From contig JAUIJL010000004.1 of the NCBI GenBank assembly GCA_030431255.1, forward strand, positions 62,001-126,000: a stretch of DNA of 64,000 nt. The letters run 5' to 3'. The position numbers were made by a program, and so were the translations under genes. The DNA is from Thermoanaerobaculia bacterium (GTDB lineage Bacteria > Acidobacteriota > Thermoanaerobaculia > Multivoradales > J023). Below, piece by piece: positions 1 through 64,000 of the stretch (the first letter of the stretch is position 1; the number at the start of each line of letters is the position of its first letter). The notes beneath the pieces were generated by a model. That model was not told the origin of the DNA, made no database searches, and saw only the letters and a program-made list of their open reading frames with translations.

Positions 1-516
1 ACCGGTAGCGGCCATATTAATTCCACCGAGCTCACCAGCGGCCTCTATTACAGCTACGTAGTGGTCGACGTTCCGCTCCTAGTGTCGAACCTCACCGGCT
101 GCAAACAACATCAATGGCGCGAGGCCGAGCGAGACTTGGCGGCCGAGGTGGTCCGCCGCATGGTGCACCTGATCGCCACCGTCAGCCCAGGTGCCAAGCT
201 CGGCTCTACCGCGCCGTACTCCTACGCCCACATGATGATGGTCGAATCCGGCTCCGAAGCCCCGCGCACCTTGGCCAACGCTTTCATGAACCCGGTCGGG
301 GCCAAAAGCGGCGACCTGATCGGTGCCACCTACAAGGCCTTGGCGGACCACATCCAAGAGCTCGACGCCGCCTACGGCAAACCGAGCGATGGCCGCAAAG
401 CCCTGGCTTTGGGCAACAAGGACTTGCTCAACGGCTCCGTCGACGAGCTCGTCCCCCTCACCGAGCTGGCGAGATTTGCTCACGATCAAATTGCCCCTGA
501 TCAGGTGGCTTCGTGA
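1..516 (+). CDS. cas7e: Cas7e (Cse4/CasC) backbone subunit, 3' part
   Basis: This is the C-terminal ~171 residues of the type I-E Cascade backbone protein, of which several copies coat the crRNA spacer. The frame is open from base 1, so the start lies outside the window. The stretch GHINSTELTSGLYYSYVVVDVPLLVSNLTG followed by LVHLIATVSPGAKLGSTAPYSYAHMM-type sequence (here MVHLIATVSPGAKLG) and RTLANAFMNPV is the characteristic Cas7e C-terminus. The stop TGA overlaps the GTG start of cas5e (GTGA), as expected for a tightly coupled cas operon. cas3, cas8e and cas11 would be expected just upstream, beyond the window edge. Identification is confident; only the N-terminal part is missing. Confidence 0.93.
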   Translation, partial: TGSGHINSTELTSGLYYSYVVVDVPLLVSNLTGCKQHQWREAERDLAAEVVRRMVHLIATVSPGAKLGSTAPYSYAHMMMVESGSEAPRTLANAFMNPVGAKSGDLIGATYKALADHIQELDAAYGKPSDGRKALALGNKDLLNGSVDELVPLTELARFAHDQIAPDQVAS

Positions 517-1343
517 GCGAAGAATCCATCTTGCGGGACGTGCTCGTCCTACGCCTCGATGCTCCGCTTATGAGCTTCGGCGGCGTGGCCGTGGACGAAA
601 CCCGCCCCACCCTCGAGCACCCAGGGCGCAGCATGCTCACCGGCCTGCTGGCCAACGCCTTGGGGTGGAGCCATGGGGATTTCGAGGCGCTCCAGCGTTT
701 GCAGCAGCGGCTCGATTTTGCCGTGCGCCAAGACCGCCCCGGGCGGTTGTTGGTGGACTATCAAACCGTGGATCTGAGCCAAGACTTCATGACCCAGAGC
801 TGGACCACCCGCGGCGCCCCAGAAAAGCGTGGCGGCGCGTCCCTCGGCACCCACATTCGCCGGCCACACTACTTGGCCGACGCGGCCTACACCGTGACCC
901 TAGTCCTGAATCCCGCGGACGAATCCCCGACCCTGGACGACTTGGAGGACGCCCTGCGCCATCCAGCCAGGCCGCTCTTCATCGGTCGAAAAACCTGCCT
1001 GCCCGCGCGACCTTTGGTGGGCGGGCGAGATCAAGAAGATCGCCTGAGCGCCCCATCGCCGGTCGAAGCGCTGGCCCTCGTGCCTCCTTGGCATGGATCG
1101 AGCCGAGCGTCGTCCAGGTCGGTGTCTTGGAGCACTCCAGAGGCCGAGTCGGCGAGCTGCAAGGTCTGGTGGTTCGAAACGGTGATCCAAAAACATCCTC
1201 GCATTCAGCGCCAACGAGCGCTCCCGATCTTCGACGACCGAGAGTGGCGGGTTCAAAAACATCGGGGGCGCCGATTCGTGATCGAAGGTCGATTGTTCGG
1301 CGAATCCCCCGAAAAGACCACCGAGGAGACATCCCATGCCTGA
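513..1343 (+). CDS. cas5e: Cas5e (CasD), Cascade crRNA 5'-handle subunit
   Basis: Cas5e caps the 5' handle of the crRNA in Cascade. The 276-residue product opens with LRLDAPLMSFGGVAVDETRPT, the usual Cas5e N-terminus, followed by GLLANALGW, YQTVDLSQDFM, RPHYLADAAYTVTL and PLFIGRKTCLPARPL, all in family order. The C-terminus (VWWFE near residue 220, DDREWRVQKHRGRRFVIEG near 240) matches the end of longer Cas5e proteins; at 276 residues it is somewhat longer than the E. coli protein (about 225). The GTG start overlaps the cas7e stop, and the 3' end overlaps the cas6e start by 8 bases. Position in the order cas7e-cas5e-cas6e supports the call. Confidence 0.93.
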   Translation: MSEESILRDVLVLRLDAPLMSFGGVAVDETRPTLEHPGRSMLTGLLANALGWSHGDFEALQRLQQRLDFAVRQDRPGRLLVDYQTVDLSQDFMTQSWTTRGAPEKRGGASLGTHIRRPHYLADAAYTVTLVLNPADESPTLDDLEDALRHPARPLFIGRKTCLPARPLVGGRDQEDRLSAPSPVEALALVPPWHGSSRASSRSVSWSTPEAESASCKVWWFETVIQKHPRIQRQRALPIFDDREWRVQKHRGRRFVIEGRLFGESPEKTTEETSHA

Positions 1344-2067
1344 GCTTGCCCCTTTGCCTCCTTTGCACATGGTGCAATTGAGCGTATCGAGCCGTGATCT
1401 CATGCGATCGGCCAAGACACAGAACATCCCCGAGCGGGCCGGCGACTTGGGCTATGTGCTGCACGGTCAGATGGCAGCGCTTTTCGGCGATCTGGCGCCC
1501 AAGCCCTTCCATGCCATGGAGCGCAACGGCTCGGTCACGGTGCTCGGCTATTCCGGTGCCGACCAAGACCTCCTCCGTGAGCAGGTGGATATTTTCGCCA
1601 AACCCGTCGACGCTCGGGCCCTGCGGGAATTGGCCACCAAAACCATGCCGTCCAGCTGGGATGTCGGCCGGCGCCTGGGTTTCGAAGTCCGCGTTTGCCC
1701 TACCGTTCGGCGGGGAGGGCGGGAATTCGATGCCTACTTCCAAGCCACTGAGACTTGGCCGGACGACAAGGACCTACCGCCCCGGGAACCGATCTACCGG
1801 GACTGGCTGGCTCTCAAGTTGGAAGGGGCTGCGGAGCTGAAGTCCTGCCGGCTGCACCGTTTCCGCATGTTCAAGCTCTTCCGACGAGAACAACGGGACG
1901 GTGGTGGTCGAAAGCCCACTCGACCCCGCTATCCCGACGTCGTGATGCGCGGCGAGCTCGAAGTCACCCACAGCGAAGCCTTCGCCCACCTCGTGGCCCG
2001 CGGCATCGGACGCCACCGGGCGTTCGGCTTCGGCATGTTGTTGTTGCGTCCGCCGTCGAGGGCCTGA
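1336..2067 (+). CDS. cas6e: Cas6e (CasE/Cse3) crRNA-processing endoribonuclease
   Basis: Cas6e cuts the pre-crRNA at the base of each repeat hairpin and stays bound to the 3' end. The 243-residue product has the family layout: an N-terminal ferredoxin-like fold starting HMVQLSVSS, a YVLHGQMAALFG segment whose His43 sits where Cas6e enzymes carry their catalytic histidine, and a C-terminal glycine-rich RNA-binding loop (GIGRHRAFGFGM, about residues 222-234) just before the stop. The expected substrate is the strong CCCCGC/GCGGGG hairpin in the repeats of the array at 3924-6147. The gene overlaps cas5e by 8 bases and ends 3 bases before cas1. The catalytic residue is assigned by position only. 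Confidence 0.92.
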   Translation: MPELAPLPPLHMVQLSVSSRDLMRSAKTQNIPERAGDLGYVLHGQMAALFGDLAPKPFHAMERNGSVTVLGYSGADQDLLREQVDIFAKPVDARALRELATKTMPSSWDVGRRLGFEVRVCPTVRRGGREFDAYFQATETWPDDKDLPPREPIYRDWLALKLEGAAELKSCRLHRFRMFKLFRREQRDGGGRKPTRPRYPDVVMRGELEVTHSEAFAHLVARGIGRHRAFGFGMLLLRPPSRA

Positions 2068-2070
2068 CCG

Positions 2071-2952
2071 ATGCTCAAAGGACGCCTGGGCCTCGAAGGG
2101 GCCCGGGTGCCCCACGCCGACCGACACGGTCTGATGTGGCTGGGTCGCGGGCAGCTGTCGGTGGAAAAGGGCACGTTGCGCTTCGTCACCGCCGGCTACG
2201 ACGAGCTGGACGCCGGCGACTATGCCGTTCCTTACCAGATGGTGTCGTGTTTCCTGATCGAGCCGGGATCGAGCGTCACCCACGACGCCTTGCGTTTGTT
2301 GGCGCGTCACGGCTGCGGTTTGGTGGCGGTGGGTGAGGGTGGCGTGCGCTTTTACGCCAGCTTGCCGGCCGGTCCGGACGCGTCGAAACGGGCCCGTCGG
2401 CAAGCGTTGATGTGGGCCGATACCGACGATCGCCTCGCCGTGGTCCACCGCATGTACCACTGGCGGCTGGGGGAGGATCTCGGCGTCACCGATCTCGACG
2501 CCTTGCGCGGCATCGAGGGCTCGCGGGTCAAAACCGCCTACAAGCTGGCGGCCGAGCAGCACGGCATCCGCTGGCGGGGGCGTCGCTACGACCGCAGCTC
2601 TCCCGATTCGGCGGATCGTCCGAATCAGGCCATCAATCACGCGTCGTCGGCCTTGCAAGGGGCGGCGGCGGTGGCCGTGGCCGCCACCGGCACCATTCCC
2701 CAGCTGGGTTTCATCCACGAAGGATCCGGCATCGCGCTCGCCCTCGATGTGGCGGACCTCTTCCGCGAGGAGATCCTGCTGCCGGTGGCGTTCGGCGCGG
2801 TGAAGGATCTGCAACAGCAGCCGGATCAACCCCTGGAGCGCTGTGTCCGTCGTCGAGCGGTCGCCACTTTTCGGCGCAAGCGGGTGGTCTCGCTCATGAT
2901 CGAACGCATCAAGGAGCTTTTCGATGCCCATGACGGTGGTGGTGACCCGTGA
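2071..2952 (+). CDS. cas1: Cas1e spacer integrase
   Basis: Cas1 is the catalytic subunit of the Cas1-Cas2 integrase that inserts new spacers at the leader end of the array. The 293-residue product starts LKGRLGLEGARVPHADRHGL, typical of the I-E subtype. The metal-binding triad can be placed by spacing against E. coli Cas1 (E141, H208, D221): here Glu149 in RGIEGSR, His216 in GFIHEGSG and Asp229 in DVADLF, with identical 67- and 13-residue intervals. The integrase therefore looks intact. The 3' end overlaps cas2 by 29 bases, implying coupled translation. It has about the family's usual length. Confidence 0.96.
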   Translation: MLKGRLGLEGARVPHADRHGLMWLGRGQLSVEKGTLRFVTAGYDELDAGDYAVPYQMVSCFLIEPGSSVTHDALRLLARHGCGLVAVGEGGVRFYASLPAGPDASKRARRQALMWADTDDRLAVVHRMYHWRLGEDLGVTDLDALRGIEGSRVKTAYKLAAEQHGIRWRGRRYDRSSPDSADRPNQAINHASSALQGAAAVAVAATGTIPQLGFIHEGSGIALALDVADLFREEILLPVAFGAVKDLQQQPDQPLERCVRRRAVATFRRKRVVSLMIERIKELFDAHDGGGDP

Positions 2953-3292
2953 CGTGCCGGGTCGATTCCGCGGCTTCCTAGCGAGCTGCATGTGTGAGAT
3001 CGCGCCGGGGGTCTACACGGCCCCGCGCATGAGCCGCAACGTGCGCGAGCGGATGTGGTCGGTGTTGGAGGAATGGTGGCTCGCCTATCCGCAGTGCTCG
3101 GTGCTGATGACCTGGCCCGAGGCCAAGCTGCCGGGGGGCCAAAACCTGCGAACCCTCGGTTTGCCGCGGCAGGATCTTCGGGATCATTGTGGCGTGTTCT
3201 TGGTGCGTCGTGGAACGCCGGGCGACGAGGCGGACGCACCGTCATCGGATCCGGCGACACCCGATCCCCATCCGGAAGGGACCGCGCCATGA
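2924..3292 (+). CDS. cas2: Cas2e adaptation protein
   Basis: Cas2e forms the central dimer of the Cas1-Cas2 integrase. The 122-residue product has the I-E hallmarks TVVVTRDVPGRFRGFLASCMCEIAPGVYTAPRMS-type N-terminus (beta strand then R-G-F-L), REMW-like VRERMW, and SVLMTW. After about residue 95 there is a short Asp/Pro-rich tail (GDEADAPSSDPATPDPHPEG) that is not part of the Cas2 fold. A second in-frame ATG lies 6 bases downstream and could be the true start. In some I-E systems a DEDDh exonuclease domain is fused after Cas2; here cas2 ends and a separate DEDDh gene follows in another frame 13 bases later. Confidence 0.94.
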   Translation: MPMTVVVTRDVPGRFRGFLASCMCEIAPGVYTAPRMSRNVRERMWSVLEEWWLAYPQCSVLMTWPEAKLPGGQNLRTLGLPRQDLRDHCGVFLVRRGTPGDEADAPSSDPATPDPHPEGTAP

Positions 3293-3305
3293 GCCGTCGT
3301 CCACC

Positions 3306-3818
3306 ATGAGCGGTTTGCTCGCGGCTCTTGCCGGGCTCGAGGATTGGATCGCCCTCGACACGGAAACCACGGGTCTCGGGCCCTACGACGTGGTGATCGA
3401 GGTGGCGGCAGTGCGCGGCGACGGCACGGTGTTGATCGAGTCCTTGGTGCGACCCGACCGTCCCGTGCACGGCACGGCCTCCGCGGTCCACGGTCTGCAC
3501 GCCGCCGACTTGGTGTCGGCACCGTCGTGGCCACAGGTGTGGCCTCGGCTGCAAAAGCTGCTGCTCAGCGTGCCGGTGTTGGCGTGGAACGCGGCCTTCG
3601 ACCTGCGTCTGCTCCGCCAAACTTGTGATCGTCACGATCTGCCGTTCCAAACCCCGAGGGCTTTGTGCCTACGAGAAGTCTTCAAGGAAAAGCATCCCCA
3701 CGTGCGCGGCACCCTCGATGCCGCGTGCTTGACCCTCGGCCTGCCGATTCGTGCCCAGCATCGAGCCCGGGTCGACGCCGAGGTGGCTCGGCAGGCCGCT
3801 TGGGCGATGCTGGGGTGA
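3306..3818 (+). CDS. Stand-alone DEDDh (DnaQ-like) 3'-5' exonuclease linked to cas2
   Basis: This 170-residue protein is a DnaQ-type 3'-5' exonuclease. The DEDDh signature is complete: Asp18 and Glu20 in ALDTETTGL (ExoI), Asp99 in AWNAAFDLRLL (ExoII), and His152 with Asp157 in QHRARVDAEVA (ExoIII). The start chosen is the ATG at 3306, 13 bases after the cas2 stop and in a different frame, so it is not a fusion as drawn. Known DnaQ-type nucleases, fused to Cas2 or acting in trans, trim the 3' ends of prespacers in type I-E systems. Position between cas2 and the leader suggests the same role here; that is inference. No Cas4 is present. A general proofreading or repair role cannot be excluded. 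Confidence 0.9.
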   Translation: MSGLLAALAGLEDWIALDTETTGLGPYDVVIEVAAVRGDGTVLIESLVRPDRPVHGTASAVHGLHAADLVSAPSWPQVWPRLQKLLLSVPVLAWNAAFDLRLLRQTCDRHDLPFQTPRALCLREVFKEKHPHVRGTLDAACLTLGLPIRAQHRARVDAEVARQAAWAMLG

Positions 3819-3923
3819 TGGGGTTTCGACCGGGCTCTCGATCGAGGGAGGGCACCGGGTGTAGAATCTTTGAAAACTGAATCCGGGTTTCGGCCACCCA
3901 TATCCGCGACAAAATGTCGCAGA
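3819..3923 (+). promoter_or_regulatory. CRISPR leader
   Basis: This 105-base stretch lies between the DEDDh nuclease gene and the first repeat. It is less GC-rich in its second half (TAGAAT at 3862-3867 could be a -10 element, but no good -35 is visible). A 6-bp inverted repeat, GCGACA (3906-3911) and TGTCGC (3915-3920), ends three bases before the first repeat. This side is taken as the leader because the repeat at the far end (6120-6147) is the degenerate one, and because the repeats read 5'-3' in the same sense as E. coli I-E repeats. Promoter and anchoring roles are inferred. Confidence 0.6.
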
Positions 3924-6147
3924 GTCTGCCCCGCGCCCGCGGGGATCGGCCCTCGTTGAGCACGGCCTCGATTTCGGCCTTGAAGTCTGCCCCGCGCCCG
4001 CGGGGATCGGCCCTGAGCTGCTCAGTGAGGACACCTTCGTGCATGGTCTGCCCCGCGCCCGCGGGGATCGGCCGATACTCGGCTCCGATCGCTTCACCGG
4101 AAGTGAGTCTGCCCCGCGCCCGCGGGGATCGGCCGCCGTTTGGTGACAGTTGTTTACGACAATGTGGGTCTGCCCCGCGCCCGCGGGGATCGGCCTTTGA
4201 TCTTCTTGCATTCGTTCTCCTACGCTCAGTCTGCCCCGCGCCCGCGGGGATCGGCCGTCACTGGGCGAAGTCGTCGAGCATGCGCTTCGGTCTGCCCCGC
4301 GCCCGCGGGGATCGGCCCCAGCTGTCGCGGTACGAGAACGGCAAGGTCTTGTCTGCCCCGCGCCCGCGGGGATCGGCCCTGAATAAGTGGACCTCGCCGA
4401 GAGGTCGCCGAGTCTGCCCCGCGCCCGCGGGGATCGGCCGGCAACAAATCCGGAGCCATCGCACAGAGCGCCGTCTGCCCCGCGCCCGCGGGGATCGGCC
4501 GTCGTGGCGATTGCCGAGGGCATGAAGCTCAACGTCTGCCCCGCGCCCGCGGGGATCGGCCTTCCCCTCTGCGAAAGGCGGCCATCGCCGAGAGGTCTGC
4601 CCCGCGCCCGCGGGGATCGGCCTCCCACCACCGAGCGGATCCGCCGCCACCTAGAGTCTGCCCCGCGCCCGCGGGGATCGGCCCATGGCTCCTCGTCTTC
4701 TGTTATCGGCGGATTAGTCTGCCCCGCGCCCGCGGGGATCGGCCCTCCCACAAATGCAGGAGGGAGTCATGAGCGAGGTCTGCCCCGCGCCCGCGGGGAT
4801 CGGCCGTCTGCGCGGCGCACCTCGGCCAGCAGCTCCAGGTCTGCCCCGCGCCCGCGGGGATCGGCCTTGGCGAAACGGTGGATCGGACAAGGGCTGTCAG
4901 TCTGCCCCGCGCCCGCGGGGATCGGCCGGGGTTGCTTTCGATCAGCTCGCGGACGGACCCGTCTGCCCCGCGCCCGCGGGGATCGGCCTTTGAGGAGCAG
5001 GTCAAAAAGCCGGTCCAGGCCGTCTGCCCCGCGCCCGCGGGGATCGGCCTTGGCTGATGCATTTTCCTCCTCCTCGCCACTCGTCTGCCCCGCGCCCGCG
5101 GGGATCGGCCCAATTGGGAAGGTGTATAGAGTTCGTGGCGTTCGGTCTGCCCCGCGCCCGCGGGGATCGGCCGGTATCCGGCGCTCCACTGCTCCCGACG
5201 CCCTTGTCTGCCCCGCGCCCGCGGGGATCGGCCCTTTTTCTAGACCGTGCTTTCCGTCGCGAGCTCGTCTGCCCCGCGCCCGCGGGGATCGGCCGGAATC
5301 ACCGCATCGACCCGCGCCGCATAGTCGGTCTGCCCCGCGCCCGCGGGGATCGGCCCTTGTCGAGAGAGCTACAGAAACTTTTCTACGAGTCTGCCCCGCG
5401 CCCGCGGGGATCGGCCGGCTTGTGGATCGTCTCCGCCTGTCGCTCTGGCGTCTGCCCCGCGCCCGCGGGGATCGGCCGGAGGAGCCTCGTGACTGGTGAT
5501 CTCAACAGGAGTCTGCCCCGCGCCCGCGGGGATCGGCCGCCGCATAAACAGGGTGGTCATGCCTACTCCGTGTCTGCCCCGCGCCCGCGGGGATCGGCCG
5601 CTATTTTTAGTCCACGCCCGGACAGGACTTATGTCTGCCCCGCGCCCGCGGGGATCGGCCGTCAGGCGGCGGAAGGGGTTGCGGCTCCTCGTCGTCTGCC
5701 CCGCGCCCGCGGGGATCGGCCTCGGCGGTGGTTTTGCTGTGGAGCACGTACTGCGTCTGCCCCGCGCCCGCGGGGATCGGCCTTCCTGCTTGGTAACGGC
5801 CCGGACCTGCTCTACGTCTGCCCCGCGCCCGCGGGGATCGGCCATCAGTCAGAACGGAATATCGTCGTCCGTGGGCGTCTGCCCCGCGCCCGCGGGGATC
5901 GGCCCCGCTTGCCGTAGTCGAGCGGATGTAGCGCTCGTCTGCCCCGCGCCCGCGGGGATCGGCCTTCCGATGAGCGCCCCATGTTTCCCTAAACGCCGTC
6001 TGCCCCGCGCCCGCGGGGATCGGCCGTCGACGGCGACCGCGGAAGCCGAGCCGGGACAGTCTGCCCCGCGCCCGCGGGGATCGGCCGTGCATGCGACGAT
6101 TGACGGCCCGGAAAAAGGCGTCTGCCCCGCGCCCGCGGGGATCGGCT
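3924..6147 (+). CRISPR. Type I-E CRISPR array, 37 repeats and 36 spacers
   Basis: Thirty-seven 28-base repeats occur with a 61-base period. The repeat begins GTCTG, contains the hairpin CCCCGC-GCCC-GCGGGG and ends ATCGGCC. Spacers are 33 bases except one of 34 (5111-5144) and one of 32 (5905-5936). The repeats look identical except the last, which ends GGCT instead of GGCC, marking the leader-distal end. By analogy with E. coli, Cas6e would cut after the hairpin (after repeat base 21), giving a handle that starts AUCGGCC. The base after the repeat is G 16, C 10, T 9 and A 1 times in 36. I did not recognise any spacer source. Confidence 0.98.
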
Positions 6148-6303
6148 CTACAACCAGCTCGGAGTGAGCCCCCTTATCAGGAATTGGCGCGTTTCCCTCC
6201 CAGACGTCACACCCTGTAGCGCGCCGGGCCGATGCCTTGATCCGAGGATCAGGATCGGCTCATCTAAGCCAATTTCCGAGATCCTCGATTTCAAAGGTCC
6301 ATC
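6148..6303. other. Array trailer and upstream region of the S74 gene
   Basis: This is 156 bases of non-coding sequence after the last repeat. It holds a small inverted repeat TGATCC-GA-GGATCA near 6238-6251 and an AAAGG ribosome-binding site just before the ATG at 6304. No further repeat or gene is visible. Confidence 0.45.
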
Positions 6304-7566
6304 ATGTTCTTAAAACTTGCGGTTCTATCTCTGCTTGCGACCCCCGTTATCTCTTCCGCTACACCCGACGCTTCTGAGCCGGTCCACCGGATCAGCGTCC
6401 AACAAGAAGATGTTCAAAGCTTTCGGCTGGAGGTGTTCGCCGACCAAGGACGCGAACGCATTTACGACTCGGGCATCGTGACCGGCCATCAAATCGAGCT
6501 CCAAAACGGAGATATTCCCGCTGGAGTCGACGATTTGGTCTATGAGCTGCGGACTTGGGACGCTGAGGGTCGGCTGGTGGGCAGTCATATGTCGCGATTG
6601 GGCGCTGATCCCATTTCGTCGATCAGCTTTGAGCAGATTCCGTCGCCACTTCAGGTGGTGGGCGGCTCGATTGAGCTTCAGGGGCCCGTGGACGTGGACG
6701 GCGACCTGAGTGTGGCCGGCACGACCCGTACCGCCGGGCTCACCGATTCCGTGGGTGGCGCGTTTTTCGGTACTTGTGCGGCGGCCTCGGCCATTCGCAG
6801 CATCGATACCGACGGCACGGTGCAATGCGAATCCACCGGCGACAATCTCGGCAATCACCAAGCCACGTCCAACATCCAGCTTCAGGGCCGGTTCCTTTCC
6901 GGGGACGGCGACAACGAAGGGCTCTTCATCGACAGCGCCGGCCGGGTGATGGTCGGCACGTCGGTCAGCAACAACGCACTTTTTCGGGTGGAGGATGCCG
7001 CCACGTCGTCGCGATTGGCGCTCAACACCACCTCGGGAGGCCCGGTGGCCTTCATCACCTCGCTCGACAACGACCCCTCGATCCTATCCATGGTGTCCAA
7101 TTCGGCTTCTTTCCAGCTGCGGGTCACCAGCGACGACCGATTCCACATCTTCACCACCTCGCCGGTGGTCAGCGTGGATCCCACTGGCCAGGTGGGCATC
7201 GGCATCGAAGACCCGAGCTTTTTGCTGCACGTCAACGGCAGCGCCGGCAAACCCGGTGGCGGCTCTTGGTCGTCCGCCTCGGACGCTCGCCTAAAGGATG
7301 TGGTCGACACCTTCGACCGGGGCTTGGAGGCGTTAAAGGCTCTTCGGCCCGTCCACTATCGCTATCGGCACGACAACCCTCTCGACTTGCCCACCGAGCC
7401 GGAGTACGTAGGTCTCTTGGCCCAGGACGTTCAACGGGCGGTGCCGGAAGCGGTCAGTGAAGATTCGGCCGGCTTTCTGCGAGTCAACAACGATCCGATT
7501 CTCTGGGCGATGCTGAACGCCATTTTGGAGCTGGAGCAGCGCGTGGAGGCTTGTGGCGCGCCGTAG
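6304..7566 (+). CDS. Secreted protein with C-terminal peptidase S74 (intramolecular chaperone) domain
   Basis: The 420-residue product has a Sec-type signal (MFLKLAVLSLLATPVISSA), a beta-rich central region with repeated short strands (NALFRVEDAATSSRLALNT, FQLRVTSDDRFHIFT, GQVGIGIEDPSFLLHVNGSAGKPGG-like sequence), and a C-terminal S74 domain: SDARLKD near residue 327, LRPVHYRYRHD, EYVGLLAQDVQRAVPEAV and a final helix LWAMLNAILELEQRVE. S74 domains trimerise and then cleave themselves from beta-helical stalks; the Ser of SDARLKD is the family nucleophile. Such domains are known in phage tail spikes but also in chromosomal secreted proteins. Nothing phage-like surrounds it. Its biological role is unknown. 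Confidence 0.8.
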   Translation: MFLKLAVLSLLATPVISSATPDASEPVHRISVQQEDVQSFRLEVFADQGRERIYDSGIVTGHQIELQNGDIPAGVDDLVYELRTWDAEGRLVGSHMSRLGADPISSISFEQIPSPLQVVGGSIELQGPVDVDGDLSVAGTTRTAGLTDSVGGAFFGTCAAASAIRSIDTDGTVQCESTGDNLGNHQATSNIQLQGRFLSGDGDNEGLFIDSAGRVMVGTSVSNNALFRVEDAATSSRLALNTTSGGPVAFITSLDNDPSILSMVSNSASFQLRVTSDDRFHIFTTSPVVSVDPTGQVGIGIEDPSFLLHVNGSAGKPGGGSWSSASDARLKDVVDTFDRGLEALKALRPVHYRYRHDNPLDLPTEPEYVGLLAQDVQRAVPEAVSEDSAGFLRVNNDPILWAMLNAILELEQRVEACGAP

Positions 7567-7688
7567 CTGGGATTCGGGTCGGCGGAGCTGAGCTCCGCGG
7601 TCGCGGGCCATGAGCCCTTCGGCCGGGAACGGTGAATCCATCGCGAGGCTCGTGGCGCTTTGCGATACGCTCGGATCGAGGCCCGACG

Positions 7689-9746
7689 TTGAAAGAAAGC
7701 TCCCCATCCGACCCCAAGCCGACCCGCGCTCGTTACGCCGAGCATGCCGGAAAGAGCGGTGTCCTCTGGGCGTCCGCCACGGCTCCACTGGTGATCGCGA
7801 CCACCTCGGTGGACCGGCTGCCGGAGGCCGCGCGGTGGATGTGGCTCGCCGGTGCGCTGGCCTCGCTCCTGCTCTTGGCCGCGGCTCGATCGATCGATCG
7901 CCACACCCTCTGGGGTCGACGGCTGGCGACCGCGGGCGGCGGTCTAGCGGCGGTGCTCGCCGGCCCCAGCCTGATCACCTCCCCCTTTGCCACCCTGGTG
8001 GTGCTGGTCGCGGGAACCCTGGCCTTGCGCGCCCTGTGGCGTGAGGAGTCCATCGGCGCCGGCTTCGGCGGGGCCACCCGGCCGTTTTACGAAAGCCAAG
8101 CCCTGGGGGCGGCCATCGCGACAGTGGCGCTGTGGCTGGTGTGGGTTTGGGTTCAGATCGAAACCTCAACGCTGACCACGGCTTTCGTGGCCTGGTCGTT
8201 CGCCGTCACCACGGCGCTCGCCGTGGAATGGGCGATCCGCAACCGGCAGCAGCACCGCCGACGGGCCCTGGCGGTCGTTTTGGTGATCGCGGTCGCCGCC
8301 GCGATCGCCGCCGGCCTGTGGCACCATTGGTGGTGGCTGACGAGCAGCCTCGCCATGGCGACGACGGCGTTGATCGTGATCCTCCTACGCCCGGTGGCGG
8401 GGGCCGACGGTTGGGGCTGGTGGGAGTCGATGTTGGGACGGCCCGAGCGCCTGTTCATCGGCACCTTTGTCGGGCTTTGCACCGTGGGCACGGTGTTGCT
8501 GATGTTGCCCCAAAGCACGGTGGCGGGCGAGAGCATCGGCCTGCTCGACGCCGCCTTTACCTCGACCAGCGCCGTGTGCGTGACCGGCCTGATCGTGCTC
8601 GACACTCCCACGGTGTTCAGCGGTTTCGGGCAGCTGGTGGTCCTGCTGCTGATCCAGGTCGGCGGCTTGGGCATCATGACCTTCTCCACCGCCGCGCTTT
8701 GGGCCTTGGGGCACCGCTTGAGCCTGCGCCACGAAGGCGCGGTCGCCAGCCTGATCAGCACCGAGGATCGCGGTCGATTGTTCATCAGCGCGCGGCAGAT
8801 TCTCCTCCTTACCCTGGGGGTGGAAGCGATCGGCGCCCTATGGCTGACGGGTCTCTTCGCGGCGTCGGGGGAGGCTCTGGGCAGTGCCCTTTGGCGTGGG
8901 GTCTTCACGTCGATCTCGGCGTTCTGCAATGCCGGCTTCGCTTTGCAAAGCGATAGCCTGGTGCCGTTTCAACAATCCCCGATGGTGTTGCACGGAGTCG
9001 CCGTGTTGATTGTGGCGGGCGGGCTTTCGCCGTTGGTGGTGCTCGCCTTGCCCGATATCGTGCGCCCTTCGGCGAAACCCGTCTCCGCTCAAGCCCGGCT
9101 GGCCTTGGCCGCCACGGTGGTCCTATTGGTGGTGGGCTTTTTCTTCTTCTTGGCCTTCGAGTGGCACGGCTCGCTACAAGGCTTGCCGTTCGCGGATCGG
9201 ATCCACAATGCCTGGTTTCAATCCGTGACTCTGCGGACGGCCGGGTTCAACTCCATCGACCTGACCGCCGTCGGCCCGGCTACGATCACCATGATGCTGT
9301 TGTGGATGTTCGTCGGCGGCAATCCGGGCGGCACGGCCGGGGGCATCAAGACGACCACGGTGTCGATCTTGCTCCTCTCGGTGGTGGAGGCCATGCGCGG
9401 ACGCTGGACCCTCGACGTATTCGGCAAACGGATTTCCGAGCGGAGCCGCCATAAGGCGGCGGTGATTGTGGCGGTGGCGGCGTTTATCGGGGTCGTGGCC
9501 TTGTTGGTGATCCAGCTGACCCAACAGATGCCCACGCAAACGGCGGTCTTCGAGGTGGTGTCGGCCTTGGGCACCGTGGGCCTTTCGATCGGCGGCACCG
9601 CCGAGCTCGACAGCATCGGCAAAATCGCCATCATCCTCTGTATGTTCGTCGGCCGCGTGGGCGGGCTGACTTTGTTGATGTTCCTCAGCAGCCGGGACGT
9701 GCCCCCGGCCCTGGGACACCCCGAAGAGCACGTCGCGGTAGGGTGA
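7689..9746 (+). CDS. TrkH/KtrB-type potassium transporter with long N-terminal membrane extension
   Basis: This is the ion-conducting subunit of a Trk/Ktr K+ uptake system. All four pore loops are present (TSTSAVCVTGL, TSISAFCNAGFAL, SVTLRTAGFNS, SALGTVGLSIGG) with their conserved glycines, as is the gate region GGNPGGTAGGIKTTT. The TrkH core (about 440 residues) begins only at WESMLGRPERLFIG, so some 235-255 residues with roughly seven hydrophobic segments precede it; family members normally lack these. The TTG at 7689 is chosen because a GAG(G) motif lies 8 bases upstream; an upstream GTG at 7632 would add 19 residues. The KtrA-like regulator follows. The role of the extension is unknown. 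Confidence 0.9.
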   Translation: MKESSPSDPKPTRARYAEHAGKSGVLWASATAPLVIATTSVDRLPEAARWMWLAGALASLLLLAAARSIDRHTLWGRRLATAGGGLAAVLAGPSLITSPFATLVVLVAGTLALRALWREESIGAGFGGATRPFYESQALGAAIATVALWLVWVWVQIETSTLTTAFVAWSFAVTTALAVEWAIRNRQQHRRRALAVVLVIAVAAAIAAGLWHHWWWLTSSLAMATTALIVILLRPVAGADGWGWWESMLGRPERLFIGTFVGLCTVGTVLLMLPQSTVAGESIGLLDAAFTSTSAVCVTGLIVLDTPTVFSGFGQLVVLLLIQVGGLGIMTFSTAALWALGHRLSLRHEGAVASLISTEDRGRLFISARQILLLTLGVEAIGALWLTGLFAASGEALGSALWRGVFTSISAFCNAGFALQSDSLVPFQQSPMVLHGVAVLIVAGGLSPLVVLALPDIVRPSAKPVSAQARLALAATVVLLVVGFFFFLAFEWHGSLQGLPFADRIHNAWFQSVTLRTAGFNSIDLTAVGPATITMMLLWMFVGGNPGGTAGGIKTTTVSILLLSVVEAMRGRWTLDVFGKRISERSRHKAAVIVAVAAFIGVVALLVIQLTQQMPTQTAVFEVVSALGTVGLSIGGTAELDSIGKIAIILCMFVGRVGGLTLLMFLSSRDVPPALGHPEEHVAVG

Positions 9747-9767
9747 GCGGACGGTAGGGTGAGCGGA
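9736..9767 (+). repeat. 16-bp perfect tandem duplication spanning the trkH stop codon
   Basis: The 16-base unit CGGTAGGGTGAGCGGA occurs twice head to tail (9736-9751 and 9752-9767) without mismatch. The trkH stop TGA (9744-9746) lies in the first copy. Similar small duplications sit at other gene ends in this window. Confidence 0.9.
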
Positions 9768-9798
9768 CGGCAAGGCGAGAAGATTAAGGAAACAAGCC

Positions 9799-10458
9799 AT
9801 GAAACGACAGGCGTTGGTGATCGGTCTCGGTCAATTCGGAATGACGGTCGCGCGGGCCTTGGTGGCACGCCATGTGGAGGTGCTGGCGGTCGACATCGAC
9901 GAGCATCGGGTGCGCGAAGCGTCGACGGTGGTGACCGAAGCCCTGTGTTTCGATGCCACCGACGAGTCGGCCCTGGCTCGAGTCTCCCCGGAGCGACGCG
10001 ACGTCTGCCTTTGCGCCATCGGCGACGACGCGAAGGAAGCGTCGATCATCTGCACCGCCCTGCTCAAGCAAATGGGTGCGCGACGGGTGATCTCACGCTC
10101 AAATAGCGATGTGCACGCCCGCATCCTGACCTTGGTGGGCGCGCGCCAGGTGGTCAATCCGGAGCGCGAATACGGCGAGCGCTTCGCCAATCGTGTGCTT
10201 CACGACGAAATCCGCGGGGAGATGCCTCTCGGTGACGGGGTGCTGATCTCAGAAGTCTCGGTTCCGGATCGCTTCACCGGCCATCTGCTCAAAGACTTGG
10301 AGCTGCCGAAAAAATACGGTGTCACCGTGGTGGCCATCCGCAAGGGACGATCCGGCGAGGTGCTGATGCCGAAGGCGGATTCCGCCCTCGAATCGGACGA
10401 TTTGATGGTGGTGGTGTCCAGGGAGCCGGCCGTGGCGCGCATGATGGAGCAGGACTGA
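9799..10458 (+). CDS. TrkA/KtrA-type RCK gating subunit
   Basis: This cytoplasmic regulator binds nucleotides and gates the adjacent K+ channel-like subunit. The 219-residue product has an N-terminal RCK_N Rossmann domain (ALVIGLGQFGMTVARAL, then AVDIDEHRV with the acidic residue ending strand 2) and a C-terminal RCK_C domain from about residue 140 (ISEVSVPDRFTGHLLKDLELPKKYGVTVVAI). The length is that of KtrA, a single RCK unit, rather than the doubled TrkA of enterobacteria. An AAGGA ribosome-binding site precedes the ATG. It lies 52 bases after the transporter and 2 bases before the next gene, so the three are probably one transcript. Confidence 0.92.
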   Translation: MKRQALVIGLGQFGMTVARALVARHVEVLAVDIDEHRVREASTVVTEALCFDATDESALARVSPERRDVCLCAIGDDAKEASIICTALLKQMGARRVISRSNSDVHARILTLVGARQVVNPEREYGERFANRVLHDEIRGEMPLGDGVLISEVSVPDRFTGHLLKDLELPKKYGVTVVAIRKGRSGEVLMPKADSALESDDLMVVVSREPAVARMMEQD

Positions 10459-10460
10459 CC

Positions 10461-11213
10461 ATGGAGCTGAGACGCGAGCTGCGCTTGATGGTGGGAGCGC
10501 TCATTTCCTTGAACTTGCTCTTGGCCCTCGGAGCGATCGGCCTGTTCATGCGCATGGGTCCCGCGATCGAGCGCATTCTGCAAGAAAACGTTTATTCCAT
10601 CGTCGCTGCCGAGGATTTGCTCACCGAGCTCGCCGACGCCGGGGGCGAGGCTCTCGACGACGACGCCCGTGAGCGAGCCCGCCGAGCCCTGGATAAGGCC
10701 ACCCAGAATGTGACCGAAAAAGAAGAGCTACCGGTGCTGGAATCGATCGAGCGAGATCTACCCGCCGCCATGGACGGCCGGACGGACGCACGGCAAAGGG
10801 CGGTCGCGTCCATTCGGCTGCTGATTCAAATCAATCGTCGGGCCATGGGCAAAGTCGACGAAGAGGCGCGGCGGCTCGGGACCGCCGGCGCCTGGGCGGC
10901 GGTTTTCGTGGGTTTCGCGTCCTTCCTGCTCACCATCTCGATCCTCGGCCGTTTCAAAAACCGCTTCATTCGCCCCTTGGTCGACCTTTTCGAGGTGCTC
11001 GAAAGCCATCGCCACGGAGAGCGTCTCCGACGTTGCCGCCCCTCCGACGCGCCTCGGGAAATCGCCCAGATCACCCGCCTCGTCAACCGGCTTTTGGACG
11101 AGCGCCTGGCCCAGGATCAGCTGTTCCGAGACACGGGCCGAGACGAGCGGGATAAGCAAGACAGAGACGACAGCGAGCTGGAGGAGCAGGCGGGGGCTCG
11201 CGACGCTCGCTGA
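10461..11213 (+). CDS. HAMP-like two-TM membrane protein in the K+ uptake operon
   Basis: The 250-residue product has a first membrane segment (about residues 10-30), a mostly helical outside region of about 100 residues (IERILQENVYSIVAAEDLLTEL onward), a second membrane segment (AAVFVGFASFLLTISIL), and a short HAMP-like stretch (RFIRPLVDLFEVLESH, then EIAQITRLVNRLLDERL). This is the architecture of a chemoreceptor or histidine-kinase sensor module, but no kinase, MCP or cyclase domain follows; the tail is charged (DERDKQDRDDSELEEQ). The start is 2 bases after the ktrA stop. A sensory or scaffold role in K+ transport is possible but unproven. Confidence 0.6.
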   Translation: MELRRELRLMVGALISLNLLLALGAIGLFMRMGPAIERILQENVYSIVAAEDLLTELADAGGEALDDDARERARRALDKATQNVTEKEELPVLESIERDLPAAMDGRTDARQRAVASIRLLIQINRRAMGKVDEEARRLGTAGAWAAVFVGFASFLLTISILGRFKNRFIRPLVDLFEVLESHRHGERLRRCRPSDAPREIAQITRLVNRLLDERLAQDQLFRDTGRDERDKQDRDDSELEEQAGARDAR

Positions 11214-11400
11214 GGCGCGTCCACGTCTGATCCGTATTCCTCCCGGCCGTGCTGTTGGGACAAGGCGAGCCAAATCGGGGACATCTAGCCCTGAAATGGG
11301 CTGCAGAGCTGGTCTAATACTCTTGCAATCGGCCCGTTTTGTTCGAAAAAACATTTACCTATCGAAGCTCTCCCACCACGGGGGACAGGAGGAATTGGAC
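11214..11400. other. Intergenic region with small hairpin and strong RBS
   Basis: This 187-base gap holds AGCCC-TGAAAT-GGGCT near 11287-11302, an A/T-richer stretch (11330-11365) that probably carries the promoter of the next gene, and an AGGAGGA ribosome-binding site at 11387-11393. The TAATAC at about 11314 has no convincing -35 partner. Confidence 0.35.
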
Positions 11401-12429
11401 ATGATTCGTTTTGCGTGTGCGTTGTTTGGAGCCCTCTTATTGTTGACTTCGACCGCCTATGGCGACGGGCTCGCTGAATCGAAAGATCTCCTTCCGTTGG
11501 GATCCTACTCACCCAACAAGATGGATTGCGCCGGTGGCATTCAAACCGACGACGGTTCCTTTGAAAACGGCTACGGAACCACTTCCGTGTTCTTCGGCCA
11601 TATCGTCATGAAGGTGGATCCCGGGTCCTATCCGGCCAAAGTCGACACCGTCTGTACTTGCTGGCAGCGAGCCGGAACCGATTCAAGCATCGACTACAGC
11701 TTGGTCTTTTGGGACTCGGATGGCCCCGGTGGTAGCCCCGGTACTCGCCTGGCGGTCAGCGAGACGTTCCTGGCCACCGGCGTGCCGTCTGGATTGTCCG
11801 GCCAGTTTTACCAAGCCGATGTTTCCGGCCTGGGATTGATCGTCAACCGTCCGTTCTATGTGGGCCCCAAATGGGACTCCGGTGACAACGACAACTTCTT
11901 CGTCTGTGCGGACGAAAACGGCCCGGGTGGACAACCCGCCTATTTCGGACACGGGCTCTTCGCCGGAATCACTCCACCGGACAACGTGCTTCCCTCCGTT
12001 TCCACCCCCAACTACCGAGCCCTAGGAATACGAGCCGTCACCAGCGAGCCGACCTCGGCAGACTGCATCGAAGACCTGGAGAACGGCATGGTCTGCCTGC
12101 GCGACGGACGTTTCGAGATCTCTGGAACCTGGACCGATTTCTCGAATCCTCCCGTGACCCAGCCCTTGATCTGGACTCCCCAAGAAGACATCAATGCCAC
12201 CGCCGGATTTCAGAACAACCCGACCGGTATTCAGATCGTCATGAGAGCCGCCGATGCGTGCAGCGTTACCGGAACGTATTGGCTCTGGCTGGGCGGGTTT
12301 ACGGACGCCGGGTGGGACATTACGGTGAGAGACACCGTGACCGGCAATCAGAGGACCTGGACGCGTGATCGATCCAGCGGCAACTTCCCGACCACCACTC
12401 GAGATACCAGCACTTTTACTTGTAACTAG
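11401..12429 (+). CDS. Secreted protein of unknown function
   Basis: The 342-residue product begins with a clear signal peptide (MIRFACALFGALLLLTSTAYGDG). The central part (about 40-220) has Cys pairs (MDCAGGI, TVCTCWQRAG, FFVCADENG) and looks beta-rich. The C-terminal part (about 225-342) carries CLRDGRFEISGTWTDFS, then CSVTGTYWLWLGGFTDAGWDITVRDTVTG, a pattern I associate with C-terminal domains found repeatedly in secreted proteins of this kind of organism; the family has no known function to me. The ATG at 11401 is preceded by AGGAGGA at 8 bases. The stop lies inside a 17-bp tandem repeat. An extracytoplasmic structural or binding role is a guess. Confidence 0.6.
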   Translation: MIRFACALFGALLLLTSTAYGDGLAESKDLLPLGSYSPNKMDCAGGIQTDDGSFENGYGTTSVFFGHIVMKVDPGSYPAKVDTVCTCWQRAGTDSSIDYSLVFWDSDGPGGSPGTRLAVSETFLATGVPSGLSGQFYQADVSGLGLIVNRPFYVGPKWDSGDNDNFFVCADENGPGGQPAYFGHGLFAGITPPDNVLPSVSTPNYRALGIRAVTSEPTSADCIEDLENGMVCLRDGRFEISGTWTDFSNPPVTQPLIWTPQEDINATAGFQNNPTGIQIVMRAADACSVTGTYWLWLGGFTDAGWDITVRDTVTGNQRTWTRDRSSGNFPTTTRDTSTFTCN

Positions 12430-12460
12430 CTCTTACACGTAACTAGCTCTTACTTGTAGC
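12416..12460 (+). repeat. 17-bp tandem repeat spanning the stop codon
   Basis: About 2.6 copies of a 17-base unit containing GTAACTAGCTCTTAC lie head to tail (full core at 12422-12436 and 12439-12453, then a partial copy). The linker dinucleotide alternates TT, AC, TT. The TAG stop of the preceding gene (12427-12429) is in the first copy. Confidence 0.85.
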
Positions 12461-12491
12461 CAGCCTTTTTTTGAAACAGGCTTCGAGCTGC

Positions 12492-12523
12492 GGGCCCGGC
12501 GCTTTCCGCAGAGCGCCGGGCCC
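12492..12523. other. Strong GC hairpin in a 319-base non-coding gap
   Basis: A perfect 12-bp stem (12492-12503 with 12512-12523) encloses an 8-base loop TTCCGCAG. No T-run follows, so it is not a standard intrinsic terminator. The loop plus two stem bases (CTTTCCGCAG, 12502-12511) is exactly complementary to CTGCGGAAAG at 12616-12625. The rest of the gap 12430-12748 holds no convincing gene; it ends in AGGGAG (12738-12743), the ribosome-binding site of the next gene. A structured RNA or REP-like element are both possible. Confidence 0.6.
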
Positions 12524-12748
12524 GGATCGCCATGGGCGCTGCGCGGCACGGGAGATGCGCCGAGACGACGGCGAGGTGGAGCTCGGGCCTACCTCGACAG
12601 ATCTGAGCCCCATTCTGCGGAAAGGGCGCGTTTCCTCACTGGAGGTCGCTGCCGGGCTCGTCGTCGGCCGTGACTCCACATCCCGAAGCCATCATCCGAA
12701 CATTTCCTGAATTTCTGCTAAGTTTCGGTTGCAAAATAGGGAGATGCC

Positions 12749-12967
12749 GTGTCTAAGCAGGTGAAAGGGCGAGGATCTCGCCAAGGACCCCAAGAGTTAG
12801 GGTATCGAGCCACGGGCCTGGTGATGGGAAGCACCGTGCTTCTCGCCGGGCTGCTCGACGGCACGTTCAACGCGCTGCCCCACGTGGAAACCGTTCATCT
12901 GCTGTACGCGGGAGCCGGCATGATTTGCGCCACCTTCACCGGTAAATTCGGCATCGGGAAATCGTGA
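12749..12967 (+). CDS. Small membrane protein of unknown function
   Basis: The 72-residue product starts with a basic, soluble stretch (MSKQVKGRGSRQGPQELG) and then has two hydrophobic segments (TGLVMGSTVLLAGLL and LLYAGAGMICATF) separated by a short loop, so a small hairpin membrane protein is likely. The GTG start is chosen because AGGGAG lies 5 bases upstream. The stop overlaps the ATG of the next gene (TGATG), so both are probably translated together. I do not recognise a family. Small size and lack of homologs known to me keep confidence moderate. Confidence 0.5.
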   Translation: MSKQVKGRGSRQGPQELGYRATGLVMGSTVLLAGLLDGTFNALPHVETVHLLYAGAGMICATFTGKFGIGKS

Positions 12968-13977
12968 TGGTCGCCTCGAATCGTCCATCGTGGCTTCTAT
13001 TTGTGCTCGGCATGGGTCAAGCGCTCGTGCTGTGCCTGGGCATCTTGGTGTTGTTCCTGGGGGTAGTGCCCGAGCTGCCGGAGCCGTCCGCCGCTTCGGC
13101 CGGGCTGTTCACCCTCATCCTGGGCTGGGTGATGCTGAAACCAAGGTCGGAGCGGCGCGGGGCCGAGCACTCGGAACGGAATGCTTTCATTCCCCCTGTG
13201 CCTTCTCCGGCAACCATTCTTGCGCCGGCCCTACCGGCCCCCCTACCCGCCCGAGAAGAGCCCTCCCGTAGGAATCGATGGGCTTTCGGGCCATGGATCG
13301 GTGCGTTGACGGCGACGGCCTTCGCGGTGACCGTAGGTACCCTGCTGGGTCCTCAATGGTGGCTGACGCTCAACCACGGTTTGGTGGAACCAGTGACCGC
13401 CGGTCTTGAAACTGTTGTGGAACCATCCCCTGGGAAGGGTCCTCCATCCACCTCGCAGCAACCCACAAGAGTCGACCCACCACCGCCGACATTGCCTCCA
13501 CCCGCCATGCCGCCGCCGGCCATGCCGCCGAGCGCACCACCGAGACCGTCGACCACGCCGTCGCCGCCGAGACCGTTGCCGAGCGCACCGAGAGCAGCAC
13601 CATCCATCGGGCCTAGGGACCTGCTCGTGCTCGTTCCCATCGATTCGAGCCCCGCTCTATCGTCGTTTAGTGAGGCGCTGGGTGAACGACTCGACGATCG
13701 CGGCTCCAAGCTCTTCATGATGCGCACTGAATCTACACAGGGTGCCCCGAGCTCCGCCCAGCGCGTGCTGACGATCCGCGCGTTGCAGAGCGAAGACCTA
13801 CCCTCCACCCAGCGGGTGAAATTCGTCCGCATCATCATCGACTCCACGGTCTCCGTCCAAGGTGTCGAGAAGCCGTTTCGATGCGCCCACAACGGCATGG
13901 GCGGCAGTGAAAGCGTGGCTCTGCAGCAGGCCGCTGATCGTTGCGTCCGGGAGCTTCTCGACCAACTTGGGATCTAG
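12967..13977 (+). CDS. Membrane-anchored protein with proline-rich linker, unknown function
   Basis: The 336-residue product has three hydrophobic segments: WLLFVLGMGQALVLCLGILVLF and SAGLFTLILGWVML near the N-terminus, and FGPWIGALTATAFAVTVGTLLG near residues 105-130. A proline-rich linker (about 160-215, with repeated PPPAMPP) leads to a folded C-terminal domain of about 120 residues (DLLVLVPIDSSPALSSFSEALGERL, RVKFVRIIIDSTVSVQG, SVALQQAADRCVRELLDQLGI). The linker would hold that domain away from the membrane, probably in the periplasm. The start overlaps the previous stop as TGATG. I do not recognise the C-terminal domain. The pair with the upstream small protein looks like a unit. Confidence 0.6.
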   Translation: MVASNRPSWLLFVLGMGQALVLCLGILVLFLGVVPELPEPSAASAGLFTLILGWVMLKPRSERRGAEHSERNAFIPPVPSPATILAPALPAPLPAREEPSRRNRWAFGPWIGALTATAFAVTVGTLLGPQWWLTLNHGLVEPVTAGLETVVEPSPGKGPPSTSQQPTRVDPPPPTLPPPAMPPPAMPPSAPPRPSTTPSPPRPLPSAPRAAPSIGPRDLLVLVPIDSSPALSSFSEALGERLDDRGSKLFMMRTESTQGAPSSAQRVLTIRALQSEDLPSTQRVKFVRIIIDSTVSVQGVEKPFRCAHNGMGGSESVALQQAADRCVRELLDQLGI

Positions 13978-13988
13978 ATAGCCTCTTC

Positions 13989-14046
13989 CGTCGCGAACAT
14001 CAACGCGTCGCGAACATCAACGTGGCACTCGTCGCGAACATCAACG
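13989..14046 (+). repeat. Three direct 17-bp repeats after a gene end
   Basis: The unit CGTCGCGAACATCAACG occurs at 13989-14005, 14006-14022 and 14030-14046; copies 2 and 3 also share the following TGGCAC. They start 12 bases after the preceding stop codon. No coding function is apparent. Confidence 0.85.
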
Positions 14047-14134
14047 TGGCACCCGCCATTCACCCTCCGGGATAAAAAGGCGCCCGTTTCCAGAAGCATT
14101 CCACGAATCTATTCCGTGGCCTCTCTTGACGTGC

Positions 14135-14170
14135 GCTCTAACATGTGACCAAATAGTCACATGTTAGAGC
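14135..14170. promoter_or_regulatory. 15-bp perfect inverted repeat over the start of an ArsR-type regulator
   Basis: The arms GCTCTAACATGTGAC (14135-14149) and its exact complement (14156-14170) are separated by CAAATA. The ATG start of the regulator (14161) is inside the right arm. A TTGACG at 14126-14131 could be a -35; a -10 17 bases on (CCAAAT, 14149-14154, weak) would start transcription at or near the ATG itself. An autoregulatory operator on a leaderless or nearly leaderless transcript is the likely reading. The symmetry is seen; function is inferred. Confidence 0.75.
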
Positions 14171-15054
14171 AAGGCCACCGTGGGGACGAAGCCCTCGACG
14201 ACCGAAAGATCTGGAAAGCCCTGGCGGATCCGAGCCGACGTCGCATGTTGGACCTGCTACGGGTGCAGGCGATGACCACCGGCGGTTTGGTGCAGCATTT
14301 CGAAATGAGCCGCTACGGCGTAATGAAACATCTCGAGGTGCTGGCCGATGCCGGGCTGGTGCTGGTGCGACGGCAGGGGCGAGAGCGCTGGAATCACCTC
14401 AACGCGGTGCCGATTCAACGGATCTATCGTCGTTGGATCGAGCCCTTTGCCGCCGAGCCGGCCGATGGGCTGTTGAAGCTGAAGGCGCTGGCCGAGAAGC
14501 CGTCCGAGAACGAGAAAACCGAGGAAACATCAGGAGAGCCGACCATGGGACAGATGAGCGATCGAGTGATGCAAGCGTTGGACATTCAACAGGAGATCGA
14601 GATCGACGCTCCCGCCGCCAAGGTGTGGAGCTCTCTGACCGCGGACATCGCCGCTTGGTGGCCGAAGGATTTCTATGTCGGCCAGGCGCCGAGGCGATTC
14701 GTGGTCGAGCCCCGGGTGGGCGGACGGGTCTACGAGGATTGGGGCGACGACCAAGGGGTATTGTGGGCCACGGTCTTGGTCTTTCAAGAAGGGGAGCTCT
14801 TGCAGTGGGCGGGGGATCTTTCGGCCGACTTCGGAGGGCCGGCCCGCAGCATCACGTCGTTCAAATTGGTGAGCGAGGGCGACAAGACCCGGGTGATGTT
14901 CCGGGATTGCCCCTACGGCGCCCTTTCCGAAAACGCGGCTAAAAACCTGGAATCCGGATGGTCGTGGCTGCTCCAGGATTGCTTGAGGCCGTTCGTGGAA
15001 TCGGGCAAACACCCGGACCGGCCGGATTCGGTGGTCGCCGCCGAAAAGAGCTGA
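14161..15054 (+). CDS. ArsR-family HTH fused to SRPBCC (AHSA1-like) domain
   Basis: The 297-residue product joins two domains. Residues ~12-100 form an ArsR winged helix (IWKALADPSRRRMLDLLRV, then MTTGGLVQHFEMSRYGVMKHLEVLADAGLVLVRRQGRERW); residues ~140-285 form a START/SRPBCC ligand pocket of the AHSA1 type (IQQEIEIDAPAAKVWSSLT, WPKDFYVG, RFVVEPRVGGRVYEDWG, GGPARSITSFKLVSEGDKT). Such fusions could sense a hydrophobic ligand directly. No cysteine metal site typical of metal-sensing ArsR is visible. The start lies within a perfect inverted repeat with no Shine-Dalgarno site, which suggests autoregulation and leaderless translation. Its targets may include the DinB gene that follows. Confidence 0.85.
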   Translation: MLEQGHRGDEALDDRKIWKALADPSRRRMLDLLRVQAMTTGGLVQHFEMSRYGVMKHLEVLADAGLVLVRRQGRERWNHLNAVPIQRIYRRWIEPFAAEPADGLLKLKALAEKPSENEKTEETSGEPTMGQMSDRVMQALDIQQEIEIDAPAAKVWSSLTADIAAWWPKDFYVGQAPRRFVVEPRVGGRVYEDWGDDQGVLWATVLVFQEGELLQWAGDLSADFGGPARSITSFKLVSEGDKTRVMFRDCPYGALSENAAKNLESGWSWLLQDCLRPFVESGKHPDRPDSVVAAEKS

Positions 15055-15163
15055 TGCCAAGAGGCGGACGGCGGGTTAGACTGACGGCAAACATCCTCCT
15101 TTTTGACCTATGACGCTCGCCGACGATTCGTCGACACCGAGCCGCAACCCATTGGAGACGTCC

Positions 15164-15676
15164 ATGAGCATCAGTCAAATGTTGCTGCCCGAATTCGATC
15201 AGGAGATGGCCGCCACCCGCCCCTGCTTGGAGCGCGTGCCCGACGATAAAATCACCTGGGCTCCCCACGAAAAATCCATGACCTTGGGTCGCTTGGCGAG
15301 CCACATCGCGGAGATTCCCGTTTGGCTGACCCAAGCCCTGATCACCGACGCGCTCGACTTGAAACCACCCGGCGGCACGCCCTGGGAAGCCGCCAACTTT
15401 GGATCGAGCAAAGAGATCCTTGAATTCTTCGACGCCAACGTGGCGGAGGCTCGCAAGGCCCTCGAAGCCGCCACGGACGACGCGGCCTTCCACCAGCCAT
15501 GGTCCCTGCTCAGCGCCGGTCACACCTACTTCACCATGCCGCGCATCGCGGTGGTTCGCTCCATGGTGATGAACCACCTGGTGCACCATCGCGGTCAATT
15601 GACCGTCTACCTGCGTCTGCACAACGTGCCCGTGCCCTCGACTTACGGCCCGTCCGCCGACGAAGGGCAGATGTAA
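15164..15676 (+). CDS. DinB-like four-helix metal-dependent protein
   Basis: The 170-residue product has the DinB/YfiT fold pattern: an N-terminal helix MSISQMLLPEFDQEMAATRPCLERVPDDKITWAPHEKS-like (family phrase W.P...S), LGRLASHIAEIP with the first metal-ligand histidine, and NHLVHHRGQLTVYLRL with the H-x-x-x-H pair near residue 145. All three ligand positions are present. The ATG at 15164 is preferred because GGAG lies 6 bases upstream; an earlier ATG at 15110 adds 18 low-complexity residues. Family members include thiol-dependent enzymes, but many are uncharacterised, so the substrate is unknown. It follows the ArsR-SRPBCC gene on the same strand. Confidence 0.82.
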   Translation: MSISQMLLPEFDQEMAATRPCLERVPDDKITWAPHEKSMTLGRLASHIAEIPVWLTQALITDALDLKPPGGTPWEAANFGSSKEILEFFDANVAEARKALEAATDDAAFHQPWSLLSAGHTYFTMPRIAVVRSMVMNHLVHHRGQLTVYLRLHNVPVPSTYGPSADEGQM

Positions 15677-15730
15677 GCGGCAGAATGTGCTAATACTTAG
15701 GGCGACCTTTCCACGACCCGGAGGATGCCC

Positions 15731-17107
15731 ATGGCCCGTTTTCGCGTACCCCATACCCTAATCCTGCTGTTCAGCATGATTTTGATCGCCTTGGCGTTGA
15801 CCTATGTCTTGCCCCAAGGCCAATTTGAACGCGAAACCAATGCCGATGGTCGCGAGCAGGTGGTGGCGGGCACGTTCAAGGTGCTGACGGACGCCGAGCG
15901 TCCCAATCCTTTGAGTGTATTCACGGCGATTCCGAAGGGTTTGGGGGAAGCGCAAGACATCATCATGTTCCTCTTCATCATCGGTGGCTCGTTCGGCGTG
16001 CTGCGGGCCACCGGGGCGATTGATGCCTTGCTCGGTTTTCTGCTGGATTTTCTGGGCCAGCGATCCTGGCTGTTGATCGGCGGCGGGATTTTCATTTTCT
16101 CGGCGGGCTCTAGCACCATCGGCATGGCCGAGGAATACATTCCGTTCGTACCGATCCTGCTCGCTTTGGCCATTGGGCTCGGTTTCGACGCGGTCACCGC
16201 CATCGGTATTTTGTGCATCGGATACGGGGTGGGATACGGCTCAGCCGTGTTCAACCCGTTCACGGTGCTGATCGCCCAACGGGTCGCCGAGGTGACCCCG
16301 GCCTCGGGCATGGGTTTCCGGCTGGTGTTGTGGGTGGTGCTGATGGCCGTGGGCATCCACCATGTGTGGAAGTACGCGCAAAAAGTGAAGGCTGACCCCA
16401 AGTCCAGTCTGGTGGCCGACGTTGAGCCGGATCCCCAGTGGAAGGTCGCCGGCGACACCCAATTCACGTCCAAGGACGGTTTGATTGTCGGCCTCGTGGT
16501 GGTGGCGATCGCGGTGATCGTCTACGGGCTCAAATTTTGGCATTGGTATGTGGTGGAGATGGGCGGCGTCTTCTTCGGCCTGGCGGTGGTGCTGACCTTT
16601 TTAGCCCGGCTGAACATGGACGAGGCGGCCAAGGAGTTCTGCATCGGCGCCGCCGAGCTCACCACCACCGCGTTGTTGATCGGCTTTGCCCGGGCGATCC
16701 TGATCATTCTCGAAGAGGGCCAGGTGATCGACACCATCGTGCACGGCGTTTCCTTACCCCTGCAGAGCGCCGGCGCACAGCTGGCGGCGGTGGGCATGCT
16801 CTTCTTCCAAAGCTTGTTGAATCTATTTATCCCATCCGGCAGCGGCCAAGCCTACGTCACCATGCCGGTGATGGCCCCGCTCGGGGACTTGGTCGGGGTC
16901 CATCGGCAGGTGGCGGTGCTCGCCTACCAAATGGGCGACGGTCTCACCAACATCCTGGTGCCCACCAACGCGGTATTGATCGGCATTCTGACCATGGCCC
17001 GGATTCCGTACGAGCGCTGGTTGCGTTTCATCTTCCCGTTCATGGTCAAGGCTTGGATCGTGTGCTCCGTCGCTTTGGCCGTGGCGGTGATGATCGGTTA
17101 CCAATAA
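15731..17107 (+). CDS. YfcC/DcuC-family transporter
   Basis: The 458-residue product is a polytopic inner-membrane protein with about 11-12 hydrophobic segments. Family features include the N-terminal [80 protein letters not shown], and [41 protein letters not shown]. This matches the YfcC group (C4-dicarboxylate anaerobic carrier superfamily), whose members move amino acids, peptides or dicarboxylates; the substrate cannot be told from sequence. The ATG at 15731 is chosen because CCGGAGG ends 6 bases upstream; an ATG at 15725 is too close. The stop lies in an 18-bp tandem duplication. Confidence 0.88.
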
Positions 17108-17127
17108 AAGATCGGTTACCGATAAAA
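17092..17127 (+). repeat. 18-bp tandem duplication spanning the transporter stop codon
   Basis: GATCGGTTACCAATAAAA (17092-17109) is followed directly by a copy with one change (17110-17127). The TAA stop (17105-17107) is in the first copy. Confidence 0.88.
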
Positions 17128-17133
17128 CGGGAA

Positions 17134-17154
17134 GGGCGATCACAAGGATCGCCC
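17134..17154. terminator. Hairpin between convergent genes
   Basis: An 8-bp stem GGGCGATC/GATCGCCC with a 5-base loop lies between the plus-strand transporter (ends 17107) and the minus-strand porin (ends 17212). The T-run after it is weak (CCTATCTT), so it may be a bidirectional terminator or a REP-like palindrome. Confidence 0.55.
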
Positions 17155-17211
17155 CTATCTTCGGATTACCAGGCCTTGATGCGCGGTGGGCGAATCTTGT
17201 CTCTTGCGCGA

Positions 17212-18654
17212 TCAGGATCCAGCGCGCATGCGCGAATCCCACATGAAGCGCAGGGTCGCCAGGAATTCGTCGGCGCTCTCTTCTTTGCCGCCGCGAATAA
17301 AGGTGTTGTCGGCGTATTCCACGGTCAGGTCTGCGAGGCCGTCCACCAAACCCAGTCGCAGGCCGAGGTCGAGTTTCTCCCAATCCCAGAACGTGCTGGC
17401 GCCCGGGAAATGGGGCGCGGCGGGATCTAGGCCGAAGTCGGGATCGATCTCGGAATAACGAACCGCCGGGGCAATGAACGGCAACACCTGGCGGCCGAAG
17501 AGGGAAGCGAACCACGGCAGCTCGAAGTCCCACGACACCTCCACCTCGTAACCGTCGCGCACGAGGCCGCCTACATCTTGGTCCACATATTGGGCGAACA
17601 GCGTGAAGTCACCCACGTAGAGCCAGGCGTTGACGCCGAATTCTTCTTTTTTATCCGAGGTGATCGGAAATAGGGGAAAGGCGTTGGCCGGTCCCCGGAC
17701 CAAATCCAAGTCACCGCCGTAGCTGGTGCCGTGGAGCTCCACGGTGTCGGCCAAATCTCGCTCGTAACCGAACGCCAGCAGATCTAGGTTCCACCTCACG
17801 CCGTCGCCGAATCGAAGACCCAAGCCGAGACCGATCTCCGGGTTTTCGAAATCCAGCTCATCGATGTCCGCGTCGTAGAGGATGGGAAGACCCGTCGCCA
17901 GCTCCGCCTCGGGCGGATCACCGGGAAAGCCGATGGTGCCGTGATCACCGGCCAGGGCGTTGGGGTCGCGGTAGAAGACCGGATTGCCTTGGGTGAAGGA
18001 GAAGCGCAGATAGAAGACCTCGCCGAGGTCGAAACCCATCTCCAAACCCACGTCTTCGGCGCGATTGAAAGAGGTCGATATCAGTCCGTAGCTTTCCAGG
18101 TGGCGGTCGTCCTGACGCTCAAATTTGGGAAATTTGCCGATTTTGGCGAATCCGGAGAAGCCTTCGTGGATCTGCCCGGCTTCCAGCTCGGGACCGAAAC
18201 GGATCCACAGCTCGTCCACGTCCCACTCGCGATCCTCGGACGTGGGATTGCGATCGTGCTTGTCGAAGAGGTCGATCTTGGCCTTGGCGCTCCACAAGCC
18301 CTCCTCGCCCCAGTTGCCCCGATAGAACACTGTGGCGGCGGACACCTCGAAGGTTTCGCCGCCGTCGACGGTTTCCATCAGGAATTTCGGCCCGGTCGGC
18401 GGAAACGGCGACTCGAAGCTGAACGCGTCGCTATCGCGATAATGGGTTTTGACCTCCACGCCGTAGCTGTGACCGGTCTTTCCCTGGCCGCCGATGTCTT
18501 GGGCTTGGGCGTCCACAGGGGCCAGCCACAGAAGAGCTCCCGCCCACACGAGGGAAGCCGCCCGTGAAAATCCGCTCCAAGAAGAAAGAGCGGTGCCACG
18601 AGGGCCCCGCTCTTGTCGCCACGATGTCTCAAGCTCCAAGCTCAAGGAAGTCAT
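17212..18654 (-). CDS. Outer-membrane porin-like beta-barrel
   Basis: The 480-residue product has an N-terminal signal region (hydrophobic [21 protein letters not shown] ending near residue 52, after a long polar lead) and then alternating amphipathic strands with aromatic ends ([96 protein letters not shown]) through to a final strand [12 protein letters not shown]. This resembles carbohydrate or phosphate-selective porins. The start may be downstream of the assigned ATG because the leader is long. It begins 1 base after the thioredoxin-like gene ends, so both are probably cotranscribed. Substrate unknown. Confidence 0.7.
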
Positions 18655-18655
18655 A

Positions 18656-19483
18656 TCAAGCTCCGCTTAGGACCTTCTGGATGGCCGCCTCCGGTTTGTG
18701 GAGCTCGCGGCCCGTCAGACGTCCGATTTCCTTACCCCCGACATAAACGATCCCAGTCGGCACTCCTTTGATCCCCATTTCCTGGGTCACTGGGTCGTCG
18801 GTCATCACTCTTGGAAGCCCATAATACTCGAAATTGATTTTGCTGCCCTCCAGGCCCTCTTCGAGCCTCATCACCTTGGGCACCAAACGGGAGCACACCG
18901 GGCACCAAGTACCAAAGAAGATTTTGACCGACACGTCACGTTTTTCGGCCTTCAAGGCCTCCATTTGAGTGCCGTCGAGCTCGTAGGCAGCAGATTTGAA
19001 CAGGTAGCCGGGATTGTGCTCGCTCAAGCTTTGGGCCTTTTGGTTGCCCAACAAGGCCGGCTTGACCTTGAGGGTCATCTGCTGACCCTTGACGTTGAAG
19101 ACCAGACTCTGGTGGCGGGTCTGGAAGGGACCCAAATTGTCGAAGACGGCGCCGTTCAAGAGGTCGATAGTGCCGTCGTCGTTCTTCGACACCTTCATCA
19201 AGCTGACGGCTTCGATGCTACGGCTGCGGGTATTGACCAAGAGCGGGCTTTTCAGGGCCGGGGCCATGATCAGGTACGCACCGGCGCGATCGGAATGGAA
19301 GAGCTCCAAGCCTTCGAGCTCTTCGCCGGCCAGCTCGACCTCGAACTCACCGGACGGCTCGAAACCTTGCATGGCCTGGGCACCGAGCATGCCCGCCGTG
19401 CTCAACGCCAGCATGGCGATCAGGGCCATTCGGCCGAGGTGTCGGATCTCGTGGAAACCTAAATATCTATCCATCACGTTCAT
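18656..19483 (-). CDS. Secreted thioredoxin-fold protein with CPVC site
   Basis: The 275-residue product has a signal/anchor (MALIAMLALSTAGMLGAQA, about residues 19-37), a ~140-residue beta-rich domain of no known family (FEVELAGEELEGLELFHSD onward), and a C-terminal thioredoxin fold from about residue 180 with IFFGTWCPVCSRLVPKV (Cys194, Cys197), the cis-Pro region GVPTGIVYVGGKEIGRLTG, and a last helix. It would act in the periplasm as a thiol oxidoreductase. The start may be the second ATG (19474). The partner upstream is a MauE-like membrane protein and downstream is a porin, so disulfide handling for an exported partner is plausible but unproven. Confidence 0.78.
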   Translation of the reverse strand: MNVMDRYLGFHEIRHLGRMALIAMLALSTAGMLGAQAMQGFEPSGEFEVELAGEELEGLELFHSDRAGAYLIMAPALKSPLLVNTRSRSIEAVSLMKVSKNDDGTIDLLNGAVFDNLGPFQTRHQSLVFNVKGQQMTLKVKPALLGNQKAQSLSEHNPGYLFKSAAYELDGTQMEALKAEKRDVSVKIFFGTWCPVCSRLVPKVMRLEEGLEGSKINFEYYGLPRVMTDDPVTQEMGIKGVPTGIVYVGGKEIGRLTGRELHKPEAAIQKVLSGA

Positions 19484-19593
19484 TCTCCGGTGGGAGCCGG
19501 CTCGGGTCGTCGAGAGCCGGCTGGGGTCAGGCTGTGTGTCTCAGCTTTTAAGGGGTCGTCGTGCCTAGGGGTTTTCAGCTGTGGCCGGGCGGT

Positions 19594-20619
19594 TCAGGGT
19601 TGTGATTTACGGAAATCGTCCCAAGGAGGCAGGCCCGAATAGGTTTGCACGACCGTTCCGTCTTTCACCAAAAACGATCTCGGAAGGGTGCGATAAAGCG
19701 GCGCCATCACCGCTGAGGGGGTTTCACGAATTTCGAAAGTGGGTCCGTGTCCGAAACGCAGCTCGAAAAGCTCTTCCTCAGTGGCGCTCGAAAGCACCCA
19801 CAACGCCGGCACTCCCTCTTCCCAAGCGAACGTGTTGAGGTCGGGAATGGCGGTGGTGAAAGCCTCCGCTTGAATGTCTGCCATGACCACCAGATGCTCT
19901 CCGGTCGCCAGCTCCGGAAGGATAGCATCGAGGCAAACCCGCGAGCCATCTTCCGCCGAGCCCGCACAGAGGCCGAAGGGATCGATGCCCGGCTTGAGCC
20001 GGGTGGCCAAATCGTCGAGCGGTAGGCTCGGAGCGTTCCAAGCAAAAACCGTGAATCCCAAACCGAGCACTAGGGCCACCGCGAGCCGCTTCCACGGCAG
20101 CTGCCGGGATGTGTTGATGGCCAAACCGATCAACAGCAAGGCCGGCACCATCAGCAGGAAGTCCTGCCAGAACGCCTCCGCCGGGGTACGTTCCACCAAG
20201 TTGCCGAAACATCCACAGCTTTCGCCCTCGACCGGCGCCTCGCCTCGCAGGTGTGCCAAATATTTTCGACCGGTGAGGAAGACGAAGAACGCCACCAATG
20301 CGGCCGTCGGCCAAAACACCCAGCGGTGGCGTACGCCTAAAATCAGCGCGAAGCCCAAGAACCACTCGAGGAAAAGCGCGATCATGGCCACCGCCATGGC
20401 CGGGAGCAAGAAATCCAACCCTTCGGAGGTCACCAAATCCGCAAAGGACGACGGATCCAAGGATTTGGCCCAGCTGGCCACCAGAAGCACGGCGCCCAGC
20501 ACCACGCAGCCGACAGTGGCGGCGATCCGGCGCCAAGACGCCGGGCCGTCGGCCTCCGAGGATAGAGCGTCCGGAGTCGAAAGGGTCGGTTGGATGGATG
20601 CGGTTTCTGGATCTGACAT
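19594..20619 (-). CDS. MauE/DoxX-like membrane protein
   Basis: The 340-residue product has four or so membrane segments in the first 190 residues (RRIAATVGCVVLGAVLLVASWAKSLDPSSF, AVAMIALFLEWFLGFALILG, WPTAALVAFFVFLTGRKY, FLLMVPALLLIGLAI) with CGCFG at 135-139, the hallmark of the MauE domain. A C-terminal ~130-residue domain (HLVVMADIQAEAFTTAI, PALWVLSSATEEELFELRFGHGPTFEI, LPRSFLVKDGTVVQTYSG) reads like a thioredoxin-fold domain without a CxxC motif. MauE proteins pass electrons for disulfide formation in partner proteins. The neighbouring CPVC thioredoxin-like protein is the obvious partner. The ATG at 20619 is chosen over an upstream one. Confidence 0.75.
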   Translation of the reverse strand: MSDPETASIQPTLSTPDALSSEADGPASWRRIAATVGCVVLGAVLLVASWAKSLDPSSFADLVTSEGLDFLLPAMAVAMIALFLEWFLGFALILGVRHRWVFWPTAALVAFFVFLTGRKYLAHLRGEAPVEGESCGCFGNLVERTPAEAFWQDFLLMVPALLLIGLAINTSRQLPWKRLAVALVLGLGFTVFAWNAPSLPLDDLATRLKPGIDPFGLCAGSAEDGSRVCLDAILPELATGEHLVVMADIQAEAFTTAIPDLNTFAWEEGVPALWVLSSATEEELFELRFGHGPTFEIRETPSAVMAPLYRTLPRSFLVKDGTVVQTYSGLPPWDDFRKSQP

Positions 20620-20756
20620 GCCCGAAATGGTACGCAGGGGCTCGCCCGAGGGCAAGCGCCTAGGCCCCGATCTGCCAGAGGTTTACCGCGACTTTACAGC
20701 CTGTCTCGAGGTCCGGGATCCGGTCCCGGGAGGGCTCCGAATTCCGAGCATCGGCG

Positions 20757-23700
20757 TCAGGCTCGATAGACCGTGGTGCCGGCCAGCTTGTCGTGAATGC
20801 CCCGCTTGTCTTTGCTGAAGGGCACAGACAGGAATCCCAAACCGAGCGGCAGGGCCGAAATGAGGTAACCCACCAGACGCTTCACGGCCTTGACCGGGCC
20901 CAGCCGCGCGTTCCCTTGCTCGTCGCGAATCACCAAGCGGCAGGCCCATTTGCCAGGGCTGGTACCGCCCACGGTCCAGCCGATCAGCCAGATGGCAGGG
21001 GCCAGGAAGGACAGCGCCCCGAGGAGCATCGGGTCTTTGATCGCCAAACTGCCCGCGAAGGCCAAACCCGCGACCAGAATGATGTCGATCAAATAGGCCA
21101 CCAGCCGAATCGCGGCCCCAGCGGGCACCAAGCTGGAGGCGGTGGGAAGCTGCGCGGTGACTTGCCCGGGTGGCATGGCGAACGCATCGGTTTCGACCGC
21201 CGGTTGTTGGGGTGGACGCATTTCGGGAGGACCCACGGAGGCCGTGATGTCGTCCAAGGACGGCAGCAGGTCCGCGACCGGCTGACGCTCCAACACTTGG
21301 GGTTGCTCAGGTGGTGGTGCCGCCGCGGGCGTGGGCTGGGAAAAGCCCCCTGACGGCGGCGAAGCGGGCGGTGTCACCTGATCGAAGGAGGGAGTCGGTG
21401 CCGCCGAAGGTGCATAGGAGGCGGGCGGATCAAAGGATGGCGCGGAGGACGGCACACTCGGGCTTTCCGCCAGAGGCGTATCCGGCGAATCCGGAAGGTC
21501 GGGGGTAAAGAACTCCGGAGCCGGTGCCGAAAAATCGGCCAAACCGGACTCGTCCGCGTGGTCGGGAAGCGGGGCGTCGAAGACCTCCGCCGCCGGTGGC
21601 GCGAAGAAATCACCCGACCCCGGCCCGATGCTCGAGGTCCCCGGAGCACCGGGTGGCCCAGCTTGAGGTGCGGCCGGCTCGGGCACGAACGGCTCAGGGG
21701 CGGCCGGCTCGGGCACGAACGGCTCAGGGGCGGCCGGCTCAGGAGCTGCGAACGACGGCTCGGGCACGGCCGGCTCAGGAGCTGCGAACGATGGCTCAGG
21801 GGCGGCCGGCTCCAAGGACGGCGGGCTCACCGCCGAGTCGAAAGACTTGACCTCGAATTGTGAGGACGCGTCCAAATCCCCGAAGCTCAGGGATTCCGCG
21901 CCGACTCCCCCAAATCCCGGTTCCGGCGCGGGCTGAAAGCTCGCGGACGGCGCATCGAAGCCCGGGGCCGAATCGTCGGCATCGAAGCTCGGCGACGCAT
22001 CGAAGCTCGGGGACGAATCGCCGGCATCGAAGCTCGGCGGCGATGCGTCGAAGCTCGGGGACGAATCGCCGGCATCGAAGCTCGGCGGTGATGCGTCGAA
22101 GCTCGGGCTCGAATCGCCGACGTCGAAGCTCGGCGGTGACGCGTCGAAGCTCGGGCTCGAATCGCCGGCATCGAAGCTCGGCGGCGATGCGTCGAAGCTC
22201 GGGCCCGAATCGCCGGCATCGAAGCTCGGCGGCGATGCGCTGCCCACCGGGCTCGGAGACGGTGGTGGATCCGGGCTCGCCAACACAGGAGGTGGTGCCA
22301 TTGCCGGTGGAGCCGGCTCGTCCAGATCGTCCAAAGCAATGTCGGGAACTTGAGGTGCTTCGGCGTAGACCTCGGGCTCTAAGGGGACCGCGGCCATGCC
22401 GACGATCGATTGCTCTGACGATACGTCGATATCGGGCACAACCGGCATCTCGCCGTCGGCTTCCGGAGCCACGGGCGCGATCGGCATGCCGAGGATGCTC
22501 TGCTCGGAGGCAACATCGATATCGGGCACCGACGGGATTTCGATCGATGTGGCGCCGGCTCCTCCGTCGGGCGAGTAGGCCGTGACCTGCGGACGGAGGG
22601 GCCGAGCCGCCATGGCCATGAGGTCCTCCGCGGTCTGCGGTCGGCTCGACGGTGCCTCGGGCTCGGGCGCTGACGGCTCGGCGGAAGCCTCAGCGGCCGG
22701 AAGTGCGACCGGCGGCCGAGAGGGCTCCACCGGCAGCGGCGGAGGTGCGGCCGGCTCAGGAGCAGACGGCTCAGGGGCGGCCGGCTCAGGTGCGGCGAAC
22801 GACGGTGGAGCCGGCGGTGCGGCCGGCTCAGGCGCGGCCGGCTCAGGCGCGGCCGGCCCAGGCGCGGCCGGCCCAGGCGCGGCCGGCCCAGGCGCGGCCG
22901 GCGGCATTGCGGAGGCAATGCCCTCGGCCTGCAATGCTTGCAGCTGGTCACTCGTCAGGGCCGTGGTTTGCATGGCGGCCGCGGGCATAGAGCCTTCAGC
23001 CGGCTCGGGCGACGTGCCGGCACGCAGGGCTGCCAGCTGATCGGCGCTCATGGCCGTGGTCTGCATGGCCGAAGGGATGACCGGATCTTCAGGCGCCGGG
23101 ACTTGTGACCTCAACGCCTCCAATTGCTCGGGGCTCATGGCCGTGGTCTGCATGCCGGTGTCCGGCCCCATGTGCGGGCTCTCGGGCACCAGACCCTGGG
23201 CATCCAGACGTTGGGTCACGAGGGACGGGTTTGCCGGCTCGGCCGGGGGTATGGCACTCAAGTCCAGGCGCTGGGTGGCCTGGGGGCTGGCCTCGACCGC
23301 AAAATCCGTGGGAGCCGGATTCTGAAAGTCGGGCACTTGGAATCTTTGGGTCTCGGCCCCCATCGGCTGATCGGCCGCCCCGGAAGACGCCGCTGCAGGA
23401 ACCGATGCCTCGGGAGCGGCGACGGGCTCGGCAGGACCGAATCCCAGCTCACTGACGTTCATTCGCTGGGTGTCGAGACTGACCCCGGAACCGCTATCGG
23501 CTCCCGGAATCGCCGGCGGCGCGGTCGTCGGCTGGGCGGACGGTGGAATCGGCATGGCCGACGGCGAAGCCGCATGAGCCGGTGGGGGCACCGGCATGGC
23601 CGATGGCGAGGCGTCGAGGGCCGGAGGCGGCACCGGCATGGCCGATGGCGAGGCGTCGAGGGCCGGAGGCGGCACCGGCATGGCCGACGGCGAGGGTGGA

Positions 23701-24164
23701 TCGGCGGGAGGCATGACGAATTCCGCCGCGCTCGGACCGGCGCCGGCGTCACCGCCTTGGGACTCCATGGCCTCCGCCAGCTTCATGGACTCCGCCTGCA
23801 GAAAGAAGGTGGCCTCGCCGGGCTGCGGCAGGCTCTGGTTGGCCGGCAACCGGGCGGTTTGGAAGAGCTGAGGATTCTCGATGGTCACCCGAACCTCGGC
23901 ATCGCCCATACGCAACAGATCGCCGTTTTCGACCACATCTTCGGCTTGCACTCGACGATCGTTGATGAACGTGCCGTTGGAGGATCCCAAATCCCGAACG
24001 ACCAAATGGCCGTCGCCCGGAACCAGAATCACATGCCGCCGACTGACGCTCGGGTCGCTGATCGTCACATGGCAGGTTCGGCTTCTTCCGACCGTGTTCT
24101 CGCCATCTTCTAAGGCGAAGCTCTCGCCTTGGAATTGCAGCGAATGGGTCCAGCCTTCAGCCAT
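20757..24164 (-). CDS. Giant FHA domain-RDD domain protein with low-complexity linker
   Basis: The 1135-residue product has an N-terminal FHA phosphothreonine-binding domain (residues ~15-97: NTVGRSRTCHVTISDPSVSRRH, DLGSSNGTFINDRRV), a ~900-residue Pro/Ala/Ser-rich linker, and a C-terminal RDD membrane domain (~1010-1135: IRLVAYLIDIILVAGL, TSPGKWACRLVIRDEQG, DKRGIHDKLAGTTVYRA). The linker has three repeat classes: SPSAMPVPPPALDA near 158-200; T-x-x-hydrophobic motifs at Thr103, 232, 272, 297, 317, 339, 368 and 399; and SPPSFDAGD-type units near 690-780. FHA domains read the residue three after pThr, so the linker motifs may be its own ligands after phosphorylation. Function otherwise unknown; it may link Ser/Thr kinase signalling to the membrane. 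Confidence 0.88.
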   Translation of the reverse strand: MAEGWTHSLQFQGESFALEDGENTVGRSRTCHVTISDPSVSRRHVILVPGDGHLVVRDLGSSNGTFINDRRVQAEDVVENGDLLRMGDAEVRVTIENPQLFQTARLPANQSLPQPGEATFFLQAESMKLAEAMESQGGDAGAGPSAAEFVMPPADPPSPSAMPVPPPALDASPSAMPVPPPALDASPSAMPVPPPAHAASPSAMPIPPSAQPTTAPPAIPGADSGSGVSLDTQRMNVSELGFGPAEPVAAPEASVPAAASSGAADQPMGAETQRFQVPDFQNPAPTDFAVEASPQATQRLDLSAIPPAEPANPSLVTQRLDAQGLVPESPHMGPDTGMQTTAMSPEQLEALRSQVPAPEDPVIPSAMQTTAMSADQLAALRAGTSPEPAEGSMPAAAMQTTALTSDQLQALQAEGIASAMPPAAPGPAAPGPAAPGPAAPEPAAPEPAAPPAPPSFAAPEPAAPEPSAPEPAAPPPLPVEPSRPPVALPAAEASAEPSAPEPEAPSSRPQTAEDLMAMAARPLRPQVTAYSPDGGAGATSIEIPSVPDIDVASEQSILGMPIAPVAPEADGEMPVVPDIDVSSEQSIVGMAAVPLEPEVYAEAPQVPDIALDDLDEPAPPAMAPPPVLASPDPPPSPSPVGSASPPSFDAGDSGPSFDASPPSFDAGDSSPSFDASPPSFDVGDSSPSFDASPPSFDAGDSSPSFDASPPSFDAGDSSPSFDASPSFDADDSAPGFDAPSASFQPAPEPGFGGVGAESLSFGDLDASSQFEVKSFDSAVSPPSLEPAAPEPSFAAPEPAVPEPSFAAPEPAAPEPFVPEPAAPEPFVPEPAAPQAGPPGAPGTSSIGPGSGDFFAPPAAEVFDAPLPDHADESGLADFSAPAPEFFTPDLPDSPDTPLAESPSVPSSAPSFDPPASYAPSAAPTPSFDQVTPPASPPSGGFSQPTPAAAPPPEQPQVLERQPVADLLPSLDDITASVGPPEMRPPQQPAVETDAFAMPPGQVTAQLPTASSLVPAGAAIRLVAYLIDIILVAGLAFAGSLAIKDPMLLGALSFLAPAIWLIGWTVGGTSPGKWACRLVIRDEQGNARLGPVKAVKRLVGYLISALPLGLGFLSVPFSKDKRGIHDKLAGTTVYRA

Positions 24165-24302
24165 ATCTCGAAATCCCCCTGGGCATGATCAATGGCGCCG
24201 GATCGTCGGGCTCGAAAGAGAGGTCTACCGCGTGGGCTCTGCGCCGACGGATTTCGAGCTGAACGGTCGGTCCGACGTGGTCTTTTGAGGATGTTTACCC
24301 TA

Positions 24303-25067
24303 TCACGCTTGGGCCTTTGGCCGACTCCGCCGAACCAGCTCGAGCTGGGCCAAGGCGGCGGTGACCGCGTTTTCTACCCGCAGGATCCAGGGTCCAAGGT
24401 CGACGGGGACAAATCCCTCTTCTTGGAAGGTCTGAAGCTCCCGATCGATCCATCCCCCCTCCGGGCCGATCGCCACCACGAATCGTTCGACTTCCCTCAA
24501 GCTCGGCTCGACCACCTCTTCCACCACCTCTTCCAAGGTGCGGCTCGCGCCGGGGTCGGCGATCAACCGCAGGGTCGGCGCCGTGTCTTCCAAACCGCGC
24601 ACGAACGGCACCAACAATTTGCGGCAGGTGACGTCGGGCAATCGGGTCTTGCGCCCCTGCTCGGCCCCCAACAACAGCTGGCGGTGCATCTTCTCCGGTG
24701 TCGCCGACGGGCTTTGAAAAAAGCTCTTCTCCACCCGCCAAGCGTTCACCAGGTCCAAACGTGCGACCTCCATGGTCGCGGCCGTCTGCAGCACGCGGTG
24801 CAAGACCTGGGGACGCGGCATGCCGACGATCAAATCCACCGTCGGGCACGGGGCTTCACCCTCTTCCACCTCGAGATCCATCACCACCTGCCCCGGATCC
24901 ACCGAAATCACCGTGCCGTGACCTTTGAAACCGTTGATCACGCCGATTCGCAGACGTCGCCCCGGCTCCACCCTGAGCACTTTGCGCAAATGGTCGGCCC
25001 GGCGATCCCGGAGCGTAACCCGCGATCCCGACTCGAGCTCATGGCGCTCGATCAACAATAGATTCAA
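24303..25067 (-). CDS. rsmE: 16S rRNA m3U1498 methyltransferase
   Basis: RsmE methylates U1498 of 16S rRNA in the assembled small subunit. The 254-residue product has an N-terminal PUA-like domain (HELESGSRVTLRDRRADHLRKVLRVEPGRRLRIG) and the C-terminal SPOUT knot: VDLIVGMPRPQVLHRVLQTAATMEVARL, FVVAIGPEGGWIDRELQ and VDLGPWILRVENAVTAALAQLEL, the usual SAM-binding loops. The family's typical LG-x-RILR is LGPWILRVE here. Length is normal. It reads away from the CDP-glucose dehydratase gene and precedes the FHA-RDD gene by 138 bases. This is a housekeeping gene. Confidence 0.93.
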   Translation of the reverse strand: MNLLLIERHELESGSRVTLRDRRADHLRKVLRVEPGRRLRIGVINGFKGHGTVISVDPGQVVMDLEVEEGEAPCPTVDLIVGMPRPQVLHRVLQTAATMEVARLDLVNAWRVEKSFFQSPSATPEKMHRQLLLGAEQGRKTRLPDVTCRKLLVPFVRGLEDTAPTLRLIADPGASRTLEEVVEEVVEPSLREVERFVVAIGPEGGWIDRELQTFQEEGFVPVDLGPWILRVENAVTAALAQLELVRRSRPKAQA

Positions 25068-25204
25068 CTCATCCCCTCCGGTCGGCCTCGTCGACGAGGC
25101 CGTTGCTGTGGTAAGAATCGGTCCACGGACGCCGGCACGGCAAGACTTCTGCCGGTAGGGCGTCTGCTTCGCAACCGTCAGGACATCATTCCAGAAAGCT
25201 TCCG

Positions 25205-26329
25205 ATGCAGGAAACGCCTCCCTCCATCTCCACCGATGCCGAGACCCGCCCGCTGCTGCGCCCCGAGCTTTGGCGTGGCAAAAGGGTTTTGGTCACCGGT
25301 CACACCGGCTTCAAAGGCAGCTGGCTGAGCCTTTGGCTCCAGCAGCTGGGCGCGGACGTCAGTGGGTTCGCCCTCGACCCTCCGTCGACCCCCAGCCTTT
25401 TCGATCTGGCCCAGGTCGCCGAGGGCATGACCTCGACCCGAGGAGACGTTCGGGACCTGGATCGCTTGCAAAAAGTCTTCAACGAGCACCGGCCGCAGGT
25501 CGTTTTCCATCTTGCCGCTCAGTCCTTGGTGCGACCGAGCTATGAAAATCCGGTCGACACCTACGCCACCAACGTCATGGGCACGGTGCACGTGCTGGAG
25601 GCCTCGCGACGCACCGAGGGTGTCGAGGCGGTGGTGGTGGTCACCAGCGACAAATGTTACGAGAATCGGGAATGGCTGTGGCCCTACCGCGAAAACGAGG
25701 CCATGGGCGGTCACGACCCCTACTCCAACAGCAAGGGCTGCGCCGAGCTGGTGACCTCGGCTTATCGTCGATCGTTCTTCGCCGAAGGGCCGGCGGTCGC
25801 CTCGGCCCGGGCCGGCAATGTGATCGGCGGTGGTGATTGGGCTCGGGATCGCTTGATCCCCGATCTCGTGCGCGGCATGGTCGACGAAGACGCCATCCAC
25901 ATCCGCTCCCCCCAAGCGATTCGCCCCTGGCAACACGTGCTCGAAGCCCTTTCCGGTTATTTGGTGCTCACCGAGCGCTTGATCGAATTCGGCGCCGATT
26001 ACGCCGAAGGCTGGAATTTCGGCCCGGACGACCGCGACGCTCGACCGGTGGGCTGGATCGTCGAGCGGCTGGCCGCCCATTGGCAGCGAGCCATGGAAGA
26101 AGAGGTCCAATGGTCGGTGGACCCGGGCCCCCATCCCCACGAGGCCCACTTGCTCAAGCTCGATTCGTCGAAAGCCCACCACCGACTCGGCTGGAGACCC
26201 CGGCTCAGCTTGGACACCTGCCTGGAGTGGATCGTAGAGTGGACCCGCGCCTACCGCCTCGGGGGCGATCTGCGGGCTCTCTGCGAAGCGCAAATCCAAC
26301 GATACGCATCCGGCGAACGGTTTAAGTAG
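25205..26329 (+). CDS. rfbG: CDP-glucose 4,6-dehydratase
   Basis: This NAD-dependent short-chain dehydrogenase converts CDP-glucose to CDP-4-keto-6-deoxyglucose on the way to dideoxysugars of O-antigens. The 374-residue product has RVLVTGHTGFKGSWLSLWL (dinucleotide-binding loop with the family KGSW), HLAAQSLVRPSYENPVDTYATNVMGT, VVVTSDKCYEN, the catalytic YSNSK motif in HDPYSNSKGCAELVTSAYR, and RAGNVIGGGDWARDRLIPDLVRG, IRPWQHVLEALSGYL. These are specific to the CDP-glucose group rather than dTDP-glucose dehydratases. No rfbF or rfbH is next to it, so the pathway genes must lie elsewhere. Confidence 0.9.
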   Translation: MQETPPSISTDAETRPLLRPELWRGKRVLVTGHTGFKGSWLSLWLQQLGADVSGFALDPPSTPSLFDLAQVAEGMTSTRGDVRDLDRLQKVFNEHRPQVVFHLAAQSLVRPSYENPVDTYATNVMGTVHVLEASRRTEGVEAVVVVTSDKCYENREWLWPYRENEAMGGHDPYSNSKGCAELVTSAYRRSFFAEGPAVASARAGNVIGGGDWARDRLIPDLVRGMVDEDAIHIRSPQAIRPWQHVLEALSGYLVLTERLIEFGADYAEGWNFGPDDRDARPVGWIVERLAAHWQRAMEEEVQWSVDPGPHPHEAHLLKLDSSKAHHRLGWRPRLSLDTCLEWIVEWTRAYRLGGDLRALCEAQIQRYASGERFK

Positions 26330-26405
26330 CCGCCCAAAAAAACGGCTCTCGACGTTCGCGTCGGTCGAGCCACAGATCATTCACGGGCCCCCGAGGGAGA
26401 AACCT

Positions 26406-27248
26406 ATGTTTAAAGAAAATACCCTGTCCGGACAAACGATTCTGGTCACCGGCGGTGGAACCGGATTGGGAAGGGCGATGGCCGAGCGATTCGCTGGTCT
26501 CGGAGCCAAAGTGGCCATCTTCGGTCGCCGGAGCGCCCCCCTCGAAGACACCGTGGAAGCCATCCGCAAAGCGGGCGGCACCGCCGCCCAAACCTCGGCC
26601 GACATCCGCGATCCGGAGCAGGTCGAAGGGGCCCTCTCGCGGCTGGAAGAGGAGCTCGGTGAGCTGACCGGTTTGGTCAACAACGCGGCCGGCAATTTCT
26701 TGGCGCCGAGCGAGGATCTCTCCTACAACGCGTTCAACTCGGTGGTCCAAATCGTGTTGTACGGCACCTTCAACACCACCCAGGCCGTGGGGCGGCGTTG
26801 GATCGAGCGCGGCACCCCCGGACATGTGCTGTCGATTCTGACCACCTACTCATGGACCGGCTCCGCCTTCGTCATGCCCAGCGCCTGCGCTAAGGCGGGT
26901 GTGCTGGCCATGACCCGTTCCCTGGCCGTGGAATGGGGTTGTTACGGGATTCGCCTGAACGGCATCGCCCCCGGGCCGTTCCCTACCGAAGGGGCGTTTT
27001 CCCGATTGATGCCCAAGGGCTTCTTGGAGCAAGCGAAAAAAGCCAGCCCCCTCGGACGATTCGGCGAGCCGCCCGAGCTGGCGGACTTGGCGACCTTCCT
27101 CTTCTCGCCCATGGCCGCCTACATGACCGGTGAGGTCGTCACCCTCGACGGCGGCGAATGGCTCAAGAACGGCCAAGAATTCGGTAAATTTACCGACGTC
27201 CCGCGGGACCAGATGAAAGCCCAAATGGCGGCCATGAAACCCAAATGA
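26406..27248 (+). CDS. 2,4-dienoyl-CoA reductase-like SDR
   Basis: The 280-residue product is a classical SDR: ILVTGGGTGLGRAMAERFAGLGA for NADP(H), NNAAGNF, and TYSWTGSAFVMPSACAKAGVLAMTRSLAVEWGCYGIRLNGIAPGPFPTEGAFSRL-type sequence (quoted in pieces: SAFVMPSACAKAG). The usual Tyr of the YxxxK motif is Ser here (SACAK), as in dienoyl-CoA reductases of the DECR1 group, which use another Tyr. The likely reaction is NADPH-dependent reduction of 2,4-dienoyl-CoA in beta-oxidation of unsaturated fatty acids. The next gene (dcp) is unrelated in function. An AGAAACC-type leader precedes the ATG. Confidence is good for SDR, moderate for the exact substrate. Confidence 0.82.
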   Translation: MFKENTLSGQTILVTGGGTGLGRAMAERFAGLGAKVAIFGRRSAPLEDTVEAIRKAGGTAAQTSADIRDPEQVEGALSRLEEELGELTGLVNNAAGNFLAPSEDLSYNAFNSVVQIVLYGTFNTTQAVGRRWIERGTPGHVLSILTTYSWTGSAFVMPSACAKAGVLAMTRSLAVEWGCYGIRLNGIAPGPFPTEGAFSRLMPKGFLEQAKKASPLGRFGEPPELADLATFLFSPMAAYMTGEVVTLDGGEWLKNGQEFGKFTDVPRDQMKAQMAAMKPK

Positions 27249-27270
27249 ATTTAAATTGCCCGAGCACGAC

Positions 27271-29334
27271 ATGAGCCAGAACCCCCTTCTCACCGAGCAC
27301 GACCTACCCTTCGGCGCCCCGCCCCTGAATTTGCTGCGCGCCGAGCATTTCCTACCCGCCTTCGAGGTGGCGTTGGAGCAACACCGACAGGAGATCCGAG
27401 AGATCGCCCACGGAGCCTCGGAGCCGACTTTCGAGAACACCATCGAAGGGTTGGAGCGCTGCGGCCGGCTGTTGCGTCGGGTTCGGGATCTCTTCTTCAA
27501 TCTGAGGGCGGCCCACACCAATGACGGCCTTCAGGAGGTCGCCCGGGAGATCACCCCGCGGCTGGCGGCACACCGGGACGAAATTCTGCTGAGCCCGGAG
27601 CTCTTCCAGCGGGTCGACCGGGTTTGGCGACAACGTGAGCAGCTGGACCTCACCAGCGAGCAGAGCATTTTGCTCGAGGAAACCCACTCGGCATTCACCC
27701 GCGGTGGTGCCGGGCTGGAAGCCACCGACCAGGAGAAGCTCAAGGAGATCAACCACCGGCTGTCCGTGCTGACCGTGGACTTCACCGAGAATCTGCTGGC
27801 GGCCAATCAAGGATTCCAGCTGCATCTCCGGGACGAGGGCGACTTGGCGGGCCTACCCGACTCCCTGCGGGCGGCGGCCCGGGCGGAAGCCGAGCGCCGT
27901 GGAGTCGAGCAGGGCTGGGTCTTCACCCTCGACAAACCCAGCCTCATTCCTTTCCTGCAATATGCCGAGCGGCGCGCCCTTCGCCGCCACATGTACGAGG
28001 CCTACACCCAGCGATGCCGCGACGGCGAGCACGACAACCGACCGGTGATCGAGGAAATCGCCGCCTTGCGGGCCCGTCGAGCCCAGCTGCTCGGCTATCG
28101 GAGCCACGCGGACTACGTGCTGGAGAAAAATATGGCCGCCACCCCCGAGGCCGTCGACGAGCTGCTCCGGCGTTTGTGGCAGCCCGCGAAGGCCAGAGCC
28201 CAGCGGGAAGCCGAGGAGCTCCAGGCCCAAATCGTCGCCGAGGGTGGAGACTTTCAGCTCGAGGCCCACGACTGGTGGTTCTACACCGAGCGCCTGCGCA
28301 AATCCCGTTTCGACTTCGACGACGGCGAGCTGAGACCGTATTTCTCCCTCGACGCGGTGCGCCAGGGCATGTTCGATATTGCCGAGCGCCTCTTCGGTTT
28401 GGTCTTCGAGCCGAGGACTGATCTACCGGTGTACCACGAAGAGGTCACCACCTACGAGGTGCGAGACCGGGAAGGTCGCCATATCGGTCTGTTCTACGCG
28501 GACGACCATCCGAGACCCTCGAAACAGGTCGGCGCCTGGATGGACACCTTCCGCGACCAATGGCTGGACGGCGACACGGACATCCGCCCGCACGTGATCA
28601 ATGTGTGCAATCTGGCACGACCGAGTGACGGCCGACCGGCCCTTCTGAGCGTCGATGAGGTGCGCACCCTTTTCCACGAATTCGGCCACGGTTTGCACGG
28701 CCTGTTGGCCCGCTCTCGCTACGGCTCCCTTTCGGGCACCCACGTGCCGCGGGATTTCGTCGAGCTGCCCAGTCAGCTGATGGAAAATTGGGCTTTCGCC
28801 CCCGAGACCCTGGTCGAATACGCGCGCCACTACCAAACCGGGGAGCCTATACCCACCGAGCTGGTGGAAAAGATGCGGCAGGCGAAGCGCTTCAACCAAG
28901 GATTCGCCACCGTCGAGTATTTGGCGGCCTCTTTCATCGACCTCGCCTGGCACACCCTGGAGGCAGACGATCTCGATCGAGAGCCGCCGGAAACCGACGC
29001 CTTGGAGAAAAAGGTCATGGCGGAGCTGGATCCGCCGCCGCAAATCTCTTCCCGCTACCGGGGCCCGTACTTCAGCCACATCTTCTACAGCGGTTACGAC
29101 GCCGGCTATTACAGCTACATTTGGGCCGAGGTGCTCGAAGCGGATGCCTTCGAGGCGTTCCGAGAAACCGGCCTTTTCGATCCCGAGCTGGCGAGCTCCT
29201 ATCGCCGCAACATCTTGGAAGCCGGGCACAGCGAGCCGCCCATGGATCTCTACCGTCGATTCCGAGGCGCCGATCCCCAAATTGAGCCGCTGCTGGCCCG
29301 CCGGGGCCTGCAAGCGGCTGCGGTCGAGGCCTGA
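27271..29334 (+). CDS. dcp: Peptidyl-dipeptidase Dcp (M3 metallopeptidase)
   Basis: The 687-residue product is an M3 thimet-type zinc peptidase that removes C-terminal dipeptides. The active site HEFGHGLHGL (His469, Glu470, His473) and the third ligand region further on (ELPSQLMENW) are intact; SGTHVPRDFVELPSQ is typical of Dcp rather than oligopeptidase A. The N-terminal helical half (LRAEHFLPAFEVALEQHRQEIREIA, FENTIEGLERCGRLL) is also family-like. The ATG at 27271 is chosen over an upstream TTG at 27256. There is no signal peptide, so it is cytoplasmic. It ends 2 bases from the convergent aminotransferase gene. Confidence 0.92.
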   Translation: MSQNPLLTEHDLPFGAPPLNLLRAEHFLPAFEVALEQHRQEIREIAHGASEPTFENTIEGLERCGRLLRRVRDLFFNLRAAHTNDGLQEVAREITPRLAAHRDEILLSPELFQRVDRVWRQREQLDLTSEQSILLEETHSAFTRGGAGLEATDQEKLKEINHRLSVLTVDFTENLLAANQGFQLHLRDEGDLAGLPDSLRAAARAEAERRGVEQGWVFTLDKPSLIPFLQYAERRALRRHMYEAYTQRCRDGEHDNRPVIEEIAALRARRAQLLGYRSHADYVLEKNMAATPEAVDELLRRLWQPAKARAQREAEELQAQIVAEGGDFQLEAHDWWFYTERLRKSRFDFDDGELRPYFSLDAVRQGMFDIAERLFGLVFEPRTDLPVYHEEVTTYEVRDREGRHIGLFYADDHPRPSKQVGAWMDTFRDQWLDGDTDIRPHVINVCNLARPSDGRPALLSVDEVRTLFHEFGHGLHGLLARSRYGSLSGTHVPRDFVELPSQLMENWAFAPETLVEYARHYQTGEPIPTELVEKMRQAKRFNQGFATVEYLAASFIDLAWHTLEADDLDREPPETDALEKKVMAELDPPPQISSRYRGPYFSHIFYSGYDAGYYSYIWAEVLEADAFEAFRETGLFDPELASSYRRNILEAGHSEPPMDLYRRFRGADPQIEPLLARRGLQAAAVEA

Positions 29335-29336
29335 TC

Positions 29337-30536
29337 TCAGCTCTTGGTGGCTGCGGCGGACGCCGCAGCCTGAGCGGCGCCCCGGTCGAAGGATAGACCC
29401 TCATCGACCAGCAGATTCTCCAACGCGGCTAGGAAAAGGGCGATATTGCGTCGGCTGCTGGAGTGCCCCATCAATCCGACTCGCCAAGCCTGGCCCTTGA
29501 AAGGCCCTAGGCCGGCACCGATTTCAATGCCGTATTCCGCCAGCAGGCGGGAGCGCACCCGGGCGTCGTCGACTCCTTCGGGAACCCGCACGGCGTTGAG
29601 GGTGGTCAATGAGCGCTCGGGGATGTAGGTCAATCCCATGGCTTCGAGACCGGCCTTCAGCATCTCGTGGTGGTGCCGATGGCGCTCGATGCGGGCGTCG
29701 AGGCCCTCCTCGAGCACGATCCTCAACGCTTCGTAGAGGCCGTAGCTCATGTTGATCGGCGCGGTGTGGTGATACGTGCGCTCGTTGCTCCAATAGCGAC
29801 CGATCATGGTCATGTCCAAATACCAGCTCTGCACCTTGGACGACCGACTTTCGATTTTTTCCCACGCCCGTGGCGAGAAGGTCACCGGTGACAATCCCGG
29901 CGGGCACGACAAACACTTTTGGGTGCCGGAATAGCAGGCATCGATTTGCCAATCGTCGACCCTCACGTCGACTCCGCCCAATGACGTCACCGCATCGACC
30001 AACAGCAAAGCGCCGGCCTCGTGCACCAAGCGTGAGATCTCCTCCAGGGGTTGATGGGCACCCGTGGACGTCTCCGCGTGCACGATGCCCACCACCTTCG
30101 TCTCCGGATGGGCCGCCAGCGCTGCCGCCACTTGCTCGGCCTGGATCGTCTCCCCCCAAAGCACCTCGATGGCCCGCACCTCGGCGCCGCAACGCTCCGC
30201 CACGTCCCGCATGCGCGTGCCGAAGACCCCGGACACACACACCAACATGGCGTCTCCGGGTTCGATCAAATTGGCGACGCAGGCTTCCATGCCGGCGCTA
30301 CCCGTGCCCGACACCGCCAGGGTCAGCGGATTGCGGGTTCGGAACACCTGCCGGAGCATCTCCCGCAGGTTGTCCATCATGGCGAGGTACTCGGGGTCCA
30401 GATGCCCCAGGGTGGGCTTGGCCATGGCCTCCAAAACCCGCGGCGCCACCCCGCTCGGCCCGGGGCCGAGCAAGATGCGCTCCGAAGGGTTGAGGGTGGG
30501 AAAAGAGGTCTCGGCGTTCAAGTCTGAATCACTCAC
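29337..30536 (-). CDS. Alanine-glyoxylate / serine-pyruvate type aminotransferase
   Basis: The 399-residue product is a class V PLP aminotransferase: [94 protein letters not shown], and the PLP lysine in [19 protein letters not shown]. This is the family of alanine-glyoxylate and serine-glyoxylate aminotransferases; which amino donor is used cannot be told. The GTG start at 30536 is picked because AGGAG lies 8 bases upstream; a longer reading extends over the FKBP gene in another frame and is spurious. It ends 2 bases from dcp, which runs the other way. It follows the FKBP gene by 29 bases on the same strand. Confidence 0.88.
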
Positions 30537-30565
30537 GTTTCGGGCTCCTGACAAAGCTCCATGGA

Positions 30566-30931
30566 TCAGCTGAGACCCAGGAGCTCCACTTCGAAGACGA
30601 GGGTGGCGTTGGGCGGAATCACGCCGCCGGCGCCCCGAGCGCCGTAGCCGAGATCCGGTGGGATCACCAATTTGCGTTTGCCGCCGATACGCATGCCCGA
30701 CACCCCTTCGTCCCAGCCCCGGATGACCATGCCGGCACCGAGCACAAAGTTGAAGGGTTGACCGCGGTCGACGCTGGAGTCGAATTTTTCGCCGCTGGTG
30801 AGCCAACCCGTGTAATGCACTTGCACGTTTTGGCCGGTCTGGGCCACGGCACCTTCGCCGATGGCCAAGTCTTGATACTTCAGACCCGACGAGGTCTCTT
30901 GGAGGTTTTCGTCTGACGGGGTTCCTGACAT
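30566..30931 (-). CDS. FKBP-type peptidyl-prolyl cis-trans isomerase
   Basis: The 121-residue product is a single FKBP domain: [38 protein letters not shown] (family VHYTG and G.KFDSS), [32 protein letters not shown] and the closing [16 protein letters not shown]. The pocket residues of active FKBPs (Tyr, Phe-Asp, Trp, Tyr) are visible. There is no signal peptide, so it is likely cytoplasmic. GAGGA precedes the ATG by 9 bases. It is probably cotranscribed with the aminotransferase downstream. Confidence 0.93.
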
Positions 30932-31186
30932 GGGGAGGTCTCCTCAAGGACCGACATCCCGCAAGCTCGATTCAGGCTCGCGCGCCGGCTCGACGCTGTG
31001 TACGGATGGTCGATCGGATGCATGAAAAAGGTGGCTGGGACGGCCGGTGGTCCGACTGGGATGGTGACCCACTTGATTGGGTATACGATATCTCGCCCGG
31101 AGCGCCATTCTTTCACGCAGGCCCGGGACATGTAACCGCGACCCTTTCCTACCGCCCTTCCTTCCGTCGGCCAAGGAGCTGCCGCC

Positions 31187-32362
31187 ATGAGCCAATCCGA
31201 CTCCCGATTGTCATTGGAAACTCGTCTGATCCACGCCCCGGGCTCGGAATCCCTGCCGGCCGCGGTGCCCGCCATCCATCGGGCCACGGTGTGGCGGGTC
31301 GGCCCCGAAAATTTGGAGTCGGTCGACGGGGAATACGAGGATCTGAGATATCCGCGCTACAACGACGGCCCCAATCCCCTCGAGGTGGGCGCTCACATCG
31401 CGGATTTGGAAAACGCCGAAAAGGGCATGGTGACGTCGAGCGGCATGGCGGCCATCACCGCCGCCCTGCTTTCGAATCTGGACCAGGGCGATCACCTTTT
31501 GGTGTCGAAGGACCTCTACGGCGGCACCTTTAAATTGGTCACCAAGCGATTTCCCAAGCTCGGCATCGAGCACGATTTCATCGATCCCAACGCGCCGGAA
31601 ACCTGGACATCTGCTTTGCGCGACAACACGCGGGTCATCTACGTCGAAACCCTGGGCAACCCGTTGGTGACCATGCCCGATCTCGAGGCGGTGGCTTCAT
31701 TCGCCGAGCAGCACGGCCTGGTGGCCGTGATCGACAATACCTTCGCCACGCCGATCGCCTTCCGACCCCTGGAGCACGGCTTTCACCTGGCCATTCACAG
31801 CGCCACGAAGTACCTCAACGGCCATTCCGACGTGCTGGCCGGCGCTGTCGTCGGCGGTGCCGAGGCCATGGAGCGTGTGGACGCCCACATGTGCATTTTC
31901 GGCGGCACCCTCGACGTGCAATCCGCCTATTTGTTGCAGCGGGGCATGCGCACCCTCAACTTGCGCTTCCGCCAACAATGCGCCAACGCGTTGGCGTTGG
32001 CCGAGTTTTTGGAGTCCCATCCCAAAGTGGAGCGGGTGTCCTACCCGGGCTTGCCCAGCCATCCCCAACACGAGCGTGCCAACGAGCTCTTGGGCGGCCT
32101 CTTCGGCGGTATGTTGTCGTTCGAAGCCGCGGGCGGTTGGCAGGGAGCTCGTCGGGTCTTGCAGCGCGTACGGTTGGTCTGCCACGCCGCCAGCCTGGGG
32201 GGCGTGGAAACCCTGGTGGTCTCACCGCCCAAATCGTCTCATGCGGCCTTACCGGCGGACGTTCGACGGCAATACGGCATCGCCGACGGCCTGCTGCGGG
32301 TTTCCGTCGGCATCGAAAACGTCGACGATGTGATCGACGATTTCCGACAAGCCCTCGACTGA
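31187..32362 (+). CDS. Cys/Met metabolism PLP-dependent enzyme (cystathionine beta-lyase type)
   Basis: The 391-residue product is a trans-sulfuration enzyme: RLIHAPGSESLPAAVPAIHRATVW, YPRYNDGPNPLEVGAHIADLENAEKGMVTSSGMAAITAALL (phosphate-binding SSGMAAI), VDNTF-like VIDNTFATPI, and SATKYLNGHSDVLAG with the PLP lysine. The cleaved substrate could be cystathionine or methionine; sequence alone does not decide between beta-lyase, gamma-lyase and gamma-synthase, but the DNTFATP and NPLE features are shared by cystathionine beta-lyases. AAGGAG precedes the ATG by 8 bases. A GC-rich hairpin follows the stop. Confidence 0.85.
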   Translation: MSQSDSRLSLETRLIHAPGSESLPAAVPAIHRATVWRVGPENLESVDGEYEDLRYPRYNDGPNPLEVGAHIADLENAEKGMVTSSGMAAITAALLSNLDQGDHLLVSKDLYGGTFKLVTKRFPKLGIEHDFIDPNAPETWTSALRDNTRVIYVETLGNPLVTMPDLEAVASFAEQHGLVAVIDNTFATPIAFRPLEHGFHLAIHSATKYLNGHSDVLAGAVVGGAEAMERVDAHMCIFGGTLDVQSAYLLQRGMRTLNLRFRQQCANALALAEFLESHPKVERVSYPGLPSHPQHERANELLGGLFGGMLSFEAAGGWQGARRVLQRVRLVCHAASLGGVETLVVSPPKSSHAALPADVRRQYGIADGLLRVSVGIENVDDVIDDFRQALD

Positions 32363-32373
32363 AACCGGTGTAG

Positions 32374-32394
32374 GGGCGGGGCTTGTCCCCGCCC
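32374..32394. terminator. GGGCGGGG hairpin between convergent genes
   Basis: GGGCGGGG (32374-32381) and CCCCGCCC (32387-32394) form an 8-bp stem around CTTGT. No T-run follows. Nearly the same hairpin recurs at 38891-38911, so it may be a dispersed REP-like element that also acts as a terminator. Confidence 0.55.
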
Positions 32395-32450
32395 GCCAGA
32401 TTTCCGAACGTTGGAAGGGCGTAAGCCCCCGACGGAACCGCGAGGGTTCG

Positions 32451-33581
32451 CTAGCCCGGCAAGGTCTTGAAGTCGTCCGGGTCGATATCGCGGATCCGGG
32501 CGGCGCCGCCCCGGCCGGCCTCGCTGTTGCGTTTCAGCAGGAGGGCGCGGCGCATCTCAATGCCGTCGAGCCACAGGGGCACGAAGGCGTGGAGGTCGCG
32601 CAGGGTGCGATCGATCTCCGAGAGCAGGCTCACCATCCGTTGGCTGAACACCGTGTGGAAGTGCACCAAGTCGCGCACGCTTTGCTCCCGCTCCACGCGG
32701 GTTTCACCGGCGTGGGTTTTGATTTGCTCGGTAGCTTCTCGTGCGGCCTCGAACATTTCCTTGAGCAGCGCGCATTGGATCGGCACCTCGGTGGCGTAGC
32801 GGTCGAGAATCTCCATCTCGTGGAAGCGGATACCCCGCAGCGCCAGCACCTCCTTGAGCTTGGAGGTCAGCCCTTCGAGCAGCACGTCCAGAAAAGCCCG
32901 GGTTTCACGCCAAGCCCGCTCCGTGGGCAGGGTCTGCTCGGCGCGAATGGATTTGATCATAGGGGCCAGCCGTTGAGCTCGGTCGGCGTCGAGCTCGGAA
33001 AGATAGAATTTGAGCTTCTCCACCGTGGCGTGCAGCCATTCCGCCTCTTCCACGTCTTGGGGAAAACGCTTTGAAAGGAAGTAGTCGGCATCATGCAGGC
33101 TGCGGGGATCGCTGGCCATGATCTGGCCGAAGGTGTCCTGCAAGAAGGCGTGGATCTTGCCGATCGACACGCACAGCAGCTTGCGGACCTCCACCATCTG
33201 CTCCACGGGCACGTCTTGGGGGAAGCGCTCCAGGTCCGCCAGCACGGTGTCCGCCAACATGGTCAGAGACACCTCGGCGTGGGCTCGCGCTTCTTCGAGC
33301 TCAGGGAACGGCGACGGATTGTCGAGCAAGGGCGCCAGCTGGGTGAGCATCAAATCCGAGACCTCGCGTACCTTGCGCCAGATCTCCTGGAGCCGCTCGG
33401 GGGAGCAGTGCAGGATCGCATAGTTGCTCTCCATGACACTGGTCAACAGCCGAATACACCCTAAAAAGGCGCGGATTCGAGGATTCTGCCAATAAGTACG
33501 CTCTCGCGACCAATCCGCGACGGTCACGCCGTCCGGCAAAGGGATTTCTTTATCTCCGACTCGAATGAAGTAGCGTTCCAT
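32451..33581 (-). CDS. Hypothetical all-helical protein
   Basis: The 376-residue product has no signal peptide and no membrane segment. After a short beta-like start (MERYFIRVGDKEIPLPDGVTVADWSRERTYW) it is predicted helical almost throughout (ERLQEIWRKVREVSDLMLTQL, MVEVRKLLCVSIGKIHAFLQDTFGQIM, RDLVHFHTVFSQRMVSLLSEIDRTLRDLHAFVPLWLDGIE). I see no catalytic motif or known domain. The ribosome-binding site is weak. It is convergent with the PLP enzyme and, 139 bases away, codirectional with mazG downstream of mazG. Function unknown. Confidence 0.65.
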   Translation of the reverse strand: MERYFIRVGDKEIPLPDGVTVADWSRERTYWQNPRIRAFLGCIRLLTSVMESNYAILHCSPERLQEIWRKVREVSDLMLTQLAPLLDNPSPFPELEEARAHAEVSLTMLADTVLADLERFPQDVPVEQMVEVRKLLCVSIGKIHAFLQDTFGQIMASDPRSLHDADYFLSKRFPQDVEEAEWLHATVEKLKFYLSELDADRAQRLAPMIKSIRAEQTLPTERAWRETRAFLDVLLEGLTSKLKEVLALRGIRFHEMEILDRYATEVPIQCALLKEMFEAAREATEQIKTHAGETRVEREQSVRDLVHFHTVFSQRMVSLLSEIDRTLRDLHAFVPLWLDGIEMRRALLLKRNSEAGRGGAARIRDIDPDDFKTLPG

Positions 33582-33720
33582 GGCCTATCTCTACAATTTA
33601 CTATTTCCTGTCTTGAAACGCTCGTGCGTTCGTCGGCTGGGCACCCGGCGGGCCGCGGCTGGCAGTCGATGCCCCCAAGCATAGCCGCACGGACCGCTCC
33701 CGACCAAGACCCTTACCCCC

Positions 33721-34638
33721 TCAAGAGCCGGCCTTCTCACGCCTCTTGACCTCCTGCCAAGCCTCTTCCATTCGCTCTAAATCCGCATCGACAAGGGATT
33801 CACCGCGTTCGCGGAGAATTTCCTCCACCGCCTCGAAGCGGCGGCGAAACTTTAGATTACCGGCGGCCAAGGCCGCTTCGGGATCCTTCTTCAAATGGCG
33901 ACCCAGATTGGCGACGGCAAAGAGCAAGTCTCCCAGCTCCTCGTTCAAGGCAGAATCGTTCAAGGTGGAGTCGTCCAAGGTGGAGTCGTCCGAAGCGGAG
34001 CCACCCCGACTCGAATCACTCGAAATACCAGCGGCCGATGTCGCCCGGGCCGCCAACACCTGCTCGAGCTCGTCCAGCTCCTCGCGCACCTTGTCCAGCA
34101 CCCCGTGGACGTCGGGCCAATCGAATCCCACCCCTGCCGCTTTTTGGGTCAGCCGGTAGGCGCCGGTCAAAGCCGGAAGGGAAGCCGGCACCCCCGAAAG
34201 GATCGACTCACTTCCTTTTTCCCGCGCTCGCTCCCGGGACTTCTGGGCTTCCCATGCCGCCAAGACCTCGTCGACATTGCTGGGTTTGTCCTCGGCTGCG
34301 GCTCGCTCATCGACCGGAAAGACATGGGGATGGCGAGCCACCATCTTGTCGTAGATCCCTTGCACGGCGTCCTCGGCGCGGAAGTCTCCGGCTTCTTCAC
34401 CCAGGCAGGCGACGAACGCCGCTTGGAAGAGCAGATCTCCCAGCTCCTCACACACGGCCCGGGAGTCCTCCGTGTCGATCGCGGCCGCCAGCTCGTGGGC
34501 TTCCTCGATGACGTAAGCTCGAATCGAGCCCATATCTTGCTTCTGATCCCACGGGCATCCGTCCGGGGCTCTCAGCAGCCGAATCAAGGCCACCAAATCC
34601 TCCAGCTCCGAGACCTGTTTACCTATCCTCTTATCCAT
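33721..34638 (-). CDS. mazG: MazG nucleotide pyrophosphohydrolase
   Basis: MazG hydrolyses nucleoside triphosphates to monophosphates and pyrophosphate, cleaning damaged nucleotides and affecting (p)ppGpp responses. The 305-residue product has the two all-alpha MazG repeats: DGCPWDQKQDMGSIRAYVIEEAHELAAAID, EELGDLLFQAAFVACLGEEAGDF in the first and EELGDLLFAVANLGRHLKKDPEAALAAGNLKFRRRF in the second. The helix-borne acidic metal sites (EExxE...ExxD) are seen in both. Between them, an acidic Ser-rich insertion containing four copies of (D/N)DS(T/A)L lies just before the second EELGDLLF, so the protein is longer than the usual 260-280. No signal peptide. Confidence 0.92.
   Translation of the reverse strand: MDKRIGKQVSELEDLVALIRLLRAPDGCPWDQKQDMGSIRAYVIEEAHELAAAIDTEDSRAVCEELGDLLFQAAFVACLGEEAGDFRAEDAVQGIYDKMVARHPHVFPVDERAAAEDKPSNVDEVLAAWEAQKSRERAREKGSESILSGVPASLPALTGAYRLTQKAAGVGFDWPDVHGVLDKVREELDELEQVLAARATSAAGISSDSSRGGSASDDSTLDDSTLNDSALNEELGDLLFAVANLGRHLKKDPEAALAAGNLKFRRRFEAVEEILRERGESLVDADLERMEEAWQEVKRREKAGS
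33941..34000 (-). repeat. Four 15-bp tandem repeats inside mazG
   Basis: Four 15-base units (33941-33955, 33956-33970, 33971-33985, 33986-34000) with few differences encode the pentapeptide (D/N)DS(T/A)L in the interdomain linker of MazG. They are in frame, so the gene stays open. The linker is probably unstructured. Confidence 0.85.
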
Positions 34639-34939
34639 TTACCGGCCCCCGGTGTTCTGTCCCGTTCCAGACTTCTCTCCCTAAGCGTGCATGCCGAAAG
34701 GCTTCGAGACTTCGACGGCGATTATGGATACAATAAATCGCAGTCGCCCGACAGAGCAGCCGCCCACACCTACCCGTGTCTCATCGAGCCGGAGCGGGCT
34801 GTGAAGGTCGGGCCCGGCCGCCGACCCGGATCATATGTGTTCCAAGGCCGGCCGGCGACCTGAAAAGAAGGTCGGTCGGGCCCGAACGACGAGCCGAGCC
34901 GACCCACCCCCGACACTCAATGACCTTGGGATTGCTGCC
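34639..34939. promoter_or_regulatory. Divergent intergenic region
   Basis: This 301-base region separates mazG (minus) and the DUF1844 gene (plus). A TACAAT at 34729-34734, in the local TATGGATACAAT, is a fair -10 for the plus strand; no good -35 is seen at 16-18 bases upstream (TTCGAC lies 12 bases upstream, TTCGAG 20). Apart from that I see no gene or structured element. Confidence 0.35.
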
Positions 34940-35419
34940 TTGAGCGAAAAGCGGATTAAGGTAACAGACCGCCGAATGTTCACCCCGGAAGGTGAGCTTC
35001 GGGACATCTATAAAGACACCGTTCCCAAAGAAGCTGAAGATCGCCGGAACGAAAGCTCGTCGGACGCCGCGTCAAGCGCAGCCGCGTCGAGCCAGACGGC
35101 TCCACCACAAGCGGCTCCTCCCCAGGCGGCCGCAGCTCCCCCGCCGTCTCAGCAACCGGCACAGCCCGAAGAGCCGCTGGAATCGGGGGCCACTTTCCAG
35201 GACTTGATCGGATTGCTCGGTCAATCCGCCTCCGTCTACCTGGCCCAATCGGCACAGCGTCTGGAAAACCGTGGGGAAATGCTGGAGATGGCGCGCATGC
35301 ACGTCGATCTCCTGGCCATCTTGAAACAGAAAACTCAAGGCAATCTGGCAGCGGATGAGGCCGCTCTTCTCGACGATGCCCTCTATCAGCTTCGCATGGC
35401 CTTCGTGCAGCAGGGATGA
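34940..35419 (+). CDS. DUF1844-domain protein
   Basis: The 159-residue product has the DUF1844 layout: LSEKRIKVTDRRMFTPEGELRDIYKD at the N-terminus, an Ala/Pro/Gln-rich linker (about 35-80), and a C-terminal helical core (TFQDLIGLLGQSASVYLAQ, ENRGEMLEMARMHVDLLAILKQKTQGNLAADEAALLDDALYQLRM). The function of the family is unknown; it is widespread in Acidobacteria and Deltaproteobacteria-like lineages. The TTG at 34940 is chosen because it starts exactly at the conserved SEKRIKVTDRRMF; the Shine-Dalgarno is weak. It ends 13 bases before the TPR gene. Confidence 0.75.
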   Translation: MSEKRIKVTDRRMFTPEGELRDIYKDTVPKEAEDRRNESSSDAASSAAASSQTAPPQAAPPQAAAAPPPSQQPAQPEEPLESGATFQDLIGLLGQSASVYLAQSAQRLENRGEMLEMARMHVDLLAILKQKTQGNLAADEAALLDDALYQLRMAFVQQG

Positions 35420-35432
35420 CCAGAGCTAGACC

Positions 35433-37253
35433 ATGAGCGCCGTGTCACAAAAGCCAGATCCAACCGCGCACCCAACGCTCGGTCGTCGCTCGAAAGGCGG
35501 CCGCGCGCTTTGGCTGGTGGCGGGGATCTGCTTGCTCATGCTGTGCCCGACCGCCAGCTCGTGGGCCGGTCCTTCCGGCGACCTCGGAGGCATGGAGCTG
35601 TCGTCACCGGTGCGGCATCAGCTTTGGCGCTTGCAGCAAGCTTGGCAGGAATGGTCGAAACACTTCATCGCCGGCGACCGAGAAAAAGCGGACAACGAAA
35701 TCCAGCAATTGCTCAGCATCACCGAGCATCTCGGCATGGCCCGGCTGCCGGATCTTTCGACCGCAGCCTCGGCCTTCAGCGTCAAATATGCCCGCGAAGG
35801 GGATTTCGAACGTGCCCACTGGGCCCTGGCGGCCGCCGAGGAGCTGGACCTCGGACGCCCTGAAACCGCTTTCGCTCGATCGACCGTGCTGCGTCTGGAG
35901 GGAGATTTCGCGGGCGCCGTGATCAGCGGGCTGCGCGGTTATATCGCCGTCTTGCAAATGCCTCTGGAACGGAAGCTGTGGCTCAACAACCTGGTGCTTT
36001 GGTTGCTGTTCACCCTCTCGATGAGCGGCGCGGTCTTCGTCTGTCTTCTCATGCTGACCCAAGGCCGCAAGCTCTTCTACGATCTTTCCCGCCTGTATTC
36101 ACCACCGCTGCAACCCATGGCCGCCAACGGGGTCACCCTCGTGCTGTTGATCTGGCCGATTTTCCTTCCCTCGGGCTGGATCTGGCTGGCCATCTACTGG
36201 TCGGTGTTGCTGTGGGCCTACGGCACCTCCCCCCAGCGGGGCACCCTGATCGCCCTCTGGCTGATGCTCGGCTTGACACCGATCGCCGTCTCCTACCAGC
36301 AGCGGGCGACCCAGGTCGCCCTGGTTCCGGCCTCGCGTTTGGTGGACAATCTCGCCGCCGGACGCCTCTACGGATCCATGTTCTCCGACCTTGAGGTGCT
36401 GCGCTCGGTGGTGCCCGACAGCGATGTCGTGACCGAGATCGTCGCCGATCTACACCGCCGACTGAGGCAATGGGATTACGCGCGCGCGATCTACACCGAG
36501 CTGTCCCAAGATCCCGAGCGGGCCACCCGCGATACCGCGCCCGCCTACAGCAACATCGGCGTGTTTCACCACCGCAAGGGCGATTACGAAACCGCGGTCA
36601 ACTACTTCAAAAGGGCCACCGACGCGGATCCGACCCTGCCGGAAGCCTTCTTCAATCTCAGCCAGGCGTATGCCCAGCTCTACGACTTCAACAACCAGCA
36701 CGAGGCCATGGCCAAGGCCAAGGAGCTGGGTGGTGAGCGGGTCGATCAGTGGAACGATGCGGCGGTCACCGCCGAGGAAAGCGCCGTGGCGGTGGACGGG
36801 GGTCTGCGCCGGGTTGCCGAGCTGCGCGACCGCATCGACGAGCTTTGGCGGGGCAAGCGCCAAGGCGGAGACTTGGCCAGTCTGTGGCGGAGATTCCGTG
36901 CTCTGCTGGTGGCTGTCGCCGCCATGGCCCTGGCGTTCAGCTTGAGCCAGCTAAGACGCCAGATGGGATCGTTGTCGGATCGTTTGGCGCCGGGCGGCTT
37001 TCGTCTCGAGGAAAGTCGCTGGGCACGGGCATTGATCCCTGGCCTTTCCTCCATGGCCAAGGGGCGTGGGGTTTCCGCCTACTTCGGCATCGCCCTCCCG
37101 GTTGGATTGATTTTGGTCGCGGCCGTGCGCGGATTCGGCTACCGTGCGACCCTGGCCACCAACCCAGCCCACTGGCTGGCGATCAGCCTTGCGGTGCTGA
37201 TCTTAGTATTCGTCTACGCCATCCGGTGTTTCCAAGAGCTTTCCGACTCCTGA
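35433..37253 (+). CDS. TPR-containing membrane protein
   Basis: The 606-residue product has a signal-anchor (ALWLVAGICLLMLCPTASSWA), a helical region, a membrane block (about 185-300: NNLVLWLLFTLSMSGAVFVCLLML, NGVTLVLLIWPIFL, WIWLAIYWSVLLWAYG, GTLIALWLMLGLTPIAVSY), then TPR-like repeats (PAYSNIGVFHHRKGDYETAVNYFKRATDADPTLPEAFFNLSQAYAQLYDF, two units) and two last membrane segments (ALLVAVAAMALAFSL; ISLAVLILVFVYAIRCF). It probably serves as a scaffold. It lies between DUF1844 (13 bases) and DUF4388 (28 bases) genes, so the three look like one operon. Confidence 0.72.
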   Translation: MSAVSQKPDPTAHPTLGRRSKGGRALWLVAGICLLMLCPTASSWAGPSGDLGGMELSSPVRHQLWRLQQAWQEWSKHFIAGDREKADNEIQQLLSITEHLGMARLPDLSTAASAFSVKYAREGDFERAHWALAAAEELDLGRPETAFARSTVLRLEGDFAGAVISGLRGYIAVLQMPLERKLWLNNLVLWLLFTLSMSGAVFVCLLMLTQGRKLFYDLSRLYSPPLQPMAANGVTLVLLIWPIFLPSGWIWLAIYWSVLLWAYGTSPQRGTLIALWLMLGLTPIAVSYQQRATQVALVPASRLVDNLAAGRLYGSMFSDLEVLRSVVPDSDVVTEIVADLHRRLRQWDYARAIYTELSQDPERATRDTAPAYSNIGVFHHRKGDYETAVNYFKRATDADPTLPEAFFNLSQAYAQLYDFNNQHEAMAKAKELGGERVDQWNDAAVTAEESAVAVDGGLRRVAELRDRIDELWRGKRQGGDLASLWRRFRALLVAVAAMALAFSLSQLRRQMGSLSDRLAPGGFRLEESRWARALIPGLSSMAKGRGVSAYFGIALPVGLILVAAVRGFGYRATLATNPAHWLAISLAVLILVFVYAIRCFQELSDS

Positions 37254-37281
37254 GCCACGATTGGAGCCCACGGGAAATCCT

Positions 37282-38856
37282 ATGAGTCTCGACAGCCTCG
37301 AAGGCGACCTTCAACAAATCAGACTGCCCAAGGTGCTGTTCATCCTCGGGGTCCAGGAAGCCAACGGCATCCTGACCGTTCAAGGGGAAGACGACATCGT
37401 GGCGGTCTCATTTGTCCAGGGCGCCATCGTCACCGCCGATGCCCTCAATCAAACGGTGGAAGACGGGCTGGGCAAGGTGCTGCAGGGCAAGGGATGGGTC
37501 TCGCCGGAGCAATTCAACGCCGCGGCTCGCGAGCACCAGGGGGGCTCCACCGGTAGTCTCGGCGACCTGCTGGTCGACAAAGGCGCCATCAGCCGCCAGC
37601 AGCTGTTGGAAGCCCTGCGCCTCCAGACCCTACGTTCCATGCTGCAGCTACTGACCTGGAAAACCGGCGATTTCAAGTTCTACTCCGGGGATGAGGTTTC
37701 GTTCGAAGACGGCTTTGTGCCCATCGGTGCCGACGAGCTGATTCTGCGAGCGGTGAGCAAGCTCGGCGACAAGGCCGGGTTGGTGGGCTCGATTCCAGAT
37801 GATCAAACGATCTACCGCGCGGTGCCCCCCCGAGGCCCGGTCAAGGTGATCGGTCGCGACGGCGATGGGCTCGGTGCCGGTATTTGGGTCAGCCCGCTGC
37901 AGGCTTCTTTTCTCTCCAAAGTGACGGGCCAGGCCTCCAACAGCGATATCTCCCGCAGCCTCGGGCTGAGTCGTCAGCAGCTCCTCTTCACCCTTTATCA
38001 TCTCTTGCAATTCGATCTGATCGAATCCGCGGGACGCAAGTCGGCGGCAGCTGCCGGACCGAGCCGCCCCGGCACGGAGCCTTTCGCCTCGCCGACCGCC
38101 GCTCCCCCAGGAACCTCATCGGCGGGCACGATTCCCTTCGCCGACTCTCCCCCGGGCGCCGGCCAGCCGATGATGGCTCCCCAGGGACCGGGAGCCGACC
38201 CCTCCGGTTTGGCCATGCCTCCCGGCATGGATCCATCCGGAACCCTGCCGAGACCCCGAGCAGAGTTTTCAGGAACGGCGGTGCCTCGGCCCAACATGGA
38301 CGGCTCAGGGGCCGGCGCCCGGGGCAGCGGGGTCTTGCCCCGAACCGCCGCCCAAGTCTTCTTGCCCCCCGAACCAACGGCCGCGGAGCCGGTGGAGAGC
38401 GACGATCGCCTGCTCGATTGGGCCGGACCGATCCTCGCCGCCATTCTTTTGATCGGCGCCGGCCTGACCGTCTTGAGCCGCCCGGTGTCGCTGATTCTGC
38501 CGTTCCCATGGCAAGAGAACCCCCGCAGCACCGTGGAGCGCCAAGCTCGAGAATCCCTATTTCAACGGATCGATCGCGGCGCGCGCACCCACTTCCTGAT
38601 GGAAGCCCACTACCCGGACTCCCTTAAGAGCCTTCAAGAGCTGAGCCTGATCTCCAACGTCGATCACCGCGGCCCGGCGGGCAACGAGCTGGAATACCTG
38701 ACCGAAGAGGTCTCGTACTCGATCCGCATGCGCAGGGGAGATCAAGTCATCGAAGGCCTGGGAACCATGGAAGCCATCACCGGCGATTTCCTGGTCGACC
38801 CCCAATTCCTCGGCACCGCCGCCACCGCCGAGGACCCCGTCGTCCTACTCGACTGA
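37282..38856 (+). CDS. DUF4388 (PATAN-like) protein with C-terminal membrane anchor
   Basis: The 524-residue product starts with MSLDSLEGDLQQIRLPKVLFILGVQEANGILTVQG, typical of DUF4388/PATAN domains, which occur in signalling and gliding proteins. It continues with FVQGAIVTADALNQTVEDGLGKVL and a helical domain (LGDLLVDKGAISRQQLLEALRLQTLRSMLQLLTWKTGDFKFYSG), a possible winged-helix-like stretch (LSRQQLLFTLYHLLQFDLIE), a Pro/Gly-rich linker with several SG-S/T motifs (about 265-370), and one membrane segment (GPILAAILLIGAGLTVLS) followed by a ~120-residue outer domain. ATG at 37282 is preferred. It likely joins cytoplasmic sensing to an outside domain; role unknown. Confidence 0.72.
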   Translation: MSLDSLEGDLQQIRLPKVLFILGVQEANGILTVQGEDDIVAVSFVQGAIVTADALNQTVEDGLGKVLQGKGWVSPEQFNAAAREHQGGSTGSLGDLLVDKGAISRQQLLEALRLQTLRSMLQLLTWKTGDFKFYSGDEVSFEDGFVPIGADELILRAVSKLGDKAGLVGSIPDDQTIYRAVPPRGPVKVIGRDGDGLGAGIWVSPLQASFLSKVTGQASNSDISRSLGLSRQQLLFTLYHLLQFDLIESAGRKSAAAAGPSRPGTEPFASPTAAPPGTSSAGTIPFADSPPGAGQPMMAPQGPGADPSGLAMPPGMDPSGTLPRPRAEFSGTAVPRPNMDGSGAGARGSGVLPRTAAQVFLPPEPTAAEPVESDDRLLDWAGPILAAILLIGAGLTVLSRPVSLILPFPWQENPRSTVERQARESLFQRIDRGARTHFLMEAHYPDSLKSLQELSLISNVDHRGPAGNELEYLTEEVSYSIRMRRGDQVIEGLGTMEAITGDFLVDPQFLGTAATAEDPVVLLD

Positions 38857-38890
38857 GCCGTCAGGCGACCCAGAATCACCACCGTCGCAG

Positions 38891-38911
38891 GGGCGGGGCT
38901 TGCCCCCGCCC
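38891..38911. terminator. GGGCGGGG hairpin
   Basis: GGGCGGGG (38891-38898) and CCCCGCCC (38904-38911) form an 8-bp stem. It is nearly identical to the hairpin at 32374-32394. It follows the DUF4388 gene by 34 bases and may end its transcript; no T-run is seen. Confidence 0.5.
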
Positions 38912-39093
38912 GACCAAACGGGCCGACTCTCCTTTCGGCCGAAACAAGCCGACGGCTCGGGTCGCGCCATGGCCCCTACACTCGGCTGCTCGACGCTCTC
39001 GATCAAAAAATTTCACGAGCCGGGAATAAATCTTAGTCCATTATTGTCATATAACCTTGAACGCGATCTGATTCTCTGAGACTAAGATCTAAT

Positions 39094-39123
39094 TTGACAA
39101 GGATTCACTAAGGTTCGTACAAT
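39094..39123 (+). promoter_or_regulatory. Sigma-70-like promoter of dnaK
   Basis: TTGACA (39094-39099), an 18-base spacer and TACAAT (39118-39123) form a strong housekeeping promoter; the start of transcription would be near 39130, giving a leader of about 190 bases before the dnaK ATG at 39323. This is the best promoter in the window. The 9-bp inverted repeat just upstream could be an operator. Confidence 0.75.
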
Positions 39124-39322
39124 CATCGAGCAGCGGGCAGCGGCGGATTCGTCGCCCCGAGACCCGAAAGCTCAGATCGGCTCGACCCAGCTGTTTAGAT
39201 CGAGCCTTTAATACATAGACACGAACAGACTCGAAGAACACCGACTCGAAAACTAACGGCATTTCAGCCGACTAGAGCTGCAACAAACGGCTCTTGAACC
39301 TATTCGATCTAGGAGATCCCCA

Positions 39323-41239
<1,917 letters not shown>

Positions 41240-41254
41240 TCGACGGTCTCTTCA

Positions 41255-41286
41255 CCCCGGGCGGCGGCCTTCGCCACCCGGGGTTT
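41255..41286 (+). terminator. Intrinsic terminator after dnaK
   Basis: CCCCGGGCGGC (41255-41265) pairs with GCCACCCGGGG (41273-41283) with one mismatch, followed by TTTA. It lies 16 bases after the dnaK stop and separates dnaK from the regulator. Confidence 0.7.
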
Positions 41287-41402
41287 ATCGCGTCCCCCGC
41301 GCCCCAGGGGCCCTCATCGCGCTCACCCCCAATAGGTGTTAGCCTTGACCGGCTCCTGCGGCCGCTTTCTTTCCACCACTCCAATCCCACGGGGAGCTCG
41401 CT

Positions 41403-41792
41403 ATGGCATCCACGAAGAAATCAGGCAAGAAATACCTGATGATCAGCGCCGTTGCCGAGCGCTTCGAGATCCATCCCCAGACCCTCAGGCTCTACGAGCG
41501 AGAAGGGCTCATCCGGCCCGCGCGGTCGAGCGGCAACACCAGGCTCTACGATCACGAATGTTTGAAGCGTTTGGAGATCGTGCTCACCTTGACCCGCGAG
41601 CTGGGAGTCAACCTGGCCGGCGTGGAAGTGATCCTCAACATGCGCGAGCAAATGGAGCGCATGCAATTCGAAATGGATCGCGCCCTCGAGCTGATTCGCC
41701 AAGAAGCCGCCCAGCGGCGAAACGGCGCGGAAAAAGAGCACGCCCTGGTAAAAGTCGAAAGCGGCCCCTTGGTCCGCCAACCATCCAGGTGA
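41403..41792 (+). CDS. MerR-family regulator, HspR-like
   Basis: The 129-residue product has a MerR winged helix (YLMISAVAERFEIHPQTLRLYEREGLIRPARSSGNTRLYDHECLKRLEIVLTL) and a short dimerisation helix (VNLAGVEVILNMREQMERMQFEMDRALELIRQEAAQRR). The form ISAVAERFEIHPQTLRLYEREGL and lack of an effector domain is that of HspR, the repressor of dnaK operons in many bacteria. Being directly after dnaK supports this. A TTGACC at about 41345 may be its own -35. I did not find clear HAIR elements, so the binding site here may differ. Confidence 0.82.
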   Translation: MASTKKSGKKYLMISAVAERFEIHPQTLRLYEREGLIRPARSSGNTRLYDHECLKRLEIVLTLTRELGVNLAGVEVILNMREQMERMQFEMDRALELIRQEAAQRRNGAEKEHALVKVESGPLVRQPSR

Positions 41793-41805
41793 GCTTCCCA
41801 GCCCG

Positions 41806-42585
41806 CTAGGTCGACGAAGCCAGGAGCACGTGGGTCATCATCTGGATCAGCTGATCGTGTTGGGCCGAGGTCTGATGGAAGGCCAGTCCCACGATTTTGT
41901 CGCGACGCCAGGCCACTCGACCGGTCAACGCCAGATCCACGGCCGGCAGAATCATCTCAAAAGAGACCTCCTCGCCGATTCGCCACGAGTCCGGGGCGCC
42001 TTCTAGGCAAAAACCGCCTAAAGAAAGATTTTCTAAGGTTACGTCCCAAACGCTACCATCATCCATGCGAATGGCCACCCGCTGCTGAAGACGCATGCGC
42101 ACCTCGCGATGTTTCTCCAGCTCCAAGCCGGCCGCAAGCCGCGAAGCATATTGTTCCGTAGCCGCGTGCTCGAGAGCATCGTTCAGGTCGGGATTGGATT
42201 CCATCATGGCGATGAAATCGTCTCGTGAGATGGCGGAAACTCGGCAGGGCCCGGTGGCGCGGGCCGACTCCATGTGCAGCACCTCGGCGAAAAGGGCCAC
42301 GTGGCCGAGAATGTCACCGGGTCGGCATCGGCTGAGCAGCTGAACGGGAAAACCCACCGCCTCTCGAAACAGCGCCAGATCCCCACTCTCCAAAGCGTAG
42401 AGCGAGTCGACCGGCTCGCCTTCCCGATATAGATATTCGCCGGGCTGCAGATCGCGAGCCTCGAAAACCCGACTCCATCGACGTCGCTCGTCGGCGTTCA
42501 GGCTTTCAAAGATTTCGAAAACTTTAAGGTCCTTTCCCGACACGGAAGGGGTATCGGATTCTCGCCTTTGGAACATGGAGAACAC
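41806..42585 (-). CDS. Cyclic-nucleotide-binding domain fused to PilZ domain
   Basis: The 259-residue product has an N-terminal cNMP-binding fold (about 22-135: VFEIFESLNADERRRWSRVFEARDLQPGEYLYREGEPVDSLYALESGDLAL, GDILGHVALFAEVLHMESARATGPCRVSAISRDDFIAMM) and a C-terminal PilZ domain (about 155-250: REVRMRLQQRVAIRMDDG then ENLSLGGFCLEG and LTGRVAWRRDKIVGLAFH). PilZ binds c-di-GMP through RxxxR (here the Arg-rich helix before AIRM) and NxSxxG (NLSLGG). It has no DNA-binding helix. A receiver of two nucleotide signals is the natural reading; the classic cAMP Arg is not clear in the first domain. Its output is unknown. Confidence 0.8.
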   Translation of the reverse strand: MFSMFQRRESDTPSVSGKDLKVFEIFESLNADERRRWSRVFEARDLQPGEYLYREGEPVDSLYALESGDLALFREAVGFPVQLLSRCRPGDILGHVALFAEVLHMESARATGPCRVSAISRDDFIAMMESNPDLNDALEHAATEQYASRLAAGLELEKHREVRMRLQQRVAIRMDDGSVWDVTLENLSLGGFCLEGAPDSWRIGEEVSFEMILPAVDLALTGRVAWRRDKIVGLAFHQTSAQHDQLIQMMTHVLLASST

Positions 42586-42745
42586 CTCAAGTCTGACCCT
42601 GAGAACGGGTCCTGCCGAAAGCGGCTCGAAGGAGATCTCAAACCACGGGACAGCACTTTAGCACAAAGGCTGACCACTCCGCGGCGACGAAACCCTCCCG
42701 GTCCCCTCCGTTGCAAATAGTCCGCAATCCGTCTCCGAATCCCCC
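42586..42745. other. Short gap before the FkbM gene end
   Basis: This 160-base stretch lies between two minus-strand genes: the end of the FkbM gene (42746) and the start of the cNMP-PilZ gene (42585). It must carry the promoter of the latter on the minus strand; I see no strong consensus box. Confidence 0.3.
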
Positions 42746-43774
42746 TCAAGCGCGGCAAATCACCTGCTGCACCACGGGTCCTCGCTCCAGGCTCGCGGCC
42801 AATTCGGAGCTGTCGCCGAACGGCGCTCCACCCGCGGCCTCCTGGTATCGATAGCCCAAAGGATCGAGCACGGAGGCGACTTCCCTCGCCGCGTTGGCAC
42901 CGTGAATTTCCATCAAAAGAGTCGGACGATGATCCTTCAGGGTCGCCGCCATGCCGTGGACGGCCGCCCCTTCCGCCCCTTCGACATCCATTTTCACCAA
43001 GTCCGGCGGTGGCAAGCGAAAGGTCCCACGCAGCTCGTCGAGAGCTCGACCTTCGACGGAAATCACCTGCCCCGCCTTCTGGTGAAAGAAACCGGAAATA
43101 TCCGTCAATCCGAGCAGGGAGTTGCCGAAGTTGAGGGTAAAAGAGACCTGCTGGGAGCCGGCGGTGAGGGCCAGGGGCACGATGCTCGCGTTGGTGCAGC
43201 CGTTGACCTCCAAATTCGCCCTCAAGAAGCCGACACAAATCGGATTCGGCTCAAAGCAGAGGACCCGCCCCTCGGCGCCGACTCCTTTGCTGAACGGCAC
43301 CGAGAAGAGCCCGATATTCGCTCCCACGTCGTAAACCACATCGCCGGGTTTGACCAGGCTCGGCAAGCGATCGAAAAGGGCGGTCTCGTATTGCACGATG
43401 CCCTTGGACTCGTACTCGTTGGGGGCCCAAAACTTGCCGCGACGGCCGCGGGACACCCGGCTCGGACGAGCCGCGAACACGCGGCTGGAATGCATGTTGG
43501 GATGGGCCTCGAAGGCCAGCTCTCGGAAGCCCGACGAGTCGCCGTGACGCCACTGCACCTCGAGGCGAAAGGACCCCGGCGATTCGGGAAGCCACTCGAT
43601 CTCGGTGAGCTGGTCCGACCAATCGGACATCGGCCGAGTCTGCAGAATATTTCCGAAATGCATGAACCAACGCACCGCCACCGCCGGATTCCGGCGGTGG
43701 ATGCGGAACATGCAGATCTCACCCAGGCGCAATCGGCCGGCCTCGATGCCTTGGGTCACTTCAATGTCGATCAT
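42746..43774 (-). CDS. FkbM-family SAM-dependent methyltransferase
   Basis: The 342-residue product has a ~150-residue N-terminal region of no known family (IEVTQGIEAGRLRLGEICMFRIHRRNPAVAVRWFMHFGNIL, SFRLEVQWRHGDSSGFRELAFEAHPNMH) and a C-terminal FkbM methyltransferase domain: VVYDVGANIGLFSVPFSKGV (SAM loop), GRVLCFEPNPICVGFLRANLEVNGC, LVKMDVEGAEGAAVHGM, PTLLMEIHG. FkbM enzymes O-methylate sugars or polyketides. The ATG at 43774 overlaps the stop of the AmpG-like gene as ATGA, so the two are coupled and may act in the same cell-envelope pathway; that link is inference. Confidence 0.85.
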   Translation of the reverse strand: MIDIEVTQGIEAGRLRLGEICMFRIHRRNPAVAVRWFMHFGNILQTRPMSDWSDQLTEIEWLPESPGSFRLEVQWRHGDSSGFRELAFEAHPNMHSSRVFAARPSRVSRGRRGKFWAPNEYESKGIVQYETALFDRLPSLVKPGDVVYDVGANIGLFSVPFSKGVGAEGRVLCFEPNPICVGFLRANLEVNGCTNASIVPLALTAGSQQVSFTLNFGNSLLGLTDISGFFHQKAGQVISVEGRALDELRGTFRLPPPDLVKMDVEGAEGAAVHGMAATLKDHRPTLLMEIHGANAAREVASVLDPLGYRYQEAAGGAPFGDSSELAASLERGPVVQQVICRA

Positions 43775-45054
43775 GCGGGAATCGCTCGGCGTATGGGAAT
43801 CAGCAGGATAAGAAAAGCCATGGCGAAGAACGTCGCCAGACCGAATAAGCTCGTATAACCCAGACTCTGGGCGATGAAACCGGAGATCCACGCCGCGCTG
43901 AGCTTGCCGGCCACCTCGACGGTGGCCAAGAACGTGAAGTGGGTGGCGCCGATGGAGCGGTCTACCCGCGACATCATGAAAGCGAAAATCGCCGTGGTCA
44001 GGGCGCCGCCGAAGAATTGCTCCATGGAAATCACCGTCACCGCCCGGGGCACGGTGGGCTCCACCCACGACAGCCACCATTCCCCGGCCACCGCCAGCGC
44101 TCGCAGCACCGCCGCCCAGGCCACGGCCTGAAAGATTCCGATCCGGCTGGCGGCCCACCCGCCGGCAAATGAGCCCGCCAGGGAGAAGATCAGCCCCCAA
44201 GTGCCGACCCATAAGCCGATTTGCTCGGCGCGAAATCCCGCGTCGTAGAGGAAGGGTTTGAACATGGTGTCGGCCATGGTCTCCCCGAGCTTATAGGTGC
44301 CGATGAACAGCAACAACCAACCCGCGCCGGGCCGCAGCAGGGCGACCCGCAACGTGTTGAGGACACCCATCATGCTCAGGGGCGTGGCGGCATCCGGAGA
44401 CGCTTCCAAAGGCACCACCTCAACGGTCCCGTCGCCGTCGGTGCCCGGGTCGGCCGTCCCCTGCACCGCGACCTCGGGACCGGGCTCACGGGCGGGCTCA
44501 CGGAAAAACAGCGTGATCACCAGCACGCAGGCCACCAGCGCCGACATGGCCAAAAAGATGCCCTGCCACCCGAGCCAAGGGCTGGCCCACACCAACAGCC
44601 CGCCACCCGCCAACATGCCGAGCTTATATCCCACCACTTGGGCAATGTTGCCGTGCCCCAGCTCATGGGTGCGCAGCACATCCACCGCCAAGCCGTCGAC
44701 CGCCACATCCATGGTCGAGGCGAAGAGGTTCATGGCGAAAACCAGGGACAAAAGGACCATCAATCCCCGGCTGGGCTCGACCATCGAAGCCACCAGGCAG
44801 CTGAGCATCAACAACAGCTGGAGGGGCAGGATCCAGGACCTCCGCCTTCCCCACCTCGGGACGCTGAATCGATCGACCGCCGGCCCCCACACCACCTTGA
44901 ACACCCACGGCAGCGAGAGGGCTCCCGCCATGCCGATACCCGCCAGGGACACACCTTCCGACCGCAAATACACCGGCAAGGCCGAGATCTGGAAGCCGTA
45001 GGGCAATCCCTGGACGAAGTAAAGGCAGGACAAAAGTGTCAACTTCCCTTTCAT
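43771..45054 (-). CDS. AmpG-like major facilitator transporter
   Basis: The 427-residue product is a 12-13 segment MFS protein of the AmpG/acetyl-CoA transporter-like group: MKGKLTLLSCLYFVQGLPYGFQISALPVYLRSEGVSLAGIGMAGALSLPWVFKVVWGP, then DRFSVPRWGRRRSWI and the mid-loop motif GLAVDVLRTHELGHGNIAQVVGYKLGM, SRVDRSIGATHFTFLATVEVAGKLSAAWISGFIAQSLGYTSLF. AmpG proteins import anhydro-muropeptides for cell-wall recycling; related members move other metabolites. Its gene starts near the tRNA-Ser gene on the other strand and ends by overlapping the FkbM start. Confidence 0.85.
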   Translation of the reverse strand: MKGKLTLLSCLYFVQGLPYGFQISALPVYLRSEGVSLAGIGMAGALSLPWVFKVVWGPAVDRFSVPRWGRRRSWILPLQLLLMLSCLVASMVEPSRGLMVLLSLVFAMNLFASTMDVAVDGLAVDVLRTHELGHGNIAQVVGYKLGMLAGGGLLVWASPWLGWQGIFLAMSALVACVLVITLFFREPAREPGPEVAVQGTADPGTDGDGTVEVVPLEASPDAATPLSMMGVLNTLRVALLRPGAGWLLLFIGTYKLGETMADTMFKPFLYDAGFRAEQIGLWVGTWGLIFSLAGSFAGGWAASRIGIFQAVAWAAVLRALAVAGEWWLSWVEPTVPRAVTVISMEQFFGGALTTAIFAFMMSRVDRSIGATHFTFLATVEVAGKLSAAWISGFIAQSLGYTSLFGLATFFAMAFLILLIPIRRAIPA

Positions 45055-45159
45055 GGAGCAACGCTACCGCATTCCAACGAGATTCATCGATTCGGCGGAC
45101 AAAAAATTCGCCCCCGGCCCACCGCTTCCACCCTCGCGGATTGGAGCGTAAATTGTCCT

Positions 45160-45189
45160 TTGACTCCCACCACCCACTGCGAGTACAAT
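45160..45189 (+). promoter_or_regulatory. Promoter of tRNA-Ser
   Basis: TTGACT (45160-45165), 18 bases and TACAAT (45184-45189) precede the tRNA by 15 bases, so transcription would start close to 45196. The same box pair and spacing occur before dnaK. Confidence 0.72.
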
Positions 45190-45204
45190 TCCGCCTCCCA
45201 ACAG

Positions 45205-45296
<92 letters not shown>

Positions 45297-45528
45297 AGGG
45301 CAACCCGGATCGCCGCGCTTTCCCCAAGCTTCCTCCAGGATCGGGTCTCCCAAACCTCCCCCACCCAAGATAAGATCCGCCTCGCAACCGAGGCCCACAC
45401 CATTCGATCCAACAGGACTCCGGATCCGGCAGCGCCATGCGCTATAGACCTCGACGGGGGCCTCGCCAGACGACCCGAGCGCACCACACGACTCGACCTC
45501 CCGACCCGCCTCCCAGGAGACTCCCGCG
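45297..45528. other. Non-coding gap between tRNA-Ser and tkt
   Basis: This 232-base stretch separates the tRNA from transketolase. It holds an AGGAGA ribosome-binding site shortly before the ATG at 45529; no strong terminator or other gene is seen. Confidence 0.4.
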
Positions 45529-47526
45529 ATGACCGAACGCAGCCGCGACCAAATCGCCATCGATTCGATCCGCTTTTTGTCCGTAGATATGGTGGAAAAA
45601 GCCAATAGCGGCCACCCCGGCGCCCCCATGGGTCAAGCCCCGCTGGCCTATTGGCTATGGACCCGCCACCTCCGCCACGACCCCGCGCGACCGGATTGGC
45701 CGAATCGGGATCGCTTCGTGCTCTCCTGCGGCCATGCCTCGGCTTTGATCTACTCCATGCTGCACTTGTCCGGTTACGACCTTTCCATGGACGAGCTCAA
45801 GGCCTTCCGTCAGCTCGGCTCCAAAACCCCGGGCCATCCCGAGCACGGCCTGACCCCGGGGGTCGAGACCACCACCGGCCCCCTCGGCCAGGGCATCAGC
45901 AACGCCGTGGGCATGGCGATTGCCGAGCGGTTCCTGGCCGCCCACTTCAACCGTGACGGCTTCCAGCTGATCGACAACATCACCTGGGTGATCGCCTCGG
46001 ACGGTGATCTGATGGAAGGCGTGTCCGCGGAAGCCAGCTCCATGGCCGGCCATTTGGGTCTGGGCAAGCTCAACGTCTTCTACGACGCCAACCAGATTTC
46101 CATCGACGGCTCCACGGACTTGGCCTTCACCGAAGACGTGGTCCAGCGCTACCAAGCCTACGGCTGGCATACCCTCGAGGTGGACGACGTCAACGATCTC
46201 GACGCCTTGGACGCAGCCATGAGCTCGGCCCGCGCCGAGACCGAGCGCCCCACCCTGGTGCTCGTGCGCACCCACATCGGCTTCGGCAGCCCCAACAAAC
46301 AAGATACCGCCGGGGCCCACGGCGCGCCCCTCGGCGAATCTGAGCGTCAGGCGACCCGCGAGAACCTGGGCTGGCCCTACGACCAAACCTTCCACGTGCC
46401 CGACGGAGCCCGTGCCGCCTTTGAGGACACGCGACGACGAGGAGCCGCCGACAGCGCCGAATGGGATCAGCTTTTCGAGCGCTATCGCCAGGCCCACCCG
46501 GAAGAGGCCGCTCAATTCGAAGCCTGGGGTGCCGACTCTCTGCCCGCCGGTTGGGATGCCGACCTGCCGGAGTTCACCGCCGACGACGGCCCCATCGCCA
46601 CCCGTTCCGCCAGCGGAAAGTTTCTACACTCGGTGTCCGCCGGCTTGCCCCAGCTGATCGGCGGCTCCGCGGACCTGGCGCCGTCCAACAACACCTTCAT
46701 CAAAGACCGCGGAGTCCACACCAGGGACAACCCCGGAGGTGCCAACTTTCACTTCGGCGTGCGCGAGCACGGCATGGGCGCGGTGATGAACGGCATGGCC
46801 TTGAGCGGTCGCGTTCGCCCTTACGGCGCGACCTTCCTCATGTTCTCCGACTACATGCGCCCGACCCTGCGATTGGCGGCGTTGATGGAGCAGCCCGCGA
46901 TCTTCATTTTCACCCACGACTCGGTCTTCCTCGGTGAGGACGGACCCACCCACCAACCGATCAGCCAGCTCATGGGCCTGCGCACCCTACCCGGTTTTTC
47001 GACCTTCCGCCCCGCGGACGCCAACGAAACCGTCGCCGCTTGGCGGGTGGCTTTGGAGAATGCCCACCGACCGTCAGCCCTGGTGCTCACCCGCCAAAAG
47101 CTGCCGGTGATCACCACCGCCGAGCAAGCCCGCGAAGGCGTGGCCCGCGGTGCCTACGTGATCGCCGATACGGACGATCCACAGGTGTTGCTGCTCGCCA
47201 CCGGCTCCGAGGTCGCGTTGGCCTTGGACGCCCACCGAGTGCTGCTGGAGAAGGGCATCCGAACCCGAGTGGTCAGCATGCCGTCGTGGGATCTTTTCGA
47301 GGCCCAAGACGCGGATTATCGCGAATCGGTGATCCCGAGCTCGATCCGCAAACGCTTGGCGATCGAAGCCGGCACCACCCACGGCTGGCATCGCTACGTC
47401 GGCCTCGACGGCGACGTCCAAGGCATCGACGGATTCGGCGCCTCGGCTCCCTACGCCGATCTCAAGAAACACTTCGGCTTCACCACCGAGGACACGGTCC
47501 GCCGGGTCGAGGCCCTGCTCGGCTGA
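45529..47526 (+). CDS. tkt: Transketolase
   Basis: Transketolase moves two-carbon units between sugar phosphates in the pentose phosphate pathway using thiamine diphosphate. The 665-residue product has normal length: N-terminal [53 protein letters not shown], ThDP site [64 protein letters not shown]-type sequence (quoted in part: GFGSPNKQ), and the pyrimidine-binding part ([64 protein letters not shown]). The signature residues are intact. The AGGAGA ribosome-binding site is about 8 bases upstream. Confidence 0.97.
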
Positions 47527-47563
47527 GATCCACCGCGGGCGGAAGGGCGGTCCCTACACCAGA

Positions 47564-47753
47564 CCCTCACCCCCCAACCCCCTCTCCCGTCCCGGGAGAG
47601 GGGGAGCCAGAGTGCGCGATCCAACTTTTCGGTTATTGGGGAGAGAGTCCTGCAGCCGACCGGTTCCAAATCGCTCTCAAATGCGCGCGCGAAGCGCAAG
47701 CAATCATTCCCCCCCTCTACCGTCCCGGGAGAGGGGGGTTAGGGGGGTGAGGG
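47564..47753. repeat. Inverted-repeat element between convergent genes
   Basis: A left arm CCCTCACCCCCCAACCCC (from 47564) followed by CTCTCCCG and a palindrome TCCCGGGA is repeated in inverted form on the right (47716-47753: palindrome, then GAGAGGGGGGTTAGGGGGGTGAGGG). The ~110 bases between them are unique. This is a form seen dispersed in many genomes (C-rich, G-rich ends). It lies between transketolase (+) and the monooxygenase gene (-), and may act as a bidirectional terminator or be a small mobile element. Confidence 0.6.
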
Positions 47754-47797
47754 CTCTCCAGTCAACAAGGCGCAAGCGTCCGGCTCACCTCCGCGAC

Positions 47798-48076
47798 CTA
47801 CTGGTAATACGCGCCCGAGGGCGGTCCGGACATGAGCGCCATGGCCTTCTCGAAGGTGCCGGACGGCACATTGGCGGCGGACGCCCGATGGGCCGCCTGG
47901 TCCCGCCATACCTCGACGACCACGATGCGATTCGGGTCGTCCACATCGCGCATCAGCCGCGCCTCCAAACAACCCTCCGACTCGCGAATCATCGGTAGAA
48001 ACGAGTCGATCAGCGCGAAAAGCTCGTCGACCGCGCCGGGTTTGGCGGTGAAGTGATTGATCCGGGTCAGTGACAT
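47798..48076 (-). CDS. Antibiotic biosynthesis monooxygenase (ABM) domain protein
   Basis: The 92-residue product is a single dimeric alpha-beta barrel ABM domain: MSLTRINHFTAKPGAVDELFALIDSFLPMIRESEGCLEARLMRDVDDPNRIVVVEVWRDQAAHRAS (parts quoted), with conserved IRES-GC and EVW. Members include quinone-forming monooxygenases and haem-degrading proteins; many are uncharacterised. GGAG lies 7 bases before the ATG. It is convergent with transketolase. Confidence 0.8.
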   Translation of the reverse strand: MSLTRINHFTAKPGAVDELFALIDSFLPMIRESEGCLEARLMRDVDDPNRIVVVEVWRDQAAHRASAANVPSGTFEKAMALMSGPPSGAYYQ

Positions 48077-48125
48077 GGAAGGCTCCGTTGATGTCGGTTG
48101 TGTGAAGGTCGAAGGATGGTCGACC

Positions 48126-49676
48126 TCAAGGGCTCGTCTGACTCCACAGAACGGTGTCCTCGGACTCGAAGCCGTCGCAGAAAATGCCCGATTCCACGGC
48201 CACCGATCGGTCGACGGTTTGGTTGTCGACGGTCAATGAGGTCTCGGTCGTGCCTTCCGCCTCACCGGCGATGAAGAGTGTGCTCAGCTCCGCCGCCGAG
48301 GTCCCGGTCGACGCGGGCACCACCGAGCCGAGGCTTCCGGGATCGAAAAAGCCGGGAATGCCGTCGGGGATCCGGCCCAGGGACCGGGTATCTTCGAGGT
48401 CCGAATTGCGCCACATCCAGGCCCGCAATGGGGCAAATCCATGGGGTTTGATCGACGGCATGATCGGCAATTCCAGGATCAACCAGGGATCGGCGTCGAT
48501 CGAGCCGCCATCCACGGCGGTCGCCGAGTCACAACCCAGGGCACCGGGACCGCCGTTGCAGGCCCACCAATTGTTTTGCCCGTCCATGCCCAAGTCCGAG
48601 CCCGTGGTCACGCCGAATTCATTACCGAAAAAACGATTGAAGCCGGCCACCGCGAAAGTAGTATCTCCTGCGGCAAACCCGATGCGCATCCCGTGGGTAT
48701 TGTTCAGCAGCTGACTGCTTTCGGCCACCAAAGCGGTACCGACCCCTGAAAACGTGGTCGCCAACATACCCGCGGACGACGAGCCGTCGGACGCCAGCCC
48801 GCGGCAGTTGGAGATCGTATTGTCCAGCGCCCAAACCACCGCGCCGGCGTTGACCTCTACCCCGTAGTCGAGGAAGTCACCGTCACCCTTTCCGGCGTAG
48901 GAGTTGCCTCGGAATTCCGCTCCCGCCACTGTGGAGCCGAAGAACAACACCCCCACCCGACCGATTTGCTCAAACGTGGAATCGATCACATCGACCCGGT
49001 CTCCGAAAGCCACCACCGCGGTGCCCTGATACGTCGGACCCGAGGGCTCGAATTGGATGTCGCGAAAATGGACCCGCTCGAAAAGCCCCAAGCCGCGGTG
49101 CCGGAACGCCTGAAAGACCTTGAACCCGTCGCCGTCGAAGACCAGATCCCGGACCACCAGAGCCACCCCGGGCTCGACTAAAAACCAAGCCCGCGCGTCG
49201 CCGGAAGACCCGGTGTCCTGGGTGGGCCGCACCACCTCGGCGCCGGTGAGGCCTTGGATGAACAGATTGCGATCCACGGTCACCGGCCCCTCGGCCAAGT
49301 CCACGACCACCTGCAAGGTATCGCCAGCCGTGGCGGCGTTGATCGCGTTCTGCAGGCTCGAATATCCCAAACCGCTATCGAGATTCAGCACGGGATCTCC
49401 GAACAAGCCGGTGGAGACGGCGTCACCGACGGGTTTTCCCACCTCAATCTCAGCGCTTCGACGTCGTTGCTCCGCCTCATACGACTCGTCGTAGGCGATC
49501 GCGGCCACCTCGGAGCTTGGATCGACAAAAGAAGCCGGATCGTCCGGCGTCGATGGCGTCACTCGCAACGATGTCTCGCCGATGACCGGCTGAGCGAGCA
49601 GGACACAAACTTTGAAAACCAAACAGCGAGCTATTTGGAGCCGCGACATTGAAACTAGGCTGGGGAAAGACGTCAT
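48126..49676 (-). CDS. Secreted parallel beta-helix protein with C-terminal CDGFES motif
   Basis: The 516-residue product has a signal peptide (ending near VIGE, residue ~34), a right-handed beta-helix-like centre with repeated short strands (NLFIQGLTGAEVVRP, WFLVEPGVALVVRDLVFDGDGFKVF, VHFRDIQFEPS, GTAVVAFGDRVDVIDSTFEQIGRVGVLFFGS) and a C-terminal CDGFESEDTVLWSQTSP. The closing C-DGFES-x-DT-x-x-W-S motif is one I associate with many secreted proteins of such genomes, so it may be a secretion or attachment signal. The middle is similar to right-handed beta-helix proteins that bind or cut polysaccharides, but no active site is visible. AAGGA precedes the start. Confidence 0.7.
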   Translation of the reverse strand: MTSFPSLVSMSRLQIARCLVFKVCVLLAQPVIGETSLRVTPSTPDDPASFVDPSSEVAAIAYDESYEAEQRRRSAEIEVGKPVGDAVSTGLFGDPVLNLDSGLGYSSLQNAINAATAGDTLQVVVDLAEGPVTVDRNLFIQGLTGAEVVRPTQDTGSSGDARAWFLVEPGVALVVRDLVFDGDGFKVFQAFRHRGLGLFERVHFRDIQFEPSGPTYQGTAVVAFGDRVDVIDSTFEQIGRVGVLFFGSTVAGAEFRGNSYAGKGDGDFLDYGVEVNAGAVVWALDNTISNCRGLASDGSSSAGMLATTFSGVGTALVAESSQLLNNTHGMRIGFAAGDTTFAVAGFNRFFGNEFGVTTGSDLGMDGQNNWWACNGGPGALGCDSATAVDGGSIDADPWLILELPIMPSIKPHGFAPLRAWMWRNSDLEDTRSLGRIPDGIPGFFDPGSLGSVVPASTGTSAAELSTLFIAGEAEGTTETSLTVDNQTVDRSVAVESGIFCDGFESEDTVLWSQTSP

Positions 49677-49899
49677 GGAGCATTCCTTGGCAGTGAATCG
49701 ATCGACGAGTACCCGATTTGGCGGGTCATGGTCTTCCTATTGTATCGCGCCGAGCCGACACGCGACGCTCGGATGCCCCGAGCTTCAATCCACACGGCGG
49801 AAGATCCAGCCCCGCTCGATCAAATCGTCCAGGCGCCTGAAACACATCTCGGAGAAATGCCATACTCTTCATTAGCAGTCATTCGCCTATGGAGAGACC
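49677..49899. other. Divergent gap
   Basis: This 223-base gap separates the minus-strand beta-helix gene from the plus-strand metallopeptidase. GGAGAG at about 49891-49896 is the ribosome-binding site of the latter. I see no clear -35/-10 pair. Confidence 0.35.
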
Positions 49900-51693
49900 A
49901 TGCAAGCTCAGAGCACCGTCCGTAAATCCGCACATAGATTCGCCTTCCAGCGACCCACGTTTTTGGTCTTCTTATCCGCCTGCCTGGTCTTCGCCCTCGC
50001 GCTGTCCGCCGCCCCGCCCGCCCGGGCGGCGTCGAGCCAGAAAATCGATATCGGCAAGTGGCGTCGGCTGGACACTGAGAGCTTTACGGTCTACACCAAT
50101 GGGGATCGCAAAGAGGCGGAGAGATGGGTGCGAGAGCTGGAAGGTTTTTCCAAGGTGCTGCACGTGCTCTTTCCGGGCCTCAACCCCGAGCCCCTGCGTC
50201 CCCTGAGGCTCTACCTCTTCGCCAAGAATCGTTCCTTCAACCAATACGTGGCCGACGGCTCCCGCTTGGCGGGTTTCTTCACCCGCCGCCCACGCATGAG
50301 CCTGATGGTGGTGGACGGCTCGGGTTTCTCGCCCGCGCCCACGCTCTACCACGAGTACACCCACTACGTGCTCAGAAACAACCTGCCCTACCTGCCCCAG
50401 TGGATCGACGAGGGTCTTGCGGAATATTTCGAAACCTTCACGATCGAACGCAATAAGGCCCGTTTCGGTCATGTGCATCGGGGATGGTCGCGCCATTTGC
50501 AATCGAGCAATTGGATGCCGATCGAAGAGGTGCTCGAGGTCACTACCCGCGGCGAGGCCTATCGGGATCCGGTGAAAACCCTCGACTTCCGGGCCCAAGC
50601 CTGGGCCTTGGTGGACTTCCTCTTCGAACGGGAAGAGGGACGCCGCGAGCAAACCCTTCGCCTCTTCCAGCTCTTGGACTCCGGAACGACCTCCGCCGAC
50701 GCCCTGCAACAAGCTTTCGGCACGAGCCTGGCCGAGATCCAATCCAAGCTGAAAAAGAACGTCATGTTCGCGGATCGTAAGATCCAGGTCTTGGATCTCA
50801 AGATGCTGCCCGCAAGCCGCGACATCGAGGTTCACGACCTCGACCACGACGAAGCTCTGGTGCGCTTGGGCGAGCTGCTGATGGTCGGTGGTGAGGATGA
50901 GCAGGCCAAAGCCCGGCAATATTTCGACAACGTGCTCAGCCGTCGACCCGATCATGCCCAAGCTTTGGTCGGAAAGGGCATCCTACAGCTCAACGCGGAC
51001 GACCCGGAGAGTGCCCTCGCGACCCTGGGGCAGGCATTGAAGATCGCTCCTACAGCCGGAGCTCACTTCTATGCCGGCAACGCTTATCTGCGCCAATTCG
51101 AGGCCCAGGACGGCACGATTCCCGGTTTCGGCCAGAGCACCTCGCCGCTCATCGCAAAAGCCCGCGAGTCTTTCAAAAAGGCCCTCGAGCTGGATCCACG
51201 CATGACCGACGCTTACAACCTGGTGGGCCACACCTACCTCTACGACGCCGGCTCTCCCCAGCCCGGCATCACCCTGACGGAAACCGTGCTCGCCAAGGTG
51301 CCCAATATCGTGCTCGCCCTGACCCTGATCGAGCTACACAGCCGCAAGGGGGATCAAACGTCCGCCTATCGGGTACGCGACACCCAGCTCGAACGCATGG
51401 TGGCCTCCCAAAGCCATCAGAGCGTGGATTGGGTCGACAACGCCTTGGTGGTGGCGGACCTGATTCTGGCGGATGCCTGGAGATTGCAGGGTCGCGAGCA
51501 AGAGGCGAGGGACCTGGTGAAGGATCTGGTGGACAAGGTGGACGATGAAGAGATCGCCCAACGGATCGCGGAGTGGCGCCGGAATCACGATCCGTCCGAG
51601 GCCGCGCCTCCGGCTCCTTCAACCCCGCCGGCGACCGGCGGATCGGGGTCGAGCCCTGACCCGAGCTCTGACTTGAGCCCTGACAGACCTTGA
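49900..51693 (+). CDS. Gluzincin metallopeptidase (MA-like) with TPR region
   Basis: The 597-residue product has a signal peptide (SACLVFALALSAAPPARA, cleavage near residue 43) and a zinc peptidase domain of the gluzincin type: LYHEYTHYVLRNNLPYLPQWIDEGLAEYFETF, with HEYTH at 151-155 and the third-ligand Glu171 or Glu175 in WIDEGLAEYF. The C-terminal ~300 residues carry TPR-like helices (EQAKARQYFDNVLSRRPDHAQALVGKGILQLNADD, FKKALELDPRMTDAYNLVGHTYL). It ends with a disordered Pro/Ser tail, coded partly by three 12-base repeats. It would act in the periplasm or outer membrane. This combination is common as DUF1570-type or MA-like proteins; substrate unknown. Confidence 0.78.
   Translation: MQAQSTVRKSAHRFAFQRPTFLVFLSACLVFALALSAAPPARAASSQKIDIGKWRRLDTESFTVYTNGDRKEAERWVRELEGFSKVLHVLFPGLNPEPLRPLRLYLFAKNRSFNQYVADGSRLAGFFTRRPRMSLMVVDGSGFSPAPTLYHEYTHYVLRNNLPYLPQWIDEGLAEYFETFTIERNKARFGHVHRGWSRHLQSSNWMPIEEVLEVTTRGEAYRDPVKTLDFRAQAWALVDFLFEREEGRREQTLRLFQLLDSGTTSADALQQAFGTSLAEIQSKLKKNVMFADRKIQVLDLKMLPASRDIEVHDLDHDEALVRLGELLMVGGEDEQAKARQYFDNVLSRRPDHAQALVGKGILQLNADDPESALATLGQALKIAPTAGAHFYAGNAYLRQFEAQDGTIPGFGQSTSPLIAKARESFKKALELDPRMTDAYNLVGHTYLYDAGSPQPGITLTETVLAKVPNIVLALTLIELHSRKGDQTSAYRVRDTQLERMVASQSHQSVDWVDNALVVADLILADAWRLQGREQEARDLVKDLVDKVDDEEIAQRIAEWRRNHDPSEAAPPAPSTPPATGGSGSSPDPSSDLSPDRP
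51652..51687 (+). repeat. 12-bp repeats at a gene end
   Basis: Three 12-base units AGCyCTGACnnn (51652-51663, 51664-51675, 51676-51687) code for SPDP, SSDL, SPDR just before the stop (51691-51693). More TGAC words follow to about 51740, two of them as GTGACAAA spaced 10 bases apart. Confidence 0.75.
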
Positions 51694-51912
51694 CACTGGC
51701 CTGACACCAAAGCAAGCTACCGTACTCTTCGGTGACAAAGCGTGACAAATATGAAATCATCGGCCGAAACGTTCGATGCTTCGCCGACCCCCGCAAGATG
51801 CTCGGATTTCCCTGCCGGCGGTCGGCTCTAACCCATATCTGTCCCGCCGTCCGGACCTCATCATCCAGATGGGGTATGCCGCGAGCCGCGCGGGCCAACG
51901 CGGAACATACCC
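51694..51912. other. Intergenic region before the AtuA gene
   Basis: This 219-base gap begins with several TGAC words, including GTGACAAAGC-GTGACAAATA (direct repeats near 51733-51752) that could be a regulator-binding site. No terminator or clear promoter is evident; the ATG at 51913 has no clear Shine-Dalgarno site. Confidence 0.35.
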
Positions 51913-53280
51913 ATGAAGACCATCCGAATTGGAAATGGCCAGGGCTTCTGGGGCGACAATGTCGACGCACCCGTGCGCCTACTGCGCGGCGGTGAGGTCG
52001 ACTACATCGGCATGGATTACCTCGCCGAGGTCACCCTGTCGATCATGATGCGCCAGAAGCTCAAGGATCCGAATAAGGGCTACGCCACCGACTTCGTCGA
52101 TTTCATCGGCCAGGTGCTGCCCGAGCTCAAAGAGCGAGGGGTGAAAGTGCTCTCGAACGCCGGCGGGCTCAACCCCCACGCTTGCCGAGAGAAAATCTTC
52201 GAGCTCGCCCGCGAGCAAGGGGTCGAGAACCTCAAGGTCGGCGTGGTGGAAGGTGACGACCTCACCGATCGATTGACTGAGCTGGTCGAAGCCGGCCACG
52301 AAATGCGCAACATGGACACGGACGAGCCCCTGGCTCCCCTGCTCGAAAAAGTCTCGAGCGCCAACGCCTACATCGGCGCCGCGCCGGTGGTCGAGGCCTT
52401 GGCCCAGGGCGCGGATATCGTGCTCTGCGGCCGGGTCACCGACACCGCTCTCGCTTTGGCACCGATGATCCACGAATTCGGTTGGTCGGCGGACGATTGG
52501 GATCGGCTGTCCGCCGGCACCATCGCCGGTCATATCCTGGAATGCGGCCCCCAATGCACCGGTGGCAACTTCACCCGCTGGTGGGAGGTGCCCGATCTAT
52601 GGAACGTCGGTTATCCGATCGTCGAGGCCAAGGAGGACGGCACTTTCACCGTCACCAAACACGAGGGCACCGGCGGCTTGGTGACCGTGGACACGGTGTC
52701 GGAGCAGCTGCTCTACGAAATGGGCAATCCCGAGGAATACCTCACCCCCGACGTGACCGCCGACTTCTCGTCCATTCAGCTCGAGCAAGACGGCCCCGAC
52801 CGCGTTCATGTCTCGGGCATCCGAGGCTCGAAGAACACGCCGTTCCTGAAGGTCTCGGCATCCTATTTGGCGGGCTTCAAATCGTCGGGCACCTTGACCG
52901 TCACCGGGCCGAGGGCCGTGGACAAGGCCCGGCTATGCGCCGAGATCGTGTGGAAGCGGCTCGAACGGGCCGGTGTCACCTTCGAGCCCGAGCATCGCGA
53001 GGAAGAGCTGGTGGGCGTGGACGCCTGCCTGCCGGGCGTGTTCCCGGCTCCGTCAGACCCACCCGAGGTCGTGCTGCGTTTGGGAGTTCGGGATCGCGAC
53101 TACGACAAAGTCATGCGCTTCGGCAAGGAGCTGGCGCCGTTGGTGACCGCCGGCCCACCTGGCGTGACCGGATTCGCCGGCGGACGTCCCAAACCCCAAC
53201 GGGTGGTGGCCTATTGGCCCGCCTTGTTGGCCCGAGAAGAAGTGGAAGCTCACATCAGCGTGTCGGTGGAGGAGGTCTGA
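51913..53280 (+). CDS. AtuA-family protein (DUF1446)
   Basis: The 455-residue product matches the AtuA/DUF1446 family: IRIGNGQGFWGDNVDAPVRLL, EVDYIGMDYLAEVTLSIMMRQK, VLSNAGGLNPHACREKIFELARE, SANAYIGAAPVVEALAQGADIVLCGRVTDTALALAPMIHEFGW, AGTIAGHILECGPQCTGGNFTRWWEVPDLWNVGYPI. AtuA is needed in acyclic terpene (citronellol-type) catabolism in Pseudomonas, but the reaction is unknown and the family also occurs with other catabolic genes. The C-terminal ferredoxin-like domain normally found in AtuA is a separate small gene here (1 base after the stop). The start has no clear Shine-Dalgarno site. Confidence 0.85.
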   Translation: MKTIRIGNGQGFWGDNVDAPVRLLRGGEVDYIGMDYLAEVTLSIMMRQKLKDPNKGYATDFVDFIGQVLPELKERGVKVLSNAGGLNPHACREKIFELAREQGVENLKVGVVEGDDLTDRLTELVEAGHEMRNMDTDEPLAPLLEKVSSANAYIGAAPVVEALAQGADIVLCGRVTDTALALAPMIHEFGWSADDWDRLSAGTIAGHILECGPQCTGGNFTRWWEVPDLWNVGYPIVEAKEDGTFTVTKHEGTGGLVTVDTVSEQLLYEMGNPEEYLTPDVTADFSSIQLEQDGPDRVHVSGIRGSKNTPFLKVSASYLAGFKSSGTLTVTGPRAVDKARLCAEIVWKRLERAGVTFEPEHREEELVGVDACLPGVFPAPSDPPEVVLRLGVRDRDYDKVMRFGKELAPLVTAGPPGVTGFAGGRPKPQRVVAYWPALLAREEVEAHISVSVEEV

Positions 53281-53281
53281 G

Positions 53282-53629
53282 ATGGCGAAGGTTCGATTGT
53301 CCGAAATCGCGCACGCCCGCTCCGGCGACAAAGGCGACGGCTCCAACGTGGGTCTGATCGCCAACAGCCGGGAGCTCTACGAGGTGATCGCCCGCGAGGT
53401 CACCCCCGAGCGGGTCAAGGATCATTTCCGAGGATTCGTGCACGGTGAGGTCGACCGCTACGAGGTGGCCAACCTCCATGCGTTGAACTTCATTCTGCAC
53501 GACTCCCTGGGGGGCGGTGGCACCGAAAGCTTGAAGACCGACGCCCAGGGCAAAACCCACGGCCAAGGACTCTTGCAGATGCAAATCGAGGTGCCGGAAG
53601 AGCTGCTCGGCGAAGGAGATCGTGGATGA
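53282..53629 (+). CDS. AtuA C-terminal ferredoxin-fold-like domain as a separate protein
   Basis: The 115-residue product KVRLSEIAHARSGDKGDGSNVGLIANSRELYEVIAREVTPERVKDHF, followed by GEVDRYEVANLHALNFILHDSLGGGGTESLKTDAQGKTHGQGLLQMQIEV (parts quoted), is the AtuA-like ferredoxin-fold domain. In many organisms this is the tail of AtuA; here the gene starts 1 base after AtuA and ends by overlapping the enoyl-CoA hydratase start (ATGA). The three genes are thus strongly coupled. It is probably a subunit that binds the larger AtuA protein. Confidence 0.82.
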   Translation: MAKVRLSEIAHARSGDKGDGSNVGLIANSRELYEVIAREVTPERVKDHFRGFVHGEVDRYEVANLHALNFILHDSLGGGGTESLKTDAQGKTHGQGLLQMQIEVPEELLGEGDRG

Positions 53630-54432
53630 GCATCCTCGATCGCGACTTCAACATGCTGCGGCTCGAACGTAGCGGCAAAGACGGGGACCTGCTGTGGGTG
53701 ACCCTGGACAATCCGTCCAAAGCCAACGCCCTCTCGCCGGTGCTCTTGCGCGAGATCACCGAGCTGTACAGCTCCGATCTCCGCGGTCTCGGGGTGCGGG
53801 CCGTGCTGCTCAAGGGCGCGGGCAAGCATTTCTCCGCCGGCGCCGATCTCGATCACCTGAAAGGCCTGCGCAACGCCGGACCCGATGAGAACCGCAGGGA
53901 TTCTGAATCCCTGCGCGCCCTCTTCGCGTCGATCCTCTACCAGCCGGCCCTGACCGTGGCCGTGGTGCACGGCGCCTGCGTGGCCGGCGGCTGCGGCGTC
54001 GCCACCGCCCACGACTATGTGGTGGCCACCCAAGACGCCCGTTTCATGTACAGCGAGGTGCGGATCGGCTTCGTCGCCGCCCTGGTGGCCACCTACCTGC
54101 CCTTGCGGGTCAAGGGCCGTGATCTGCGGGAGCTGCTCTTGGATCCCCAATTTGTCGACGCTCAAAAGGCGCTCGACATCGGATTGATCAACCGGGTGGC
54201 CGAGGGCGACGCCGAGCAAGAGGCCCTCGACTTGGTGGAAGGCCTGCTCAGCCGGGCCAGCTCCGAGTCCATCGCCCGCACCAAACGCCTGCTCTTGGAG
54301 GCGGTGGGTCTGCCGCTGGCCGACGCCCTCGAGCTGGCGGCGGAGATCAACGCCAAATCCCGCGCCACCGCCGATTGCAAGCACGGCATCGCCACCTTCT
54401 TGGACACCAAGAAGCCACCCGCCTGGCGCTGA
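53626..54432 (+). CDS. Enoyl-CoA hydratase/isomerase family protein
   Basis: The 268-residue product is a crotonase-fold protein: LLWVTLDNPSKANALSPVLLREITELYSSDLRGLGVRAVLLKGAGKHFSAGADLDHLKGL (oxyanion-hole phrase FSAGADL), ALTVAVVHGACVAGGCGVATAHDYVVATQDARFMYSEVRIGFVAALVATYLPLR, with Glu of YSEVRIG at the catalytic position. Members hydrate or isomerise enoyl-CoAs; AtuE-like proteins do this for methylglutaconyl- or isohexenylglutaconyl-CoA. Its coupling to the AtuA pair supports an acyl-CoA catabolic role. No carboxylase genes are adjacent, so a full terpene or leucine route is not shown here. Confidence 0.88.
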   Translation: MSILDRDFNMLRLERSGKDGDLLWVTLDNPSKANALSPVLLREITELYSSDLRGLGVRAVLLKGAGKHFSAGADLDHLKGLRNAGPDENRRDSESLRALFASILYQPALTVAVVHGACVAGGCGVATAHDYVVATQDARFMYSEVRIGFVAALVATYLPLRVKGRDLRELLLDPQFVDAQKALDIGLINRVAEGDAEQEALDLVEGLLSRASSESIARTKRLLLEAVGLPLADALELAAEINAKSRATADCKHGIATFLDTKKPPAWR

Positions 54433-54665
54433 GCTCAAGCCTAGGTTCTGTCCGGACATGGGCTCGCAGAGTGTCGGCTGGGTGGCCTGCGGGCGTCGCT
54501 ACGAGCTCGCGCCGCCGCTATGGGTCCGTCATAAATTGCTGATGTGGTGAAGCTTAACCCGATTCATAGGCTGTGCCGCTCAGACAAGCTTCGCTTCCGT
54601 CCTCGGTCCACCCAGTCTCACGTTGTCTCAACATTTCCGTTCTTGAGTGGAGCCCAGCCCGCCGG
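54433..54665. other. Convergent gap
   Basis: This 233-base gap lies between the enoyl-CoA hydratase gene (+) and the CocE-type gene (-). I see no hairpin with T-run and no gene. Confidence 0.35.
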
Positions 54666-56582
54666 TCAGCGGAGCACGGGCAGCACGATTCGGGACGGGT
54701 ATTGCTCGGAATGGTGGATGGCGTTGTGGGCTTTGACACCTTCGGATTCGTCGTAGTTGTTGCCGCCCGTGTTCAGATTGCGCTCGTAGCGCGGGAAGTT
54801 GCTGCTCGATACCTCCAAGCGGATGCGATGGCCGGCCTGGAAGACGTTGGCGGTGGACAGCGGACCAATCTCCAGCTCATAGACCTCCCCCTCCTCCATG
54901 AAGACCTTCTTGTCGAAACCTTCGCGATAGCGGGCCCGCAGGATGGAATCGTCGAGGTTGAAGGCCCGGCCGTCGGGATAAACATCGACCAATTTCACCG
55001 TAAAGTCCGTGTCCTTGGCGTCGGACGACACGTAGAGGATCACGCGGATCGAGCCGGCGGCATCCAGGGGCTCCTTCAGCTCATCGCTGGTGAAGACCAA
55101 AACGTCCTGCCGCGCTTCCACCGAGCGCTGGTCGTACGAGCCTTCGGGCTCGCCCCCGAGGCAGCAGAAATTACCGCCCCGGGTCGGCACCGGCACCATG
55201 GGGTCGTAAACAAAACGGTCGAGCTCGGCATCGTCCCCTGACGGATCGGCGATCAGCACGCCGTCGCCGTGCAGGCCGTTGGCCCGCCCACCGCTGCCCA
55301 AATAGAAAGTTTGAGATTCCGTGCCGGGCAAAGGCCAATCCGTGGACTCACGCCACTCGTTGGTGCCCATGGCAAAGTAACGCACTCGAGGCTCGCCGTG
55401 GTCGTAGGCGGAGGCCTGCTCGGTGGAAACAGATTTGGTGAACCGATCGAGAAAATCGAAGACGATGTCATCGAATCCGAATTCCACATCACCCATATTC
55501 ATCTCACCGACCACCGTCGGATCCTTCAAGCGATACATCGCGCAATGCAGGGTCGGCCCGATCACCATGTATTGATGATCGCGGATCTCGGGCTCGCCTT
55601 TCGTGCGCACGTGCTCGTAAAGGGCCAGGTTCGGCCCCACGGATAAGTCGAACCAAGAATTCACCCACAGCGCCGGCACATGGAACGGCTCGTCGTCGTG
55701 ATAGAGCCCGCCTTGGTACCAATCCTCGTGATCGGGATGGCGTTGGACCATGTCCGAAAAGACACCGGGAGGTCCGCCGATGTGCTTCATGAAGTCGAGG
55801 ATCGGCAAGTGCCATAGGGTTTCATCCCAGTTGACCTTCGGCATGCGCGGCGCCAAATCGAAATACTTTGCCAAGCGGATGCGGTCTTCCCGGGAAAGGT
55901 CTTCGGGCAGCACGGGGCGTTGCACGTTCTGATTGCCGTAGAGCCAGGAAGCCATGGGCATTTGCATGGCACCACCCCGATAGAAATTGCCGTGCTCGTA
56001 AAACGGACCCATGCGTCCGATACCGGCGCCCCCGGCCATGGGGATCGCGGCGGCGTGGGCGGGATGGTCCATGGCCGCCAAACCCATCTGCCACTCCGCC
56101 GTCGACGAGCAACCGAGGGTCGCCACCTTGCCGTTCGACCACGGTTGCTCGGCGATCCAGGTCAAAGCGTCGTAGCCGTCCGTGCGCGGGAATCCCAAAA
56201 TCTCCCACTCGCCTTCGGAGAAGAATTTGCCCCGCTCGTTCTGCACCACGAAGACATATCCCCGCTCAATGGCGTCGAGGGCATACTTCAACATGGCGTT
56301 GGGCCGACTCGGATTGGAGCCCCGCAAGCGGCTGAAGTTGTAGGGCGTGCGCCAGAAAATGGCCGGGAAAGGTCCGTCCAAATCCTTCGGAATATAGAGC
56401 TCCGTGACCAGCCGAATGCCGTCGCGCATCGGCACCATCACCATCTGCTCCACCCGGGCCTTGCTCTCGAGGTCGGCCCGCCGCACCTCGTCGGTCACCC
56501 GGTGGATTTGGCCCGTAACGGAGCCCGGAATTAGGAAAAGGGAGCACACCACAACGAGCCAAACCGAAACGCGGTAGACCAT
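54666..56582 (-). CDS. CocE/NonD-family (S15) hydrolase, secreted
   Basis: The 638-residue product is an X-Pro dipeptidyl-peptidase/CocE-like alpha/beta hydrolase. A signal peptide (MVYRVSVWLVVVCSLFLIPGSVTGQ) is followed by the typical start MVPMRDGIRLVTELYIPKDLDGPFPAIFWRTPYNF, DGYDALTWIAEQPWSNGKVATLGCSSTAEWQMGLAAMDHPAHAAAIP (nucleophile region GCSSTAEW), and the C-terminal beta-domain (RIRLEVSSSNFPRYERNLNTGG). The nucleophile motif GxSxxA is a variant. ATG at 56582 is chosen: AAGGAG lies about 5 bases upstream. It is a periplasmic or secreted esterase/peptidase; substrate unknown. Confidence 0.87.
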   Translation of the reverse strand: MVYRVSVWLVVVCSLFLIPGSVTGQIHRVTDEVRRADLESKARVEQMVMVPMRDGIRLVTELYIPKDLDGPFPAIFWRTPYNFSRLRGSNPSRPNAMLKYALDAIERGYVFVVQNERGKFFSEGEWEILGFPRTDGYDALTWIAEQPWSNGKVATLGCSSTAEWQMGLAAMDHPAHAAAIPMAGGAGIGRMGPFYEHGNFYRGGAMQMPMASWLYGNQNVQRPVLPEDLSREDRIRLAKYFDLAPRMPKVNWDETLWHLPILDFMKHIGGPPGVFSDMVQRHPDHEDWYQGGLYHDDEPFHVPALWVNSWFDLSVGPNLALYEHVRTKGEPEIRDHQYMVIGPTLHCAMYRLKDPTVVGEMNMGDVEFGFDDIVFDFLDRFTKSVSTEQASAYDHGEPRVRYFAMGTNEWRESTDWPLPGTESQTFYLGSGGRANGLHGDGVLIADPSGDDAELDRFVYDPMVPVPTRGGNFCCLGGEPEGSYDQRSVEARQDVLVFTSDELKEPLDAAGSIRVILYVSSDAKDTDFTVKLVDVYPDGRAFNLDDSILRARYREGFDKKVFMEEGEVYELEIGPLSTANVFQAGHRIRLEVSSSNFPRYERNLNTGGNNYDESEGVKAHNAIHHSEQYPSRIVLPVLR

Positions 56583-56724
56583 CTTCATCTCCTTGGATAT
56601 TTGCCCGTCGAGTATGCACGAATCGACATCGGTCTGCATCTCTGCGGCCCACCCTGTGGATCCGCTAGTCTCGGCAGGGCCAAAGCCTTTCCATCACAGG
56701 CAGAAGATCACAGGGAAGAAGACC

Positions 56725-57177
56725 ATGAACGAGCCCCACTATCGCGCCCTCGAATCCATGTATCTAGCAGCGCCGATCAACGCCTTCTACCGACCGACAA
56801 TCCGAGTCGAGGAGCGCCGAGCAGACATCGAAATCGAGGTCGGCGAGCAGCTTTGCCACGCTGCCGGCGCCGTGCACGGCTCGGTCTATTTCAAGATGTT
56901 GGACGACGCGGCTTTCTTTGCCGCCGGCTCCATCGAGACCGAGGTCTTCGTGCTGACCACCAGCTTCACCACCTACCTCACCCGCCCCATTTCGTCGGGA
57001 ATCATGCGCTCCGTGGGCACCGTCGCCCACACCAACCGCAGCCAGATCCTTGCGGAAGCCGTCGTCTACGACGGTAAGGGTCGGGAAATCGGTCGCGGAA
57101 ACGGCCTGTTCGTACGCAGCAAGATGAGGCTGAAGGATACGCCGGGCTATGTCGCGACACCGGAGGGCGCCGAATAA
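56725..57177 (+). CDS. PaaI/hotdog-fold thioesterase-like protein
   Basis: The 150-residue product is a hotdog-fold acyl-CoA thioesterase-like protein: the motif GAVHGSVYFKMLDDAAFFAAGS fits the PaaI/YbgC type central helix with its catalytic-type Asp, and VLTTSFTTYLTRPISSGIMRSVGTVAHTNRSQILAEAVVYDGKGREIGRGNGLFVRSK is the usual later strands. Length is normal. The ATG at 56725 follows AGGGAAG. It lies between the CocE gene (divergent) and the RAYT gene. Confidence 0.82.
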   Translation: MNEPHYRALESMYLAAPINAFYRPTIRVEERRADIEIEVGEQLCHAAGAVHGSVYFKMLDDAAFFAAGSIETEVFVLTTSFTTYLTRPISSGIMRSVGTVAHTNRSQILAEAVVYDGKGREIGRGNGLFVRSKMRLKDTPGYVATPEGAE

Positions 57178-57236
57178 AACAGGACTTTTTCGCCGGATTG
57201 CAGAATTGACGACCGTTTTTACGTCCAAGTCCCAAT

Positions 57237-58187
57237 ATGGGACATCCCTTAAGAATCTTCAGTCGTCCTCAGAACGTTGTTTCTGAGATCACCCAAGTCA
57301 CCTTTCAACATCGGGCTTTGATGAGGCCCGGAGACCGTCTGAACGCCCTCATCGTCGGAGCCTTGGCGCGGGCCCAAGAGCTCTACCCCGTCAAGCTGCA
57401 CGGCTTCACCTTTCTTTCCAACCACGCCCACGTCTTGGCCACGGTCGAAGACGTCGCCCAAATGGCGAGCTTCATGCGCCACTTCACCAGCAAGATCTCG
57501 AAAGAAATCGGCATCGAGCACGACTGGCCGGTCAAGGTCTTTCCCGAGCGCTATCACCACGTGGAGCTTTCCCAGGAGCCCGGCATCGAGCTCGCCCGCC
57601 TGCGTTATCTTTTGAGCAACTCGTGCAAAGAGGGATTGGTGGCGTCGCCGTTCGACTGGCCGGGGGTGTCGTCGACGGAGGCGTTGATCACCGGTGAGCC
57701 CATGCACGGTGTGTGGATCGACCGCACGGCCCTCAGCGTCGCCCGTGCGCGGGGCAAGAAAGTGTCCGAGTCGGACTTTGCGGTGACCAAGGAGCTGCGC
57801 CTAGAGCCCTTGCCGTCGCTGGCCCACCTATCGCCACGGCAATATCGAGAGGTGATCGTCGACATGGTGCGGGAGATCGAAAAAGAGACCCTCCTACGTC
57901 ATCGGGAGAACGGTACCAAGCCCCTCGGAGTCGAAAAAATTCTGAGCACGAATCCCCATCGGCGGCCTGAGAACGTCCCGAGCTCACCCCGTCCGTGGTT
58001 TCACGCCCTCAGCCGAAAGGTACGCAAGGCGATGCGCGATGCCTTGACCTGGATCGTCGCGGCATATCGGGAAGCCGCGAGGCGTTTCAAAGAAGGCGAA
58101 TTCCACGTCGAATTCCCCGAAGGCACCTTCCCACCCGCCCGTCCCTTCATAGAGGTCATGCGTCTTCCCCTCTTAGATCCTGGATAG
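57237..58187 (+). CDS. REP-associated tyrosine transposase-like (RAYT, IS200-like Y1) protein
   Basis: The 316-residue product contains the Y1 transposase fold: VSEITQVTFQHRALMRPGDRLNALIVGALARAQELYPVKLHGFTFLSNHAHVLATV with the HUH motif (SNHAHVL) near residue 60 and RLRYLLSNSCKEGLVASPFDWPGVSS, where the Tyr of RLRYLL is the likely nucleophile. About 140 more residues follow (SLAHLSPRQYREVIVDMVREIEKETLLRH onward), longer than the 165-200 residues of typical RAYTs. Such proteins mobilise or maintain REP palindromes; two palindrome-like repeats lie just downstream (58260-58386). No IS ends or target duplications are visible, so it is probably a domesticated, chromosomal gene. Confidence 0.85.
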   Translation: MGHPLRIFSRPQNVVSEITQVTFQHRALMRPGDRLNALIVGALARAQELYPVKLHGFTFLSNHAHVLATVEDVAQMASFMRHFTSKISKEIGIEHDWPVKVFPERYHHVELSQEPGIELARLRYLLSNSCKEGLVASPFDWPGVSSTEALITGEPMHGVWIDRTALSVARARGKKVSESDFAVTKELRLEPLPSLAHLSPRQYREVIVDMVREIEKETLLRHRENGTKPLGVEKILSTNPHRRPENVPSSPRPWFHALSRKVRKAMRDALTWIVAAYREAARRFKEGEFHVEFPEGTFPPARPFIEVMRLPLLDPG

Positions 58188-58259
58188 ACCTCGATCCGCC
58201 CTTCCTCGGTGGCCTCACACAATCGGAACGTCGACACCTACTTCGTGGGGAGGGGGAAA

Positions 58260-58386
58260 GTGTGCTTCTTCGTGCAACGAAGAGCACACTCCACTCATCA
58301 CGGAAGCCCTAATCCGCCCTCTTAGGAAATCGCATGAGGCCTACTAAAGAGGTCTCTCTCAAGAAATCGCAAGAGACCTAGAGAGG
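58260..58386. repeat. Palindromic repeats downstream of the RAYT gene
   Basis: A hairpin at 58260-58289 has a 13-bp stem (GTGTGCT / AGCACAC plus CTTCGT / ACGAAG with one bulged T). Then two related 33-37-base units follow: 58319-58351 and about 58355-58386, each with CTCT..., a shared GAAATCGCA core (58326-58334 and 58363-58371) and a closing ...CCTA...AGAGG. The second can fold as AGGTCTCT/AGAGACCT around the core. RAYT-linked REP elements look like this. Confidence 0.65.
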
Positions 58387-58412
58387 AGGAGGCCTAGGAA
58401 GGGTAGATCAAG

Positions 58413-58442
58413 AAAAGGCCGCTCCTCGCAAGGAACGACCTT
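58413..58442 (-). terminator. Intrinsic terminator (minus strand)
   Basis: Read on the minus strand, a 12-bp stem with two G.U wobbles (58415-58426 with 58431-58442, loop TGCG) is followed by TTTTCTTG. It stops transcripts coming from 58466, the end of the truncated ABC gene. Confidence 0.7.
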
Positions 58443-58465
58443 CTCACCGCATCTTCTGAAACCCG

Positions 58466-58690
58466 TCAAGGCGACAACGACGCCGTGCTCGACAGCACAT
58501 CGAGATCATCGAATCGGATGCTGCCCTGATCCGCCTCTTGCAGCGTGGAAATCGTGCGCATCAAGGTGGATTTGCCCGCACCGTTGGGCCCCAAAAGCCC
58601 GAACATGCCCCGAGGAATCTCCATGCTCACGCCTTGGAGCGCTTTCACGCCGTTGTCGTAGGTCTTCGACAGGTCACTGATTTTCAACAT
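58466..58690 (-). pseudogene. Truncated ABC transporter ATP-binding protein
   Basis: The 74-residue product is the N-terminal third of an ABC ATPase: MLKISDLSKTYDNGVKALQGVSMEIPRGMFGLLGPNGAGKSTLMRTISTLQEADQGSIRFDDLDVL has an intact Walker A (GPNGAGKST), but it stops after DVLSSTASLSP, before the Q-loop, signature and Walker B. A normal protein would be about 240-300 residues. No matching permease or remainder is nearby. An intrinsic terminator follows 24 bases after the stop. It is most likely a deletion remnant; expression of a short ATP-binding peptide is possible but unlikely to be useful. Confidence 0.8.
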
Positions 58691-58820
58691 TTAGGGGCCT
58701 CTCAGGGTCAGGGATGGGTCCGGCAGGGCGGTCTTCAACTTCTACGACGAAAACCCACGGAGTTTCCCGTCCTACACCGAGCCCGGACCCCATCACGCTC
58801 TCGAGAAACCGATCACGCGC

Positions 58821-59441
58821 TCACCCCTGTGCCCTTAGCCTCACCTGGATCGTCAGATCGTCTCCAACCTCGACCCCGGCAGCTTCTCCAACCTGATATT
58901 CCCAATGGATTCGCTCGATTTTGGCTTCGAGATCGACGGCTTCGGGTCCCAGATTCAATCGGACCGGCTCGATCATGATGCGATTTCGGAACAACACCAC
59001 GTGGTCAGCCAAGCGGTACTTTTCTCGATAATCCGCGGTCTTGACCGCTTCGATCCGAAAGCTCGGATAGGTGGATCCCCGGAGCAGCCGACCACCGATT
59101 TGCTCCGTCACCTCCGGAGTAGGGCACTCGAGCCCTTCGACTTCGATCTCAGCGACCAGATAGGGGCTCTCCGGCTCCAGGACCTCGACCGCCGAGGCGG
59201 TGCATTGCACGGTTTTCCCCTCGATCGACGCGGTCAACGTGGCTCCACCCGACCAAGGATCTCCTTCGATCACCTCCTGGGGACGAGGATCCGTGATGGC
59301 TGCCTCGCCGCCGGCCTCACTACCATCCTCTTCGACTGTGCCCATCGGGAAGTACCACATGCTGCCGACTCCGACCGCCAATCCAACGGCAAACGGCAGT
59401 AGATTTCGACGATCACTCCATCGATACGCCCGTTTCGACAT
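58821..59441 (-). CDS. Membrane-anchored protein coupled to the lipoprotein hydrolase
   Basis: The 206-residue product has a basic start (MSKRAYRWSDRRN) and one membrane segment (LLPFAVGLAVGVGSMWYFPMG), an acidic linker (EEDGSEAGGEAAITD) and a mostly beta C-terminal domain (about 60-206: GGATLTASIEGKTVQCTASAVEVLE, LVAEIEVEGLECPTPEVTEQIG, ADYREKYRLADHVVLFRNRIMIEPVRLNLG, IHWEYQVGEAAGVEVGDDLTIQVRL). It looks like a type II periplasmic domain. I do not recognise a family. Its start overlaps the end of the upstream lipoprotein gene by 29 bases, so the two proteins are made together. Confidence 0.6.
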   Translation of the reverse strand: MSKRAYRWSDRRNLLPFAVGLAVGVGSMWYFPMGTVEEDGSEAGGEAAITDPRPQEVIEGDPWSGGATLTASIEGKTVQCTASAVEVLEPESPYLVAEIEVEGLECPTPEVTEQIGGRLLRGSTYPSFRIEAVKTADYREKYRLADHVVLFRNRIMIEPVRLNLGPEAVDLEAKIERIHWEYQVGEAAGVEVGDDLTIQVRLRAQG

Positions 59442-62025
59442 GGGACTCCTCCGCGTTGATCACCGGGTCCAGTGGGCTCACCTGAGCCTCCGCAACGTCG
59501 CCTCCTTGCGGCGGCTCGGCACCTTCCGTCTCTTCATCCAGCTTGGGAAGCTCAAAGGCGTTGGCCTTGCCGAGAAGCCCGATGAGAATCTGCATGGTTC
59601 TATCGGACAGGGCATCGGAGTGCCCGCGAATCAGACTCGCCTGCTCGTCGATCACCCAATAGGGGCCGACCTTGTCCTGTTTGGGGGCAAGCCAATAATC
59701 CAGCGACGGTCCCTCTCCATTGGAGACGAATAAAGGTTTCTCTTCTTTGTCGCTCGGTTTAGTGGAGCAAGTGGGCTTGCGGGTTTCCTGTGGACACTTA
59801 CCGTTCGCGTCTTGACAGCAGAGCTCAAAATCCACCAATTGCTCTCGATGGGGCGCGACCCGTGTCAGAGCCTTTCGACGTTCTCCCGTCATCCCGATAT
59901 GTTTGTGCCCCAGGGCTAAGCCCTTCGCGGCCGGAAATACGAGGTCCGTAGCCCAATCCGTTTTGGACGAAATCGAGACCACCATGGGTTTGTGGAGGTT
60001 GTCGCGCCGGGATCGAAGCTCGTCGTCGACGTTTTTGAAGGCCTCGCGGAGCTCCAAGGCACGGATCGACGGCGCCGCCGGATTGATCAAGAGCACCAAA
60101 TCGAAAGGATTCGGCAACGCCTCCGCCACTTTCCAATTCCGATTGGCTTCCCCATCTCTCCAGGCCTGCCGGAATACCTCAGCTCCGCTCCGGTATTGTT
60201 TGACCTCGCCGTCAGCCTCCCTCAGCCCCGCTTCCCTACAAGCGAGCTCTCCCAGCTCCTTTTCGGCCCTCGCCTGCGACAACTCGTAGACACGAAGCTT
60301 CGACACAAGCTCCAAGCGCTTTTCCCTTAGGTCTTTGAGCTCTTGTTTCCGCTGCAGCTGCCCGTCTAAGCGTGCCGACAGGTCTCGAATTTCTTTCTCT
60401 GACTCGACCACCTCCTGGGCCGATGCATCGACGATCGAGAATCGGCCCTGCAAATCCTTCAGCTTCCAATCTTCCCACTCAAGCACCGGAAAAGCCTGTT
60501 CGCCGGGTCGACACTCCTTGATCAGAGCGCTAGCCACCAAACCGGTGATGCCATTGCAAAGGTCTTCAATGTGCCCCTCTACGAAGCTCTCCACTTCCTG
60601 CTCACCCGTCCAGGAACCCGACAGGGGCTGATCCGGATCCGACCAGATACTCAGCCACTTCAGATGTTCTTTGAATTCGGCCACTTTGCCGACGAAATTC
60701 TGGATCTGCGGCTTCAACTCGTCTTCTTTGCTCTTTTTCTTAGCTCGCAGCTCCTCTACGCTCTCGACCTGGCCCGGACGACTCTCAATTTCCTTGATCT
60801 GATCCTGATTCACCTTGACCCACGCTCTTAGATCGGCGATTTTTGCGACGACCCACGGACCCGAATTCATCGATCCCATTCGTTCGCGGAAACGGCCGAC
60901 CTCTCCTCCTAGTGTGAGGATCCGCCGTTGCTCGCTCTCGGCCTTGACGGTCAGCGCCTCCGAGCGTTTGAAACTATGGTCGGCAGTCTTCTTGATTTGC
61001 TCGGCTTCGACAAACGCGCTAGCCGCCAGCGCCGAGCGGCCTTTGGTGGCCGACACCAAGCTCGGCCCCAAACCGAGCTCGGTAATCTTGCCGCCGAAGC
61101 TGTGGCCGATGGCGATCACCGTCGTCTTGGGAAGAACCGACAACCCTCTCTTTTTGCCAACGGCGCCATCGGGAAGCTTCTCAACGCAGGCTTTCTCGCT
61201 CACGACCTTCCGTACATGGTCGGGGAACAGCTCCTCGGAATCCTGCCGACAGGCGACTTTCACGCGCTTGCGCGCCAAATTCGAAAGGTCGTGAATCACG
61301 TCCATATAAGCCGCCCCGGATCCGCCGATGCGCTCAGCGGCCCGATCCCGAGACCAAAACGAAAGGAAATTCGGCAAGGCTCCGACAGCCCGAAGAAACC
61401 AGTTGTCTCGGCGGACGGGAACCCCCTTCCAGGTTAAAAACACACCGACCACACGGGAGCAGCTGAGGTCCGCCAGGGCCTTTTCGTGGTACGACCCCGC
61501 ATCCTTCAGCGTGACCCTTTGACAGCTTTCTTGGGCCGACAAGTCTTGTAAGAAGATCCTGAATCGCTCGAGATCCGAGCGGCACTTTCGGGGTTCTTCC
61601 GCCTCTTCGCCTTCACACACCATATTGGTCGCATAGTGCTTCCAGCCATGGGTGAAAAACACCAAGGTCAAGGCGTCTTCTTCGACTTTTTGCTTGGAGA
61701 GATCGCCTTCCAGCTCAGCTCGGATTTCACGGATCAGGGCTCGCGCGTCCTCCAGCTGAGTCGTCCCCTTCCGCAGCTGTCCCCAATCGTCGAGCTCGAT
61801 GACGGCCAAATCGTAGTTTCCACAAAGCTCGGAGCTTTTCTTGCGGTTCTTGCAAGTTTTTTGACGAAATAGATTCGGCTGGGTGTCTTCCTTCAGAAAT
61901 CTCGACTTGTCGGGCACGAAATACGGCTTGTCCTTGACACAGCCCACCAGCAACGCCGACACCAACAAAAGAATCCAAAGCCCCCACCCCGACCGGCCAA
62001 TCCGATCGCTCCCACTTTTGACCAT
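59413..62025 (-). CDS. Lipoprotein with alpha/beta-hydrolase fold split by coiled coils
   Basis: The 870-residue product starts with a lipoprotein signal (WILLLVSALLVGC, Cys29), so it is anchored on the envelope. Hydrolase parts are TLVFFTHGWKHYATN (124-133), the nucleophile elbow IAIGHSFGGK with Ser309, FDLVLLINPAAPS (641-653) and KPMVVSISSKTDWATDLVFPAAKG (679-702), the last two a hallmark of an esterase group. Between nucleophile and NPA are two long charged helices with heptad-like pattern (about 335-455 and 535-615), predicted coiled coil. The ATG at 62025 with GGGGA upstream is chosen. The C-terminal ~140 residues are acidic. It overlaps the following gene. Function unknown; a large coiled-coil insertion in such a hydrolase is unusual. 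Confidence 0.75.
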   Translation of the reverse strand: MVKSGSDRIGRSGWGLWILLLVSALLVGCVKDKPYFVPDKSRFLKEDTQPNLFRQKTCKNRKKSSELCGNYDLAVIELDDWGQLRKGTTQLEDARALIREIRAELEGDLSKQKVEEDALTLVFFTHGWKHYATNMVCEGEEAEEPRKCRSDLERFRIFLQDLSAQESCQRVTLKDAGSYHEKALADLSCSRVVGVFLTWKGVPVRRDNWFLRAVGALPNFLSFWSRDRAAERIGGSGAAYMDVIHDLSNLARKRVKVACRQDSEELFPDHVRKVVSEKACVEKLPDGAVGKKRGLSVLPKTTVIAIGHSFGGKITELGLGPSLVSATKGRSALAASAFVEAEQIKKTADHSFKRSEALTVKAESEQRRILTLGGEVGRFRERMGSMNSGPWVVAKIADLRAWVKVNQDQIKEIESRPGQVESVEELRAKKKSKEDELKPQIQNFVGKVAEFKEHLKWLSIWSDPDQPLSGSWTGEQEVESFVEGHIEDLCNGITGLVASALIKECRPGEQAFPVLEWEDWKLKDLQGRFSIVDASAQEVVESEKEIRDLSARLDGQLQRKQELKDLREKRLELVSKLRVYELSQARAEKELGELACREAGLREADGEVKQYRSGAEVFRQAWRDGEANRNWKVAEALPNPFDLVLLINPAAPSIRALELREAFKNVDDELRSRRDNLHKPMVVSISSKTDWATDLVFPAAKGLALGHKHIGMTGERRKALTRVAPHREQLVDFELCCQDANGKCPQETRKPTCSTKPSDKEEKPLFVSNGEGPSLDYWLAPKQDKVGPYWVIDEQASLIRGHSDALSDRTMQILIGLLGKANAFELPKLDEETEGAEPPQGGDVAEAQVSPLDPVINAEESHVETGVSME

Positions 62026-62282
62026 CTGCTTTCCCCCTCTTGGTTGGCCCGCGCCCTCGTCGACCAGCAACCTTCGGATGAAACAGCGTGGAAATGGAGC
62101 CCTATCCCCCAACCCCGTCTTTGACCCGCAGGTTTTGACCGCGGTTTTACCGACGATCCGCAGTTTTCGGTTGCATCCCATCCGTGGCCGCTGATTTCAT
62201 CGGGCCGACACTTTGCGACGCGACCCGGGAATCCTTCGTCCCGGTGGCTCCTATTGGACTTCTCGGTTTGTTTGGAGAATCG
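62026..62282. other. Divergent gap
   Basis: This 257-base gap lies between the lipoprotein hydrolase (-) and the DUF5916 protein (+). It should contain promoters for both; GGAGA at 62274-62278 serves the plus-strand gene. I see no other clear element. Confidence 0.35.
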
Positions 62283-64000
62283 ATGTCTCGTTCTTTTCTA
62301 CCGCTCCCCTGCTCTCTGTTTCTCGGCTTGATCATCGGCACGTCCATCGTGCTCGGCTCAGAAACCACGCCGAGCGACCGTCCTTCCCTCCAAGCGGCGC
62401 CCGTGCCGGCGACCCCGACCCTCGACGGCGACGTGCTGACGGATCCTGCTTGGCAAGGCCTCGTGCCCGCCACCGGGTTCGTGCAGACCACTCCCGACGA
62501 GGGCCGACCCGCCACCGAGCGAACCGAGGTCTACGTGACCTTCGACGCCCAGACCCTCTACATCGGCGTCGTCTGCCACGACCGCAATCCCGACGGCATC
62601 ATCGTCTCCGACAGCCGTCGGGACGCGTCCTTAGATGAAACCGACAGCTTCCAGGTGATCTTCGACACCTTCGGCGACCGCCAGACCGGTTTCGTCTTCG
62701 GCACCAACCCCGCCGGCATTCAATACGACGGTCAGGTGACCCGGGACGGTGAGGGCTTCAACCTCAATTGGGACGGCTCCTGGCAAGTGGCCGCGCGCAT
62801 CTTCAGTGAAGGCCCAGGCAGCGGGGACTCAGGTGGCTGGAGCGCCGAGATGGCCATTCCCTTCCGCACCCTGCGCTTTCCCCCGGGCAATCCACAGAGT
62901 TGGGGGCTCAACTTTCAGCGCAATATCAGACGCCACAACGAGCGGTCGTTCTGGGCCCCCCTTCCCCGGCAATTCGGCCTCAACCGGGTGTCCATGGCCG
63001 GCCGGCTCGTGGACCTGAACGTGCCGCGGCAGCGGTTGCTGCAGATCACCCCTTATGCGTTGGCCTCCGCCTCCGAAGGACCCGGCATCGACGGCACTGA
63101 AACCGATACCGAGCTCGGCATCGATCTGAAATACGGCGTCACCCCGAGCCTCACCCTCGACGCCACCTACAACACTGACTTCGCCCAGGTGGAGGCGGAC
63201 GTCCAACAGATCAACCTCGACCGCTTCAACCTCTTCTTCCCGGAAAAGCGGCCGTTCTTTTTAGAGAACGCCGGTGCCTTCAGCGTCGGGGTGCCCGAGG
63301 AAATCGAGCTCTTCTTCAGCCGACGGATCGGCATCGGCCCCAACGGCCGGAATATTCCGATCCTCGGCGGCCTTCGGCTCTCCGGCAAAGCCGACCGCAC
63401 CAATATCGGACTGCTTTACATGGGCACCGACGAGGTGGACGGGGTGCGCTCCGAAGACGAATTCGGTGTCGTTCGGGTGAGCCAAGATCTCGGCGAGCGC
63501 TCGTCCGTGGGTTTGATCTTCACCAGCCGCGAAGGGCAGGCCGACGGCGACACCAACCGCACCTTCGGGATCGACGGACGCTGGGGCATCGGCCAGAAAG
63601 TAGAGCTGCGCGGGTTTGCCGCCCGCACTGACACCCCTGGAGTCGAAGAAGACGACCACGCCTTTCGCGTCGGTGCCCGCTACGATTCCGAGCTCCTGTT
63701 CTCCGAGGCCAACTACACCGAGGTGGGTGAGGGATTCAATCCGGAGGTCGGTTTCCTGAGCCGACGCGGGTATCGCAAGCTCAACGGCTCCGTCCTGGTT
63801 CGCTACCGCCCGGAGAATTGGCTGGGTCTGCACGAGCTGCGACCCCACATCTCCTACCGCGGTTTTTGGGATTTCGACGACTTTCAGGAAACCGGCTACC
63901 TGCACATCGACAACCATTGGGAGTGGAAAAACGGCCACGAGGTGCACACGGGCATCAACTTCACCCGCGAGGGGGTCAAAGAGCCCTTCGAGATCTTCCC
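62283..64000 (+). CDS. DUF5916 outer-membrane barrel protein with CBM9-like domain, 5' part
   Basis: The frame is open from the ATG at 62283 to the window end (572 complete codons). It has a signal peptide (PLPCSLFLGLIIGTSIVLG), a CBM9-like N-terminal domain (TPTLDGDVLTDPAWQGLVPATGFVQ, YVTFDAQTLYIGVVCHD, FQVIFDTFGDRQTGFVFGTNPAGIQYDG, GWSAEMAIPFRTLRFP) and then a long beta-barrel part (about 240 on: TLDATYNTDFAQVEADVQQINLDRFNLFFPEKRPFFLENAGAF, the classic DUF5916 phrase). Such proteins are common outer-membrane receptors or channels in this kind of organism; the ligand is unknown. The C-terminal part is outside the window. Confidence 0.88.
   Translation, partial: MSRSFLPLPCSLFLGLIIGTSIVLGSETTPSDRPSLQAAPVPATPTLDGDVLTDPAWQGLVPATGFVQTTPDEGRPATERTEVYVTFDAQTLYIGVVCHDRNPDGIIVSDSRRDASLDETDSFQVIFDTFGDRQTGFVFGTNPAGIQYDGQVTRDGEGFNLNWDGSWQVAARIFSEGPGSGDSGGWSAEMAIPFRTLRFPPGNPQSWGLNFQRNIRRHNERSFWAPLPRQFGLNRVSMAGRLVDLNVPRQRLLQITPYALASASEGPGIDGTETDTELGIDLKYGVTPSLTLDATYNTDFAQVEADVQQINLDRFNLFFPEKRPFFLENAGAFSVGVPEEIELFFSRRIGIGPNGRNIPILGGLRLSGKADRTNIGLLYMGTDEVDGVRSEDEFGVVRVSQDLGERSSVGLIFTSREGQADGDTNRTFGIDGRWGIGQKVELRGFAARTDTPGVEEDDHAFRVGARYDSELLFSEANYTEVGEGFNPEVGFLSRRGYRKLNGSVLVRYRPENWLGLHELRPHISYRGFWDFDDFQETGYLHIDNHWEWKNGHEVHTGINFTREGVKEPFEIF

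Follow-up and report, generated by a model that had tools for sequence, protein, structure and literature searches.

A bacterial FHA-RDD membrane protein whose threonine motifs may be ligands of its own FHA domain

A gene of a Thermoanaerobaculia bacterium, encoded in a stretch of 64,000 nucleotides referred to here as the window, combines an FHA domain with an RDD membrane domain and a long linker bearing repeated Thr-x-x-hydrophobic motifs. The question raised by this locus is whether these motifs are recognised by the FHA domain of the same protein, as was proposed in a preliminary description of the sequence. The features concerned are the following.

20757..24164, minus strand: FHA-linker-RDD gene, 1135 amino acids (open frame with Pfam FHA and RDD)
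23904..24095, minus strand: FHA domain, residues 24-87 (Pfam)
23847..23858, minus strand: T103-ARL, T-x-R-L motif close behind the FHA domain (motif scan)
23799..23810, minus strand: T119-FFL, within ATFFLQ (motif scan and family comparison)
23460..23471, minus strand: T232-QRM
23340..23351, minus strand: T272-QRF
23265..23276, minus strand: T297-QRL
23205..23216, minus strand: T317-QRL
23136..23147, minus strand: T340-TAM, unit 1 of three MQTTA[ML][ST]xxQLxAL units
23049..23060, minus strand: T369-TAM, unit 2 of the same
22956..22967, minus strand: T400-TAL, unit 3 of the same
21942..22229, minus strand: SPSFDASPPSFDAGDS repeats, residues about 646-741, with Phe every 6-9 residues or so
20778..21122, minus strand: RDD membrane domain, residues 1015-1129 (Pfam)

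Both domains had been claimed before and both exceed the Pfam gathering scores. The FHA match (PF00498, residues 24-87) has an E-value of 4e-17 and 62.8 bits against a gathering score of 20.7, and the RDD match (PF06271, residues 1015-1129) has an E-value of 3e-14 and 53.9 bits against 24.1. They are separated by an acidic, low-complexity linker of about 900 residues, much of which is occupied by tandem repeats. PSFDAP repeats resembling the SPSFDASPPSFDAGDS repeats are seen in the linker of a related protein (G002). An N-terminal profile identifies the protein at more than 110 bits in 23 of the 72 genomes of the order; 20 of these also show RDD in that reading frame, and the frames of the remaining three (G004, G015, G040) run into contig ends. 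The RDD end used as query had suggested an orphan, recovering only its own genome among 40 (E 1e-6); this was discarded, as the FHA end found orthologs.

All eight linker motifs of the preliminary description are found in the sequence. Five of the residue numbers were correct and the last three were one too low, being really T340, T369 and T400. The list was incomplete in that a ninth motif, T119-FFL, had been overlooked, and T1003-AQL and others further on also have the Thr-x-x-hydrophobic form; the span given, 22955-23860, covers the motif zone and not the entire gene. The statement that the repeats share little else does not hold, since the three TTA[ML] copies share MQTTA[ML][ST]xxQLxAL and represent one duplicated unit, and Arg at +2 is common to five motifs (T103 and the four TQR sites). 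Part of the motif array is duplication. A hydrophobic residue at +3 follows 9 of the 19 Thr in residues 93-410 (3.8 expected from shuffles, p 0.004), 14 of 31 in residues 93-1005 (5.8 expected, p 0.0003) and 5 of 12 in residues 411-1005 alone (2.1 expected, p 0.046). Among the 19 offsets from -8 to +11, +3 is the best in the first two ranges and ties with -1 in the third.

The linkers of the seven family members reveal the same preference. They contain 58 Thr-x-x-hydrophobic sites among 167 Thr against 31.2 expected and a maximum of 49 in 3000 shuffles, +3 tops 22 offsets for Thr, and Ser has no hydrophobic peak at +3 (63 of 322). The form T-x-R-[LMFIV] occurs 21 times, with 0.6 expected and a maximum of 5 in 5000 shuffles, and its sites group into 13 clusters. 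Control patterns stay low: the reversed form is found 0 times, the Ser form once (1.1 expected), A-x-R three times (2.1 expected), T-x-K and T-R-x once each and T-x-x-R 0 times. An equivalent of T119, A-T-x-x-L-[QA], is present in all seven members, and equivalents of T103-ARL are TMRL (G001) and TVRM (G003, G006). G000 and G001 are alike in motif order; in G001, TQRF comes after the first TQR site, as T272-QRF does in the window protein, and a single TVAMTPEQLEAA unit is the counterpart of the MQTTA[ML][ST]xxQLxAL units. The number of listed-kind sites is nine in the window protein, eight in G001 and G002 and two in G003, G005 and G006, the G005 linker being devoid of the T-x-R motif. In four of the seven linkers taken singly the enrichment is not significant (p 0.08-0.50), and the Ser form with Lys allowed occurs 6 times against 1.5 expected; both were counted against the reading of the motifs as ligands of their own FHA domain.

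The site close behind the FHA domain has a much wider representation. Thr-x-x-hydrophobic within 40 residues behind FHA, which puts a conserved Thr and its +3 hydrophobic residue on one polypeptide with the FHA domain, as in GarA, OdhI and DgcB, was identified in 27 of 31 FHA-RDD proteins under 11 family labels, with 9.8 expected by shuffling and 9.3 when the remainder of the linker serves as reference. The addition of five initially omitted rows gives 31 of 36 (12.5 expected). Other FHA frames have it in 46 of 85 cases, with 38.3 expected. The narrower form T-x-[RK]-hydrophobic is found behind FHA in 13 of the 31 FHA-RDD proteins (0.74 expected) as against 2 of the 85 other frames (4.6 expected). 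The site is lacking in G018, G025, G031 and G134 among the 31 proteins and also in G319 among the 36 rows. Further results were counted against self-recognition: in the family f5, three of the four orthologs are without this site and have an intact FHA signature, Ser-x-[RK]-hydrophobic recurs behind FHA in 7 of 36, and over the full length of the other 24 linkers, which are more distant, the excess at +3 is within the shuffle range (51 sites, 36.3 expected, maximum 59; offset -10 gives 50). The earlier view that the spacing looks selected thus finds support in the enrichment over shuffles in the family linkers, its specificity for Thr and the recurrence of the site behind FHA across many families.

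Conservation in the orthologs, which had been proposed as a check, speaks in part against the earlier view. A plain alignment with the nearest ortholog shows weak column conservation: just 6 of 15 motif Thr are matched by Thr, and of the other Thr 4 of 15, so that most distal sites shift position and the class of motif persists. The +3 hydrophobic residue is retained at 9 of 15 positions as against 50 of 154 for other hydrophobic residues. An AlphaFold2 model of residues 1-140, made without phosphate and from an alignment with one true ortholog, gives a confidently modelled FHA domain. From confidence and secondary structure the T103/T119 segment appears undocked (block-mean pLDDT 58-65), with low-confidence helices at 98-104 and 119-134, whereas an FHA ligand would be an extended strand. 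This undocked result is weak as counter-evidence because the alignment held only one true ortholog.

In the FHA domain G26, R27, S41, R42, H44, S62, N63 and G64 are invariant among 15 aligned proteins, and R27, S41, R42, S62 and N63 correspond, in our own mapping of the signature, to the usual phosphothreonine-binding set. Solved structures related to the domain include FhaA, Rv1747, OdhI, GarA, EmbR and DgcB, some of them phosphopeptide complexes, with FhaA the closest (3po8, 3poa, 3oun). The peptide-binding FHA residues of DgcB are R61, S75, R76, T96 and N97 (PMC6733907). As the signature reads, these residues appear to be retained.

GarA/OdhI, DgcB and Rv1747 may be regarded as precedents, by analogy, for an FHA-RDD protein that would bind its own linker. 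In GarA and OdhI, which are soluble and without RDD domain, FHA binds a phosphothreonine of the same chain, situated N-terminally and with a hydrophobic residue near +3. Their FHA domains are related to the one in the window (27-29 percent identity in structural alignments); unlike theirs, the candidate sites of the FHA-RDD protein lie behind FHA, are many per chain and belong to a membrane-anchored protein. The tail of OdhI carries pT15 (PMC6733907). DgcB of Bdellovibrio is similar in that its FHA domain binds its own N-terminal phosphothreonine, with V at +3 and conserved in homologues, the tail being supplied by the same or another monomer (PMC6733907); it differs in its single N-terminal site and its GGDEF output. 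Rv1747 of M. tuberculosis, which sits in the membrane and combines FHA domains with a disordered linker, forms nanoclusters, and its phosphorylated FHA-linker-FHA part condenses more readily, with lowered saturation concentration (PMC9312465, a review). The membrane anchor, FHA and linker are shared features, the linker sites of the FHA-RDD protein being candidate phosphosites; Rv1747 has a second FHA domain, an ABC transporter and no RDD, whereas the FHA-RDD protein has one FHA and RDD only. It may therefore work like Rv1747 without being a member of its kind. FhaA (Rv0020c) is similar in its unstructured linker of about 300 residues (PMC11898655) and differs in having FHA at the C-terminus and no RDD domain; the ligands named there are other proteins, MviN and CwlM (PMC11898655). 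An FhaA phosphopeptide, FEQSSNLHTGQFR, contains a T-x-x-F site of ambiguous assignment (PMC4322841).

These observations suggest, with about an even chance of being right, that the FHA-RDD protein, anchored in the membrane, assembles with copies of itself when switched on by phosphorylation, its Thr motifs being ligands of its own FHA domain. What the sequence itself shows is an FHA domain that looks intact, a membrane domain of the RDD type and, joining the two, an acidic linker of low complexity whose Thr motifs look selected: at least one site close behind FHA in most orthologs examined, and in the family of the window protein an array made up of T-x-R-[L/M/F] and related T-x-x-hydrophobic motifs. 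At least one of the many Ser/Thr kinases of the genome would phosphorylate the linker Thr, and the FHA domain would take the phosphothreonine with the hydrophobic residue seated in a +3 pocket. Binding could be intramolecular, although an intermolecular mode is more likely, and would produce a membrane-tethered multivalent assembly. Sites a few residues behind FHA such as T103 would be reached more easily by the FHA domain of a neighbour than by their own. Phosphorylation would cluster the RDD-tethered molecules, or would hold FHA in a bound state that a competing partner could end. The older self-ligand may be the lone site next to FHA, and its multiplication in this family would provide more ligands per FHA domain. 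The +3 residue could reflect the kinase instead of the FHA domain; a literature search for kinase motif preference found none.

More tentatively, the proteins may form a widespread membrane family founded on a phosphothreonine self-ligand close behind FHA, which some lineages multiplied independently, so that one or two sites became eight or nine; the repeats would differ while the T-x-R-hydrophobic code stayed constant, and the lineages together would form a natural series of valencies for membrane clustering under phosphorylation control. If so, evolution has tuned within one gene family how multivalent a bacterial phospho-dependent assembly is, and orthologs with two, eight and nine sites would allow a direct test of ligand number against clustering. 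The FHA-RDD combination would also acquire a role, and a ligand code, T-x-R-L/M/F, would become available for one branch of bacterial FHA domains, many of which are uncharacterised. Nothing on this architecture was found in the literature searched.

The motifs might instead be targets of a kinase through which the protein, as a phosphorylated scaffold, attracts different FHA proteins, its own FHA domain reading something else. This we regard as unlikely, although the genome has 45 FHA matches and 152 reported kinase-domain matches, the f5 orthologs retain FHA without the nearby site, and FhaA works by binding other phosphoproteins (PMC11898655). The recurrence of the site in FHA-RDD proteins of 11 family labels, with little or no enrichment in other FHA frames, places FHA and site in one chain and so indicates self-recognition. 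Moreover, T-x-R-[LMF] occurs 4 times in 32 FHA frames of the own genome (10.1 expected, all 33 frames; the sample of 30 loci and one further region gave 33 frames, with at least two genes seen twice) and is only slightly enriched in kinases, 8 against 4.9, in the 15 frames that passed the filter from the 20 best-scoring loci. The lack of clear enrichment in these sampled frames also speaks against T-x-R-[LMF] as a general kinase consensus there.

We consider it rather improbable that T-x-R-hydrophobic, together with T-T-A-M-S-P-E-Q-L, is an ordinary short docking motif for an unphosphorylated partner, with Thr as helix cap or contact. Several sites do have, at +8, a second hydrophobic residue, together with a [STD]xx[EQ] stretch of the capping type (TTAMSPEQLEAL, TTRLDPSQL), +8 ranks fairly high among the offsets (40 of 167; +7 has 42 and -2 has 41), and the low-confidence AlphaFold helices would agree with it. 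However, +3 is kept even in motifs without a hydrophobic residue at +8 (TQRLIVGPD, TMRLPSGGG), and Ser, though twice as common, almost never replaces Thr in the Arg form, its single S-x-R-hydrophobic site being at chance level; this near-absence of Ser fits an FHA ligand. That the motifs arose by chance and duplication, in a linker rich in Pro and Ala that drifts fast, is already hard to hold and appears very improbable, although the abundant tandem repeats and the duplicated TTA[ML] and TTRLDPSQL units could be cited for it. When similar sites are merged, +3 is still highest (36 of 112 Thr clusters, against 16-29 at the remaining eight offsets between +1 and +9), T-x-R-hydrophobic, which forms 13 clusters, outnumbers all 5000 shuffles, and the site behind FHA recurs far outside the family of the window protein.

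A search of the genome for DNA coding for MQTTA[ML] recovered two copies in the FHA-RDD gene and one place elsewhere, with an in-frame stop. As it missed the third copy of the gene itself (CAA codon), it was too strict and other carriers are still possible. The gene neighbours include no kinase, with rsmE upstream and MauE-like and thioredoxin-like genes downstream. At four scanned loci of other families (L049, L052, L057, L061) an ABC-type ATPase gene lies upstream, three of the four also showing a UvrA DNA-binding match, and at L055 the upstream neighbour is a 5'-nucleotidase; as it differs between families, this neighbour gives no functional clue. Within the family of the window protein, rsmE adjoins the FHA-RDD gene in all seven members.

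The FHA-RDD protein under study is encoded by one gene of the window:

20757-24164, minus strand, FHA-RDD gene, 1135 residues

Pfam assigns an FHA domain to residues 24-87 and an RDD domain to residues 1015-1129, both well above the cut-offs. The linker between them (residues 96-1006) is naturally read as disordered, since Pro, Ala, Ser, Gly and Glu make up 64 percent of it and its net charge is -107. The host genome, of 10.2 Mb, has 45 FHA matches and at least 152 Pkinase matches (E up to 1e-10).

Eight linker motifs with a hydrophobic residue three positions after Thr had been proposed in the preliminary description as phosphothreonine ligands of the protein's own FHA domain. All eight are present (T103, T232, T272, T297, T317, T340, T369 and T400); the first five had been numbered correctly and the last three one residue too low, and T119 (ATFFLQ) is an additional site. 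The view that they share little else is not borne out: T103 has Arg at +2, like the four TQR sites, and a single duplicated unit, MQTTA[ML][ST]xxQLxAL, accounts for the three TTA[ML] sites. With LIMFVYW counted as hydrophobic, +3 is hydrophobic at 9 of the 19 Thr of residues 93-410 against 3.8 expected from shuffles (p 0.004), and at 14 of the 31 of residues 93-1005 against 5.8 (p 0.0003). A 329-codon open frame on the plus strand opposite the motif zone (23124-24113) most probably just reflects the high G+C content and the repeats.

Orthologs were recovered with the FHA end as query where the RDD end had failed; used by itself against 40 genomes, the latter gave no relative at E 1e-6. Of the 72 genomes of the order, 23 match a profile of the first 140 residues with more than 110 bits, and 20 of these have the RDD domain in the same frame, the remaining three frames running into contig ends. 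Throughout the window's seven-member family (the window protein and G001-G006, of which G001 is its nearest ortholog), rsmE lies directly upstream of the FHA-RDD gene, which supports orthology. An even sample of 396 genomes yielded 30 loci, from which ten further FHA-RDD proteins of the wider phylum were taken; nine of these loci, with an FHA but no RDD domain, were set aside, and four FHA-RDD rows, at first omitted, were added later. Downstream of the window's gene, 18656-20655 holds a MauE-like membrane gene and a thioredoxin-like gene. In the two other family members scanned, G002 and G003, a MauE-like gene also lies 3' of the FHA-RDD gene, and G002 has a thioredoxin-like gene as well, with a match slightly below the Pfam cut-off; rsmE, FHA-RDD, MauE and Trx perhaps form a conserved cluster.

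The linkers of the seven family members contain 167 Thr, of which 58 are followed at +3 by a hydrophobic residue (31.2 expected, no more than 49 in any of 3000 shuffles), and +3 ranks top of 22 offsets for Thr; Ser shows no such peak (63 of 322). When similar sites are merged, +3 is hydrophobic in 36 of 112 Thr clusters, as compared with 16-29 at each of the other eight offsets between +1 and +9. Taken singly, the window protein (0 of 2000 shuffles), G001 (p 0.0065) and G003 (0.046) are enriched, and G002 (p 0.13), G004 (0.08), G005 (0.50) and G006 (0.15) are not. The whole-linker excess is weaker in 24 more distant linkers, where 51 Thr have a hydrophobic +3 (36.3 expected), inside the shuffle range (maximum 59) and next to 50 at offset -10.

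The Arg at +2 was noticed only on inspection of the orthologs and the T-x-R pattern is thus post hoc, though it exceeds chance by a wide margin: the seven linkers together contain 21 copies of T-x-R-[LMFIV] (0.6 expected, at most 5 in 5000 shuffles). These are spread over 6 of 7 members, G005 having none, and group into 13 clusters of similar sites. The controls give 0 for the reversed pattern and for T-x-x-R-hydrophobic, 1 each for T-x-K, T-R-x-hydrophobic and S-x-R-hydrophobic, and 3 for A-x-R-hydrophobic (2.1 expected). With Lys allowed the Ser form reaches 6 (1.5 expected), and Ser-x-[RK]-hydrophobic lies close behind the FHA domain in 7 of 36 FHA-RDD proteins; these cases stem at least in part from an AESxKLA stretch behind T119. 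In the host, the 32 other FHA frames sampled, with at least two genes represented twice, have 4 T-x-R-[LMF]; all 33 have 6 against 10.1 expected, two of the six being from the window protein at a cut locus, and 15 kinase frames from the 20 best-scoring kinase loci have 8 against 4.9. Judged from these counts, T-x-R-[LMF] is, within the sample, a property of the window's protein family rather than a general one. TVRLD-like sites are also present in two kinases of this genome (locus L215, 545-3037, minus strand; L211, 2234-4048, plus strand), HTVRLDMA and PTVRLDSAE, the latter right behind the masked kinase region; either site could be bound in trans by the FHA domain. The host also encodes a probable second FHA membrane protein (L012, 954-4295, minus strand, 1114 residues, C-terminal ABC transporter by eye), without T-x-R-[LMF] sites outside its own FHA domain.

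Conservation by column, by which the motifs were to be judged, is nearly neutral in the gap-rich linker alignment with the nearest ortholog: Thr is kept at 6 of 15 motif sites versus 4 of 15 others, and the hydrophobic +3 residue at 9 of 15 versus 50 of 154 other hydrophobics. In the window protein and G001 the motif types follow one another in like order (TxRL, ATxxL, TQR[ML], TQRF, TQRL, T[QR]RL, T[TV]A[ML]), as compared by eye without a statistic and with doubled units counted once. The G002 linker differs in having five TTRLD units, TSRL and TQRF, and the cut linker of G004 has two TMRMP units. The motif code thus seems to persist although the positions and the repeat units change.

Thr-x-x-hydrophobic sites in the 40 residues that follow the FHA domain recur more widely. 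They are found in 27 of 31 FHA-RDD proteins with 11 family labels (9.8 expected by shuffle, 9.3 from the remaining linker), as against 46 of 85 other FHA frames (38.3 expected; best 80 loci listed). For T-x-[RK]-hydrophobic the counts are 13 of 31 (0.74 expected) versus 2 of 85 (4.6 expected). With five omitted rows added, three of them with linkers merely 31-34 residues long, these become 31 of 36 (12.5 expected) and 14 of 36 (0.92 expected). The site is missing in G018, G025, G031 (ortholog family f5), G134 and G319, and in G010 (also f5) is counted solely through TDEY. Every one of the 7 members of the window's family has the T119 motif, A-T-x-x-L-[QA]. In G036, G015 and G007 a CxxC or CPxC stretch follows T-V-R-[IV] shortly, inside the linker:

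L049, L050, L055: zinc-ribbon-like stretches right behind the juxta-FHA motif, by eye

In an AlphaFold2 model of residues 1-140 the FHA domain is confident (block means 86-98 up to residue 100); the tail carrying T103 and T119 has block means of 58-65, is modelled in part as helix (98-104, 119-134) and, from this confidence and the drawn helices, is read as undocked. The closest solved structures are of FhaA (3poa, 3po8, 3oun), with GarA, EmbR, OdhI and DgcB lower; a sequence search against solved structures also gives FhaA first, with Rv1747 among the matches. The DgcB peptide-binding residues R61, S75, R76, T96 and N97, as listed in PMC6733907, would correspond by our signature mapping to R27, S41, R42, S62 and N63. 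These five are invariant in 15 aligned proteins. T103 lies about 7 residues past the last FHA strand (89-96 in the model), and the termini of FHA domains lie opposite the peptide cleft; T103 would thus hardly reach its own cleft, and for this site binding between molecules is favoured.

At the level of sequence, recurrent Thr-specific motif-like sites share a chain with a membrane domain and an FHA domain that looks intact. The motif Thr may be phosphorylated and recognised by the FHA domain of the same protein, which would cluster FHA-RDD molecules. The use of Thr rather than Ser fits an FHA reader. Kinases also prefer Thr, so that +3 and Thr alone cannot separate reader from writer; in PMC5845002, Thr is reported in 88 percent of the phosphopeptides that fell on PknA/PknB inhibition. 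The balance tips to self-recognition because the site is linked to the FHA domain in one chain, a linkage that other FHA proteins show weakly or not at all. FHA domains with self-ligands are represented by GarA and OdhI. PMC6733907 describes such a ligand for DgcB and also refers to that of OdhI, and PMC9312465 describes condensates of the membrane FHA protein Rv1747 controlled by phosphorylation. The present case differs from these in four respects: it belongs to the FHA-RDD family, its sites follow the FHA domain, their code is T-x-R-hydrophobic, and they have multiplied to graded numbers. No publication on FHA-RDD proteins was found among the papers searched.

The window protein also has SPSFDASPPSFDAGDS repeats at about residues 646-741 (21942-22239), with Phe every 6-9 residues or so, and G002 a comparable PSFDAP array. 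Matches to [PSA][STP]F[DEAQ] number 21 in G002, 17 in the window protein, 4 in G001 and 1 in G005, with none in the linkers of G003, G004 (cut) and G006. The evenly spaced Phe could be stickers of a condensate-type linker.
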